Source of the DNA: Hyaloperonospora brassicae
Lineage: Eukaryota > Oomycota > Peronosporomycetes > Peronosporales > Peronosporaceae
NCBI GenBank assembly: GCA_947650285.1
Contig: CANTFL010000138.1
Coordinates: 248,001-312,000 of the forward strand
DNA: 64,000 nt
Direction: 5' to 3'
The notes beneath the pieces were generated by a model, which was given only the letters and a program-made list of their open reading frames with translations, was not told the origin of the DNA and did no database searches. Positions 1 through 64,000 of this stretch are shown in pieces (the stretch's first letter is position 1; the number at the start of each line of letters is the position of its first letter). The translations under genes and the position numbers were made by a program.

Positions 1-2
1 AG

Positions 3-161
3 GTGCCCATGAGCCACTTTTACACGCGTAACGAGGACATACGCAAGGAGCTGGATGCGGAACTTGATGCATACGCCGACGTGCTGGAAACACAAGCTCG
101 AAAGCGCCGAGCGCGGAAGGCGGAAAAGGATGCAGCAACAACGTCAGTGTCCGAGAAGTAG
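3..161 (+). CDS. 3' end of an unidentified protein gene (cut by the window edge)
   Basis: An open frame enters from the left edge and stops at TAG 159-161. It gives about 52 C-terminal residues, rich in charged amino acids, with a short acidic repeat (ELDAELDAYAD) followed by a basic stretch (KRRARKAEK). The ELDAELDAY pattern resembles the C-terminal motif of mRNA-export adaptors of the ALY/FOP type, but it is too short to assign. It is probably an exon of a real gene because it converges tail-to-tail with 5-oxoprolinase, leaving a gap of about 105 bp that is typical of compact oomycete gene islands. A chance open frame is possible, and I cannot see the start or any domain. Confidence 0.45.
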   Translation: MPMSHFYTRNEDIRKELDAELDAYADVLETQARKRRARKAEKDAATTSVSEK

Positions 162-266
162 GGAGGAGAGCAGTGATGTGGGAAACTGCTGTAACTTGTG
201 TAATACTCATAAGCGCCAGTGCTGTTCCTGTTTGTCCTATGCCCTTTCCAACGGAGACATGGTCGT

Positions 267-3200
267 TCAACCAGCAGCTCCAAAGCCTCCACCGCCGGGC
301 GTGTACAGCGTCAAGACCTCACCTGGCAGCACGTCCACCGTGTTCTTGCCGCCCAAGTTGACGGTGCGACCACCGTGACGTGAAAGCAAGTTCAGACCGC
401 GGGCGCCAGGTGCCCCACCTTCAAGACCGTAGGGCTGGAAAGCACGTCGCTCTGAAAGGATGCTCACAGTCATGGGCTCGAGGAACTCTAGCTGGCGCAC
501 CACACCGTTGCCGCCGCGAAACTTGCCAGCACCTCCTGACCCCTCACGAAGATGGAACGCACGAAGAAGCACGGGATATCGCTTCTCCAGGATCTCAGGA
601 TCCGTGATACGCGTGTTGGTCATGTGCGTGTGGATCCCGCTGCGGCCATTCCAAGATGGGCCGGCACCAGCACCACCAGCAATCGTCTCGTAGTAGCCAC
701 CCAATGTGGCGCTGCCAAACGTGAGGTTGTTCATGCAGCCCTGGGAAGCTGCGCACGCACCGAACGCCTTGAGGATCACATCGGTGATACGCTGGCTAGT
801 AAGCACGTTGCCCCCCACGACAGCAGCGCTGTTGCTTGGGTTCAGAATGCTGCTTTCGCTCGGGAAGCGCACTTCGATTGGCGCCAAGCAGCCTTGGTTC
901 AGCGGCAGATCTTCGCCAGGTAGCAAGCAGCGCAGGCAGTAGATGATAGCAGAGTAAGTTACTGCTGGAGGCGTGTTCACGTTGCCATAAACTTCTGGTC
1001 CGGTGCCACTGAAATCGAACACAGCCGAGTTCGAGCGGCGATCGATCGAGATCGTCAGCGCAATCTTCGTGCCATCGTCCATGAAGTCTTCCGCATACAC
1101 CACGCCAACTTCAGGCAGCTTCTTCTGCAGCGAAAACTCGTGCAGCATGTTCCGTACCGCGATCTCTGCAGCTTGCTGGATATAGTTCATGTAGGCGGTA
1201 ACAACTGGTAGCGAGTACTCGGCACAGAGCTCCTGCATCAGCATCACACCGCGTTGGTTGGCTGCCACTTGCGCGCGCAAGTCGGACAAATTGTCGCGCA
1301 GGTTGCGCGTGCCAATGCAAGGTCGGCCTTGATCATCTACACGTCCCTTTTGCAAAAGTATATCCGTGATCTCCTTCTCACGAAACTCACCGACCTTGCC
1401 TTCTACCAGCTTGAAAGCTACAATCGCTGCACCTTCTTCAGACAGCGTTTTCGACAACGGCGGCATCGACCCAGGCGAAATGCCACCGATGTCCGCGTGA
1501 TGTCCGCGACTGGCCACAAAGAACTCGATTCTGCCGCTCGTGTGGCTGAAAACAGGCGTAATGACTGTTATGTCTGGTAGGTGCGAACCTCCTGCGAGCT
1601 GCGGGTGGTTCGAGACCAGCACGTCTCCGTCATGAAGATCGTCACCCCAGTACTCGAGTTGGTATCGCACGGCTTGCTGCATAGCACCGAGATGAACAGG
1701 GAGATGCGGTGCATTCGCCACAAGTCCACCGTCGGGACCAAACAAGGCGCAAGAAAAATCCAGGCGCTCTTTGATGTTTACCGAGACTGACGTACGCGCC
1801 AGCGTACGGCCCATTTGCTCAGCAATACCCATGAAACGATGCGAGGATACCGAGAGCTGAATAGGGTCCAGCGGGACATCTTCGGAGCACAACGCGGGGC
1901 TGTCCTTCTTCGACCCTGCAGCCTCGGTATCGCTAACTAAGAAGAGATCACCACTTGGCGTAACTTCTACCTCCCATTCCGGCTCGACAACCACTGTGGC
2001 TGTGCCTTGCATGATGATCGCCGGTCCACTGTACCTGGCGCCACGGTTCTTGAGGAGCTCTTCATGCAGATAGACGGGAATCTGCTCCCACGTCTTCTTG
2101 CTTTCAAAGTAAAATGGCGTTGTCGACAGAAGCGAGCAGCGCTCGACAGCATCCACTGCGTTAGCAGCAGCTCCTACCGCAGGTTCCATCAACTCAGGCG
2201 ACACCGTCGCGCGTACGCGAATGTCGTCAACAAGAATGGCACGATTTTGCAGCACGAAACCAAACTCGCGCTGGTACATCTTCACGAAATTGCTATCGAA
2301 CTCGAATTCAGCAAGAGCGTTCGCAGTTACCGCAGGAGCTTCCCCTTTAGCACCCACTGGACCACGCGTCATGACAGCGTTGTCGGTACCGTCGTATCGC
2401 ATGTTGAGGAAGTACTGCATTTGCACATCTTCGGGCCGGAATCCATCAGCAACAAGCTCGCTGATAGCCTCGTTGGCAATCTTTGTTAGACTGCTGATCA
2501 AAATAGATTTCGTGTCAGCGCTATACTTTGCCGACGAGGGTAACTGCTTGTCCACGACGCTATCTGCAACACTCAAGCCATATGCTGAGAGGATACCGCT
2601 GTAACGGTGAATGTAGACCTTCGACATGCCCAGTGCCTTTGCAATCGAGCAAGCGTGCTGCGGTCCAGCACCTCCAAAACACGCAAGAACATGCGTGCTG
2701 ATGTCATAACCCTTGTTCTGCGTAAGGTTTCGAATAGGGCGACACATAGCTTCGTTGGCGACACGCAAAAATCCTGATGCCACCTCCTCCACGGTATACT
2801 TTGCTCTATTGGCGCCTGCCGATGCATTAATTTCCTTCGTCAGGCTCTCGAACGCTCGCTTCGACCCGGTCACATCCAGCGGTTCGTCTTCGTTGGGACC
2901 AAAGATTTTGGGGAAGTACTCCGGCAGAATACGCCCCGTGACGAGATTCGCGTCAGTAACACTGAGGTAACCGTTTTTTCGGTAGCACACTGGTCCCGGG
3001 TGCGCTCGCACAGACTCAGGGCCTACCAGAAAGAGTCCGTTCTTGTAAAACAAGCGCGAACCACCTCCAGCAGCCACTGTCTGGATGTCTAGTTGCGGTG
3101 CACGCACGGTAATATTGGCTGTCACGCTCTCGAGGACATGCTCAAATTTTCCGTCAAAGCGAGACACGTCTGTTGAGGTGCCGCCCATGTCAAACCCGAT

Positions 3201-4462
3201 AACTGCAGGCTGCACGGACAAAGCACCCGACTCGGGTGGCCGTGTCGTGCGAGCGTATCCCACTACACCACCGGCTGGACCCGACAGAATCGCTCGGTGT
3301 CCATGAAAATGCTTCATCCGCGCGAGTCCGCCATCACTCTGCATAAAGCTAATGTTCACGTGGTCCAACCCTTCGCCAAAGCCAGCACAAAACGACGCGA
3401 CATACTTCTTGATCACGGGCGTGAGGTAAGCGTCCGCGCAAGTCGTGAATCCACGCGGGACAGCTTTGATCATGGGCATGACCTCGGACGACAGCGAAAC
3501 TTGCGAGAACCCTAGTTTTAACGCAATCTCGCGGACCTTTTGTTCATGGCGTGGGAACGTGTACGAGTGCAGCAGCACAATCGCTACACTCTCCACCCCG
3601 TCATCACGAGCCGCCTGGAGCTTCGCGGTCAGGTCTTCGACATCCAATTCCTGAATCACACGAATGTATTCGCCGCTAATGCCCTGTTCATCGGTCGGCA
3701 GCCGCTCCTTTTCATTGTTCACAAGCTGCAGACGCTCGTCCACCTCGATCACCGAGTCATAAAGTGTCTGTCTCGACCCAGTCACACGACAAGCCCAAAC
3801 AGCACCAAAAACGACCATCATCAGGTGAGCAAGACAACCCACCCACCCGCCCACACACGCAACACCAACGCCCCACAACCAAACGCAAAAAAACAACGCC
3901 GCCGCAGTCACTACGACAACCCATGCAGCCGCATGACTCAACTCACGTCTGGCATGCGGATCTCCAAGTCAAAGATCCGCGGACGGGACTGGTTGCCAAT
4001 GTACAGCAGATCGTGGAACCCTTTGGTCGTCACGAGCACTGTGCGCTCGCCATTGCGCTCGAGCAGCGCGTTCGTCGCCACCGTTGTGCCCATCCGAATG
4101 CTCTGGATCCGAGACGTGTCCACGGGCTCGTTCCGCGGGTGCTGCACGCCCGTCGTGGCTTCCAGGACGCGGCGGATGCCCTCTCTAAACGCACATGAAC
4201 AACCACAGCACAGCCACCACAGCACGTGGTTTGATTACTTACGCACACAACCAGCTCCATAAATTACCCCTTCCCCCGCGTGAAGCTGACCGCCAATAAA
4301 ATACCGAGGAGCATCCGGATAATTCGCCGGATCTTCCGACAGCAGCTTGATGACCGTCGGACGCACGTCGATGACCGTCCCCTGTGCGTCGAGCACGTCC
4401 ATCTCTGCGTAGACATCGGTGAACGTACCGCCGCGATCGATGGCGAAGCGGAACACGCGCAT
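267..4462 (-). CDS. OPLAH: 5-oxoprolinase (ATP-hydrolysing), three exons
   Basis: Hydrolyses 5-oxo-L-proline to L-glutamate with ATP in the cytosolic gamma-glutamyl (glutathione) cycle. Exons by my reading: 4462-4305, 4184-3947, 3767-267. Introns are 120 bp (GTATTT...TTTAG) and 179 bp (GTGAGT...ACAG). The joined product is 1298 aa, against about 1290 in animals. The N-terminal hydantoinase-A-like part shows [12 protein letters not shown] at residues 5-16, LLSEDPANY and [14 protein letters not shown]. The central part has [15 protein letters not shown], and the C-terminal hydantoinase-B-like half has [28 protein letters not shown] and [14 protein letters not shown]. It ends in the family's glycine-rich tail (TPGGGGFG). 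The ATG at 4462 is chosen because it lies just before the first conserved motif. No break is seen, so it is probably functional. The splice sites are inferred from consensus and family alignment from memory. Confidence 0.95.
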
Positions 4463-5690
4463 TTTGGCGGCTGGGGTGGAGATGGGTACACTAACAGGGT
4501 ACGACACGCGGATGGCGTGGCGAACGGGGGGCTGGTGCGGTGGGTAATATCGGTGGATACCGGTACGATACGCGGCGCTGAACGATGACGTCATTAGCGC
4601 TGGGTGGTGCAAGTTGAGGGTGCGACGACAAGGGCACTTGGGGTGCTCAGACAGTCCATTGGTACAAATGGTGGTACAGTAGTGCTTCGATGCGTACTTT
4701 AGTCGCACCTCCTCGTGGGACTTACGGGCCCCAAATTGACGATGCCGTCATGCACGAAAGTCGTACGTGCCCTCTATTTTCCACAACAGGAGCAAGATAC
4801 GGTCGTAAGGACAAAGCTGTAATATAAGGAGCGTCTGAAGCATTGACAGGCGACTGTTGGCGTCGAATACACGACGCGTTAGTAGGCATCGACGGTTACG
4901 GGAGGAACTAGATAGGGTAAAGCTACTGAAAGAGAGACGTCAAATGCTCTTTCGGGTCACGTCGTGAACATTCTATGCGTCGAAGCAGTTTGCATCTGGA
5001 TGGACCATCTTGCAGACTGCTATCAGATGGAGAGCCGTCATGACTTATCGAAGAAGCTGTTCATCTCCTCATTCTGAATACATTGTCAAAGCAGAAAGGA
5101 CCTCGTCACATAATTGCAGATCGAGGCTGGAACTGTTGACGTCACGGATTCATGGATCGGTCGTTCATTGTGTGCACATGACTTGAGCCTTAACTTGATT
5201 GCTAGAAGGATCCGATGTTCTTGCTCACGGCATTTTTTCTGCCATTGAGCAAGAAGACTAAATACAAAGAAGGTTCAGCTTCAGTTCTGGATGAGCATCG
5301 ATGCAGAGGCTGGACAGCTCTCGGACTTCGCAGAGCAATTGGTCTTGTAAGATGTGTCGAATGCTTGTGGTATGGAGTAATGCTTGATACAAGACGATAG
5401 GAGCCCATGACGAGAAGCAGTGCGTGGCAGCACAGGCGTGACATCGAGGGCTACAAGTAACACGATTCGTGTCACTCGAAAGCCACTCGCGAGCCGTCTT
5501 GTCAAGCACATGGCTCAGCTGAACTGGTGTCAGCCATGTAGTGTGCGCATGCACTCCTCCTCCTGCTCGCGTACATCCACTTGAGACAGCCACAAACGTG
5601 CTACATCGTGATCGTCAGACGGCGCAGCTTTATCTTTGCTTGCTTTGCTCGCATAGCAATCGTGAGGATGCTACGTTCTGACTACCATAT
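4463..5690. other. Intergenic stretch, no gene seen
   Basis: This is upstream of the 5-oxoprolinase start. Only short frames without recognisable motifs occur on either strand. The first 200-300 bp should contain the promoter of the minus-strand gene, but I see no convincing oomycete initiator. The rest looks like decayed repeat DNA continuous with the copia remnant to the right. Confidence 0.4.
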
Positions 5691-8600
5691 CTTTGAGAAA
5701 AAGATTAGTAGGACCATTTGCGCGCACGCGAGACTTTGTGGAAAGGCTAGCGACTGGTGATCTTGACCTCTGTAAGGATCTCGTAGACCGATACAGGACA
5801 ATCTCTTCAGGCCATCGTAATTGTTGGCGCACCGTTGCTTTTGCAAAGAGCAAAAGGCCATCCGCGTATTGATTGTCTTTCTTACTGTGAGCATTGAATG
5901 CAATCTAGAGAAAGCGTCTACGTCTGCTCGTGTCAACGTAAGCGTAATCTCCTCTGGTCTGTCATCTTGACTTGCGTCCAAGGCGCACGCAGCTGTGAGT
6001 GACATGGTCAAGTCATGCAGACTTGTTGGACGAAGAAGCTACAAACACTCGGATGATCGCGCATCGGAAGTTTGGCTTATGAAGTACTGCGCTGTCTTAG
6101 ACCAGCACACCTTCCTAGGTATGGAGTAAAAGGTGTCAAAGGCTGTGTTGACGTGCTTGATCTACGACTTTTGTTGCTCGGTCACTTGTTGCTCGGTCAC
6201 TTGTTGCTTCGCTTCGTCATAGTCGATGACATCGAGAACGAAGCAGGACTACCACATGAACATGGCATGGTTGTTTCACTCAAATGGGAATGATCAATGA
6301 CCAGACATTGTCTGGAAAGTGCCACACGCTATCACTACACAGACCCAAGCAGAGGAACGACAGCAAATTCCGCGTCGAGACCACGAACAGACGCAACGTT
6401 ACAAGATGATGATCCAGGCCCACAATATGCAACCGTGTCAACTTCCGCGCGACGCATGGCTGACACTGAACAGTACCAGCATGGATCACGTCCTTCGTTT
6501 CGGAGGCGTTTCTCGTGGGAGTTGTCGCATCGATCAGTGTCGCATGGTACATACGACGAAGTGACATGCGACGAAGTGCTTATGTTCCCACACGTGTTCC
6601 CACACCAAGAAAGCAGCTTGACTTGCCACAACGGCGACAGGTATAGATTTTTACATGCACCAGCAATCGTCGATGTAAAATTGATTGCACGATCCGCATG
6701 TTGCCAGCTTTTTTGCGCCTCTACTGATGAGCGTCCACCTGAACAAGACACGGCCATCGATAGCACAATGTTGCAGCGCTACGACACACACACATCTGTG
6801 CGTCTCCGTCATAAACGTGTTGGTCGTCGGGAAGTCAGCAGCCGGTGAAAAAAACATGATCATTCTGGTCTGTGTGATGCGGCAACACCACCGAAGAAGC
6901 ACCGCCAAAACGGCTACTTCATGCTTCGCTGCGATATCACTACATGAGGTAGCTGCTGCCACTGGCATTGCGCCAGTTGGGTTATATGTAGACAGAGCGA
7001 AGACCGCCGGCATAGCTAGCCATCTTTGTTCAATGTGAGAGTGCATCGACTCGCTTCACGAATGCATCCAGAGCATGCAAGAATGCAACAAAGGATCTCG
7101 AGAGCCTGTACGCGTGTTGCAAATGGCGTCACTTGACTCACACAAACGTGTTCCGGAGCTGCCGTGCCTTTTACCATTCGAGCTCTATGATCATACCACC
7201 GACTCGATTCCTCGAAACGTGTCGTAAGATAAGGCTGGGTTATTGCAACCTGTGACGACCATGTGTTCTGCACCACAAGTAATCTCGTCGTGACTGATTG
7301 GGCACACTCCAGAAACATGGGACAGCTATTGCTACCACCTTGTTACGAACTTTCATCGGCATGAACTGATCGTCTTGCGCCGTGTGATTGATCTAGATAG
7401 GACAACATCCAACACCGATGCAATTGTCCATCCACTAGTCCATTCGACTCATCGCGCGACACGATGTTAGCGAGTGCTCCATTCGACACGTCCATTAAAT
7501 CGTTCATCGCAAGCAACTTCTTGGAGCTAAACAGCTTATTCGAGACTTCATGTCATCACATTCTACGTGTCGTGACGCAGATCAGGTTGCGGTCAGCTGT
7601 TTCGCTCGTTCAAGATGCCGATCGTTTGACAGTGCGTAACTAAATGATGTGCCAGCCTTGGGATCTTTCGTTCGTCTTCTTGTAGCGCTGTGAAGACGAT
7701 GCATCGTCAACAGGAGCTATTTCTTGTTTGCCTTCAATCAGGATGGATCTCACGAGCTGACAAACATCGTCTTAGTGCCAAGAAGGCCAAGGTAGACGAT
7801 ACTAATCTGCTTAACTACACCGGTATCTCACTTGCAAACATTCGTGAGCATGATAGAATGTCATCACAAAGCGATCGTCTTCAACCTTAGGACACGTGCA
7901 ATCGTCACGCCGTCCATACGTCTCACTCGAACTGTGTCCTTTGGCCCATCCAGATATGTAGTTGCTCCATAAACTTGGATATGGTGAAGATCTGGCCATT
8001 TTCTTGACACTCACTACCATGCTTTGCAGTTTGTGACCTTGTTGTAGGCGCGCAATTTCTTTCGTGTATTCCATTATCTATTGCATCGTTCCACTGAAGA
8101 CCACGTCAGGTACTCAGCGCATCGTCTTCGATGTATCACCCACAAACTTTTGCTGTCCCCCAATTCATGTTCTATGAGAGATTCGCATTCCGATCTTGCC
8201 GTGCATCCTTTCAGGCATCCGTAACGCTGTTACCACATTCATCAGCTTTGGTTGTGGACGCATGTTCACATGCTAAACAAGCTGTTCTCTCCTGACTTCT
8301 TGGCAAAATTGAGCGGTCATCTCGACCTTGTATGGTCGGACTAGTGCATTAGGCTCTTCATTGCACAAGTCACCGATTCCGCGTCCGTTTTGGTGAGAAA
8401 CTAGTCGGCCAAGTCTTGCGGCTGTCCGTCCACATGACAGGCATCCGTTAAAGCTCAGCGCCATGACATTTTCATGCGAAGATACGTGCCGTTGGTTTCG
8501 TTCCAATGGTAATGTGGTCCTTTGTATGTTCGTGTCGATTTTGCAATGTGCATCATCACATGTCGATGACTATCTTCTTGTCAGGAACTCAATCACGAAC

Positions 8601-9300
8601 GTAGCCTTGAGCTGCCATCACATTGACGTGGGTTGCTCACAAATGTGCAGAAAACACTGACGACATTGTCCCATTGTTATCAGACGATCGGCTGCTGATA
8701 ATTGATTTGCTTCCGCATGAGTCAACTCGCCTATCATGAAGGATTCGACCCCTTTCTACCGACCCTCCCGCGTTTCCCGTTCTTTTCGACTTCAACACTC
8801 GTGAATCCAGTAACATCGCCGGTTTCAGCATCCCAGATAATCATACAACTTCCCCACCCCCTTCACAAAGCCCTTCTCTGGCATCCAGCTGCTTGCGGTC
8901 ATCAACAATGAATTGATACCTGAAGCAACCAGTCTGGTCCCCTGTGTGTCCAATTGTCTCGCCTAAAGAACGTGTCCTTCTTCCGCATTCGGAACATACG
9001 CCACGTCACACTCGGACAGATCGGTGCATCTTATTCACCATCGTACACATGGTGGTGGCTTCCATTCCAGTCACATGCGCACCAGGTACCGCAAAGTGTT
9101 GACGATTGGCTTGGAGGATAGGGTCGTGAGCAACACTGTGACCAGATTTCCTACGACGTGAGAGCTCGCGCCTGTATGAACAGCCACAAGCATCTGCGCA
9201 TGTCGATCCCGGTCAGTTTACCTCGATACGGAGACTCGTGGCATTAGTTGCTGAGCCACGAGCTCTTCTTCACTTGTGTCGCTTGGCCGAACGTGGAAGC
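5690..9300 (-). mobile_element. Highly decayed Ty1/copia retrotransposon
   Basis: Reading the minus strand in several frames from right to left gives pieces in copia order. A protease-like segment (HTGASSHVVGN) lies near 9142-9185. An integrase segment with an ERMHGKI-like motif preceded by a QFCQE stretch lies near 8120-8320. A reverse-transcriptase start (RARMVKG, as in the copia ARLVAKG motif) lies near 7120-7200. Stops and frameshifts occur every few tens of codons. I could not find LTRs, target duplication, PBS or a YVDD box, so the limits are approximate. The order PR-IN-RT is what defines copia rather than gypsy. It must be a non-functional relic. The individual motif calls are weak, but their order and common strand support each other. 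Confidence 0.5.
6168..6206. repeat. Short tandem repeat
   Basis: The 15-bp unit GTTGCTCGGTCACTT is repeated twice, with a third partial copy (GTTGCTTCG). It lies inside the copia relic and is probably a small replication-slippage product. Confidence 0.6.
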
Positions 9301-12300
9301 AAAGAGGACTTTGGAAGCAGAACGGACTTTGGAGACTTTTCTGTGTAAGGAACACGTCGTCACTGTCGTGATCACGCGAGCTTTCTTTTCCTTTCAAGAC
9401 GGAACTGTCGGTTTCTCGATCACATGCTTAATTTCCACGACGTCGATCAAAGGTCTCTCCTTTCATTCAACTGTACAGCACGCGCACGGCATCGACGGCT
9501 CGCAAAATCTTCGCTCGATGCATTGGAAATGGCCCTACTTGCCGTCAATGCATCACGTCTTCGAGTCTTCATCCCCTCCTCCAAATTCTTGTTCTTTGTC
9601 GCTTTCCCACCTTTCTACATCACTGCGATTCCACTTTGCAAATGTCCCTGCATAGATTCCGCTTCGTCGTTGCTTCTGGACACGTCAGCGCGACTCAAGT
9701 GGCGTGTATACGAGTCAACGTCAACAGCATCGAAAGTTTGTGGCTCAACGCCACCCCCCCCCACACACACAAGAGTGCTAAATAAGTTTGAAGAGCCGAT
9801 ACATGCAAGTAACGTTAACACGTTATGGAACAGCAGAAAGCCTGACGATCAACAAAGGCGAATCTCCGAAACGAAGATTGGTGCGAAGACATGGATGGAC
9901 GCGTCGAAGCTTATAAAATACTAGAATAAGTTCCCGACACTGGTAATGCGCCTAGTCGCGAAGCAATCATACTGCCGTGGGCCTCGCAAACGAACGGACT
10001 CGAATATGTGGCATGGACGGCAGGTAGCTCGACGGAATCGGAGAGACCCGACATTGGCGTGAGTGAGACTTGACCGTCCATGACGCGCATATCAATTATC
10101 TGAAGACACATGAATGGCTGCGGAGCTTGGTCTCAAAAATGGGCGGTAAAAACAGTTGCGCGTCAGTTGGACGATACCACACTGCAAGCAAGGGGCTTGC
10201 GTATGTGCGCACGATGTCGTCTGGACAACTGAAAGGTCAATGGGAGTTTACGATAACGAGCTCGGCGAGCGGTGGACAAAATAAAGCATTATTTGATTGT
10301 CATTTTACCGTTACGCCCACAGTCCCGATCGAGCACCCCGTGTTTGCGTAAGGCAGACGTCGCTGACATTGTGCTTTTATGCAGGGAACAGCAAGACGAT
10401 GAAGTGTGAAGTTCAAAATGCTTGGTAGATCATGCCATCGCGCAACAGGCGAGCGCACGGAGTTGCCGTGTGTGGCGTAAGCGAAAAAATGTCGAGACAC
10501 CTTTGGAATAAGTCTGAAAACACGCTTTATGTGCACTACAGAATTTTTTCACTTCGAAGAAGTGCTGGAACGAATGCTGGTGGTGCTGACAGCAAGAGAG
10601 AGAGATCACGACCATTCTGGTCATCGTGTTGCGACGAGTGTGGGAGTGGACCCTGGCGGAACGTAAGTGGCTCTCTTGGCATCGACAGCCGGTCAACTCA
10701 GTCAACTGTGGCCGGCAAACGAGACGTTGTGGAAGATGCGTGGAGCATAGTGTACGGATCTTGCTGGGATGCTGGAGCATGGTATCTCGTACACACGCGT
10801 ACGAGTATCAAGCAATCCCTGCGAGTACTTGTGCGTCTTTGATGACGAGAGGGTGGCAGATGTCGTGAACTGCGAGAGCCTTAGTGAGCATAGATGTATT
10901 CGTGCTTGCGCGAGGTGCGGTCTTGTGTTGGTAAGACTACGATTTAAGGCATTCAGTTCAAGAGCATCGTAAATGCAGCAATGCCGATCATGTCGGCTGG
11001 ACATGTGTACATATACGATCGGTGTCGACAGTCAGAGCGCACACATGTCCAACAAACTTGTGTCGAAAGAGGCATGTGAGCTTCACTCGAAGTTGGCTGT
11101 AACGAGGTGATACTCACACGAAGTTTGATGCGAGATGGGGCGCTGTTGTCGACGATCTTGCACGTGTGCGTACGAAGGAAGTCAACAGGTGCTTATTTCT
11201 CAATTGTCCAACCCAATGTGTGTCTAGACGCGAGATGAAGAACTCGAGAGAGGCAGGGGGAAGCAAGTGCTGGAACTGGTCGGTCGTGGTGAAATTGAGT
11301 CACGGTTGTTCTTCGTCTGCCTTGCAGGTCAGTGGGCAATGTCGTTTAGCAAGCACGGCGGCATGAAGTGTTGAGTAGTGCTGCAGCAAAATCGCGATGT
11401 TCCATCTCCATACGAGATCTACGGGACCGTCGAGTGCGATGGCAAGCTCGTGGAACGGTTGTCGTTGTCAAGAGCAGCTAACTGTGACACACGGGAAGCC
11501 AACGATCATCCATTTGCAGCATTGCTACCGTTCTGCATATGCTTATCACTACCATCGTTTCCGCTGTCGCTTTACCGCATACTCGTCTTCTTTCCGAAGT
11601 CGCCGCTCGACGTGGGGCCCAGGAACTGTGTCGTTTCCAACGAGTTTCCCACGCACCCGACCTTCAGCTCGTACCAAACGCATTTTTCCGACGCCGATTT
11701 ATGCCAGATGTACTTGAACGTGTGTCATTCTGACGAGCTACCAGCCTCAAGGGAAGCTATTCCCGCACTGAGTCGCATCCAGACCACTGCCTGCGACCGC
11801 CTATCGCCGTCGTAGAGACTATTGCTGGGTCCACACTTGCTGTCCTTCATGTTTGTGTTCGTGGACGTTGGACAGAACGAAAGCGCTTGCAAATGAGCTG
11901 AGATGAACTCTGTTTGGCCGTTGAATAACCCGCAGAAGAAGGCAACTGACTGCCTGCGTAGTTCGCCGCTAGAAAGCCAAGCCTTGCTTGGTCTCGCGCT
12001 ACATGGGACGAGCACTGACGGCAACAGAGACGCAGTCTGCATCCTTGTCGACTGACCAAGGCACGGATGTCGTCATGAGTGTGCAAAGTGCCGCAGCGCG
12101 GGGTCACGACACGTATTGGAGGAGAACCTTTTTCTGCATTCTTGGAGCCGGGAAGCCGACCGTTTTCTGGTTGCGCGCCAACAAGTCCGATGTTCAAAGA
12201 CGCCAGGGATAGTACGGCCTGGCGCAGAACTGGCACCGCATTGCTGAGCGACAGCCGACATTCCACGGACATTGTTCACGGCTGTGTATCTCCTGCGGCG

Positions 12301-14070
12301 AGAAAAAGGCTTTGCCCGGGCGGACATCCGGTTGCGATCAGCCAGACGGTCGATGGTAACGCGTGCTTCGTCGACTTTCGGCGGCCATCCATGTTGGATT
12401 CCCCTGTGGATGGTCTCACCCAGAACGACACTGCGGGGGGCTGTTTGAACAAATCAGAGCACGGGGCACACGAAAACGCACATACCGCTCCTGCGATATT
12501 CGCGCTGGATCGGGGATGCGATGTTTACTGGCAGACAGTCAGTCGGTCAATCAACAGGGAAGCGCACTACCGTTGTAACGCCCGCCGGCTCATACCACTG
12601 CGCATACCACTGCGCACCGTATCGTTATCATTTACAATGTGCTGTCTCGTCATCAAGGAGGCGCCACCTCAGCGACGGCGACGTCAAATGATAGTGCGCT
12701 TTTCTCCTTGTGTTTTCGTACGTGCCTCGCATGTGTCATGACTCGTTGGCGCCGATGGCAGGCGGTTACCAAATCGAAAAGGAGGCAATACGACTAGAGA
12801 CGCCACGACGCGGTCATCATTTCGTCGTCAGCGGACTTGAGCTGCGCGCCGATCAGCGCTCGTCTCTTGCTAACGAGCGGGTTCTCGCGGCATCGAACTC
12901 GAACGAGAAGAACAATTCGGGATCGTGTCTGCACATCGCTTTGCATCAAACCGGATGGTGTCGTTCCATATACGACAGTCCGATTGCTGCCTGGTGCCCC
13001 GGTCTCTGATTGCACATGGAGTCGTCGAGACGACGCGAGCTGCAACGCCTGCAGTCCGCCTAGCTGACAGTCAGATGCGGCCAGCGCGATGAGATCGCCG
13101 GCATCCCCGGCAATGGCAGCCCGCGATCGGTCTGGGCGTCGACCAGAGGATACCAAAGAACGGGCGAGCATCGTTCCTGAAATCCTGCTGCGCGATTCTT
13201 GTCGGCTCGAGTCGCAGAGTTGCTGCATTGCGACAAGAGCCGCCGAGAGAACAAAGGCCATGCGCTGCTAGCTCGTGTCGCTGCTCGCCCCCCGCCTCGA
13301 TCGGCCAGCGGTCGTTGTTTCGGTCAATCTGTCGATTCAATACGGTTTCGATGACGCAAAGTCGTCTAGAAGACGCCGGCTCGTCGGAACGACGGACAGC
13401 ACATAGCCGCTTCGGTGCTGCTTGCTCGCTGATGCATTTGCCACTACGTCTATCGGTCTATCGGTCAGGCGATCGTGCCGTTCCCTCACGGTGCTGTAGC
13501 TGGTCAGCCAGGGCAGACAAGGGAAGCTGCGTGGCTCTGACACATGAACCGTAGCTTAGGTGCACGAAGACAGGGTCGCAAACGACACAGGTATCAGATA
13601 TTCAAGTCGTTACGCCGTTGACACGGCAAGCGCGACACACGCATGCCTTTTCTCTTGCGCTGCCTCACTACTGTCAGCGCCTCCCCTCTCTTCCTCACTA
13701 CGGCATTGCCAGCAGGGCGTGAGCAGCAGAATCAGTCGACCACCAAAGCTGAGTCCCGCGGTTCTTTGCACAAGTGGTCGCTGACATAGCCCTCGGCTCA
13801 GTCTCCAATATCTCCTCGGCCGAGAACTATCTTCAGTTTGAGGTTTCGGCCGCCACAGTCACGTGCACCTCATCCCTACCGCGCAGCACGAACGACGCAA
13901 GCCGTGTACCTCGAACAGGACCCTGTGAACGTCCCGTTATTCCTCCTACCGACCGCGACCAAGAGACGCCAGCGCGTTTGACAAGACGCACGTCGAGCAT
14001 CCATCAGCTCGCGAGCCTGATACATTGGTACCGGACACCCAAAGGTGAGGCGTTCGCAACTAACCTCGAC
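9300..14070. other. Long region without a recognisable gene
   Basis: Base composition is balanced and many short open frames lie on both strands. The longest (plus strand, 12,079-12,741) has no recognisable domain and its codon pattern looks random. A C-rich run (CCCCCCCC) sits at 9751-9759. I see no RNA gene, LTR pair or terminal inverted repeat. Most likely old transposon debris plus the upstream region of the ORF at 14,071. Confidence 0.35.
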
Positions 14071-14784
14071 ATGGACATCCGACGTCTGCTGCACAACCCG
14101 GAGGACGGCGGCTGGTACATCATCGGCGTGACCAAGAGCGAGGCCGAGATGAACGACTTTCGCCGCTCGCTCCGGCGCAACGCCATCATCAACACGCACC
14201 TCGTGAACTGCACCATGAACCACGACGATCTCGGCGTAGACGCTGCGAGCACCGAGCACAAGATGAAGGTCCAGTGGACGAAATGCACCTCGGCCTTGTG
14301 TCATCCCAAGGGCAATGGCAATCCAAGCGAGAGCTCGCTGGATGAGCAGGGCAAGCCCCGCGCGTGCCCCGTGCAAGTGCGCATGTCGACATGCCAGCTT
14401 ACATTCTCAGGTATTGTCTGTCAGGCGTACCAGCACTTGAGTGAAGAACACGACTCCGCGGAGCCTCTGCAGACGTCAGTGACCGAGGAGATGAAGAGGC
14501 ACATTGTGCGCATGTTGCGAGAGAACCCTGAGGTGAAGCCCATGGTAATCTATCGCGACCTCTCAGCACTGCACGAGCAGGGCGTGTTCGGCGAGGACCT
14601 CATGCCCACCAAGATCCAGCTGCGCAATGCACTGACGTATTTAAGAAGCCGCAAGCTCAAGCTGTCCAGCGGCAGCGGCAGTGGGTGTTCAGCCGATGGC
14701 ACGCCGCGAACGCGAAGAAGCGGCTCTTTCTCCGATGGAGGCGAGTCGCCTCCATTTGAGGAACACCGTCTTCCAGAGCTCTAG
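14071..14784 (+). CDS. Hypothetical protein, possible zinc-binding / transposase-type DNA-binding fragment
   Basis: An open frame of 237 codons runs from the first in-frame ATG (14,071) to TAG. The frame is also open upstream to about 13,774 without an ATG, so an upstream exon is possible. Visible elements: a WYIIGVTKSEAEMNDFRR segment, a cysteine/histidine-bearing middle (TKCTSALCHPKG, then CPVQVRMSTCQL, then YQHLSEEHD), a helical segment (TEEMKRHIVRMLREN followed by KPMVIYRDL), and a Ser/Gly-rich basic tail. The Cys-Cys-...-His arrangement with a following VIYRDL helix recalls the DNA-binding N-terminus of FAR1/Mutator-type proteins. That is only a resemblance. The 5' end is uncertain and no expression signal is visible. 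The unusually clean frame amid decayed DNA argues for a real or recently active coding sequence. Confidence 0.5.
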   Translation: MDIRRLLHNPEDGGWYIIGVTKSEAEMNDFRRSLRRNAIINTHLVNCTMNHDDLGVDAASTEHKMKVQWTKCTSALCHPKGNGNPSESSLDEQGKPRACPVQVRMSTCQLTFSGIVCQAYQHLSEEHDSAEPLQTSVTEEMKRHIVRMLRENPEVKPMVIYRDLSALHEQGVFGEDLMPTKIQLRNALTYLRSRKLKLSSGSGSGCSADGTPRTRRSGSFSDGGESPPFEEHRLPEL

Positions 14785-17700
14785 CGCCGCGGCGTTCTGT
14801 TGACGCGAGAGCTTTCGACGACTCTACAGACGTTGGTCCGTGGAGGGCTCCTGTACACAAAGACTCGCCTTTGATCAGCGTGGGGCGAGCGCTCGCTGCA
14901 CTCTTGCAATGTCAAGCATAGCGATGATCCCAGAGCAGAGGGTCTGGGCAAGACATCGACCATCGACCACGTCTGCCAGTCTAGACATCGACCCACGCTA
15001 TCACGTCTGCTAGTCGAAGCGTAGTCGGTCGGCGTAGCGAGGCTTCAGGTTGAGAAGACGGGTCAGACGTAAGCGTAGCGCAGGTACCATATACACACTA
15101 GAAACGATTTCTAACGCCTCAAGGTGTTGACGAAGACTTCGGTGATCGAAGCGCCTGTAATGGAATACGACAGTGGGGCCTCGAGTCCAGTCATCCCCCC
15201 GAAATCCTCTGGAAACTAATACTACAAACTGGCAGATTCATGGACAGTGCTCATCGCCAAGGAAGGTGCGATGTCTTACGCCAATCGATCCTGCTTCTCG
15301 GCCAGTGTGACGGATTATGCGGCAGTGTACGATTCCCCGGTGGTGCACACAGGCTGCATAGAAAGCATCCTCGTCGATGCGCGAGTGCTCAGAATCGGTC
15401 ATTTGCCATAGTGGAATCCCTGTCATGCAGTTGTCAAAGCGTACACAGCCGGGCATGGAAATGTGACAGAACCAGAAGAGAATCAAGAGCAGATGGCTCA
15501 AGACATGATCCAAATCATGGACCAGAAAACATCCAGGTGCAAGCATATGGTGGTGCTGCGACCGTACAAACCATTCGCGTTCGCGGACACTCGAAGCGCA
15601 TTTTTACACCGCGTGTGTTCCCGACAACTTGTAATGAGGAGCAGAGCATTGTTCCTGCTCGAGACAATCGATGCTGGTTCGAGGTGATCCGTGAGCCGAA
15701 GGATTGCTTGCACCAGTTGGGGTAGACGATCGAGACCCGGTTCCTCTTCAACTGCTAATCCGGCGGGACACATACAGGGGCCAAAAGGACCGGTTTGTGC
15801 GTGTCGTGCCACTCACAGGCGATCTGATGGTCCTGCGAGCAAGCGTGACGGACACCCCGTATGAGGCGCGTTTACTAACGTCTAGATCTATCCTGCTAGA
15901 GCTCTTTCAGCTGACGATCAGAACAAGATCGGTGTCTGCGATGTCTTCATTCGCTCTTTTGAGAGGAAAAAGCTGCAGACCACATCCGCACGGCCTGCCT
16001 GGTGACGCTAAAGCACGCTTGTCGCTTTGGTAGTAGATGCAAAGCCTGCGCTGCGTGCATCAGTCAGCGGTCGCGTTACAAATTGGAGCTGTACGTACGT
16101 AACGCGCGAGCCATACCGGGTCGTGTAGCTGATGTACGCTTACTGGAGAAACAACGACGGCCCTATTGCAGCGTGTAGAACCGGATGTCAGCATTGTTCC
16201 TCATGCAAGGCGTGACACGGTGCAGTACGTTTTACGGAAGATTCTATGGCGTATCGTGATGCATCACATGCAACGCACATCAGATGCATTACCCATCAAC
16301 GCGATGAGGAGTGCCGAGTCCAGATCAAATGGCCATACTTCGACCAGATCGTGTGGACTATAAGCTCCACATCACGTGTGTTCTCGTAGGAACTGCCACC
16401 TGTGTAGCAAACTCGGAGCTTGCCGTATTTTACTCGTGCCCTGCGCCTCAGAACGGTGCGCTCTCGTCCGTTTCTGGTGCAAGCTGATCCGTGTCGCAGC
16501 TTCTGACTCAATGGCGACCAGATTGATCCAGCGTCCGATGTGGTAAGAGCGCTGGTGACATGACGAAATTCTTGCGTTCTGTACGAGAAGAGTTGAGGCT
16601 AGCAGCATGTGCACAGTGCCGCAGTCACCAAAAACTGGAGGAATCGATATGATCAGATCTTTCATACTTGTTGTGGGTATTGTGATTTGTTCACAATATT
16701 TGTTGCAGGCAGCTCACATTTGCATTCAGCAGCTACTGTCTCGGTGCGTGTCGTCACCAAACCTCATCATACGCAGGTGTGGTAAGAAAGACGCCTGCAT
16801 TGGCTTTTGAGCAGGCGTGATGGTGGGTTGGAGGTGTGTCATTCTTGTGTTAGTTCGGCAGAAATTTGACTTTCTGTGGAAGCGTTGCTTATCATTTCGG
16901 TCTTGTTGCGTCAAATATGTAAGGCAACAAGCGAACCGGTCAAGAGATCGTTGTATAAGTTTCGACACGTCTATATGCATTTCCAGCATTGATCAGGTTG
17001 CGAGAGCGCACGCTTCATGGACGTGTCAATCCGGACAGTAAGGTCACTATACGTCTTGAACCGAAAGGCAATCAGTGTAGCGCGACAAGTTCGAAGCGCC
17101 AAGTGGGACATGGGCGATATTGAGTGCGCAGTGTAGCTCGATAGACCGGAGAGAAAAGATGGTTCGTGTAAGTATGTTGACCTTTTATCGCTCACGGTCG
17201 ATGGGTCCACCCACTCTTCTTCGGTGTCGCTTCTTCTTTCTTCTTCAGCTCAACTCGTCGCAATAGGACATGTCATGTGCTGCGATGCACCGAACGACCT
17301 TCATTATGCAGCACACACAAGATGTAGCCGGCATGACATTCTCGTGTGTGGCAGATAGTTTCTAAGATAAGTTGACGCCCAACGTGTCTTGTCACCAGTC
17401 GTTTCCGACCGACGTCCATCGTAAACGACGTGGTATTCTTGTAAACTCACATCGCCGATTTTCGAAGAGCCCCGCGCTTGCTTTTCTGACGCCAAACGCA
17501 TAAGTGGATCCTGCTCTTAGGGCAGATTCTGGGATAGTTGAGAAAATGCAGTGCGTTATTGTTCAATATTGTCGATGTACCAGCGATATCTCGCTCGTCT
17601 TCTAACAAACGCTGTTTCGTCGCACAGGCACGTCTTATAACACGCCGCATGTGACATGCACAAACTAGGTGTTCGACACTCTAGAATCGGCAAGTCTATG

Positions 17701-18650
17701 CGGTGCTATTCGCTCATCTTTACAATGTGCGTAGCTCGAACGAGGTGGCGTAAAGGAATGAACGATGTCGAGATTTGCATCAGCAAGAACGCGGTCTGCT
17801 GCAATTGGGATGTCAGCATGTGTGTGCTCGCTTGACGACGTAGAAGAACATCACACCATTCATGCGATGACTCAATCAATCCTTTGCCGCACGTGTGATC
17901 GAGACAAAGGTGTCGATCACTCTCGACTTAGACATACATGCTAGAAAATTGATGCAACATTGCTCGACACGTGGTGACAACTACAACGTTCCACTAGAAG
18001 CACGTACTGGAGTAAGGTGCAATGCTATCATGTAGTTGGTCCGACGACTCGCAAGTGTCGTGCAGTAAGGAGCCTGCGCATCTCCTGGCAATTTCCTGAC
18101 GTCCAAGGCGTCACGCATGCACTCTACTAGCTCCTGCCTAGTTTGAGCCCAATTCTCAGCTCTGTTCGGACAAGCCGAAAGCGAATACATGGTTCCCTAG
18201 TTGCTGGCATTCCATTGCAGGTTCCCAAGCCAATCTCCATGTCGAGGTCAGAAGTGCAAGATACGTCAGTAGTGCCTGAATGCTGTTCTTGGCACCCGTG
18301 GCGTATGAAAGGCATCTGAGCTGTTATTTGATTGCGATGGCGCAAGGTTGCATCTAGTGTACAATCTGTAGTTTTCGAGCGATACCGCGACATCGTTCAC
18401 AAACATCACACAAGTGCGATGATGTCGATTATTTTTTTCATTTGGTACAAGTTGAATGATGTGTCTGCAATGGCGTTGTAGCACACATGCAGCCCACGTG
18501 AAATGTAATCAGCGTCTTGCTCGGCTCAGTGAACAGATCCTCTGTATACCAAGTATATACTCGCGGTAGTCTTGGCCGCATACTAAAGACCAGCGCACCT
18601 GCAGCTTGCAGGTGTATGTCATCTGCACCCACATTTATAAACGACGAGCC
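14785..18650. other. Region without a recognisable gene, left flank of the gypsy insertion
   Basis: Only short frames are found. None of those I read (for example plus 15,240-15,725 or minus 18,127-18,632) shows a domain I can name. No LTR pair or TIR is visible. The sequence ends at the target-site duplication of the Ty3/gypsy element. Presumably old repeat debris. Confidence 0.35.
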
Positions 18651-18655
18651 TTACC
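18651..18655. repeat. Target-site duplication, left copy (TTACC)
   Basis: TTACC sits immediately left of the left LTR and is repeated exactly right of the right LTR at 26,663-26,667. The 5-bp size is normal for Ty3/gypsy integration and proves that the two LTRs bound one insertion. Confidence 0.92.
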
Positions 18656-19047
18656 TGTAACGGGGCACACCCTTGCGTGAACTTAACGCAAGGGTTTGGG
18701 TGCCCCGACAGACGTACACGAGGCAAACGAGGAAGCGTAGATAAGGGAAAAGTAAAACTGTTGTATTAATATAATTAAGTCTTTTTGTTACTGTCTATCT
18801 GTTTAACCTGACTTAATTTTGTTAATATAACTGAGTGTATGGTGACGTCTCGTCACCACTCATTGCGCGCGTCCTGCGGCGATTGGTGGGTTGATATCAT
18901 CACGATATCAACCAATGAGCAGACACTTTGGTCGCCTCACCAATATCACCACTATCGGTGATATTGTTCAAAGAATATTCAACTTAATATTCTTTATTGT
19001 CACTTTCTTAAAAGTGACACTTCCATGTAACGGGCTGCCCCGTTACA
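18656..19047 (-). repeat. Left (3') LTR of gypsy copy 1
   Basis: 392 bp, running from TGTAACGGGGCA to TGCCCCGTTACA, a perfect 12-bp terminal inverted repeat. It contains a chain of hairpins: 18669-18678/18686-18695, 18841-18847/18851-18857, 18890-18898/18904-18912, 18941-18950/18957-18966, 18971-18979/18986-18994, 18999-19006/19011-19018 and 19026-19034/19039-19047. Confidence 0.95.
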
Positions 19048-19060
19048 TCACCCCCTTAAC
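19048..19060 (-). other. Polypurine tract of gypsy copy 1
   Basis: Read on the minus strand this is GTTAAGGGGGTGA directly before the 3' LTR. It is the expected plus-strand primer for reverse transcription. The corresponding site of copy 2 (62,531-62,545) keeps the G-run, with two extra G. Confidence 0.75.
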
Positions 19061-19177
19061 TGATAGTCACTGTGTGACTATCGAAAATATGGTGGCCACC
19101 CGTTGGGCACCATTGGGACAGGGAGCACGTGTTGGGTCAGTTCCGTTCATAACTCAACCTGACCTCGCATAGTTAAC

Positions 19178-20781
19178 ATGTCTATGCGGGGTGACTCAAG
19201 GCACACAGAGTCTGTGCCTGTGCCAGCTTCTGCGGCAGAAGATTCGTCGTCTGATGCTCGTTCTTCGCCTGCAGCAAGAGGTGCTGCAGGTGCACGCGGT
19301 AGAGCACCGCGTGCGCATGATGACCCCGACATTGAGGTCATCTACTCTGGCGAGTCAGACGTGTCTGACTCGGGCAATGCTGCAGAGGCGTCTCGCTCAC
19401 CAGCGACGCCTCAGCGTTCGCCAAGGCCACTACCGAACGAACGGACTCGTGAGTTGCAACACAGTCTGTTCGGCAGTGATGACGAATCTGATGATGAGTA
19501 TGTTTGCTCATCACCGCGATCAGCTCGTGCTCCTTCGCACGAGCGACTTGACGATGGTGCAAGCCATCGTCATGCTGACAACCGTGGTACCGACAAGGGT
19601 ACCACTGTGAAGCGTGATGAGCTGAAGCCGTGGCGTTTGCCTGAACGGCTCATCAATGGCTTGTCTCACGAGACAAGCCAACACCATCGAATACCCTTAT
19701 TTGATGCGACTGAGCTTCACGGCTTGGATCCCAGCGCGAGCAACTTTCGCGCTGAGGAAGACTTTTATCTCGATGTCTTCTTAGACGTCGATGGTACAAC
19801 AGCAACCAAAAGCGTGACAAGGCCTCGCTTTTGGATGCGTGGAACGCGTTCGTCCAAAACGTAAAGAATTTTGGACGAGAAGGGTGGCTTAAGAAAGTTG
19901 AGGCAGTACGCCTCAGGTTCGAAAAGCGAACGCCAACCGGTGCCAGGTACCGGTTGCATCGTTTATCAAGTGAGGCCGGCATTCCATGCCTCACTTGGGG
20001 AGATCCTTGTGCGAGTTGTGCTGACAACTCGCAACGTGCACAGAAGGATGTGTATTCCCTCTATTCGCCCTGGGGAAGGGCACACATATCGGCTAAGATG
20101 CGTGACGCGATTGCAAACTTGCAATCCATCTACAAGCGCCTAGGGCGCGTGTTTACCGATGGTCCCTCGGACCAATTGGATGAGTCTCGTCATACTGGCG
20201 GACGAGACCTTCAACATCCATCAACAGCTGAGAGCGGGGCTCCCAGCTGTTCCAAGAGGGTGGATACCCCCGCCACTGGACGAGGTAGCTCGTCCTTGAT
20301 CCTGAATCGTCACGGTGGTTCAAGATACGCTCCACTAGGAAGCGTTGACCACCGTGAGAATCCTCCAAAGGATGTGGTGGAGGAGGAAAGACCTCCTCCA
20401 GAACCCCAGGCCCACCATCTCGACCCTTACGAGATGGATCGCGCAATCGATGAATTGCGCGATGCCTTGAAGCACGAGCGCGACCGGCGCTACGCTTTGA
20501 CTGATACCGTGCGGAAGAACCGCAAGGATCTCGAGGCTGATCGGGCGAGAGACCGCGCCGATTACGCCACAGCGCAGCTTCAGGTCGAGCGGGATGTCCG
20601 CTCCCTTTCCGGCGAGCTGGCGACAGCTCGCGGGGAGATATCTCGGTTGAGTTCCGAGGTATCCTATCTGCGCGACCATACGGATCGTCTGAAGCGCGAA
20701 CGCAAGAACTTGATGGATGCTCTTGAACGTGGGGGCTATCTTCATCGGAAGAAGAAGGCTCCTACCGGCAGTACGGTCTGA
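19178..20781 (+). pseudogene. Antisense ORF of the gypsy element (about 534 codons, one frameshift)
   Basis: It starts at ATG 19,178 and is read opposite to gag-pol. The first part (19,178-19,864) has a Ser/Ala- and Asp/Glu-rich low-complexity start and then a conserved-looking block (KPWRLPERLINGL, FDATELHGL). One base is missing near 19,779-19,782 relative to copy 2 (CTTCTTAG against CTTCCTTAG), and the frame continues at 19,831-20,781. The second part has a basic helical block (GREGWLKKVEAVRLRFEKRTP), a Cys-rich patch (PCLTWGDPCASCADN) and a C-terminal coiled coil of about 110 residues with heptad-like Arg/Glu/Leu spacing. Function unknown. The Cys patch and coiled coil suggest a structural or nucleic-acid-binding protein. 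No similarity to Gag, Env or integrase is evident. The promoter might be the adjacent LTR acting inward, which is inference. The last 629 bp are also pol on the other strand. Confidence 0.75.
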
Positions 20782-23700
20782 GTCGCCCCACGTAAAACGT
20801 AGGATGCGCACGCATCCCACGTGGCAATATGATCGTGTATGCATTGCCCTTGCGATGCAACACTCGAAATGGCCCAATGTATTTCAGCAGTAGTTTACTA
20901 CTGCCGACACTAGTGACTGCATGTCCAGGTAAGTTTACCGTAGACAGTAGTACTAGGTCGCTAACTTTAAATGAAAGAACATTTGCTCTTCCATTCTTGT
21001 CTGCGTTCCGTTTCTGGCGGTCCACGGCATTTGCGATGGCGTCCTGAACGAAACGGACTACCGCCTCTCGAGTCAGCAGGAAGTTCTCTGCTGACTCGTT
21101 GTTTTGTCTTTCAGTGCGATTCGTGCGCACTGCTAAGAGATTGCTCTCTTCTTCTGCGAGGTTGTCTTCTTCCTCACTGGCATAATCGTTGACGATGCTG
21201 AATATACCAGCATCGTCATCATCATCCGAGTCAGTAATAGCGTTGTCGCTATTATTGCGGTGGTGTGCTTCATCGATGTCGACTTGATCGACATCGGCAT
21301 CATACGTGACGACGTTAGCGTCGACACGTGATGAGCAAGAGCCAATACGGTTTTTGCTCGAGATAGTCCCTCCTCCCCTTATCCAAGAGTCACACTCTAG
21401 AAGGGCGGGCAAACGTGGATGGCGTAATGAATTCACGTAAAACGGTGTGTGCTGTGTTGAAGCATGCACCGAATTATTGATGGCGAGTTCCACCATTGGA
21501 AGGAATTCGCTCCAACTCGAAAACGAATGGACATATCCTCGATGGATCTCTTCGAGGATACGGTTCGCACGTTCCGTCTGACCATCTGTTTCCGGATGGC
21601 CAGAAGTAGACATCTTCAATCGTGTTCCGAGAGAACGGAACACGGTTTGCCAAAATGCCGCCGTGAACCGAGGGTCACGGTCGGATACGAGTTCACGGGG
21701 CAACCCGTGGAGTCGGAAGATCATGTCAAGAAAGACACGAGCACAGCCGGGTGCCGTGATGGACTCGGGCACTGCAGCAAGATGCACCATCTTGCTGAAC
21801 CGATTAACCAACACAAGAATACCTTATTATTGTGAGCGTCTTCGGGAAAACCGAAGACGAAGTCCATTGAAACGGACTGCCAGCACTCTGCCGGGACCGG
21901 TAGAGGCTGTAATGGTGCTCGGGATGAAGGACTAGGCTTCGCCCATTAACAAACCTCGCAAGCACGTATGTACTTGCGTACAAACTGATACTGGCGTGGC
22001 CAGTAAAAGTCACGACTGACCGTGAGGTAAGTCTTTTCTCTCCCACGATGACCATCTGTTGGGGCATCGTGACACTTGTACATGATGCGCAAACGCAAAT
22101 CATGATGAGCGGGTACGACGACACGAGGCGTGTCGTCGGCAACAGCTGTATAGTACAGCAATCCGTTGCGTGTACTATACCGATCCGATGAGGATCGGTA
22201 CAAAGCCGGTAAATCCCTCATGGATTTACTAGATGAATTCACCAGATGATCCATAAATCGCAGAAGATCCTTATGTTCCGCGTATGCCTTTCGTACGTCG
22301 TCAAGTAAACTTGACGACGGGACACTGACTGACAGTGTCGCAACAGTGGGCTTATCCTCACTGTTGAATTGTGCGTCCGGCTCGAAATCGGGCCGGCGCG
22401 AAAGAGCATCCGCGACGACATTGAGTCGTCCCGGTTTATACTCCACGGAGAAGTTGTACTCCGCGAAGAAAGACAGCCACCTCGCCATTCTTTGCGAGAG
22501 GTGTGGGCTGTTTACGGCCGTGCGTAATGACGCATGGTCCGTATAGACAACAAACGGTCTATCTCTCAAGAGATAGACGCGAAAATTATCCAGTGCGTAC
22601 TTCATGGCAAGGAGTTCCTTGTCATGCACTGGGTAATTACTATCAGCTGCTTGCAGCTGACGCGACTGATAACAGATGACGCGCTCCGCGCCATCTGCGT
22701 CGAACTGCATAAACGCACAGCCGATCGCAAAATCGCTGGCGTCACAGACCACATAAAAAGGTCTGTCCTGATCTGCAATCGCCAAGATCGACGACTGCAT
22801 CAAGCTCCGCTTAATACCTTCAAAGGAACGCTGGCACTCAGCGTTCCATGACCACTTGACATTTTTCTTGTGTAAACAAGAAAGATGTACCGTCATCTCG
22901 GCGTAGTTGCGAGAGTACTTATGCAAGTACGCCGCTAGTCCAAGGAACTTCCTTAGTCCCTTGACATCGACTGGCACTGGCCAGTCGGTGATCGCCTTGA
23001 TCTTTTTCGGGATCAGGGCGTACGCCGTGTTTACCCACGATGCACCCAAGAAGTGGTATATCGCTGGCCGCGAATATACACTTCTTGAGGTTGGCGTACA
23101 ACGTATGCTTGCGCATGAGTTGAAGGACTTGACGAACGTGAGTTCTGGGAACTTCAACGTCCGTCTTTCCGTCCATAGCCCGGCTATGGACGAACACATC
23201 GTCGAAGTAACTCGGTGCGAAGTCTCGCACCGGTCTCAACAGATTTGTTACACATCTGTTGAATGTTGCAGGGGCATTACTCAGCCCCTGTGGCATCACT
23301 AGCCACTTCCACAGCATACCGCTTGGGGTGCTCACTGCCGTGTACGGCATGTCCCGTTCACGCATGAGGATCTGATAGAATCCATCCATCAGATCCATGG
23401 ATGAAAAGATGGTACTCTTTGACATACCATCTATGATTACGTCCTTCCTCGGTATCGGCGTCTGATCCGGTACTGCTGCAGCATTCAACTTGTTGAATGC
23501 GTGCACTATCCGCCATCCTCCTGTGGCCTTTCGTACACAGAAGGTCGAAGAGCTGTGAGGGAATGTTGATTCCTCACATGGCCCGCTGCTAAGCTATCGG
23601 CAATGAACTTGTCGATCGCTATCACTTGTTCACGAGGCAGTGGCCACTGCTTCATGACACAATACTTCGAGCCCGGTTTGAGCTCGATCTCGTGTCGAGT

Positions 23701-24993
23701 GCCTTTGTCCTTAGGCAACGTAAGGTACGGATTCAGGGAACACATCCCTGAATTCGATCAGATCCTTGTACAAAGGATTTGCCTGAAGTGACTCCCAGGA
23801 TTGAGACGTGTATCGCTCAATCCGAGTCCTCTCATCGAGGACACTTTCGTCCATCGATGAGCTGCTGAGAACCCGTTCGTTCTCAGAAAATACTGTTGCC
23901 GACCGAATATCGGCCACATACTCATCCTCTGTGACGAGTATGCAGATCTGCTTGACTTTGCCACTACGCAGATCACGCAAGAACCGTTTCGGTTCTAGCG
24001 TTGGCAACTGAGTTATCTCCGAAGTCAACTTCGGAGGCACAATCAGATCAAGCGTATAAGCGCCTACGCTTGATACGTCATTAACCAAGACGTTCAACGT
24101 CTCAGTTACTTCCTGGGAACTTGCTTCCACAGGTTGCTGAGGGCCTAATCCCTCAGCAAGCGACTCTTGAGGAATTCCTTCCTCAAGTACGTGGGGACTT
24201 ATTCCCTCGACGTCTTCCGACTGTGGCTGTGCAACCACAGTCAGGAACCGATCCTCTACGGTCGACTCTCCAGTCGACCTAGGATTTTCATGTTGCCCCT
24301 TGGGGCAACAGACTTCTTTCTTCTAAGATGCTGCCCGCTAGGCATGCATCCATGTCCCGGTCCACTCGACTTATTCGAGTGGTGGACCTTCGGCGCAGCC
24401 TGTACTTCTGTACAGCCGCCGGGAGCTTGCTCCACAGTGTAGTGATCAACTACACTGTGATCTTGTGCAGTCGTGCTAACGACCGTACCGCAAGTGAGGC
24501 CATCGCACTCACTCGCAGAACATCCACACGCTTGTGGACGCTCCAAGATGTTCATCAGATGGCCATCTGATGAACAAGCGGCAGGCATCTTCACGGATCG
24601 ATGCTGCCAGCTCACCCTTGGCTCGTATTTTCTGAGCCAAGGTAATCCCAGGATGACATCAAATTCGTCATCCAGATCCAGTACGATGAAGTCATCATCG
24701 TAATGTTCGCCCTCCAACGTGTAGTGGATTCCTACTACACGTTTCTTAACGGTTATCGATGCGCCTGTTGCAAGGCGCACCGTCATCCTCGTGAGGGGAA
24801 TGTCGCGCTCAACGAACTTGAGCCTACGACCCTCTAGTGACTGGCGACGAACAAAGTTTTTCGACGCCCCACAGTCTACTAGGGCACGAAGCGACAAATC
24901 ATTTGTCGCTTCCAACTTCAAGGTGATGAGCAAAACGTCATCACCAGGTGCAGAGACACACAATGATTGTGTATCTGGAGCAACTTTCGTCAA
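20153..24993 (-). pseudogene. pol: gypsy pol: protease, RT, RNase H, integrase, chromodomain (broken)
   Basis: Pieces in order: protease with DCGAS at about 24,876; a Glu/Ser-rich linker; RT with the YFDD active site at 23,198-23,209 and MPQGLSNAPATF; RNase H with CDASDFAIG and KELLA; integrase zinc finger (HDAPTDGHRG...CEVC, about 22,090-21,950); integrase core (MLVNRFSK, GHPETDGQTERANR); an acidic insertion (about 21,110-21,330); a GPF-type module (YIGPFRVL...HPTFYVGRLRPY); and a chromodomain (RFLVERIL...YLVQWRGY...NSWEP, 20,180-20,344), ending at TAA 20,153-20,155. Breaks: frameshifts near 24,240, 23,740-23,500 and 23,200; a stop after the zinc finger and a one-base loss near 21,825; and an in-frame TAG at 20,762-20,764 just before the chromodomain tail. 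Non-functional as it stands. Confidence 0.9.
24551..24574. repeat. 24-bp perfect palindrome in pol
   Basis: The half-site TTCATCAGATGG is followed immediately by its exact reverse complement, with no spacer. It is one of the many inverted repeats that fill this element and the longest uninterrupted one I checked. It lies in the protease-RT linker coding region. Confidence 0.9.
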
Positions 24994-25043
24994 GAGATTT
25001 GCAAATTCTCTTGAGGTTGCTGGATCAGTAGGGCGCTCCGCCC

Positions 25044-26226
25044 CTACTGACCCCGACCATTTTTTGATGGTCTGTTTTGCTGTTGCGGCTTCGCAACAGC
25101 GCTGGACCCACGCCCGTTGCCCTTCTTGGCGAATGGTCGTCCATTTCGCTCAGTACTGTTTGGTACTGGGCGTGGAGCGCTACACTCATGTGCGAAGTGC
25201 CCTAACTTCTGACAGCGATTGCACCTCAGCAATCGCTTGTTGTTTGAAGAGCGAGGTCTCTCGCTCTCAACATAGCAGAGGTCCATTGGTTCTGGACCTC
25301 CGATCTCTTGTCGTCTCGGTGGACGATAAGAGTTTGAGCTAGCATGAGCCTGTCTCATGCTAAAGTCTTCCTGTTCCGCGGCTGATATCGCATCTTCCAG
25401 TGTATTCAGCTCAAGGCGGAACAGGTGGCTCTTGATGGGCCCTTCTGCGAGCCCTTGCATGAACATCGTAATCAACGTGTGTTCATGACTGGGTTAGCAA
25501 TTATACTACTCGCGAGGAGTCGTAAATGTTGAGCGTAAGCGTGCACATCATGCTTACCCTGCTTGAGTTTCAAGCAGGGTCTGAACGACACGCGCTGAGT
25601 CCAGGCTCTGAACGAGCTCTGAGCTCAGCGCGTGGCGGCTCAAATGTTTGTCTGAGCCGGGCCTTGAAGTCATCTAGCGACCTAAATTTATTTGGGTCGC
25701 TACTCTCGAGGCCCAGGGACCAAGTTTTGGCACGTCCTGCCAAGTGGGTTTGAGCAAATGTGAGTTTCATTTGCTCATCTTCGACGCGACGAGCCCTTAG
25801 GACTCTGTCGAGTTCGACAAACCATTGTAACAGGGAGTCCTCCGGGACTCCACTACACTTGGAGATGTCAACCTTCATGACCTCGGGACGACGCGCATGT
25901 GCCGTCCCGCCCACAGCAGCATGGAATTGCTGCTGTCTCAACAGCTATGTCTGTTGAGCACCGAGTTCTCTCAACTGCTCCGCCTGTTGAGAGCCTTGCT
26001 GGTGAAGCAAGGCTACTTTTTCCCTTTCGGCGACAATTTCACTTTGGATGAACTTGGCTATAGCGGCATGTTGTTGGTCTCTGTCTAGAGACTCCAACAT
26101 GGCGCTAATGGCGAACTCGCCTACGGTAGAACTCATTCGTTCTACCGCACTCCATTCGATGTCACTCAAATGAATAAACCCTTCACGCGTGGCTTGAAAG
26201 GTTTCTTCATCATCCAACATGTTCAT
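25044..26226 (-). pseudogene. gag: gypsy gag with a CCHC zinc knuckle (broken)
   Basis: The likely start is ATG at 26,226 just inside the 5' LTR (a second in-frame ATG is two codons later). The frame is interrupted near 25,945 and again between 25,570 and 25,475. The N-terminal part is acidic and helical. The middle has the usual Gag layout with LLQWFVELDRVLRARR and a WSLGLESSD segment (Trp-rich capsid-like). The C-terminal part ends in a CX2CX4HX4C knuckle (CNRCQKLGHFAHEC, 25,182-25,223) followed by a basic Arg/Gly tail. The protein would coat and package the element RNA. It is broken by frameshifts in this copy. The order and knuckle make the identification safe even though capsid similarity is only general. 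Confidence 0.82.
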
Positions 26227-26255
26227 GTTGGATGCTGTGGTCCTTGGAAGTACTA

Positions 26256-26268
26256 CAAAGCGATACCA
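26256..26268 (-). other. Primer-binding site of gypsy copy 1
   Basis: On the minus strand, two bases after the 5' LTR, the sequence TGGTATCGCTTTG begins with the TGG expected for pairing to a tRNA CCA end. The first seven bases match the common initiator-Met PBS (TGGTATC), the rest does not, so the primer tRNA is uncertain. Confidence 0.6.
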
Positions 26269-26270
26269 GG

Positions 26271-26662
26271 TGTAACGGGGCACACCCTTGCGTGAACTTA
26301 ACGCAAGGGTGTCGGTGCCCCGACAGACGTACACAAGGCAAACGAGGAGGCGTAGGTAGGGTAAAAGCAGAACTGTTTTATTAATATAATTAAGTCTTTT
26401 TGTTACTGTCTATCTGTTTAACCTGACTTAATTTTGTTAATATAACTGAGTGTATGGTGACGTCTCGTCACCACTCATTGCGCGCGTCCTGCGGCGATTG
26501 GTGGGTTGATATCATCACGATATCAACCAATGATCAGACACTTTGGTCGCCTCACCAATATCACCACTATCGGTGATATTGTTCAACGAATATTCAACTT
26601 AATATTCTTTATTGTCACTTTCTTAAAAGTGACACTTCCATGTAACGGGCTGCCCCGTTACA
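26271..26662 (-). repeat. Right (5') LTR of gypsy copy 1
   Basis: 392 bp, the same ends and hairpin chain as the left LTR, with about 12 substitutions and no indel. The differences cluster within the first 110 bp, while the hairpin-rich 3' half is almost unchanged. Confidence 0.95.
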
Positions 26663-26667
26663 TTACC
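26663..26667. repeat. Target-site duplication, right copy (TTACC)
   Basis: Exact repeat of 18,651-18,655 on the outer side of the right LTR. Confidence 0.92.
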
Positions 26668-27079
26668 TGCCAATACAGAGATGACTATGATGCCTTCGTC
26701 GAATAGTTGCTTGCAGCAACAGCCTTTCGCGCTGGGATGCCCCGTGTCGCCGCGTGAGTACCATGGAAGCCCAAAAGGCAGGTTGCTGTAGTGTATATCT
26801 AATGGCGAGTGAACACATCTCAGCTCTTAATAGTAGCGGATTCTTTTGGATCTCCCTTCTCGTGACACTGTGATAAGGTGCCTGGTAGACCCCCTCTGCG
26901 ACTTCTTCTCCATCCTCTTCCCACGGTGTTCACTCCGCGCCTTTTTTGTAATATTTGCCTATGTCGTTCAATGTATATTAAGCTATCACTACTCCACTGA
27001 TTTCTTTCGGGACCTCTCTCTCCCAGCACCATGCTATCGCTTCCCACACAAGACAAACTTGGTGATGCAGTACTGAGAG

Positions 27080-27225
27080 GCAATAGCTGTGGTCGACGGT
27101 ATATGCGTCCCTAGCTGGGGCCGTCACTACCGTGACTAGAATAAGATGGCGGATCTCGTGGCCAATATCGCCATGAACACGTGCACTTCCGTTCAATTGC
27201 GTCCACCGTCGGATCGCAGTGTCGT
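27080..27225 (+). pseudogene. RNase H C-terminal tail of a LINE (fragment)
   Basis: The plus strand reads SWGRHYRD followed by NKMADLVANIAMNT. This is nearly the same as the end of the RNase H domain found 3 kb downstream (SWGYHYRT, NKMAERLSNIAMDP at about 30,205-30,260). Here it stands directly before a LINE reverse transcriptase, so it must be the 3' end of another copy. Short and broken by stops. Confidence 0.6.
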
Positions 27226-27239
27226 CACTAAGCCTGAAT

Positions 27240-30200
27240 ACATCGATCCATACGGCTCTTGACATTTTCGCGGCGGTACGCAAAGCTGCACACTTGGCCA
27301 GCGATCTACATGAAGCAATTGTTCTACTTCTCGATTTCGCAAAGGCATACGACACGTTGCAACGTCCATATCTACTCTAGGCGCTGACATGGCTTGGGTT
27401 GTCACCCCACTTCGTATTCGTCGTGGCGGTATTACACAGCGACACCACGTGCCGTTTTCTCGTCAATCGATATCGCTCGAGTCGACGGGTCGTTACTTGT
27501 GGAATACGGCAAGGGTGTTCCCTTGCACCACTTCTCTTTATTCTCGCTCTCGATAGTGTCTATCGGGTGCTTCAAGCGCGGGAGGACAGTCGAGGTGTAC
27601 CGATCACATCTGGCATACACATCTGGCGGGCGGAAGACTGAGTTCAAAGTCTCGGTATATGTCGATGATATTGCTGTATACCTTCGCGATCGGTCTGCAC
27701 TTTCGCCGGTTATCGCTAGTCCCGATGATTTTGCTCACGTGTCCGGCCTTTGGACAAACCGGGCGACACCAATAGTCATCGAGCTGGACCTGCGCGGATC
27801 AGCGCAAACTTTGAGCACCTGTGGTCTCAATCTGCAGGCCTCCGACGTCACTTGCAGATATCTTGGTGTTATGGTGGGACAACAGGTTGCGGTGGCCGAT
27901 AACTGGAATAAGTGAATCCGGTCTCTCTGGAGCCGACTTGTCTTAGCACGAGAGAAGACTCACACGGTGGAACAACGGGCGCAGCTCGCCAGTGCTATCG
28001 CTGTTCCAAAAACCACGTTTTTGGAACGACACTGTTGGCCTTCTCCCGCCGTGGTTACCAGGCTGCACAGCTCATTTATTGACGTTTTATGGGGCGTCCG
28101 TGATGGCAAGCGGTCCCGGCCGTGGGTCCCTTCCGAGATAGCTTCTTTAGTAATTCAACAGGGGGGGTCCAGCGTTGCCTTGTATTTGGACGAAATTGAT
28201 GACTATGGAAGCAACAGCAGTTGGACAATGAACAGCCACTCTTTCTTCGAGGGACTTAATCATTGGTGATTACTTGTGGGGATTCGAGAGGGTCAGGTCC
28301 AGCTTACATCACGCCTTATTGGACGGAAGACAAGCATCCTCGATATCGAGCGACTCTTTGGCAAACCGGGTCCGACATTGTTGAATTTCTGCGACCAGAC
28401 ACACTCGCCAAGGTGCGGTCAAGGAGGTCTGTAGATGTTCCTTCTCGTTTACTTTGCGCGCTGCAGTCGCCTATAATGACGACGGTAGTGTCACACTTGA
28501 TGTTCGGCGAATGCTAAAGAATCGACTGCGCGCCGAGATGCGTGCTGAAGTTGAGGCGTCGGGGCGATTCGATCACCGATGGCTTGTCCACGCCACGCTC
28601 ACGGATATGTCGTGGCTGCGAGATCGACGGGGTACGGCTTATACATTGAACGGGGCCGACTTCGTCATGGGTTTGAATTACCTTGGCGATGCAATGTCTT
28701 GGACGACCCTGCAGACTAGCATTGTCTTGCTCTCTCCTACGCATGACATGGCGACCCATTCTATGGCGAAGAGACGGCGATTTGGGTCCTTCTGCCTCGC
28801 CCTTCTTTACAACTTTCCGTCTCTGGTCTATCGCGCGCTGGAACCTGATTCCTTAATATCGTATTCAACGAAGGTGCACCAATTCCACGACTGGCTTCTC
28901 ACTATTGACGGTGTTTCTCTCCACCACTTTGATACCGGCATAGTATGTGGGATGCAACCAGTCTCGTCGATAACGGCGTGCGATATCTCCGCGTCCTCAT
29001 CCAGTGGGAATCCTGTCCACTTTGGCGCACATACGATGCTTACTCGTCCACCTGTGGACCGGTCGTCGCCGGTGGCGGCCACCATTACGGGAAATTAAAC
29101 AGCTTATCTCCCGGCGGCGCTATATTAAAGGAACTAGACTTCTCTAGAAACGGGTAGCAAAGGCGGACTCTCACGTGATACCGGAAGGTTCATAATTGAT
29201 CACGTGGAGAGATATCAGACGAATTCGTGCGTCCTTTCCGACCAGCTCTTAGACGATATATCAACTGAAGAGTAACAGTTTCCTGCTCTGGAATTGGGCG
29301 AAGCAAGATCTGTCGTGCCCCATCCCTGGGTGTGTGAATGTTGGGCCAGCTCTGTCAAGCCATATCTTTTGGACGTACCCCAGCACGAGCCGACACTGGG
29401 AATAACTCCTTGATCGGTGGCGATGGCTTGGTACTTTCCACGAGGATGAATTGCATGTCTGGGTGTTTTTACTGGACCTACCGGGGATTCCGCCCAACGC
29501 CTGGTCGTTGTCAAGCGATCTCTGAACAAAGGCACTAATTTATTAAAATATCAGGCTGCGGTATTCCAGGCAGCTCGAGAGATGCGGCGTTTTATCTTAT
29601 CAACTACACTTCATGCCATCTAGGTGGAGCGCCTCCCCCGCATGGAAGACCTGTCTCTATCACAGATGTTCACACAGCTAGGGACAAGACTATCTTTTGA
29701 CGGTCGGTTCGAAGGTTTTGTGGATCAACCTACCAGTCTGACATGGGGAAGACGGGCAACTGTTGCGCAGGTAAGGTCGGCCTTGGCTGATACCCTCCTC
29801 TGCTACGACGAATCTCCTTTGTTGCACGTACGACCTATCGAACGGTGATAAGGAGTGCTATACCTCCTCTTTTTTGATGGAGGATCTCGAGGAAATCCGG
29901 GTCCAGGCGGAGCTGGATCTGTTATTGTCCGACTCCACGTCACGACGCACTCCGCATGCGTTTTGTTGGTATCGATCCTGGATTATGCCTCTACCGACAC
30001 TACTATTGATATCGCTAAATACTGGGGGCTCATCCACGGTATTCGTCGAGGAAAGGCCAGCGACTACTTACCCCTGCATGTCATTGGGGACAGTGAGCTT
30101 GTTCTTTCGCAACTCCGAACACGACACCCTCCGCGCAAGCAGCACTTGGTGCATTTATTCACCGAAGCAAGTGCCGTCGCCAACGATCTCACTGTCTTCA

Positions 30201-30490
30201 GCTGGGGCTATCATTATCGTACTTAAAACAAAATGGCGGAACGACTGTCGAATATCGCTATGGACCCAGTAACTTCGGTTCAAGCACACGCTTCTTCTAA
30301 CCGCGGTCTATTCCATGAGGCTACGACCTTCCTTGCTTCTGATGTCAATCATTGGTTGGAGACCTCTCGAACCGACCAATACGTCATACAGGGCCCCATA
30401 CTGACACCGAGGATCCTATTTATCTCGCACCAGGAGGCTGCGCGCAGGCGTTCTGCTTTCCGAGACCTGATTCTACCTAGTATATAAAGT
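27240..30490 (+). mobile_element. Decayed LINE (non-LTR) retrotransposon: RT plus RNase H
   Basis: The reverse transcriptase reads [47 protein letters not shown] text, and the YVDD active site at 27,658-27,669. It is followed by a LINE-typical thumb region (VEQRAQLASAIAVPKTTFLERHC, near 27,970-28,040) and an RNase H domain starting FFDGGSRGNPGPGGAG at about 29,870 and ending near 30,330. The frame changes repeatedly and stops occur (for example after YLL near 27,375), so it is non-functional. The endonuclease part is not seen: either truncated 5' or too decayed. The type I RNase H after RT is known in some plant and oomycete L1-like elements. Approximate ends; no poly-A tail identified. Confidence 0.82.
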
Positions 30491-32969
30491 AGCATTCATC
30501 CCGGAAATCTTGTTGCCGGATGATAGGATATAGCTGGTCGTAAGCGTACCTAAATATACCTCACTTTCTCACTCACTAAGCCTGCATACATCCATAAGTA
30601 CGACACCAACAACTGGTTATAGACCTTAGTGACCGAGTAACCTAATCTGGGTAGCCCCACAATGCCCGCATTCGGTCGTGCCGTCTTAAGTCAAGTAACT
30701 TACATCTTATGTTTACGTAAATTTCTGCACAGTATCCGAATTGCCGTTAGTTAGGACACAGCGGGTCGCTAGCGTACATAAATATAACTCACCTTCTCAC
30801 ACACCGTCAAGCTGTCAGCGCTTAAGTGACACTTATAGATAGACGGTACGTCACATACGCTGAGTAGGATCACTAATCAGGTGATTGGTGGTGCCACACA
30901 GCGTATGTAGCGAGCGAGTAGAAAAGCTCTACAGAATGATCACTCAGACTCCTGCCGGCATCGATTTTCATGTCATTCCCAGAAGTTGATGTGCTGCAGT
31001 CCTGGAACCTCTAGCTCTAGTCTTTTCTACATCCGGAGAAGAGTGTCTCGAAGTGGTTTTACCTCGGCTTGTGTCCAAATAATGACAAAACTTGTACTCA
31101 TTTGCCACGTCACAGTCAGGAAAATGGCATCATAGGAGTTGGATTGCCACATCCCAGTTCAGAGATACATCTATCGTATCGATGCAACTTTTGGGCTCTT
31201 ATTGTTTAGTGAGTTTGAGGCTATATATAGTGCTTATTTGTCCATGTCATATCTACAACTACCGCAGCTACCCCTACGTCGTCCACTTTACATGACGCAT
31301 CTCGACCATCAATATCGACAGGTACGTGGTAAATGCTTGTTACTAACACTTTGCGGTCGACATAGTTCTACACACACTTTGTGTCGGTATTGTTTGTCTA
31401 ATTTGACTATGTTCGATCAAGTGCGGGGTCTGGAAGAACTGCTCGCATCTGTCCCTTCTGGTATAGAGACTGTCGTTATTGATCAAGCGACTCCTTCGTG
31501 AAGTCACCGGTAAGTGTCGCTCTCAAGATGTGTTGATACTGAGCAACATCAGTGCCGGAATACAGGAGTTGTGCGCGTGGACAGAGCATGTTTATGGGAT
31601 GATCCCGATTCGACGTTCGATGTAAGTCACGTCCGGCAAACCATGTCGTGGACGCATATGTCACTTGAAGACAGAGTTGCGGGAGTAGCAATGCTTACTG
31701 CGAGGGGACCACATAACATATGTGGGGATGTCACATAACGAAACAAACAATTCATGGTAAAGAGCTAGTCAGTGCATGAGATAGACTCACGCTTTCATGT
31801 ACGACGTGAGGACTAAAGACCTTTGTGGCGATTGTCATTGATTTTGCCGACAGCATCATCAGTTCTGCCCAACACACGGTCATGACCATTGTTACTACCA
31901 CCGTGGTGGACTGGTTGACCAAAAAGGTCTAATTTTGTGCCATGAATTCGTGATCGTAAAGAAGGACCCAAATATCTCGTTATATATTTGTAGAAAGCTC
32001 GTATGATCTCTCGAGATAAATTTCCATCTCCAAGATGAGTACAAACCATAAGATTTTTGTCTGGACTGACAATAGAGAGATGTATGTAAAATGATCGATT
32101 GCATGTGAAGTAAGATACCTTACGCGTGTACTGATGACAGAGACCTACCCTAATGGTACTTGTACTGGCACTCCAAAATATTGAGCACTATTACGCGCAA
32201 AGAGAGCACAGTCAACTAATCTCGACAAACTTTGTTACATGTAAAAAAGAAAGCTGTATGTAGGATAGTTTAGTCTCAATATAATTCATCTTTTATAAAT
32301 TTGACAATTTGAGCTATACTATATTCATATTCTCCGTTGTCAAGACGTCTCGTACAGGAATAGTATAGTAAATAATGATCAGTGAATATATTACGAAACG
32401 TCACATGCAATTTAGCGCGTAGTGATGTCATAGCGCGCCAATTTGTTGGAGGCAACAACGTATTTAGGTCACAAGTAGCGTGCGGAACACGTGAGTCAAT
32501 ATTATCATACCGATACATCAATGATAAAGTTGCTTTTAACAACCCAACTAGCTTTCACAAATGCTCGCGATCACCGATCATTACGCACTTCAGCATTAAT
32601 TGATTTGTAGGCCGACTGACCTCCATGGCCCATATATACGAACAATCAGGATGCTCTCAACAACACCAATCCCCCAACTTAATTAGTATCTAATTACTGT
32701 ACTAAAGTTAGCACATTATTGCTATATAACATTCTTGAGGATAGCATTCATCTGCATCTATGTACTCTTGTATGTGACATTTATAAGATAGATTTGTTGC
32801 AGTTTAAAAAAGGTGTGAGAATCAGCACACCAAAAAAGTAAATTTGAGTGAAATCTGGGTGCAGTATCTTCGCATCAGTAATTACAACTGACAATTGTGG
32901 CCACCGTTCGGTCACGCATTATTATATGTTCTTTTTATTATATTCTATCTTTAAAATTCATTGAAAGGC

Positions 32970-33055
32970 ATGACTAATGAGTCCATGCGGTGCGCGGCCA
33001 AAGCTGCACCGAGAGTTCTGCACTGTTTTTAGCCGCCTCTCAGAATTCTTCTTGT
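32970..33055 (+). repeat. Dispersed repeat B, copy 1
   Basis: Shares GTCCATGCG(G)TGCGCGGCCA and a following CTGTTT...AGCCGCC block with 49,468-49,555, with scattered substitutions. Possibly the 3' part of an old LTR, judging from its position relative to repeat A in the second locus. Confidence 0.6.
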
Positions 33056-34874
33056 TTAAATTTGTAACAAACTTTGAGGTCCAGGATCTCCCTGAATTAT
33101 TGCAAAGTGAGTCACTAACAACTCTCTTGGGTCGTGCGTTTACCTACATTTTCACGCCTAAGCCTTGCAACACGTACTTGCGCGGGACTTGATTGTCGGC
33201 TACGGGAAGTGGTATTGTTTACGAACCCACTTTGTGATATTGTTATCGCTTCTCCCTTTGTTTTACTTTGAGAATACAACACCCCTCCCTAATTCAATAA
33301 ATCAAATTAAAATCAGCCTGTAGGAAGTGCAAAGGTGTTTCGTGATATGTAGTTAGGCCATGCACAACGCATATTTAGGAGATCCCGATGATGCGGAGGA
33401 ATATTATGGTTAAGTAAAGGTATTGTGAGAAGTCGACTTAAGAAGCACGGCAGGATTGAGGACCATAGTGTATATTGCGTTAGCAGGTAGAAGAGAGAAA
33501 GAGTACAGCTTAGTCCTCGCAGGTAAATGCACCTGCATATGAGAACTATTTCCCTTATGTATACGCCGTGGTGGTTATCAAGGTCAAATTAAGAGTACGA
33601 GCTTAGTTCTTTTCATGAAGCCATCTTGTCACCTGGATGCGTTCGTTTCACATACGCGACCTTTGTGTTTCAAGGAACGTAACTTCATCCAGGAAATTTT
33701 ATTCTAACAGCTAATATTGTGAAAGCATAGACTTTACCGGGGTCGGGTGAACATCTAACATGTGAGGAAATGGTCATGCTGACACAATCAATTGTTATAA
33801 CACACGTATGTTGTCGACTCAGCATGAAAAAACTATTTGGAACTGATGCATCCAGCTACGTCTTGCACACACTGAGAAACAGGGGCTTCCTGTAAATACC
33901 TCAGAAATATATTCAAGTTGATATAAAAGGTCAAGAGGCAGGGAGGCCTGGCTACACCGCGACAGCATAAGGAAAAGGCATTTGCAAGCCGGGGCAGCAA
34001 CTGTCACTCCTGCTCTACACCACATCGACGCAGGTACAACGACCACTTCCTGTAGTTACGGTGAACTTACAGAGGCCAAATTATATAATGTGATGTAAAT
34101 GATGGAATACGATAAACTTATCGTTCTTACCTAAAGAACTAGGTATGCACCCAGCTCAATAGCTGCAACGTAGACAGTTTTTCGATAGTCCTTCCTTTAT
34201 CTGAGCTCGTACAGCTACTCGAAAACGACTTTGCCAGTCTATTAAGGCAATAACAAATTATTTCTGCACAGTGTTGAAAGGTTCCTACAATGTATCGTCT
34301 ACACTTCCAGCATGTATGCAAAGAACCAGATGCATACCGCCACTGTCAGCTCTTATATAATAACCGCCGTTTCGTATGTGAGCAAGTAAAATGATGCTGA
34401 TAAAAAACTCCGAATTGTGGACCTCGCTTCTCGCATTATACAGCAAGTTCCGTAGATTTGCGACTTAAATCGCGTCATTGAAGGCGCCCACAGAACTACG
34501 TGTTACGGGATGAACTATACTGTCAGCGCGCATCTTCACTATATGGTAAAATATTGCTCATTTGAGCAAGTCACTTCTTTATTGAACAGAAGCTAGGACA
34601 ACGCATCTTGCCTCGAGGCGACCTCCCGTATTACTTACCAAGATTCTGATCATACCACCAATTTCTTTTTGCTTTCTCTCTGCAATAGTTATACAGATAA
34701 CGATGTGGCAATATCGAAGGTCAGAAAATCGACCTGATCTTCTTCTCTACAGTATGTAAAGTATGCTTGTACTGAAAAGAGGCACCAAGCGCTTGTACAC
34801 ACACATTGCAAGCTACTTATATTGCTCGCAGTATCATGCGTGCCTCGAAACTTCACGTCTTCATATCGGCGGAG

Positions 34875-35160
34875 TGTTGAAGGGAATCGAGTACATGGCC
34901 AAGTTGATTGCGCAATTGTCTGCTACAGGATGTATCAAGTAGCGTTCAGTTACAGTTCAAATGACTGAACCCATCTGCACCAACGGTATAGTTGTGGTGC
35001 TGGTAGACACAGACTAGTTATCATGTGTACGATGCATGTATATAGTGAATGGACACGAAGAGCAAAGGAGCATCAACTGCTTGGAGAGCATTAACACACC
35101 ACTCAATACATTTCTAGCTTTTGCATTAACCACTTGTGCAACAGTGCATCACAAGCTTGA
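34875..35160 (+). repeat. Dispersed repeat A, copy 1 (probable LTR start)
   Basis: Aligns over about 285 bp with 48,988-49,279. Both start with GTGTTGAA; this copy is preceded by a purine stretch (GGCGGA), and both share GTACGATGCAT, TAGTGAATGGACACGAA (TAGTGAGTGGACACGAA in copy 2) and CAACAGTGCATCACAAGCTT. A TGTTGAA start behind a purine tract is usual for the 3' LTR of a Ty1/copia element, so this is probably a decayed LTR on the plus strand. Confidence 0.65.
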
Positions 35161-35879
35161 ACCCCATATTTGCACACGGAGAAGGGTGGGTTTGATAAGA
35201 GCACGCTTCGTAGAAGAGAAAAGCAGACCTGTTGTCGATATAGTTTGAAGTTTTCGTAATATAGTTTTTAGATACATATTGGTCTCACAGTTACTAAAGC
35301 AAGCTGCAACTTCTCAATGTAGCCATCCGCAAAACAATGCGCGTCTAGCAGCGATTTGTGGTTTAGTTGGTTGTTATTAAGAGACTATATTGACCAGTAA
35401 GTGGAGCAGTGCCGAATATTACCTTCGAAGGTAAACTTCTACCTAAATTTACCTACATGGATGAATGTTGGCAAATATTATCAACCAACATGAAACCCAC
35501 ATGAACTTATTTTGTGTCGTTATCATGCAACGGGCTAACGCCATCAAACTTTGCCGCTTCCGTCTGCTTACGAGGAAGGTGGTGGGAAAGACAATCGACT
35601 AACATGGTCAAAAAGCATCTGTCAGCAACGCCTTGACATCGATTCCGTTCTTGCCTGGTGCCGCTTCATTCTGAAAGTGCACACCAATAGTTTTATAGGG
35701 AGGACAATCGAAGCCACTTTTCGCCATCGCAACAGCCACTCCGATCTTAACAGTACTTGAAAACGACAAAACCGATAGTGCCATCCATCGCATATACTCA
35801 TTCGATGCATTACGAGGTGCAAGACGTGCTCCACGTCTCGCTGCTCCCTCTCAGTCGTAATAAACCAAACACGTATCGC

Positions 35880-35985
35880 TGCTTTTACTCGCGCGCGCTC
35901 TCTCCACCCCTCCCTCTCCAATAGCATACTCCTCTCCAATTGCATACCCCTCTCTTTGCCACCTCCGGCCTCTCTCTCATTCGCT
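35880..35985 (+). promoter_or_regulatory. CT-rich leader of TFIIF alpha
   Basis: Pyrimidine-rich sequence with a near-repeat (CTCTCCAATAGCATACTCCT, then CTCTCCAATTGCATACCCCT) and a CTCATTCGCTAAAA stretch directly before the ATG. The latter partly resembles the oomycete initiator (core TCATTY), but its position is very close to the start codon. Treat it as a candidate core promoter or 5' leader only. Confidence 0.35.
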
Positions 35986-35988
35986 AAA

Positions 35989-37470
35989 ATGAGCCGCGCG
36001 ACCGCCAGCGGCCGTCCCCGTCGGCCCAGCGCCGCTGCTGCTGCTCCTCCTGAGCCCGAGACGCTCGTGCTGCGCGCTACACCGTCGATCAAGCGCTACA
36101 ACATCGCGCGCTTCGACGTGCCCGAGCTGCCGCACTTCAGCGCGTGTGCCCAGCCCGTGATGATGTACCGAGAGCCCGAGCGCGTGGACGACGAAGACGA
36201 GAAGGACGACGACGCGCCCGTGGGGTTCAATCCCGCGCTGCGGAAGCGGCGTCGCCGTCGTCGCAAAGACACGCGCACGGCTGGCTGGATCATTGAAGAC
36301 AGTGCGGGGCAGAACAAGTTCAACGGCACGTTCGAAGGCGGCCAGTCGTCCACGTACATGCTCTTGGTGAAGAACCGGCACAATGACGAGTTTAGCGTCA
36401 TGCCCGTGGAGCAGTGGTTCCGGTTCAAGAAGCCGCTGAACTACCGGACGTTGACGCTCGAGGAGGCCGAGGAGATGAACAATGAGAAGAAGCGCGCGGT
36501 CGAGCGCTGGCTCATGAAGCACAGGCTCGCTGGTGAAGACAAGACGGACGCTGCAGGCGCCGAGACAGTGAGTGCACCCCGTGTCCGCACGGGCGCGATG
36601 CCGACTGCTTCGTCGTATTCTGCTGCTGTAAGTTCGGCAAAGGGGACAGCTGAGGGGGACGATATCTTTGGTGCCGCGGAGACGGTGCGTCGTCCACGTG
36701 CTCCGCGGTCGAAAGCGCGTGGCGAAGGAGCGACAGGCGAAGATGGTGGTGACTTTGAAGAAAAGTTTGATGATGACGAGAGTGATGCTGAGATCCATCA
36801 CGACGAACCGCAAGGGCTGGAGTCGGACTCGGACGAAGATGAGTTTGAAGTAGACCCGGAAGGAACTGGCAAGTTGACGGAGACAGGTCAAGCCATGAAG
36901 GACTTGCTGAAGCGTGCCCAGAATGGAGAGATGCTGGAGAACAACAAGGACAAGGAGGACGAGGACGACGATGAAGAAGACGACAATTTCACGGCCAAAG
37001 ATATGGATGTCATCAAGCGTGACCTGGGCGGGAACATCATCCGCGACCGGTCCGTTGCTATGGAAGATGACGCTGCCTCGGGCGATGTCAAGGCTGCAGA
37101 CAATGCTGCGGATGCTGGCGCTACTGTAGACTTGAACGGCAAGGCAAAAGGTGCAGCAACGGTCGGTGCTGATGGCGCTAGCGGGAAGCGGAAGGCGGAC
37201 GACAGCCGTGCGAAAGAAGAGACGTCCCAGAAGATGTCGAAGACGTCGGCAGCTGCGTCTTCTAACAAGCTCACGGAGGCCGGTGTGCAGCAGGAGCTTA
37301 TTCGCTACGGCGGACGCATGCGCACGCGAGATTTGCTGCGGAAGCTGAAGAAGCTGATTACTACGGACAATGATAAGGCTCTGCTGAAGGACATTTTGCG
37401 TACCATTTGCGACGTGGAAGTCGACGCAATTGACGGTCGCTTGCTGGTGTTGAAGTCGCAGTTCCGTTAA
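35989..37470 (+). CDS. GTF2F1: Transcription initiation factor IIF subunit alpha (RAP74)
   Basis: Forms TFIIF with the beta subunit, escorts RNA polymerase II to the promoter and supports initiation and early elongation in the nucleus. The intronless product has 493 aa. The N-terminal part (about residues 75-190) contains the RAP74 dimerisation region, with AGWIIEDS, NKFNGTFEGGQSSTYMLLVK and VEQWFRFKKPLNYRTLTLEEAEE. The middle (about 200-395) is a long, acidic, disordered linker with Asp/Glu runs and Lys clusters. The C-terminal about 70 residues, from NKLTEAGVQQELIRYGG to LLVLKSQFR, are the winged-helix domain. The ATG at 35,989 is the first in frame, and the upstream frame has no ATG. Intact, the only gene in a 21-kb AT-rich repeat region. 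The identification rests on both terminal domains. Confidence 0.93.
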   Translation: MSRATASGRPRRPSAAAAAPPEPETLVLRATPSIKRYNIARFDVPELPHFSACAQPVMMYREPERVDDEDEKDDDAPVGFNPALRKRRRRRRKDTRTAGWIIEDSAGQNKFNGTFEGGQSSTYMLLVKNRHNDEFSVMPVEQWFRFKKPLNYRTLTLEEAEEMNNEKKRAVERWLMKHRLAGEDKTDAAGAETVSAPRVRTGAMPTASSYSAAVSSAKGTAEGDDIFGAAETVRRPRAPRSKARGEGATGEDGGDFEEKFDDDESDAEIHHDEPQGLESDSDEDEFEVDPEGTGKLTETGQAMKDLLKRAQNGEMLENNKDKEDEDDDEEDDNFTAKDMDVIKRDLGGNIIRDRSVAMEDDAASGDVKAADNAADAGATVDLNGKAKGAATVGADGASGKRKADDSRAKEETSQKMSKTSAAASSNKLTEAGVQQELIRYGGRMRTRDLLRKLKKLITTDNDKALLKDILRTICDVEVDAIDGRLLVLKSQFR

Positions 37471-40365
37471 TTTGCTGCGAGGGCTGCGCGGCGTCAACGC
37501 TCGGTCAAGCAGATGAGGTTTATACACCAGCAGGCAACTTCTCGATGTGTCTGCAGTCCACTGGCATGTCGTTGGCGTAGCTTTGTTGTACGATGCTCTT
37601 GCGAGGACCCAGAGAGGCAGTGGCGTCACTCTGGTCGTGCATTCGGTACCTTTTGTCGTTGTGTGATAAGCTAGAACAAGTTGGACGTGGCATGATAGCG
37701 TTGACCTCAATGCTCACTCAATCTCTGAACTGCGCGTTGCCATCACGTCTGTTTTGCCCTTTCGTGACCATGAGCGGTTGAGTAAAGGTACATTTCTGTA
37801 GCAAGCATTGCAAAGCTGCGCCTAGCAAGTCACCACCGTAGTGATCGTTGTGATACGAACGAATCCTACTGCATATCGAATGCAAGTTAGCTTTTCGTTA
37901 AATCCGACCTCGACGCCCGTCGAACACCGATACTGTTCCATGTCATGTATTGCGTTCGGCGATGAAAAGATATCTTACCGTTGTCAATCCAGGTCTGAGC
38001 CTATTTCGCTCATGCTTTACTATAAATGGGATGGTGTCGTCCTAGCCACGACGAATATCCAGCACCACTGAGCGGCTTCTCGCCTTTATCCCCAGACGTT
38101 CTGAGCCTAAAGATGAGCAAATATGCAGACCAAAATGTAAGGCCTTATCGCACACGTACTTCATGCTGAGTACCTGCTCTTCCTCGCGTGGTCATTTGCA
38201 ACTGCCGCCCTTGATTCCGGTATTTGTAAAGCAGTGGTCTACTTCAATGTCGTAGCCTGTCACTTCCTGGAGCCACTGTTTTTGCTTACTTGTGAAGGCA
38301 AAGCCCACGTATGTAAGCCTTGCACGAACCGTTCAGCGCTGATATCGTTAGAGGAAGGTGGATCCGAAGGAACAGAAGCACTATCTTTTGATAACGATCG
38401 TAGCTTCCATATGCGCACACGGACTCTTCGCACGCATAGATGGGCTGATCGTCTACGCATTGCTTGGAGCGCATGGTTGCGGTTATGGTAGTATGAACGT
38501 ACTGACAGGACACATCGGCGGATCGTCGACATAGAAATTTCCTGGATATTGCAATTGCATCGTCTGCAACATCATTGCGAAGCTCTCGAAATAGTGCAAA
38601 TGTAACGCCAGAGTACCTGCAAAGATTCCTCGCATCGTAAAAGGCACGTGTTCGATACCAGTCGTAAGGATGGTAAGGGCCTCATTGCGTATGTGTCCAG
38701 GATGAAGCTCCCGCACCTTCTCTAGGTGACGTCAAAGCTCGAAAAACGACAATTTCATCATCATATGAGCCGAAGAAATGACCGAGGAGAGTGATGCGGG
38801 TCTCAACACCACCATTATTGAACTATATCCGATCAGATGGCGTGACCGCTTCCGTTCACGGATATAGTTTTGTCAGCATACCCATGATGCTGTAGCACAA
38901 TTACATATGCAGTGCTTTGTCAGATCATAGCATGAACTGTGATAAAGCAGTTTGTAGTGAAAGCATTGCAACAGCTTTACTGTGCTGAGAACATGCAGCG
39001 GTGATCATGTTACAATCGATAGACCACTTCATCGCCGATTCTCGGAAAGCAGGGGTGCGATATGCTCTAATAATGTCGACACGTAAATGCGATAAGCACG
39101 GACCATCCGTGTGTATCCTTTGCGAAACTTACGTGGAGAGATCAGCAATTGTATAGACGTATGCTATCAACACCGTTTAATGACGCATTGGCAGATGTGG
39201 AATCCACGTGTTTTTACGAAAGATCTAAAACGCTCATTTCATAATTAATCAAGGGACGAATCGGAATGAAGCAGTTGTTATGCACGTAAAGTATGATCGA
39301 TATCGCCATAAATGAAGCGAAAATGTCATAATCGGGACGGCTTACTATTGTAACGCATTTACCATTCGTAGTTCGGTCTGCTTGGCGAGTGGGGCTAGCT
39401 CGTAAGCCAGCGCTTTTTTGGGATTATTCGGAGTTCAACAAAGGCCCTTACCAATATAATTGTAGTGTACATGCGGTACATTTGGCCGTTCATTATTGCA
39501 TAACTTGCTTGAGCATCCCGATAAACACAAACACATAGATGGTCTCGACCAACGAATAGTGAATGTAGCATTTTGTAATAGACCATAAGTTCCAACCAAT
39601 CACCAACTACTTCTCGACGTGATGCAGAAGACACTCCATTCTAGTAGTAATTTTTGAGAAATCGTAACTTGTGAGATATCGTCGATCGTATACCCAAATG
39701 CCTTATATACAGCGTACCAAAGCCCCTGCCTGATGGACGGTACACGAAATGTCTACCAGTCGACCGAAAAGTCAATGATACTTCAGCAGAATGAATGAAA
39801 TCGTTTGCTAGCGAGTACGATAATACGTGCGTGTCTCAGCTGCGACCACAGTGTAGGCCTGACCTTTGCGGCCGTAAGCGGAAGCATATTGATGCGCTCT
39901 TCGCTAGGAATAGTTTTTCTAGTACCCTCTGCGAGCAGTTTTACATTCTAGGCGAATCCTCTTCGTGGGCCGTATTTGCGCTCGGGCAGAAGGCTGGTGA
40001 ATCGAGTACGGATGTAGAATAGCTCCAACTTGCTATAGCTGTCGTTGGTGATTTTTGACATTCCATTGACCACGAAAATTTCAGCCCATTCCATTCCTCA
40101 TCTTTTGGCCTGCACTCTGTGCTGCCTCTCGTGGCGCACACAACGGCAGTAATATCTCCCGTTACCTGGGCTTTACTATCTGGGATCTTTCGGTCAGGTT
40201 AAGATGGCTAAATACTTGGAAGTATTCAACTCGTTACTATTGTTTGTGAAGAGCCCAAAATAAGATGTTACGACCAACAGTACTTACCGATCCATCTTGA
40301 TGCGTCACCTCAGCATTTCTCTCGCGTAAACGTCAGTCGACAAAAATGTAGTGTAAATTTCTTGC
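37471..40365. other. Intergenic and repeat-derived DNA, no gene seen
   Basis: Downstream of TFIIF alpha. The first about 400 bp probably include the 3' UTR and terminator, without a recognisable signal. After that the DNA becomes AT-rich and frames are short. Nothing with a domain, no LTR pair other than the copia element that starts at 40,366. Confidence 0.4.
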
Positions 40366-40587
40366 TGTTAGGAGTCAACTCACAAAGGTAAATACAGAGT
40401 GCACACAATTCGATGCAAAATTCGAAAAGTTCAACTGACTTCGTTATCTTTTTCTGGATTCCAGCAAATGTCATTGGCAGAAGATGTTACTGAATGAACC
40501 ACCGACAGCTGCTTTACGCAAACATGATGCGACAATGATTCTCGTACCACATTACTGGAACATCCACTTGATGCGTGACCTTCAATA
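40366..40587 (-). repeat. Left (3') LTR of the old copia element
   Basis: Starts TGTTAGGAGTCAA and ends TTCAATA. Aligns without a length difference to 45,267-45,488 (shared CACAAAGG, GATGCAAAAT, TTCGTTATCTT, CGCAAACATGAT, CTTGATGCGTG). Confidence 0.75.
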
Positions 40588-43500
40588 ATCCTCCAGGTCG
40601 GAACTGTGCTTAACAAAACACTAGATCCTTGCTTTGACACATTCGACACGAATCAATTTGTTCCAAACCGTCGATTTGGATCAATTCAACCAGTCTTGGC
40701 TAGCCAATGCCTTTCCCAGTATGTCCGCAGGCATAATCGAAGTTTCTCGACACTCGAGTTTATAATTCCACACTTCGTACGATCACCTACGAACTTGATT
40801 CGCACATCAATATCAATGACCTAGCTCGATGCCTTCTCTCGGTCGAGCAACTTCAAAATGTGTTGTTATCCACTCGCACTGGTGCTAGTTCCTCAAACTA
40901 TAAATTAAACTCTTGTAAACTTCGCGAGCACTCAAAACGTTTTCGAGCTATAATTGGTGCATCAGTAATCTCGTCCCCATAGTTCAAAACGACACTCAAT
41001 CTGGATTCTTGCATACCTAGCTCACTGGCATGTCGTCAATCGAAGATTAAATTACCAGTGAAGGACTTTATGTCACCCTTGTCAGAAGCAAACTTTGTAT
41101 AACTGTTTCAAATTGCTCGCAAAATATCGGATGTACTTATTTTTGAAGTCAATAGCGACACAATGTTTTTAGTCTCAGACAGATTCCGATCCATCCTCTT
41201 AGCAAAAATGATAATTATCTGTTGCTGGATGATAGATCCGTATAGACGATTTGTGAACCTCAAATGAGATGTCTGTCCTAATTTATTGCGAAGTTCATCG
41301 TGACTGGCAAGATGCATCGCGACATTCATAGCAAACTTCCAAAGAGTGAATGGAAAACGTTTATCGTCTCCATAAAATCTCCTTTGAATACTGGCAAAGG
41401 TACAATAGACGATATTTTGATCTCATTGCAATCTTGGGGTACGGGAACACTTGCTCTGTGTCCCATTTCGAAGCCGTGCTTTTTAAGCATGCCGCAATAT
41501 TCATTTCTTATTCTGAATCGTACCACGCTTCTATATCATTTAACTACACATGCTTATAATCTTACGACGACGTCCTAGGTTCTTCACTGACAGCGAAATT
41601 TACTCGTCGGAGAAATTGCCCACAGAACTTTGGTCAGTTTCCGTAATCAGTAGGCCATCCACGTCACATTCCGCCAATCAATCTCTGAACACGTGTCCAT
41701 GACACACAAATACACATATCTGTGATATTTTATATAGAGTCAATATTAACCAACTTCTGTTGTAATTTACTCCACGGTCCTTCTCCTTGCTTCATCCCGT
41801 ACAACGATTTTTCTAGCTTCAATGGGAGGCTATCGTTGCTTGTCACACCCAATATTTTCTTCGTGACTTCGTCAACCTGCATTACCTGCGGTAAGTGGAT
41901 GTAGATACCAAAGTCTTTGTCCTTTAGCTTTCACATAAGCGCTTAGTTTATCACCGTGCTTTGCAGGTACTCTCCATTTTCTTGCTAGAGCAAAAACAAT
42001 TTCGCTGCGAATGTCGATCAAAGCTGCAATTGTAACTCCAAAATTCACCTTGAAACTTGTTCGTACCCACATGAGACAGATCTCGCCTTTAAATACTCAA
42101 CACCACCTTAAGCGTCGCGCTTGTCTGTAAAACAACTTTTCGACAATTATCGAACATTTTGGAAGCCTTGACAATGCCCCAAACTCCATTATCCTTCAGA
42201 GCTTGCGATTCTCCCAAAATCAGTTTCATCCACCCTCCATTGTGATTAGTGCGCATAGCTTGACCAAAATTTCTAGGATCAGATGTTGTGACCACGTTTA
42301 CAACAGACTCTTGATTGTCCAAACGCTCAATTCCTTGGCCATGTCATAGACTTTATTCTTTGGATACAGACCTTGTCACAAATTTCTTATTTCTTGCCAC
42401 GGATTTATTCTTCATCTTCAATATTTGGTACTTACGACTTGCCGAATCCTTCAATGTTTGGGATTTGGGATTACTTCCCTCTTGAACTTGATCTCGCGCA
42501 AAGCGATTCTTTTCCAGACGAGTACCATTATGCAGATGTAATTTTCTATTCGCTTGTTATAGGCATTTTCTGGTTTTTCAATATGTTGTACATGCTGTGA
42601 GACAACAACCAGGTTTTTTCGGCAGTCGAACACGTAGCCCTTTTGTCTATCCACGAAAGCCAATGATAATCCCATTATGTCTCTTCGTCAAAGCCAATGA
42701 TAATCCCATTATGTCCAATTAAAGCAACAATCTTCTTCCTGGGATCTATGTACACTGTACATGTTGACCTACAAACGAAAATTTCACCAAGAGAAAGGGT
42801 CTAGTTCGTCAGCGCCTTCATCAGTGATATTCGCCCAACATTCGAATTTGTAGTGGCTCGCTTCAAAATATAAGCAGCATGTTTAACCGCATCACTCCAG
42901 AAATTGAACGGTAATTCAGCGCTAGATATCGTGTAACGGATCATATCCAGAAATATTCGGTGCAAGCGCTCAGCTATTCCCATACTGGCTTGATTCTTGC
43001 TTCACTTCGCTGTGTTGCAACGCCCGACTTGTTGCCGTTTGGCCTACTTTTTAATACTTTCCTTCTGTGTACGTGCGAAGAAAGTGCACACGACAAATGA
43101 TATCTGACATTTTCGGGAAAAAGTGTCAGATTTTATTTACTTCTTTGCCACAGCTTCTTTCGTGAGAGCAAGAAAGACACGACAATAAATGATATTTTGG
43201 TCAACCAAATTGATAATGTACCGACTATTCAACAGATCGTTTATAGTCCTCAAAATCTTGATGTCTGAACGAATGACACCTCCCACTCTAGTAATCGATA
43301 AGTGTTGCCCAGCGTCTTTCCTTGGCTGTTTGTTCTTTGTCTGGTTACCTTAAAAGAGAATGTAACAAATATCACGACGCTTGTCCGTAAGCATAATATC
43401 ACATAAAGAGTATTTAGCTAGTGTTAAGATTTTCACGTATTTTCGTAAATTAAAAATCCAAAACATTTGTGAATATTTATCAACTTGCTGTTTTTAACAT

Positions 43501-45266
43501 CAGAGGAAATTGGACACTTGCAACTTCACCCAATATCGCCATGACATTCCGACCGATTCTACAAAGTTTTCCATCACTCGGCACAGCATTACACGATATT
43601 TTCGAATCGTTTGAACCCCGAAAGCCACAACTCCTGTAGCTTAATCTGACAAGATACGTTGTGTACTATTGGACCCAAATGTGTTACAATTTGATCCAAT
43701 GTTCCATACGACATTATCTATGATAAACGTTTTCAGCAGACTATACCTCCGTAAGAGTCAGCACATGTTGAGCTCCACAAGCTCGTACGTTAATTGTCAC
43801 CGTGCCTTTTTACTAAATGAAGCGGCTGTCTACCGGGTTCAGGACAAAAACCTTAACGAAATTTAGCATTTATAAGTCATGATGTGTCGCTGACCAGATA
43901 TCTGCTGGGTTCGCTATCTAAAATCCAGACATCATCACGTTGTCTCGAAACTCCTTTCTCAGCAAGCGATATGTTTGTCCGAGATCCTTGTGAATGTTTG
44001 CGTTTGGGACACGCTGCCTTCAAATGTTCCACCTCGCGACTCAAATGACGATTGCGCGTTTCTCCTCGTTGTGAATCGGAAATAAAATCATCAATTATTT
44101 AAATAATCTTTTTCGGCCAAAAGGTCTTTCTTTCTAAGTATGCACTCAAACGCTTACGCAAAGTGAGCGATCTATTCTGCATGCACCAGTTAATTTGCTC
44201 TCTTTTGATCACCCATGGCCAGCAGAATCATCCACATGCCACAGAGACGTACTGCGCACTTTTGTTCAAAACCAAAAAATTACCAATATTACCACAAACT
44301 TCGGAAATGGCCGTCCGACACAGGTAATGTTCTGGCCATCTTTGGTTCGTTTCCTTTATTGGATTGAAAGCTATATCGCTGAAGGCCGGTGTAATGCTTG
44401 CTCAAAAATATTCCAGATTCTTCATAACGTACTGCAAAGTGGTTCATAACTCCACCATATCTCATTTGGATGTTGTAATATCTATCTGCATTCCCCGAGA
44501 AAGGACAAGCAAAGTAATTTTTTCTTCACAGTTGCCGGCCATTTCAATGAACAGGACGCTTGCGCCGAAGCAGTTTGTCGCATAAATCTCCGACCCAATT
44601 CCGTTGATCCGGACTTAAGGACTTCTTATAGCTCGTGTTCAATAAAAGGACGAATGCAGAGCTTCTTTTGCCTTGTCTTCGCATATCTCACTAATTTAAA
44701 TGACCCTGAGCTTGATCATACTCATTTGGGTTGTGATGTTGCATGGATTTATGCCCTCCACCTTTGGGCAGCATACCCAGAATCCCAAGTCCCGGGTCAG
44801 CTTGACCACGATCGTTTTGGCTTGGGCTATTATATTCGAGATTTCCTGCGCTAAGCGACACATTTCCTTCAATTGGCCTCCTCGGAATCAGCATCGGCAT
44901 AGTTAATGACCCTGACAAGCTGTTAATGTGCATTCTTGTCCCATTTCTCAGGGCTAAAACAAACAAACTTGAGTATCGAGACAAAGTTTTGTGTGTTCCT
45001 ATGTCTCCCACGCTCTTCCTAAAATTTCATCATCTTTGACTATAAATTCAAGCTCATCCTGACTTCCCGTAATCTCTTTCATTGACATCAGGAGTTCTGG
45101 CGCGACTTCAATTCTGGTGGTGACATTTTACACCGCATAGATAAGGCCTGGCTTGAACTTCTCTTCAAAACCACCATGATGACATACCCTATCGTGATTA
45201 GTGGCAGGAGCTTCTTCCGCATGCGCGTGACGGCCCCTGTGTGCCGCATACGTTGGGGTCATAACC

Positions 45267-45488
45267 TGCTAGAAGTCAATACACAAAGGCAAAAAGACAA
45301 AGGACACACAACTAGATGCAAAATATAGAGTTTTGTCGATTTCGTTATCTTCTTCTAGCTTCTAGCAAAACTCATCTGCAGAATAAATTACCATATGCAA
45401 CTTCAACAACTACTCGACGCAAACATGATTTTACAGTGATTCTTGTAGCATTGTACTGGAATATACGCTTGATGCGTGCTTTTCAACA
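45267..45488 (-). repeat. Right (5') LTR of the old copia element
   Basis: Starts TGCTAGAAGTCAA and ends TTCAACA. Read on the minus strand it begins TGTTGAAAAGC, a usual copia LTR start. The internal side reads GGTTATGACCCC, a plausible primer-binding site. Confidence 0.75.
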
Positions 45489-46429
45489 CTTGTTAATACA
45501 TTTGGAGAGAGGGTGAAAACGACATGCGTGGATGTATTTAACGGATCCCAGGAATGTGTACCTTTGGTCATACAGATTTCCATTGTGATGAATTTCTCGT
45601 TTTCACATCTTGTGGTGCGTTTTTTAGTTGAGTGTCTAGTGCATTTTACAATGCTCCTTGATTTTATGGTCATTTTGACAATGTTTTATCCTTATAAATA
45701 CGTCGTTCTGTAAGTCTGTAGCTCTTCGGATAATCTTATACGAAGTTACTACTCACTTAGTTAATCTTGTCGTACTCACCTGATATTATTTTAATATCTA
45801 CTTCAGCATGCTTTGATCCGCGTGCATCCTGTTACATACCTTTATCCGTGCGCTTTTCGTACCATATACCAATGCAAATCTCGCACCATCCATCCTAGCG
45901 TGGGCACTGAAATGAATAATGCCTTGACTTGAAAACCCTGTATATTATGTCCTTTGAAATCGTAATGCTCACATATACATGGTGGTGTCCGAAAAGAGGC
46001 ATAAAACTAGGAAGGCCACGACTAGATGCACACACCATTTTTGTTACGGACACACCCGCCCGCCTAAAATGATGAAAACGACTTCACATTTTGTAGTGCA
46101 GAATAATGTGTGTACGGCACCGTACAATTGTATGTAGAATCACTTAACCGAACTGCTGATAGTGTTTGGCCTAGGGATCTGGCGGTTAAGGACGTGAAAT
46201 CCATCTACTGCAATATAAAAATAACCAATCTTAAACACCTGTCTTGGCCACGCAATTGCGTCTATGTCCCCTCATAATCATACAATACGGCTGAAAACAC
46301 CGGATAAAAAACAAACATGAGCTGAACTCCCAAAATGGCGTACGAAAGCCCTATAGAGAGACAACCGTAGCTGAAATAGCTTCAACCTCCACCTGCTGCT
46401 CTCAATGGAACCAGATTTCTTTCCATGAA
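45489..46429. other. No gene seen
   Basis: AT-rich sequence between the copia element and the Mutator-like remnant. Short frames only, no repeat structure recognised. Confidence 0.4.
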
Positions 46430-46980
46430 CGAAATGGAAACAATCTTAAACGGCTTTGCGGCTATCAAGGGTATGCCATCATCGTCGCCAGATTAAAAGA
46501 AACGAAGCAGGGTCTGCAACTGGTCTACTACAAGTGCGATCGTGGCGAGATCTATAGAACAGCCATAAACTCAGTGACGGTGAAAGGAAGCGACGAGATT
46601 CCAGCATGTTGATGAGTAACTTCGTGCGTAATTGTTTTTTGCATCTTTTTACCCTAAATGATCTGGCTGAACTGGGAAATTTAACGGTATGTACCGCCAC
46701 GTACCTCGTCACAGACGGTAGCCTCAAATTCTACACATACTGCAAGCCGTATGTGTTTGCCCGTTCCTGTCTCGGTAAAAACGTCAAAAAAACGAGTCTT
46801 TGCCACTGTGGATGGTCAGGTCATTCGGCATCATACCATCGGATTGGATACCGTGTTCAAGACAGTAGAGGTTCCAGAAGCCATTGCTCGTTTGTATACC
46901 GCCCTGGTCACGATGGATTAATAGAATCTCGCGCAAGAGTGGATCTGCCGTGCAAGGTCGGGAGATAGAAAGCAGTAGTA
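46430..46980 (+). pseudogene. Mutator-like (FAR1-type) transposon protein remnant
   Basis: The plus strand reads GYQGYAIIVARLKETKQGL then LVYYKCDRGEIYRTAI up to a stop at 46,610-46,612. The GYA...YYKCDRGG-like pattern is the FAR1-type DNA-binding start seen in oomycete MULE-related proteins. After frame changes, protein-like text continues ([16 protein letters not shown] near 46,715-46,755, then [19 protein letters not shown] near 46,800-46,850), ending in stops at about 46,920. This later text may belong to another protein. Clearly broken. Confidence 0.4.
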
Positions 46981-48987
46981 ATTGGCTACGTGTATTAAAT
47001 TGTTTTTTGCACTATAAAATGTGAAGCCGTTTATATCATTTTAACCGGGTGGGTGTGCCCGTAGCAAAAATGGGGTGTGACCCTAGGGGCATGTGCCCCT
47101 AGTCGTGACCAACTAGGAAGAACAGACGAATTACTGCGGCTCGATATAATCATTATACCTTTGTTGCCTACATATTTCATATTTTTAGCAACAGACCTGA
47201 TTTAATCTTTTGAAATTATTTACACTAAACGTCAGCTTTTATCACGACGAGGCAATTAGTGCTCGAAAGATTTAAAAGTACAATGCAACTTGTTATAGCT
47301 TGTAAGTTAAACCTTATAAACTGCGGTGTGTTTTTCGTGGTTTTTTAAAACTTTCGGCTGAACATGGTAGACGTGAGTGGAAGAAATGAGATACCACACG
47401 CTCATAGTTAAATTATTAGAGCCATATAAATTGACAAGCAAGCAATAGGATAGGGCTCGACCTCTGACACCACCAAAGTGACGAGGCACGCGCAACTTAC
47501 ACATGAAACCTAGCCGAAAGATACCTCATAAATGGCGATCCGTAAAGCATGCATCAACCTTTGTAAGTGGTAAAGGGCTACAAAGTTACGCGTCGTATGA
47601 GGTTGCAGCAGATATGACATACCCTACAGTTTTCCTTGAGTGTCTTTGCCTTGTAAACACGCTTTTGAAAATTTTCAGTAAATATTTTTGTCAAGTTACA
47701 ATAGCTACATACGTAGGCGTTCCAGACGATTACCTTTTCTGTTCTTCAAGCTCATAAGTTTTCATAGGATCTATAGCATGTTTTTCTACTTTTACGTCAT
47801 TCACACATACAAAATTGCAGACAATCGATTTTTTGTACGAGCGTCAGCTGGAAGATACTGTGTTGACATATTGCGCGGATAGAGATCGCTCCTTCAATTG
47901 GTATTTGTCATCAACTACAATGGGTCTGCGTTCGATCTGATAATTACAGAAGCATTCGCAGATGAATCTCTGTATGTCATTATAATGTATACATCGTTTA
48001 ATAACCCCATTATCGTCATTCGGGTGGAGCGGTTTTTTAGAATTGAATGTTGAGCCCTCAATACACTCACTATGCCGGAATGCCGACTCATGAAGAAGAT
48101 ACCCAATGCCGCATATGGGCCTATGCTCACTTGTGTTCCCGTCGGCTTGTGGGTTGTATTACTCGGAAGATTCTGGGAGGATGTAGATGTCGGTCTTGAC
48201 AGAGGAAGACCTGGGGGTCCGAGCGGGTATGCTTCACTTGGCAGGTAAGTAGGTGGCCACTCGATCGACTCGGTTGGGAGTGGATTTATATTAAAATCTA
48301 TCGAAAGTTTGTCGCCCCTGTCTTTTCTTTGGTTGTCTCAGGGGTGTTAAGCACCTGTCCTTTTCTTTTCTCCTTAACCACTAGAATGGAGAAGCCTCTT
48401 CCGACAGTGGATCTTCTAGGGGTGCTACTCGAGACAAACTTACAGGCCAGAAGGGTTTCAATTTGCACTTGGTCTTGCGCCGCAACTGCATCCAACGGGG
48501 GAGTACAACGTATATCCCTTTTCCGAAACAGGCGTGCAGACTTTACAAATTCCCTATAAACACGACGAATTCGTGCCAAGAAGATTGAAAATTGTGAAGT
48601 GTATAATGTAGTCCTATATATAATTTAACTTATTTACTCTATTCTCGCCTTACGCTCTGACTCCATATTATGACTGGCCAGGAGTAGCTTAATGTTGAGA
48701 GGCTGATGTATACCAATAATAGGCCGAAATCTTCCGATTAGGGACCGATCCCATCAATGAGGTGCCTAGTTCTTATTTTAAAATAAGAAAACGGGTTCAC
48801 CAATGAGGGGCCGAGGTCTAATTTTAGGGACCGTCCGATGAAGAAATGGGGTCGACTCCTTTCAGTACTATTTATCCGGTACCCTGGATAATGATCTAAT
48901 CTTGATTGGTGTTGCAAGATCTTCTCATTCAAAGCTCGATCCACCTCCGTGGTCCCCTTTCCCTCTGGTTTATTCTCCTTGGTGTAT

Positions 48988-49279
48988 GTGTTGAAATTAA
49001 TGGAGTACATGATTAAGTCGAATGCGCTATTAGCTGGCTACGGTTTGTATCAAGTTGCGTTCAGTTACGGTTTAAGTGAGAAAACTTATCTGCACCAATG
49101 GTATAGTCATGGTCTTGGTAAACAAAGACCGGTTAGCGTGCGTGTGTACGATGCATTTTTATAGTGAGTGGACACGAAAAGCAAAGGATCGTCAACAGCT
49201 TGGGAGAGCATTAAGAAACCACTCCATACATTTTTCACTTTTGCATTGACCACTTATGCAACAGTGCATCACAAGCTTC
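48988..49279 (+). repeat. Dispersed repeat A, copy 2 (probable LTR start)
   Basis: Matches 34,875-35,160 with scattered changes and small indels. Followed about 190 bp later by repeat B, which suggests that A and B are the two ends of one decayed LTR of about 570 bp. Confidence 0.65.
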
Positions 49280-49467
49280 AAGTCAATCTTCGAACAGTGT
49301 GGTCCCTTATATTATTGATTTGTTGGCCTACAGTTCCACATTTTTTAGGGCACTTCACCCCATTTACGTCAGCCAGTACTTATGATTGTCACGCATTGAT
49401 CAATAGAAGGTCCTGTGTATAGGGATTCTGTCATTCGCCCAGTCTATTTCGTATAGTTATAATTTAA

Positions 49468-49555
49468 TGGTCAATAAGTCCATGCGTGCGCGGCCACATG
49501 CGTACCAAGAGGATCTGCGCTGTTTCTTGCAGCCGCCGATGAGTATTCTTCGTAA
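49468..49555 (+). repeat. Dispersed repeat B, copy 2
   Basis: Matches 32,970-33,055 (shared GTCCATGCG, TGCGCGGCCA, AGCCGCC, ATTCTTC). Confidence 0.6.
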
Positions 49556-51795
49556 TGCAGAAATGCTGGTTTATCTGATGCGAGATCAACTCAGCGTGCA
49601 ACGATTGATACTACGGATCACGTCGTACTCCGACTTGTAGAGACAAAAGTTCCGAAGTTTGGGGTAATCAACCTGAAAGAGACGGATGACAGATCCGCCT
49701 AACAACCGCCCGCAACATTCTCCGGTTGTGACGGCGGGGGTGCAATTGTGGTCCTTGCCCAGGAACTCCTGATGATGAGCATTGTATTCTCTCAGGAGGA
49801 CAGGTGTGTGCTTATGCAAGCTCCTGTTAGTTCTGAGCTGTAAAACACTCAATCTTAGAAAATACAGCTAGCGAGTAACTTTCGGCGGCGAATGCGCTAT
49901 CGAGAAAGAAGAAACGATGCTACTGACTCTCGTGTAAAGAGGAATCGCCGAATGCCTTACGATCGAGTCTTTCTAATCGCTTGCAGGAAGCTTGCTGTGG
50001 ATCCATCGCTGCAACCTCACATAGCCTTTGCGGTACATCGTGCGATTAGGGCGTGCATGTTTCCTTAGTAGACTCTCTTGATATGGTCAAGCAAAAGCTG
50101 CATTACTGTGGCATGATGGTAATGTGGGGACGAAGAAACAAGAGGCCGCCGCGCTTTTTAGGCTGATGCAGAGTTTGCTGCGGTCTCTACCGGCGCGAAG
50201 GATACAATGGGGATCCATACGGTGTGCTTGGATTTTTGTTCAATATTTGCTTATACCAATGACCATGAACAATCATGTGACCATCAAGAAAATGGAGTGA
50301 GTGTGTTCGTGCACTAGCAAAGAACGTATATATCATATTGAAGTTATTGCGACCTTTAGGCCAAGCGTCTGCTGGTATCGGCGTATGTGTGTACTGAGAA
50401 GCGGGAGGATACCCTGGCAAAAGCGCTGGTTGTATCGCGACTGAAGAAGCTACGCGGAATGTTTTGAGTAGAATCAACAAAGAGTTACCGCGTTGCCCTG
50501 GCCGCGGGGAAGGAGTGTTAATAAGTGGGCTCATTGATGAACCCACTTCCAGGAGCCGACGCTTCGAGCTTACGATAGGATATGTCGCAAGGGTTTAGGC
50601 GTGAATTTGCAGTGGTGACACGACCCGAGAGAGTAGCCAGTGTCTCACTTCGTAATTCATTTGGTAAGATCTTTGCCTTCAAAGACCGTTATATAAATTT
50701 GATCAACAAAAAATATTCCCCCCATATATCTCTGGTAAGCCCTGTTTTAGTCCAGCATCTGCGATTATAATGCTCAGCAAGACCATAGTCTAGGTCTTTG
50801 AACAATGCCTGATACGTACAGCTCAATAGTACTACCCGGGAACCTCAGTACTGAGCATTCGGCCTCTCGGCGGAATACTTGTCGAAGCATAAACACATCC
50901 GACAATGCATGATCGTTTACTGTGGGGGCATGTTTGTAAAGGCGCAAAATTCGGGCATGTATGGCATACAGAAATCGAGTGACTAATACGTGTGCCGCGC
51001 GACACGATCAAAAACACGCATCGACAAGCACGCACCCAAATGTAGCCAGCCAAACAGCGAGGGCTGTGCAGGCCCAAGCTGAAGAGGGCGGTGGCTACTC
51101 GTTGCAACATAGGCGGACCTACAAAAAAGAGGGGTACACCCTGTCATACCCGGTACCAACTCTCTACACCAGTCATGATGAGTGATTACATCCCCTACGC
51201 TACCATTACAAGGCAATGTCCTTCTCTTGACGCAGCAGAGGCTACTGCCGTTGCGTGTGTGAGTTCGCACGATCATAGCGAGGATACACATCGAATCAGA
51301 AAGTCTCCAGCGCTCGTGATTTGCGTCCTGATCATGTTCGTCAGACCGAAAATAGCTGCGTACATGGAAGACGTAAGACAATACATTTTACTTGCATTCG
51401 TCTCCGTAGGATCGACAGCTTACACACAGCTGCAGCAGTGTTGCGCTGCATCATGTTTTTACGTGGTCAATGTCATACCCGTTTGATATAGAGACTCGCG
51501 TCGTGACAATAACCTCTCGAAGAAGTCTTTGCCACAAGAGCCTTGTCCGTACGCATTGTAAACTTCGAAGTAAAAAATATGACACTGGACGATGCAACTT
51601 TGGCTATGAGCTTGCGGGAGAAGAATTCGTCAAATCCAACGCTATTTCCACTTCTTTGCAGGTACGTTAGCGTAACAGGCGCATGTGGATTCGGTAGTGC
51701 AGTAGGATTGCGCTCGCGGCTACTCCATCAAGGTCCGATCACCTTATAATCATTCAAAACACGCGAGTTCTGTAAACAACCCTTGCTTAATTGCT

Positions 51796-51855
51796 CGTGC
51801 TTGCGATAGAAAAGGTTACTCTCGTGCTTGCGATAGAAAAGGTCATTCTCATGCT
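51796..51855. repeat. Two-unit tandem repeat
   Basis: TCGTGCTTGCGATAGAAAAG followed by GT(T/C)A(C/T)TCTC is present twice in direct succession, with a third partial start (ATGCTT). A slippage product in the upstream region of the next gene. Confidence 0.6.
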
Positions 51856-52083
51856 TTGATGTCATTGCAGCTAGTGCAGAAAACGGTCGCAGAGGTGTAC
51901 CTAGGAGCATGGGTTGCGACAGGTGCGGTGTATACCTAGCGAAGAAACGACCGCATCCAGAAAACAAAAGTACATCCCACATGAGTACACGTTTCGTGCG
52001 AAAGGGACCTGTATTCGGGTGGGGTGTATACCCAACCAGAAAACAACGCGACTCGTGACGTCAGAAGTCAATCCGCAGCCAAC

Positions 52084-55000
52084 ATGAGCGAGCGCGTCGA
52101 CCCTTTGGACCGAACGGATGCAGCGCAGAGCGAAGCGTCGCCCCCCGCGTCCGAAGTCAGTACATCGTCCGTTAAGGTGAAGAGCACGAGGAAGAAGTGG
52201 AAGGTCAAGCAGCAGCAGAAGGGGAGGGGGAAGACGGAGCAGGTGGTAGACGCCCAAGCAGCAGTTGGCGACGACGTGCTCGACGGCAGTGTGGATGCAT
52301 TTGATGGCGCGGGGTTCGTTATGGTGAATCTGCGGAATGAGGTCGAGGAGATGGCGGTTGTGGCTACGGACGAAGGGTTTGCGAGTGTTCGAGTCGTTGA
52401 CGTCGATCAGAAGGAGGAGGAGAAGGAGGAGGAGGAGAAGAAGAAGAAGGCGAAGGAGGGAGAAAAGCAGGTGAAGCGACGGAATATGAGGAAGAAAACG
52501 AAGAAGAAGAAGAAAGAGGAGAAGGCATTGATAGAAGAGGGAGTGGTTCAGGAGATGTCGAAGGATGCAGGGGAGGAGAAGGTGACGGAGAAGAAGAAGA
52601 AGAAACCGAAGAAGAAGAAAGAGGTGAAGACAGTGAAAGAAGAGGAAGTTGCTGGGGCGTTGTCGAAGGATGTAGGGGAGGAGAAGGCAGTGAAAAAAGA
52701 TGACGTGACTGGGGCATTGCCGAAGGATGCAGGGAAGGAGAAGGCGACGGATAAGAAGAAGAAAAAACCGAAGAAGAAGAATGAGAAGAAGACAGTGAAA
52801 GAAGAGGACGTGAAAGAGGCGTTGTCGAAGGATGTAGGGGAGGAGAAGGCAGTGAAGGAAGAGGACGTGAATGGGGCGTTGCCGAAGGATGCGGGGGAGG
52901 AGAAGGTTGCGGAGAAGAAGAAGAGGAGGAAGAAAAACAAGAGGGAGATGAAACCGACGCAGCAGTTGCTCGAGACGGTGGAAAGTGCTGGAGTGGAGAA
53001 AGTTTTGGTGGTGGGAGACGAGAAGAAAAAGAAGCACAAGTTGAAGAAGAAAGCTGTTGCTAGAAAAGTATCTCTAGGCAGCAGGGATGTTGAAGAGAAA
53101 CAAGAGGTGACGACAAGTCGTGCTGAAGACGAAATGAATGCAACTGATGTTGTTGCGAAGAACAACAAGGAAAGAGTGGAACACGCGACTCAGCAGGTGC
53201 AGCAAGTGGAAGGGGACAAAGTTTCGTCATTGCAAAACGAAAGCGGAACGAGTAAGAAGTTGAACGTCAAAGCGCGAAAAAATGCTCGTGAGCATGGTCC
53301 AGTGACTTATACGGAATATCTAGACCACGACGTGGTGATTCGAGGATTGGAGATGGGTAGCTTGTTTCAAGGCAAGCTACGCGTGAACCCGATGTACCGC
53401 ATGGACGGATACGTCACGGTGGACGGATTGTCGGTGGATATACTCATCAAGGGAATGGAAGATCGCAATCGAGCATTCGACGGTGATTTAGTAGCTGTTC
53501 GATTGCATCCGGAATCCGCATGGAAATCTCTGAACGACGATCGCGGTAGGAAAGCAGCATCAGAGCCCATGTCTTCGACTGCCGGGGTGGACCAGCGTGC
53601 ATTGCACTCGCTGTGGCTCCCTAATGTGCAGGTCGATCAGTGCTTCCCGGCACGCACGCCAGAGGATGAAGTCTCTGTCGACATGTTGAAACAGACGATG
53701 ACCCGCCTAAATGAGCACGTGATCGAAGCTCGCAAACGTCCGGTAGCGACTGTGGTTTTTGTCCTAGCTCAAGGCAATGCAAACGGTTTCGTTGGATCTC
53801 TGGAAGCGAAAACCAAAGTAAAAGACTTGAGCTCACCGTTGCCAAGCGATGACAACTACGCGTACTTCAACGCCGACGACCCCCGTCTACCTCGACGCAT
53901 TCGGATTCCGAGGCTGCAACTTCCTGACGAGTTTGTCAGCCGCCCTTTGCTGTATTCAAATGCGATGCTCTGCTGCTGCCGAATCAAAGCGTGGTCGACT
54001 AAACATCAGAGTCCAACGGGTGAGTTTGTCAAAACGGTCGGAGAGTACACAGGGATCGAAACTGGCATATCGGCAATCTTGTTCAAGCACGGCTTGCAAG
54101 CGCACACAGCGGATTTCGACAGCTCGATCTTGAACGAGTTGGACGAAAAATATGGCGCAAGCGGTGAAAAATGGGAGATACCGAGCGAAGAGCTTCAGAA
54201 CCGACGAGACTTCCGCGACACGCAAATCTTCAGCATCGACCCATACAATGCGCGCGATTTAGACGACGCATTGCACATTCGTGTCCTTGACGATGCCCGC
54301 ACTAAATTTGAGATTGGCGTCCACATTGCAGATGTGACCCACTTCATCGAGCACAACTCACTACTGGATCGTGAAGCCCGATCACGAGCCACTAGCGTGT
54401 ATCTGGCCAACCGTGTGCTTCCGATGCTGCCTCGCATATTGTGCGAGAAGCTGTGTTCGCTTCAGCCGCAGGTAGATCGACTAGCGTTTTCAGTCGTGTG
54501 GCAGATGAACTTGGACGGTACGCTTGTTGACGGTGTCGATCCGTGGTTCGGAAAGTCTGTCATCCGCTCATGCTGCAAGCTCGACTACGGCTCAGCGCAA
54601 AAGATGCTTGATGGAGCTATCACCGAAAAGCATGTGGACGAGTGGGAAGAGGACCGACGTCCAATTGCCGATGCAAATCCCAACATCACTGCAGCCACAG
54701 TGATCCAGAGCGTCAAAGATTTGTGGAGCATTGGCGAAAACCGTCGCGCGATGCGTTTCGAGACAGGTGCAGTGAGTTTGAACGACGTGAAACTTGTTTT
54801 CTCGCTGGATGCAAAGGGAAACCCCACTCGGTACGGATCGTATGAGCTGAAGGACAGCAACCGGTTAGTGGAGGAGTACATGCTGCTAGCAAATTACCTC
54901 GTTGCTCAGCAATTGCTTCGTGCGCACGGTCCGCTAGCGTTCTTGCGTCATCACCCGCCGCCAGTCTCGCGGTCACTGGATCAGACGCTAGAGCGACTAG

Positions 55001-55806
55001 ATGAGAGCGACGTCAAGCTGGACGGAAGATCGACAAAGCAGCTGGCAGAGTCCCTGGAGCGCGTCCGTCAAGACCGTGGCGAGGTTACATTTGCTGTTGT
55101 GCAAGCGTTGATCATCAAACCCATGAAGCCCGCTGAGTACATGGTGGCCGGCAACGGTGCATCCCCTGATTCGTGGCGCCATTATGCTCTGAATATTCCG
55201 TACTACACGCACTTCACGTCACCTATTCGCCGCTACGCCGACGTTGTCGTACATCGCCTTCTGCAGGAGAGCTGTGTGACTGGTGCATCTTCCTCCAACG
55301 ATGATGCATCGAAATACGCCGATGACAATTCCAGGATGGCCGAGTACACCTCAGTCGCCCAAAACTGCAACGAAAAGAAGATGACGTCCAAGAAGGCGGA
55401 AACGGAGTGTGACAAGGTGTTTTTGTGTGCGTTTGTGCAGCACCATGGCGATATCGAAGTGACTGGCGTCGTGCTGGGCACGGGCCAGAAGAGCTTCACC
55501 GTGTACATCCTGGAGCTGGGTTTAGAGCAGCGTCTTTTCCTCCAGGATATGCGTCTGGTCGGTTCGTGGAATGGAAAGAAGTCGGAGCTTTCGATCCGAT
55601 TGCCAACGGGGTCACAGGCGATGCAGGAAAAACGAGAGGTCTGTGTGGAAACCGGCCATGAGGATACATTGGACACGAGTGCAGAGCAGAAGGCGTCCGG
55701 GATGGTCAAGTTGACATTTATGAAGCAGCTTCGAATGCGCATGTCGACGACGAAAAAGATGCCACTGTCACTGACCTTCTCAGTGATTGCGGAGAAGACG
55801 GGCTAG
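52084..55806 (+). CDS. DIS3L2: DIS3-like exonuclease 2 (RNase II/RNB family 3'-5' exoribonuclease)
   Basis: Degrades RNA 3' to 5' in the cytoplasm, independent of the exosome; animal DIS3L2 prefers uridylated RNA. The intronless product has 1240 aa. Residues 1-400 are an extra-long Lys/Glu-rich disordered extension with imperfect repeats (SKDVGEEKAVK.., PKDAG.EK..). Two cold-shock domains follow (from YTEYLDHDVVIRGLEMG, about residue 410). The RNB domain has the catalytic DPYNARDLDDA at 719-729, VGVHIADV-like text, ATSVYLANRVLPMLPRILCE, VEEYMLLAN and YTHFTSPIRRYADVVVHRL, then an S1-like end. No PIN domain or CR3 motif is seen, which separates it from DIS3/Rrp44. All active-site aspartates are present, so it is probably active. 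ATG 52,084 is the first in-frame ATG. Animal homologues are about 885 aa; the difference is mostly the N-terminal extension. Confidence 0.93.
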   Translation: MSERVDPLDRTDAAQSEASPPASEVSTSSVKVKSTRKKWKVKQQQKGRGKTEQVVDAQAAVGDDVLDGSVDAFDGAGFVMVNLRNEVEEMAVVATDEGFASVRVVDVDQKEEEKEEEEKKKKAKEGEKQVKRRNMRKKTKKKKKEEKALIEEGVVQEMSKDAGEEKVTEKKKKKPKKKKEVKTVKEEEVAGALSKDVGEEKAVKKDDVTGALPKDAGKEKATDKKKKKPKKKNEKKTVKEEDVKEALSKDVGEEKAVKEEDVNGALPKDAGEEKVAEKKKRRKKNKREMKPTQQLLETVESAGVEKVLVVGDEKKKKHKLKKKAVARKVSLGSRDVEEKQEVTTSRAEDEMNATDVVAKNNKERVEHATQQVQQVEGDKVSSLQNESGTSKKLNVKARKNAREHGPVTYTEYLDHDVVIRGLEMGSLFQGKLRVNPMYRMDGYVTVDGLSVDILIKGMEDRNRAFDGDLVAVRLHPESAWKSLNDDRGRKAASEPMSSTAGVDQRALHSLWLPNVQVDQCFPARTPEDEVSVDMLKQTMTRLNEHVIEARKRPVATVVFVLAQGNANGFVGSLEAKTKVKDLSSPLPSDDNYAYFNADDPRLPRRIRIPRLQLPDEFVSRPLLYSNAMLCCCRIKAWSTKHQSPTGEFVKTVGEYTGIETGISAILFKHGLQAHTADFDSSILNELDEKYGASGEKWEIPSEELQNRRDFRDTQIFSIDPYNARDLDDALHIRVLDDARTKFEIGVHIADVTHFIEHNSLLDREARSRATSVYLANRVLPMLPRILCEKLCSLQPQVDRLAFSVVWQMNLDGTLVDGVDPWFGKSVIRSCCKLDYGSAQKMLDGAITEKHVDEWEEDRRPIADANPNITAATVIQSVKDLWSIGENRRAMRFETGAVSLNDVKLVFSLDAKGNPTRYGSYELKDSNRLVEEYMLLANYLVAQQLLRAHGPLAFLRHHPPPVSRSLDQTLERLDESDVKLDGRSTKQLAESLERVRQDRGEVTFAVVQALIIKPMKPAEYMVAGNGASPDSWRHYALNIPYYTHFTSPIRRYADVVVHRLLQESCVTGASSSNDDASKYADDNSRMAEYTSVAQNCNEKKMTSKKAETECDKVFLCAFVQHHGDIEVTGVVLGTGQKSFTVYILELGLEQRLFLQDMRLVGSWNGKKSELSIRLPTGSQAMQEKREVCVETGHEDTLDTSAEQKASGMVKLTFMKQLRMRMSTTKKMPLSLTFSVIAEKTG

Positions 55807-55983
55807 CTAGTAGAGCAGCCCCTACAGCAGTTGCGTGTGTATGTCATCGTTTGTAGTCGGGTCTTTTTTTCATCCAGCTACGATAATTGACACCAACAGA
55901 CCAGCGGACTTGTCAACAACCAGGCTGCTGCTACAATCAAAACCGCTGACCGCATCCCGTGCGCCCTTTGTGTCACGGGCGCA

Positions 55984-55992
55984 TCATTCAGT
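55984..55992 (+). promoter_or_regulatory. Candidate oomycete initiator of the pICln gene
   Basis: TCATTCAGT lies about 75 bp before the ATG. It fits the core of the oomycete initiator consensus (TCATTY) and its usual distance from the start codon. A match this short can arise by chance. Confidence 0.3.
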
Positions 55993-55997
55993 CCAGC

Positions 55998-56036
55998 CGT
56001 ACTTAGCCGCCGTACTTAGCCGCCGTACTTAGCGGC
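55998..56036. repeat. Three tandem 13-bp units upstream of the pICln gene
   Basis: The unit CGTACTTAGCCGC is present three times in a row (the third with one change, CGTACTTAGCGGC), ending 22 bp before the ATG. It lies in the likely 5' leader. Confidence 0.85.
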
Positions 56037-56058
56037 CACTTGCGTCGCCACTTGAGCA

Positions 56059-56889
56059 ATGAACGTCCTGACCGTCTCCGACCTGAACGACGAGCACGCG
56101 CCGCTGCTGCGCACGGGCGCAGACGACGTCGAGGAGTTTCTGCTCGCGACGTTTGCAGACATTGAGCTCTACGCTGCTGTCTCTTCTGCCTCTTCTGCTG
56201 CTTCTAGTGACCCCATCAGCGACGACGACGTCGACAGAGACGCGTCGACGCTGCCGCACAACGGATCAAGTGGCACTTTGTTCGTGACCACAAGTCGCGT
56301 GGTGTGGATCGGCGCAGCAGTGGGACCGCGCGTGGGTTACGCGTGGGAAATGGCGTCCGTGACGCTCCACGCCATCTCGAGGGACCCGGCGGCGTTCCCG
56401 ACGCCCTGTGTGTACTGCCAGATGAGCAGTCAGGACGTGTCGGAAGTGCACTTTGTACCGGCGGACGACCACACGTGTGGGTGCTCTGCTCTGTCGCTGT
56501 TGTTGTTATTGTTGTTGGAGCGGTTGCTGTCGGTGGTGCGGTTGTTGCTGTTTGTGGTACGAAGCAGGGGCTGACTTGTGGGGTGGACGATGGATGGGCT
56601 GTCGCTCGATGTGGGTGTGTGTGTGTGTGGGTTGTCTTGTCTTGACTTTTGCAACGCAGTGCAAGAGGTGTTTCGTGCCTTGTGCAAGTCAGCCGAGATG
56701 AATCCGGACGAGGACGAGGACAACGAAGACGACGGATGGATTTGTGACGAGGAGGAAGTGGCGGACGGAGCGAGAGCTGCTCAGTTGGCTGCACACTTTG
56801 ACTCGATGCTGCAAGTGCCGCCTGAGCTTGAGCACTGCGGCACGGAATTGGGGCAGTTTGACGACGCCATCGAGGAGAGTCTGCTGTAG
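56059..56889 (+). CDS. CLNS1A: Methylosome subunit pICln, two exons
   Basis: Chaperone that binds Sm proteins and presents them to the PRMT5 methylosome during snRNP assembly; also described as a chloride-conductance regulator. Exons 56,059-56,476 and 56,660-56,889, intron 183 bp (GTGGGT...ACGCAG). Product 215 aa, close to the usual 235. The PH-like fold shows GTLFVTTSRVVWIG (about 74-87), WEMASVTLHAISRDPAAFP and VYCQMS. After the splice come LQEVFRALCKSAEMNPDEDED and the acidic tail of the family (DGWICDEEE), ending QFDDAIEESLL. The residues around the splice (ADDHT-LQEVF) fit the family pattern. It lies 250 bp after the DIS3L2-type gene and converges on PSMD12 (220 bp between stops). The identification rests on PH-like strand motifs and the acidic tail. 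Confidence 0.85.
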
Positions 56890-57109
56890 CGCAGAGACTA
56901 CTCGAGCAGTACGGGGCACTTTGTTCCTCTTGACAACCAGCAGGGAAAAGTGCGGTGAGGTTCGCACGACGAACGACACGAGAGCAGCACACACACACAC
57001 GCACGAGCCATGCACTGCGTATGAGGCACACAAGCAGCAGCTGATTCGACTGCAGTGGTAGTTTTATTCGGTTGTAGTCCGATGCCGACGCTGTGTCGTA
57101 TCAACGAGT

Positions 57110-58599
57110 TCAAATCTTGTGGATCATGTTCTCCTTGTTGACCAAGTGGCATGTAGTCTCGACCAGGCGGAGCAGCTGGGTGATGTCCGCTGCCACAGCA
57201 TGCACAGGTACAATGATAAGTCGTGCAGTTTCGACGAACACAAGCACAAACAGCGGCAACTTTGTCCAAACATGGCAAACGTACCCGACCAGTTGGAAAG
57301 CTGCTCTTCCGGCGACAGCGGTCTGTGGAACGAGACCAGCTTCGCAGGACGGTCAATCTTGGCATAAACGGATCCGCTGCTCACGAGGGTCGAAATGCTG
57401 CTTTCCGTCAACTGCCAACCGCGCAAAACATGTCAGTCGACTCTCAACACAATACACAAAACCACGTCATCAGCGTCATCCACACGTACGTCTTCCGTGA
57501 GTCCAATCATGTTGGCCAAGTGGGGCAGACGAATACGGTCAAAGTGCTCTGCGACCACGCGGATGTTGTACTCGACGACACGAGTGTGCAAGGTCTTCCA
57601 CCACTCGGCCCCGCGTTCGCCGTGCTTGAAAATCGGGTGTTCCTTCAGCACATGGTCTTGTTCCATGGGGAAGCCAATGATCTCTCGGGTCGTGAACTTC
57701 TTGAGCATGGCCGCAAAAGCAGCAGGGAGCTTCTCCGTCCGTTTCTCGCTGGCCAACTTGTGCAGCAAGTCGTTCTGCAAGTTCGAGTACGCCGACAGCA
57801 CGACAAAAATCGTCGCGTGCTCGAGCGCCTGTTGCCACAAGTCGTCTTTGTCTTTGACCCCGTCCGTGTTGAAAATGGCCATCCAGTGACGACAGAGCTC
57901 GAGCGTATTGTTCTCGTGCGTGTCGTACTCGATCATCAAGTGGTAAAACTTGAGCTTGCACGCTTCAAAGCCCGTTTCCTCCAGCGTCCGGCGCAAGATC
58001 TTCTTGGCCAAAATGTTCGCGCGCACATAGTCCTTCTTGGCCAGCGTGAGCCGCACTTGCTCCAATATAAACTCCGTCTTCTCGAGCTTCGTCATGGCGC
58101 CGTACGTCTCGACGTGCACCTCCTGCAAAATCGTCGCGGCCGCTTCCACGTCGCCCTGCGCCTCTTTCATCCTCGACAGCATCTGCGTCAGCGTCGCGCG
58201 CTCCTTTTCCAAGAAGATTTTGCCCTCAGCGACCGTCCGCAGCGCGTGGATGAGCGCCATTGTGACTGCTTCGGACGGCGCTTCGGCCAGGTACGACATG
58301 GTACGCTGCACCAGGACCGTGATCGCGCTGGACTTCTGCGCGCGGCGCTTCGACAGCAGCGTCACGTGGTCCTCGAGGAGGTCCCAGCGCTGGTGCTGCG
58401 CACAGAGCGCTACGAGCGCTCCCACCGTCTCGTTCAGCGTCGCCACGTCGTTCGCCAGACGCGCCTGTTTCTCCAGCGCCAGCAGCAGCTCACACGCGCG
58501 CGCCACTTGGCCCGTGGCCGCGACGGTCTGCGCCTCGGGCAGCACGCGCTGGAACGCGGGGCCCAGGTCCGCCTTCTTGCCCATCTCGTCCGTGCTCAT
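57110..58599 (-). CDS. PSMD12: 26S proteasome regulatory subunit Rpn5 (PSMD12), three exons
   Basis: PCI-domain scaffold subunit of the proteasome lid, needed for lid assembly around the deubiquitinase. Exons 58,599-57,490, 57,411-57,285 and 57,189-57,110; introns 78 bp (GTACGT...GGCAG) and 95 bp (GTACGT...GGCAG). The product has 438 aa (human 456). It is all helical, with LLALEKQARLANDVATL, EKTEFILEQVRLTLAKKDYVRANILAKKI, KLKFYHLMIEYD and a PCI region (YNIRVVAEHFDRIRLPHLANMIGLTED, SVYAKIDRPAKLVSFHRP). The C-terminal helix (TCHLVNKENMIHKI) is the conserved lid helix-bundle end. The last two exons were recognised from the family pattern and fit in phase. On the minus strand a TTTCATTCCC stretch about 15-24 bp before the ATG may be an initiator. 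Intact. Confidence 0.93.
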
Positions 58600-58648
58600 G
58601 ATGGCGCGGGAATGAAATCTTAAACGGGAATGGGAATGTCTGCTGTCT

Positions 58649-58694
58649 ATATGTATGTATGTATGTAGGTGGTATGTATGTATGTATGTATGTA
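58649..58694. repeat. TATG microsatellite, left arm
   Basis: TATG units interrupted by GTAGGTGG. The same interruption recurs in the right arm, so both arms are one array split by the pogo-like transposon. Its last two bases (TA) are the left target duplication. Confidence 0.85.
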
Positions 58695-61004
58695 CAGTCT
58701 TCCCTCTGCTAAGTTATAGACTTGGTGGAAGGCAAATCTTATAACATAGCAGAGGTTATTCCATAGCAGAGATATGCTGCGGAAAAAACATTAATTTAAT
58801 TAATTAAAGAATCAAAAACGCAACAAACTCCAGGCTTCCAAAACCTGTCTGGCACGTGTCACGTGCCCTTTGACGATTTTGTGATTTTGGTTGCCCCACC
58901 AGTCTCTGGTGATTTTGCTATCTCTGGTTAAGAAGTTCCACCAACTGTACCTTGCTCACTCACAACAGATGTCGCAGATACGTCTTACCAACGAGCAGAA
59001 GCTGCGCATCTGCAAGCACCAGGATGCTAACCCGCGCATCACCCAGACTGCCCTGGCGGCTTGGACAAAGGACGCCTTTGACCTCCAGAAGGCACTTTCC
59101 CAGGCAGCGATCAGCAAAATCATCAAAAAAAGGAAGGAGCTTGAGGCAATGGACACCACTAACCTCAGCGCTAAGCGTCCTCGGACTGTCCAGCACCCAG
59201 CTGTGGAGGAGGCCGTCGCCTTCTGGGTCTTGCAGTGCCAGCACCGTGGGGTCGCTCTCACTGGAGATCTCATACGGGCCAAGGCTCAGACTTTTGCGGG
59301 ATCAATGGGCGTCTCGGAGGAAAACATCCGCTTTTCGAATGGGTGGCTCCACAAATTCCAGCAGCGCCACAAACTGCGAGCTGTCCGCATTCATGGCGAG
59401 AGTGGCTCAGCAGATATGGGCGCTCTAGAGGAGGGTCTTCCACACCTCAAGGCCGTGGTTGCTGGTTATACTCCACGTGACGTGTACAACATGGACGAAA
59501 CTGGTAGGTCTGAGAATACAGTACAGTACTGTACTCATTGTACAGTACAGAAGCATCTCAAAGGCTCACTTTCTGTTCAGGGTTGTTCTACAGTATGACG
59601 CCCGACAGAACGATTGCCCAGCAAGAGGTCGAAGGGTTTAAAAAAGACAAGGTACATTATTGCTCTCATCTTGGTTTCCTGCGTTTCTCTGACACTAACA
59701 ACTATTCTAGACGCGCATCACAGTTGCTCTCACGGCAAACGCTGATGGATCCGACAAACTCCCGCCGTTCTTCATTGGACACGCCAAAAAGCCGCGGTGT
59801 TTTGAGCGCAAGACAGCTGAGCGACTGGGCTTTCTCTACCGCAACAACAAGAAAGCCTGGATGACTGGCATACTCTTCCAGGAATGGCTGGGAGACGTCG
59901 ACAAAAGTATGAAGGTAATTTGGAGCATGCCTTGAACATCATCGTTGTGGTACAGTAAATGAGGTTTGACTAACGCGTTGACCACAGCAAAAGGATAGAA
60001 AAATCCTGCTTCTCATGGACAACGCTCCTTCACACATTGTGGCTGACCTGGAACTCACCAACATCACGGTCCAGGCTCTTCCTCCTAATACGACTTCAAA
60101 GGTCCAACCCATGGATGCTGGGATCATTGCCGCATTCAAGAGGCACTACCGCCGGCTGCATCTGCAGAATGCCTTGGACCGTGACGAGCGCGGAGAAACC
60201 AACCTTTACAAGGTTGATCAGCTCACGGCCATGCGTTGGTCGCTGGCTGCGTGGAGCGAGATTTCCAGTGCCACAATCGCCAACTGCTTCCGTCATACGG
60301 GACTCATGGACGGTCCGGCTCTGCCGACTGGTGGGGGTGAAAACGAAGCCGGCACTGTTGGCCAGCAGGCCCAGCAGGAGGAAACAGCTGCTGCAGTAGA
60401 GGAGCAGCGCGTGAAACAGGATCTTGTTTCGGCGCTGGAAAGGCTCCCGCTCCGCAATCCCATGTCGATCGCTTCTCTTTTCAATCCGGCTGAAGAGGAG
60501 GAGACGGCGCATGCAAAGCTGACCGATGCCGAAATCATCAAGCTTGTTGAGGATCCGTATGGGGAGGAGGAAGGTGCTGCTGAGGCGGAGGAGGAGGTGG
60601 AAAAGCATTCGAAGGCTGAAAAGATTGCCAGCCTTAGTCTATCCATCGCCCTTCTCGACCTTTCTCAGGAGTCCCATCGTATAGCTCACCGCACCATTCG
60701 CCAAGTCCAAGCTGATCTCCGTAGTGCGAGCACCACTCAGGCCACACTTGATTCCTGGCTGAAGTAGTTTCCTCTCCTCTTTCCACTCCTTTCTTGCAGT
60801 GAATAACAAAAAAAAAGGTTCTGCGTACAATATTTCTGCTCACGGCGGACAAAAATATTCCCTCTGATAAGTTGTATTTGGCCCTCAGGCTATTCCGTAC
60901 AACTCATTCCGTAGTCACCATAGAACGAGGTCGGTGGAGACCGAATCCTATAACTTACCGGAGGTTATTCCGTAGCCGGGGATAACTTAGCAGAGGGAAG
61001 ACTG
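58695..61004 (+). mobile_element. Pogo-like (Tc1/mariner superfamily) DNA transposon, 2.3 kb, apparently intact
   Basis: Ends CAGTCTTCCCTCTGC...GCAGAGGGAAGACTG form terminal inverted repeats of at least 23 bp (58,695-58,717 against 60,982-61,004), flanked by TA on both sides (58,693-58,694; 61,005-61,006). CAGT ends and TA duplication are typical of the superfamily. Subterminal copies of GGTTATTCC(A/G)TAG and GCAGAG lie inside each end. The internal gene encodes a complete transposase with all three catalytic Asp. It sits inside a TATG array, which offers TA targets at every repeat. Confidence 0.92.
58969..60767 (+). CDS. Pogo/Tigger-like transposase, four exons
   Basis: Cuts and joins the transposon ends. 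Exons by my reading: 58,969-59,503, 59,581-59,651, 59,711-59,914 and 59,988-60,767; introns 77, 59 and 73 bp, all GT-AG and all keeping frame; product 529 aa. The N-terminal CENP-B/Tc5-like helix-turn-helix part has RLTNEQKLRICKHQ and RFSNGWLHKFQQRH. The DDE domain has YNMDETG (first Asp), LLLMDNAPSH (second) and VQPMDAGIIAAF (third), with 31 residues between the last two by my count, and IGHAKKPRCF between. The C-terminal tail is acidic with a final helix. No stop or frameshift is needed to join the exons. The ATG at 58,969 precedes the first motif directly. It could be a domesticated gene, but the intact inverted repeats argue for a mobile element. Confidence 0.88.
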
Positions 61005-61247
61005 TATGTATGTATGTATGTATGTATGTATGTATGTATGTATGTATGTATGTATGTATGTATGTATGTATGTATGTATGTATGTATGTATGTATGTATG
61101 TATGTATGTATGTATGTATGTATGTAGGTAGGTGGTATGTATGTATGTCTGTATGTATGTAGATGGTATGTATGTATGTATGTATGTATGTATGTATGTA
61201 TGTATGTATGTATGTATGTATGTATGTAGGTGGTATGTATGTATGGG
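61005..61247. repeat. TATG microsatellite, right arm (about 240 bp)
   Basis: About 30 uninterrupted TATG units, then variants with GTAGGTAGGTGG, GTCTG and GTAGATGG, then another pure block and a final GTAGGTGG. The open frames it creates on both strands (for example a His-Thr-Tyr-Ile repeat) are not genes. Confidence 0.92.
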
Positions 61248-62138
61248 AAGAAGGGTGGGGGGTACGTACGCGGTCGAGTGTACCCTCTCACTCGGGTTAC
61301 GGTATGGGTATGGGATATGAGGGGGGGGGCTGAATGTGGGATTCGTTTGCGTGGATATGTGGTTGCACTAAAGTAGGCGGTGTTTTCGGTGTGATGTGGC
61401 ATTAGAGGGCCGTAATTCGATCGATAGGGTTCGAGGCACGATGGTCATTGTCAACTAAACTGTCACTAGGTTTGGACGGCACCGTCAGGCAACATGCATT
61501 GAACTTGGTGGATCACGACCTGTTTTCGTTGTAGTAGACGACCTCTCCTCGATTCTGTCGCGTCCTGCGATACTTTGAAACAGCAAGTTGTCCATAGCGT
61601 TTGATCAAGGTAAAATAGTGGCCAGTACCGAAACGCTGGTAGCAATCGAAAAATCGTTGCTGGCTCTAGTAAAGCTGCGCAACTGATCTGTACAAAAGCC
61701 TCTCGAGAACGAATTCGTGACAGGATGCTGTATCGAACGCTTTGACGTAAGTGAATGCTCGCAATATGCTCGGTGCAAACGTTCGTTGAGAGGAGCCATG
61801 GTCCGAAACCAGTGAATCTCGTCTAGGCAGCAATGGTGACACTACTTTTCCGTTCTACTACTACTTTTGCAGTTCGCAACCTATTTTACGGTACGTAGTA
61901 CTTCGCCGGTAAGGGGCGATGACCGGTAAGAGCGTTCCTCTATGTATAATGCCAAATGCAAACTCCTTGATCGGGTGACTGCTTGTAGTCATCATCGATA
62001 ATGCTACGGAATTGCACAAGGCGGATACGCAGGTCACGACAACACATGATGCTCGAGCGAGTGTGAAGATGTGCTCGGGCACGATATGTGTGGTGTTGTC
62101 GTGCCAAGCGCGAGTGGCAACAAGGTGGGAGCGATGCA
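61248..62138. other. No gene seen
   Basis: A G-run (GGGGGGGGG, about 61,321-61,329) and short frames only. The base pairs before 62,139 should hold the target duplication of gypsy copy 2 (ATGCA, 62,134-62,138), but its partner is outside the window. Confidence 0.4.
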
Positions 62139-62530
62139 TGTAACGGGGCACACCTTTGCGTGAACTTAACACAAGGGTATCGGTGCCCCGACAGACGTAC
62201 ACAAGGCAAGCGAGGAAGCGTAGGGAGGGTAAAAGCAGAACTGTTTTATTAATATTATTAAGTCTTTTAACTACTGTCTCTTTGTTTGACTTAACTTAAT
62301 TATGCTAATATAACTGAGTGTATGGTGACGTCTCGTCACCACTCATTGCGCGCGTCTTGCGGCGATTGGTGGGTTGATATCATCAAGATATCAACCCATG
62401 AACAGACTCTTTGGTCGACCCTTCAATATCACCACTTCGGTGATATTGTTTAAAGAATATTCAACTTCATATTCTTTATTGTCACTTTCTCTTAAAGTGA
62501 CAATTCCATGTAACGGGCTGCCCCGTTACA
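62139..62530 (-). repeat. 3' LTR of gypsy copy 2
   Basis: 392 bp with the same TGTAACGGGGCA/TGCCCCGTTACA ends. Differs from copy 1 at more positions than the copy-1 LTRs differ from each other. The hairpins remain: for example CACC-ACTATC-GGTG became CACC-ACTTC-GGTG, and the CACTTT/AAAGTG stem is kept while the loop changes. Confidence 0.93.
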
Positions 62531-62662
62531 TCACCCCCCCTTAACTGATAGTCACCGTGTGACTATCGAAAATAATGGCGGCCACCCGTTGGTCACCATT
62601 GGGACAGGGAGCACTTGTTGGGTCCGTTCCATTCACTTTCCGCTCGACCTCGCATAGTCAAC

Positions 62663-64000
62663 ATGTCTATGCGGGGTGACTCAAGGCACACAGTGTCTGT
62701 GCTTGTGCCAGCTTCTGCGGCAGACGATTCTTCGTCTGCTGCTCGTTCTTCGCCTGCAGCAAGAGGTGCTGCAGGTGCACGCGGTACAGCACTGCGTGCG
62801 CATGATGACCCCGACATTGAGGTCATCTACTCTGGCGAGTCAGACGTGTCTGACTCGGGCAATGCTGCAGAGGCGTCTCGCTCACCGGCGACGCCTCAGT
62901 TTTCGCCAAGGCCACTACCGAACGAACGGACTCGTGAGTTGCAACACAGTCTGTTCGGCAGTGATGACGAATCTGGTGATGAGTATGTTTGCTCATCACC
63001 GCAATCAGCTCGTGCTCCTTCGCACGAGCGACTTGACGATGGTGCAACCCATCGTCATACTGACAACCGTGGTACCAACAAAGGTACCACTGTGAAGCGT
63101 GATGAGCTGAAGCCGTGGCGTTTGCCTGAACGGCTCATCAATGGATTGTCTCACGAGACAAGCCAACACCATCGAATACCCTTATTCGATGCGACTGAGC
63201 TTCACGGCTTGACTCCCAGCGCGAGCAACTTTCGCGCTGAAGAAGGTTTTTATCTCGATGTCTTCCTTAGACATCGATGGTACAACAGCAACCAAAAGCG
63301 TGACAAAGCCTCGCTTTTGGCTGCGTGAAACGCGTTCGTCCAAAACAAAAAAAATCTGGACGAGAAGGGTGGCTCAAGAAACTTGAGGCGACACGCCTCA
63401 GGTTCGAAAAGCGAACGCCAACCGGTGCCAGGTACCAGTTGCACTGTTTGTCGAGTGAGGAAGGCATTCCTTGCATCACATGGGGAGACCCTTGTGCGAG
63501 TTGTGTTGACAACTCGCAGCGTGCACATAGGGACGTGTATTCCCTAAGTTCGCCCTGGGGAGGGCACATCTCTCGGAGGAGATGCGTGACGCGATTGCAA
63601 ACTTTCAATCCGTCTACAAGCGCCTAGGGCGCGTGTTTACCGATGGGCCCGAGGACTCATCGGATGGGTCTCGTCATAATAACGGACAAGACCTTCAACA
63701 TCCATCAACAGCTGAGAGCGGGGCTCTTAGCTGTTTCAAGAGGGTGGATACCCCCGCCACTGGACGAGGTAGCTCGTCCTTGATCCTGAATCTTCACGGT
63801 GATTCAAGAAACACTCCACTAGGAAGCGTTGATCACCGTGAGCATCCACCAAAGGATGTGGTGGAGGAGGAAAGACCTCCTCCAGATGATTCGGTTCACC
63901 ATCTCGACCCTTACGAGATGGATCGCGCAATCGATGAATTGCGCGATGACTTGAAGCACGAGCGCGACCGGCGCTACGCTTTGACTGGTACCGTGCGGAA
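62663..64000 (+). pseudogene. Antisense ORF of gypsy copy 2 (partial, broken)
   Basis: ATG 62,663 corresponds to ATG 19,178 of copy 1. The first 222 codons are open, including the place where copy 1 lost a base. A TGA at 63,326-63,328 (a Trp codon in copy 1's second frame) and two single-base losses, near 63,345-63,355 and near 63,560, break it. From about 63,565 to the window end the frame is open again (about 145 codons), through the region where the opposite strand codes for the chromodomain. The breaks differ from those of copy 1, so both derive from an intact ORF of about 534 codons. Product unknown; features as in copy 1. Confidence 0.7.
63637..64000 (-). pseudogene. pol: pol tail with chromodomain, gypsy copy 2 (broken)
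   Basis: The minus-strand frame runs from the window edge through RDPSRKGRDG, EEVFPPPPHPL, QRFLVE and SYLVQWRGYPPS, then meets TGA (63,736-63,738) and TAA (63,727-63,729). These replace the two Trp of the WNSWEP block of copy 1. The chromodomain is therefore truncated before its last aromatic residues and helix. Confidence 0.85.

Follow-up and report, generated by a model that had tools for sequence, protein, structure and literature searches.

Some RNA viruses carry genome-scale ordered RNA structure (GORS), which runs along the whole coding genome. Short-loop inverted repeats with perfect arms are also produced by quasipalindrome, or template-switch, mutation: as excerpted, PMC8794818 reports that template switching in RNA genes creates and repairs hairpin stems, and that transitions make up 61.0% of instantaneous compensations in rRNA. 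The small RNAs described in the oomycete Phytophthora infestans include sizes of 21 and 25/26 nt, and small RNAs map, in either orientation, all along two Gypsy elements (PMC3522703, in excerpt). Among the titles and abstract openings listed for our searches of the open-access PMC literature, none described a gypsy element saturated with hairpins.

The window analysed here is a stretch of 64,000 nucleotides of the Hyaloperonospora brassicae genome. It contains an element that is like oomycete Ty3/gypsy retrotransposons in its long terminal repeats (LTRs), its 5-bp target-site duplication, its order of protease, reverse transcriptase (RT), RNase H and integrase, and its Tf2-1-like SH3 part. The element is also like viral genomes with GORS in that structure runs along the whole coding genome, partly at synonymous sites, but unlike them it has short Watson-Crick arms, no G-U preference and strands that fold equally. 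It shares short-loop inverted repeats and perfect arms with the template switches described in the excerpts of PMC8794818; those lie in RNA genes, whereas the window element is saturated over its whole length and its stems evolve slowly. The features are as follows.

18651 to 18655, no strand, left target-site duplication TTACC
18656 to 26662, minus strand, Ty3/gypsy-type LTR retrotransposon with pol on the minus strand and 109 perfect hairpins (arm at least 7, loop at most 10)
18656 to about 19047-19052, minus strand, 3′ LTR (pol sense) with seven hairpins
19048 to 19057, minus strand, G-rich polypurine-tract-like stretch adjoining the 3′ LTR
19178 to 20781, plus strand, antisense open reading frame (ORF) region, which the window copy has as two pieces (228 and 316 aa) that overlap
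20762 to 21814, minus strand, integrase core and Tf2-1-like SH3 part (SH3_Tf2-1, E 7.7e-11; rve, E 3.9e-7)
21946 to 23199, minus strand, RNase H and integrase zinc-binding part (RT_RNaseH, E 1.2e-31; Integrase_H2C2, E 4.3e-16)
22557 to 22578, no strand, example hairpin in RNase H codons (10-bp arms, loop of 2)
22919 to 23506, minus strand, reverse transcriptase part (Pfam RVT_1, E 1.6e-22)
24256 to 24993, minus strand, aspartic protease part of pol (Pfam RVP_2, E 2.2e-9)
24433 to 24459, no strand, example hairpin in the pol region (11-bp arms, loop of 5)
26260 to 26268, minus strand, primer-binding-site-like TGGTATCGC adjoining the 5′ LTR
26271 to 26662, minus strand, 5′ LTR (pol sense) with seven hairpins at places matching those of the other LTR
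26663 to 26667, no strand, right target-site duplication TTACC
62139 to 64000, minus strand, another copy of this family (91.7% identity to 18656-20516), truncated where the window stops, with 25 hairpins

The target-site duplications and the primer-binding-site-like and polypurine-tract-like stretches were assigned from the sequence. The 5-bp duplication TTACC abuts the element ends at 18656 and 26662 exactly, the two LTRs are 96.7-96.9% identical, and TGGTATCGC at 26260 to 26268 is a candidate primer-binding site with a putative resemblance to the initiator-Met tRNA. The Pfam matches on the minus strand follow the order protease, RT, RNase H and integrase, with the rve match falling just below its Pfam cut-off (30.7 bits vs 32.6). 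The presumed gag region contained 21 stops in the single stretch and frame taken. For the RNase H-integrase piece, the best among the 120 of 1354 matches listed was a Peronospora effusa protein (80% identity, with 85% of the query covered); among the same 120, identity was 67% to Bremia lactucae and about 60% to Phytophthora, which fits a downy-mildew-like oomycete host. One protein query each of the genome-contig and viral-contig collections yielded no DNA relatives of the element.

The antisense ORF sits between pol and the 3′ LTR, and in the genomic copy L082 (530-2131) it is free of stops over at least 534 codons and continues past the fetched piece. It had 12 database protein matches, two of them labelled Peronospora matthiolae, with 87% identity over 54% of the query for the best match and 42-48% over 93-96% for three others; no Pfam family scored above its cut-off. 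Elsewhere in the window, an open frame of 1224 aa at 267-3941 on the minus strand has hydantoinase A and B / oxoprolinase domains, and the segment 52001-54000 has strong GC and AT skew (0.31 and 0.30), with internal repeats at 52416-52952 within a long ORF.

An earlier note on this DNA had claimed that the element is saturated with short hairpins, seven of them in a row in the LTR, at a density that it had not seen in the host genes of the window. Counting hairpins as non-overlapping perfect inverted repeats (arm at least 7, loop 0-10), we found that all 10 of the hairpins quoted were exact in position, that the LTR run of seven was borne out (18656-19052), and that the element at 18656-26662 held 109 hairpins vs 5.2 ± 2.4 in 10 dinucleotide shuffles, an excess of about 20-fold. 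For arms of at least 9, the count was 57 vs 0.2 in the same number of shuffles. Five long ORFs outside the element had 0.7-2.0 hairpins per kb vs 13.6 in the element; the window outside both copies contained 47 hairpins (0.87 per kb), compared to 13.6 and 13.4 per kb inside them, and the flanks of the element had 2 in about 1 kb on the left and 2 in about 1.5 kb on the right. A codon-shuffled control, proposed in the same note, gave the same answer: a 1339-codon open pol frame contained 68 hairpins vs 3.4 ± 2.0 in 20 synonymous shuffles. Thirty genomic copies, taken as five-kb pieces, had 13.0-16.8 hairpins per kb, and their shuffles 0.2-1.1. The hairpin saturation of the element is real, and this claim is confirmed.

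The arm lengths peaked at 8-10 bp (16, 15 and 14 hairpins, respectively, vs at most 0.55 in shuffles, for loops of 3-10), the loops were mostly of 2-10 bases, and the commonest hairpin span was 23 nt. The excess lay mainly at loops of up to about 13 bases, was mild up to about 40 and disappeared past 50. Perfect arms accounted for 29.5% of bases, and the hairpins, as estimated from gap lengths, spanned some 40% of the sequence. The GC content was 53% in arms and 41% in loops, relative to 51.6% overall; arm length was unrelated to arm GC (rho -0.06), and 11 four-base loops included 2 of the GNRA type and 0 of the UNCG type. Spacing was no more regular than random in 4 of 4 segments, and therefore there is no sign of even spacing for coverage. 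Because placement is uneven and coverage is about 40%, any protection given by the hairpins would be partial. We do not claim a fixed hairpin span: the variance of span was below that of permuted loops, yet a variance lowered in this way would also result from bases that pair by chance at the edge of the loop.

Hairpins in the phase that pairs third codon positions with each other were scarce (11 vs 29 and 29 in the other phases), whereas chance hairpins in codon-shuffled sequence showed little bias among the same classes (138 vs 154 and 163). Therefore, the hairpins were formed under protein constraint, by use of synonymous freedom. Amino acid conservation relative to sister families was slightly lower in codons lying only in stems than in other codons (0.466 vs 0.569, 0.498 vs 0.571 and 0.595 vs 0.634).

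The distribution of the trait in the genome was evaluated by the same count. The close copies L051-L058, whose aligned parts are 89.7-93.8% identical to the window element (for L056, only 1237 of 2001 bases aligned), had 7-15 hairpins per kb. The three sister gypsy families, about 65% identical in nucleotide sequence, had 7.3 (L059), 3.3 (L062) and 1.0 (L060) per kb, and five RT-bearing loci of other kinds (L061 and L063-L066) had 0-1.0. The RT-bearing loci L060, L061, L063 and L064 are, at 0-1.0 per kb, unlike the window gypsy element of the same genome. The values for 11 further RT pieces were 11.1-15.5 in the window family (6 pieces), 3.3 and 4.4 in the L062 family (2), 0 in the L060 family (2) and 1.1 in a single L063-like piece. 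All of the 20 copia-type loci fell in the range of 0.3-2.4 per kb, and four 4-kb stretches picked regardless of content had 1.2-2.8, the highest of which includes an LTR of the family. A property of the whole genome, or of retroelements in general, is therefore ruled out as far as copia loci, other RT loci and arbitrary stretches were sampled, and because the sister families are weaker and the other loci near nil, the saturation is a trait of one lineage that is fainter in its relatives. Hairpin positions common to the L016 and L059 families were no more numerous than expected from the margins (95 coincided vs about 103 expected); of the L062 hairpins listed, 3 of 8 coincided with hairpins of L059.

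Two minor observations were made on these loci. The copia-type loci L032-L035, which have 1.6-2.4 hairpins per kb and in each case 3-4 arms of 9 or longer, were slightly above their shuffles. Locus L060, although without a hairpin excess (1.0 per kb), folded mildly better than shuffles on either strand (z -2.1 and -2.7).

The rate of stem evolution was quantified by defining stems in an outgroup copy and counting changes between two other copies, in well-aligned columns only. Rates taken directly between two copies carry a bias, since every stem is necessarily perfect in whichever copy was used to define it; a bias also arises when the defining copy shares an internal branch with one of the pair. 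We therefore relied on the outgroup-defined tests. With stems defined in L083, the comparison of L082 with the window copy gave 30 changes at 552 stem sites and 175 at 1501 other sites (circular-shift fraction 0.0004), and with stems defined in L052, L016 and L017 differed at 2 of 480 stem sites and 34 of 1521 other sites (0.004). Ten comparisons, which overlap in copies and are not independent, covered pol and the 3′ part; in nine of them the stem/other ratio was 0.13-0.54 and the circular-shift fraction did not exceed 0.021. No significant slowing was found between L016 and the decayed copy L053 (ratio 0.73, circular-shift fraction 0.14).

The slowing was also present at third codon positions: in one comparison (stems defined in L023, L016 vs L017), there were 3 changes at 360 stem sites, 35 at 876 sites outside and 11 at 103 loop sites (p = 0.002), and all seven overlapping comparisons of this kind gave p < 0.04. 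Fourfold sites were slowed in the same direction in 6 of 6 comparisons (p 0.01-0.08), and loops showed no slowing. The LTR alone was less uniform: seven outgroup-defined comparisons gave ratios of 0-0.67, with circular-shift fractions below 0.05 in four and no significance in three, and an earlier LTR test had been significant in four of six cases (all four L082 vs L083) and not in the other two. The comparison of L082 with L083 using winB-defined stems gave 7 changes at 102 stem sites vs 51 at 214 sites outside (p 1.6e-4).

The slow stems look like purifying selection on pairing, acting in the replicating lineage. Polymorphism among 30 copies did not add to this: the contrast of shared with private variants (27:89 in stems vs 111:292 outside) was not significant (p = 0.40), and private variants in stems fell below the prediction from context (89 vs 125.6). 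This deficit counts against the selection reading, since private variants should be mostly neutral and post-insertion. The earlier note had offered selection for structure as one possible cause, and this part of it stood insofar as stems are slow, also at third codon positions, although less uniformly in the LTR.

Folding energies were evaluated on both strands, as the earlier note had proposed, in windows of 250 nt with 20 shuffles each. The mean z over 18 windows of L016 pol was -8.68 in the sense and -8.83 in the antisense orientation, far beyond shuffles; L082 (8 windows) gave -7.88 and -8.66, the window copy -6.84 and -6.46, and two host stretches were near 0 (-0.16/-0.39 and -0.56/0.08). 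A single 900-nt fold leaned the contrary way (z -22.1 in sense and -15.0 in antisense), and we prefer the windowed values because they cover more sequence. The mismatches next to the perfect arms likewise showed no preference for G-U over A-C on the sense strand. In four pooled segments, one of them from L059, there were 23 G-U and 23 A-C among 142 positions just outside the arms, 14 and 15 among 84 at the loop edge, and 4 and 9 among 22 interior single mismatches; the pooled count for flanking and interior positions was 41 vs 47. Stem variants in the 30 copies were G-U in 39 cases and A-C in 37. An A-C mismatch in the pol sense is a G-T on the minus strand. These results show that the hairpin signal is strand-symmetric and reflects Watson-Crick pairing, not the stability of a sense-RNA fold.

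We propose that the whole length of this gypsy lineage, including the LTRs, pol and the antisense-ORF region, may have been remodelled into a selected array of short perfect hairpins that acts on both strands, and we give this reading a probability of about 0.45. The hairpins probably do something for the element, and the importance of pairing on the two strands would come from a reader that sees both of them, or the DNA. The preferred candidate for the reader is host RNA silencing, a step that taken alone we regard as rather doubtful. Cleavage of a hairpin from either strand would release a small RNA, about 21-26 nt long, that folds on itself and meets a folded target. As the commonest hairpin span is 23 nt, small RNAs of such sizes would be self-complementary from either strand; the match of this span to the small-RNA sizes is suggestive only. 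Stems of about 9 bp are expected to be poor substrates for Dicer. A strand-symmetric hairpin armour, placed in synonymous sites, might thus blunt silencing by way of self-complementary small RNAs, folded targets and stems too short for dicing, although in this full form the proposal is somewhat improbable. Template switching during copying may supply new hairpins to such an array.

If the selection signal holds, a mobile element bears a structural code on top of the one for its proteins, some 30% of its bases being in perfect arms, and it would offer a natural system for studying how nucleic-acid structure arises under coding constraint. It would also raise the question of whether transposons can evade silencing through their shape, without a suppressor protein. 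A more general caution is that a transcript with a folding signal is not necessarily the target of selection itself; in the present case, the signal is found on both strands.

Selection could instead act on the single-stranded minus-strand cDNA or on duplex DNA, where hairpins would guard the intermediate or pace second-strand synthesis. The strand symmetry and strict Watson-Crick pairing agree with this, as does the excess of A-C over G-U (12 to 4, p = 0.08) among stem variants present in at least 5 of 30 copies. This lean is weak, however, and is reversed in private variants (27 G-U and 16 A-C), and we know of no DNA-level reader of scattered 9-bp hairpins. We consider selection at the DNA level to be unlikely.

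A third possibility is selection for a folded sense RNA genome, for packaging, compaction or protection from RNase, as in viruses with ordered RNA structure. Such selection is in keeping with the slow stems and with folding energies beyond those of shuffles, as in GORS (the mean z of about -8.7 in the 18 windows of L016 pol), and the AT-rich loops (41% GC) are what ordinary structure selection would also give; the 900-nt stretch favours it too. The compact sense-RNA fold suggested in the earlier note nevertheless fits poorly, because G-U is not favoured (23:23 at outer, 14:15 at inner and 4:9 at interior positions) and both strands fold equally well. The two other marks of GORS, tolerance of G-U over A-C in the sense strand and better folding of the sense than of the antisense strand, were not found, nor was arm length tied to arm GC, and the four-base loops were mostly of neither the GNRA nor the UNCG type. 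This explanation is improbable.

According to the last of the mechanisms, which the earlier note had also raised, mutation alone is responsible: on meeting an imperfect inverted repeat, the RT (or host replication) changes template, one arm is copied from the other, and perfect hairpins accumulate without benefit. The perfect Watson-Crick arms, the excess mainly at loops of up to about 13, the strand symmetry and the spacing that is not even all fit, and template switching is reported to make and mend hairpin stems (PMC8794818, in excerpt). Mutation alone, however, predicts that pairs drift at the neutral rate, whereas in nine of the ten comparisons the rate in stems was 0.13-0.54 times that elsewhere. 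It also predicts many compensated pairs. Between L082 and L083, 28 of 35 hairpins were kept, and the 249 pairs in the kept hairpins included 16 one-sided changes, 8 compensated changes and 2 two-sided changes without pairing; in the LTR, which is under no known protein constraint, none of the 6 changed pairs of the winB-defined stems was compensated. The compensated pairs were transitions in 8 of 8 cases, and in 5 of 6 in the reverse direction, vs 61.0% for rRNA in the excerpts of PMC8794818. The stem differences between L016 and L017 were of one or two bases per hairpin, distant copies showed a few adjacent double changes, and no multi-base hairpin gain could be pinned down. Under this mechanism, some of the slowing in coding regions, though not that of the LTR, could be mimicked by protein constraint, since a copied change has to be acceptable in both codons. 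Template switching is still a good candidate for making the hairpins, but it does not explain the slow stems; as the sole cause, we think it quite unlikely. Chance, composition and codon use are ruled out as the cause by the dinucleotide and codon shuffles.

The LTRs showed some variation in hairpin content among copies. The LTR subfamily of L089 has an extra hairpin, missing from the window LTRs, that has 91 genome matches at up to 2 mismatches; it is therefore an established variant and is uninformative on origin. At the 5′ end of the LTR, the outer sequence is similar in L083 and L082, the interior hairpin is wholly different, and L083 has other perfect hairpins. In this region, the hairpin content turns over and the hairpin character remains.
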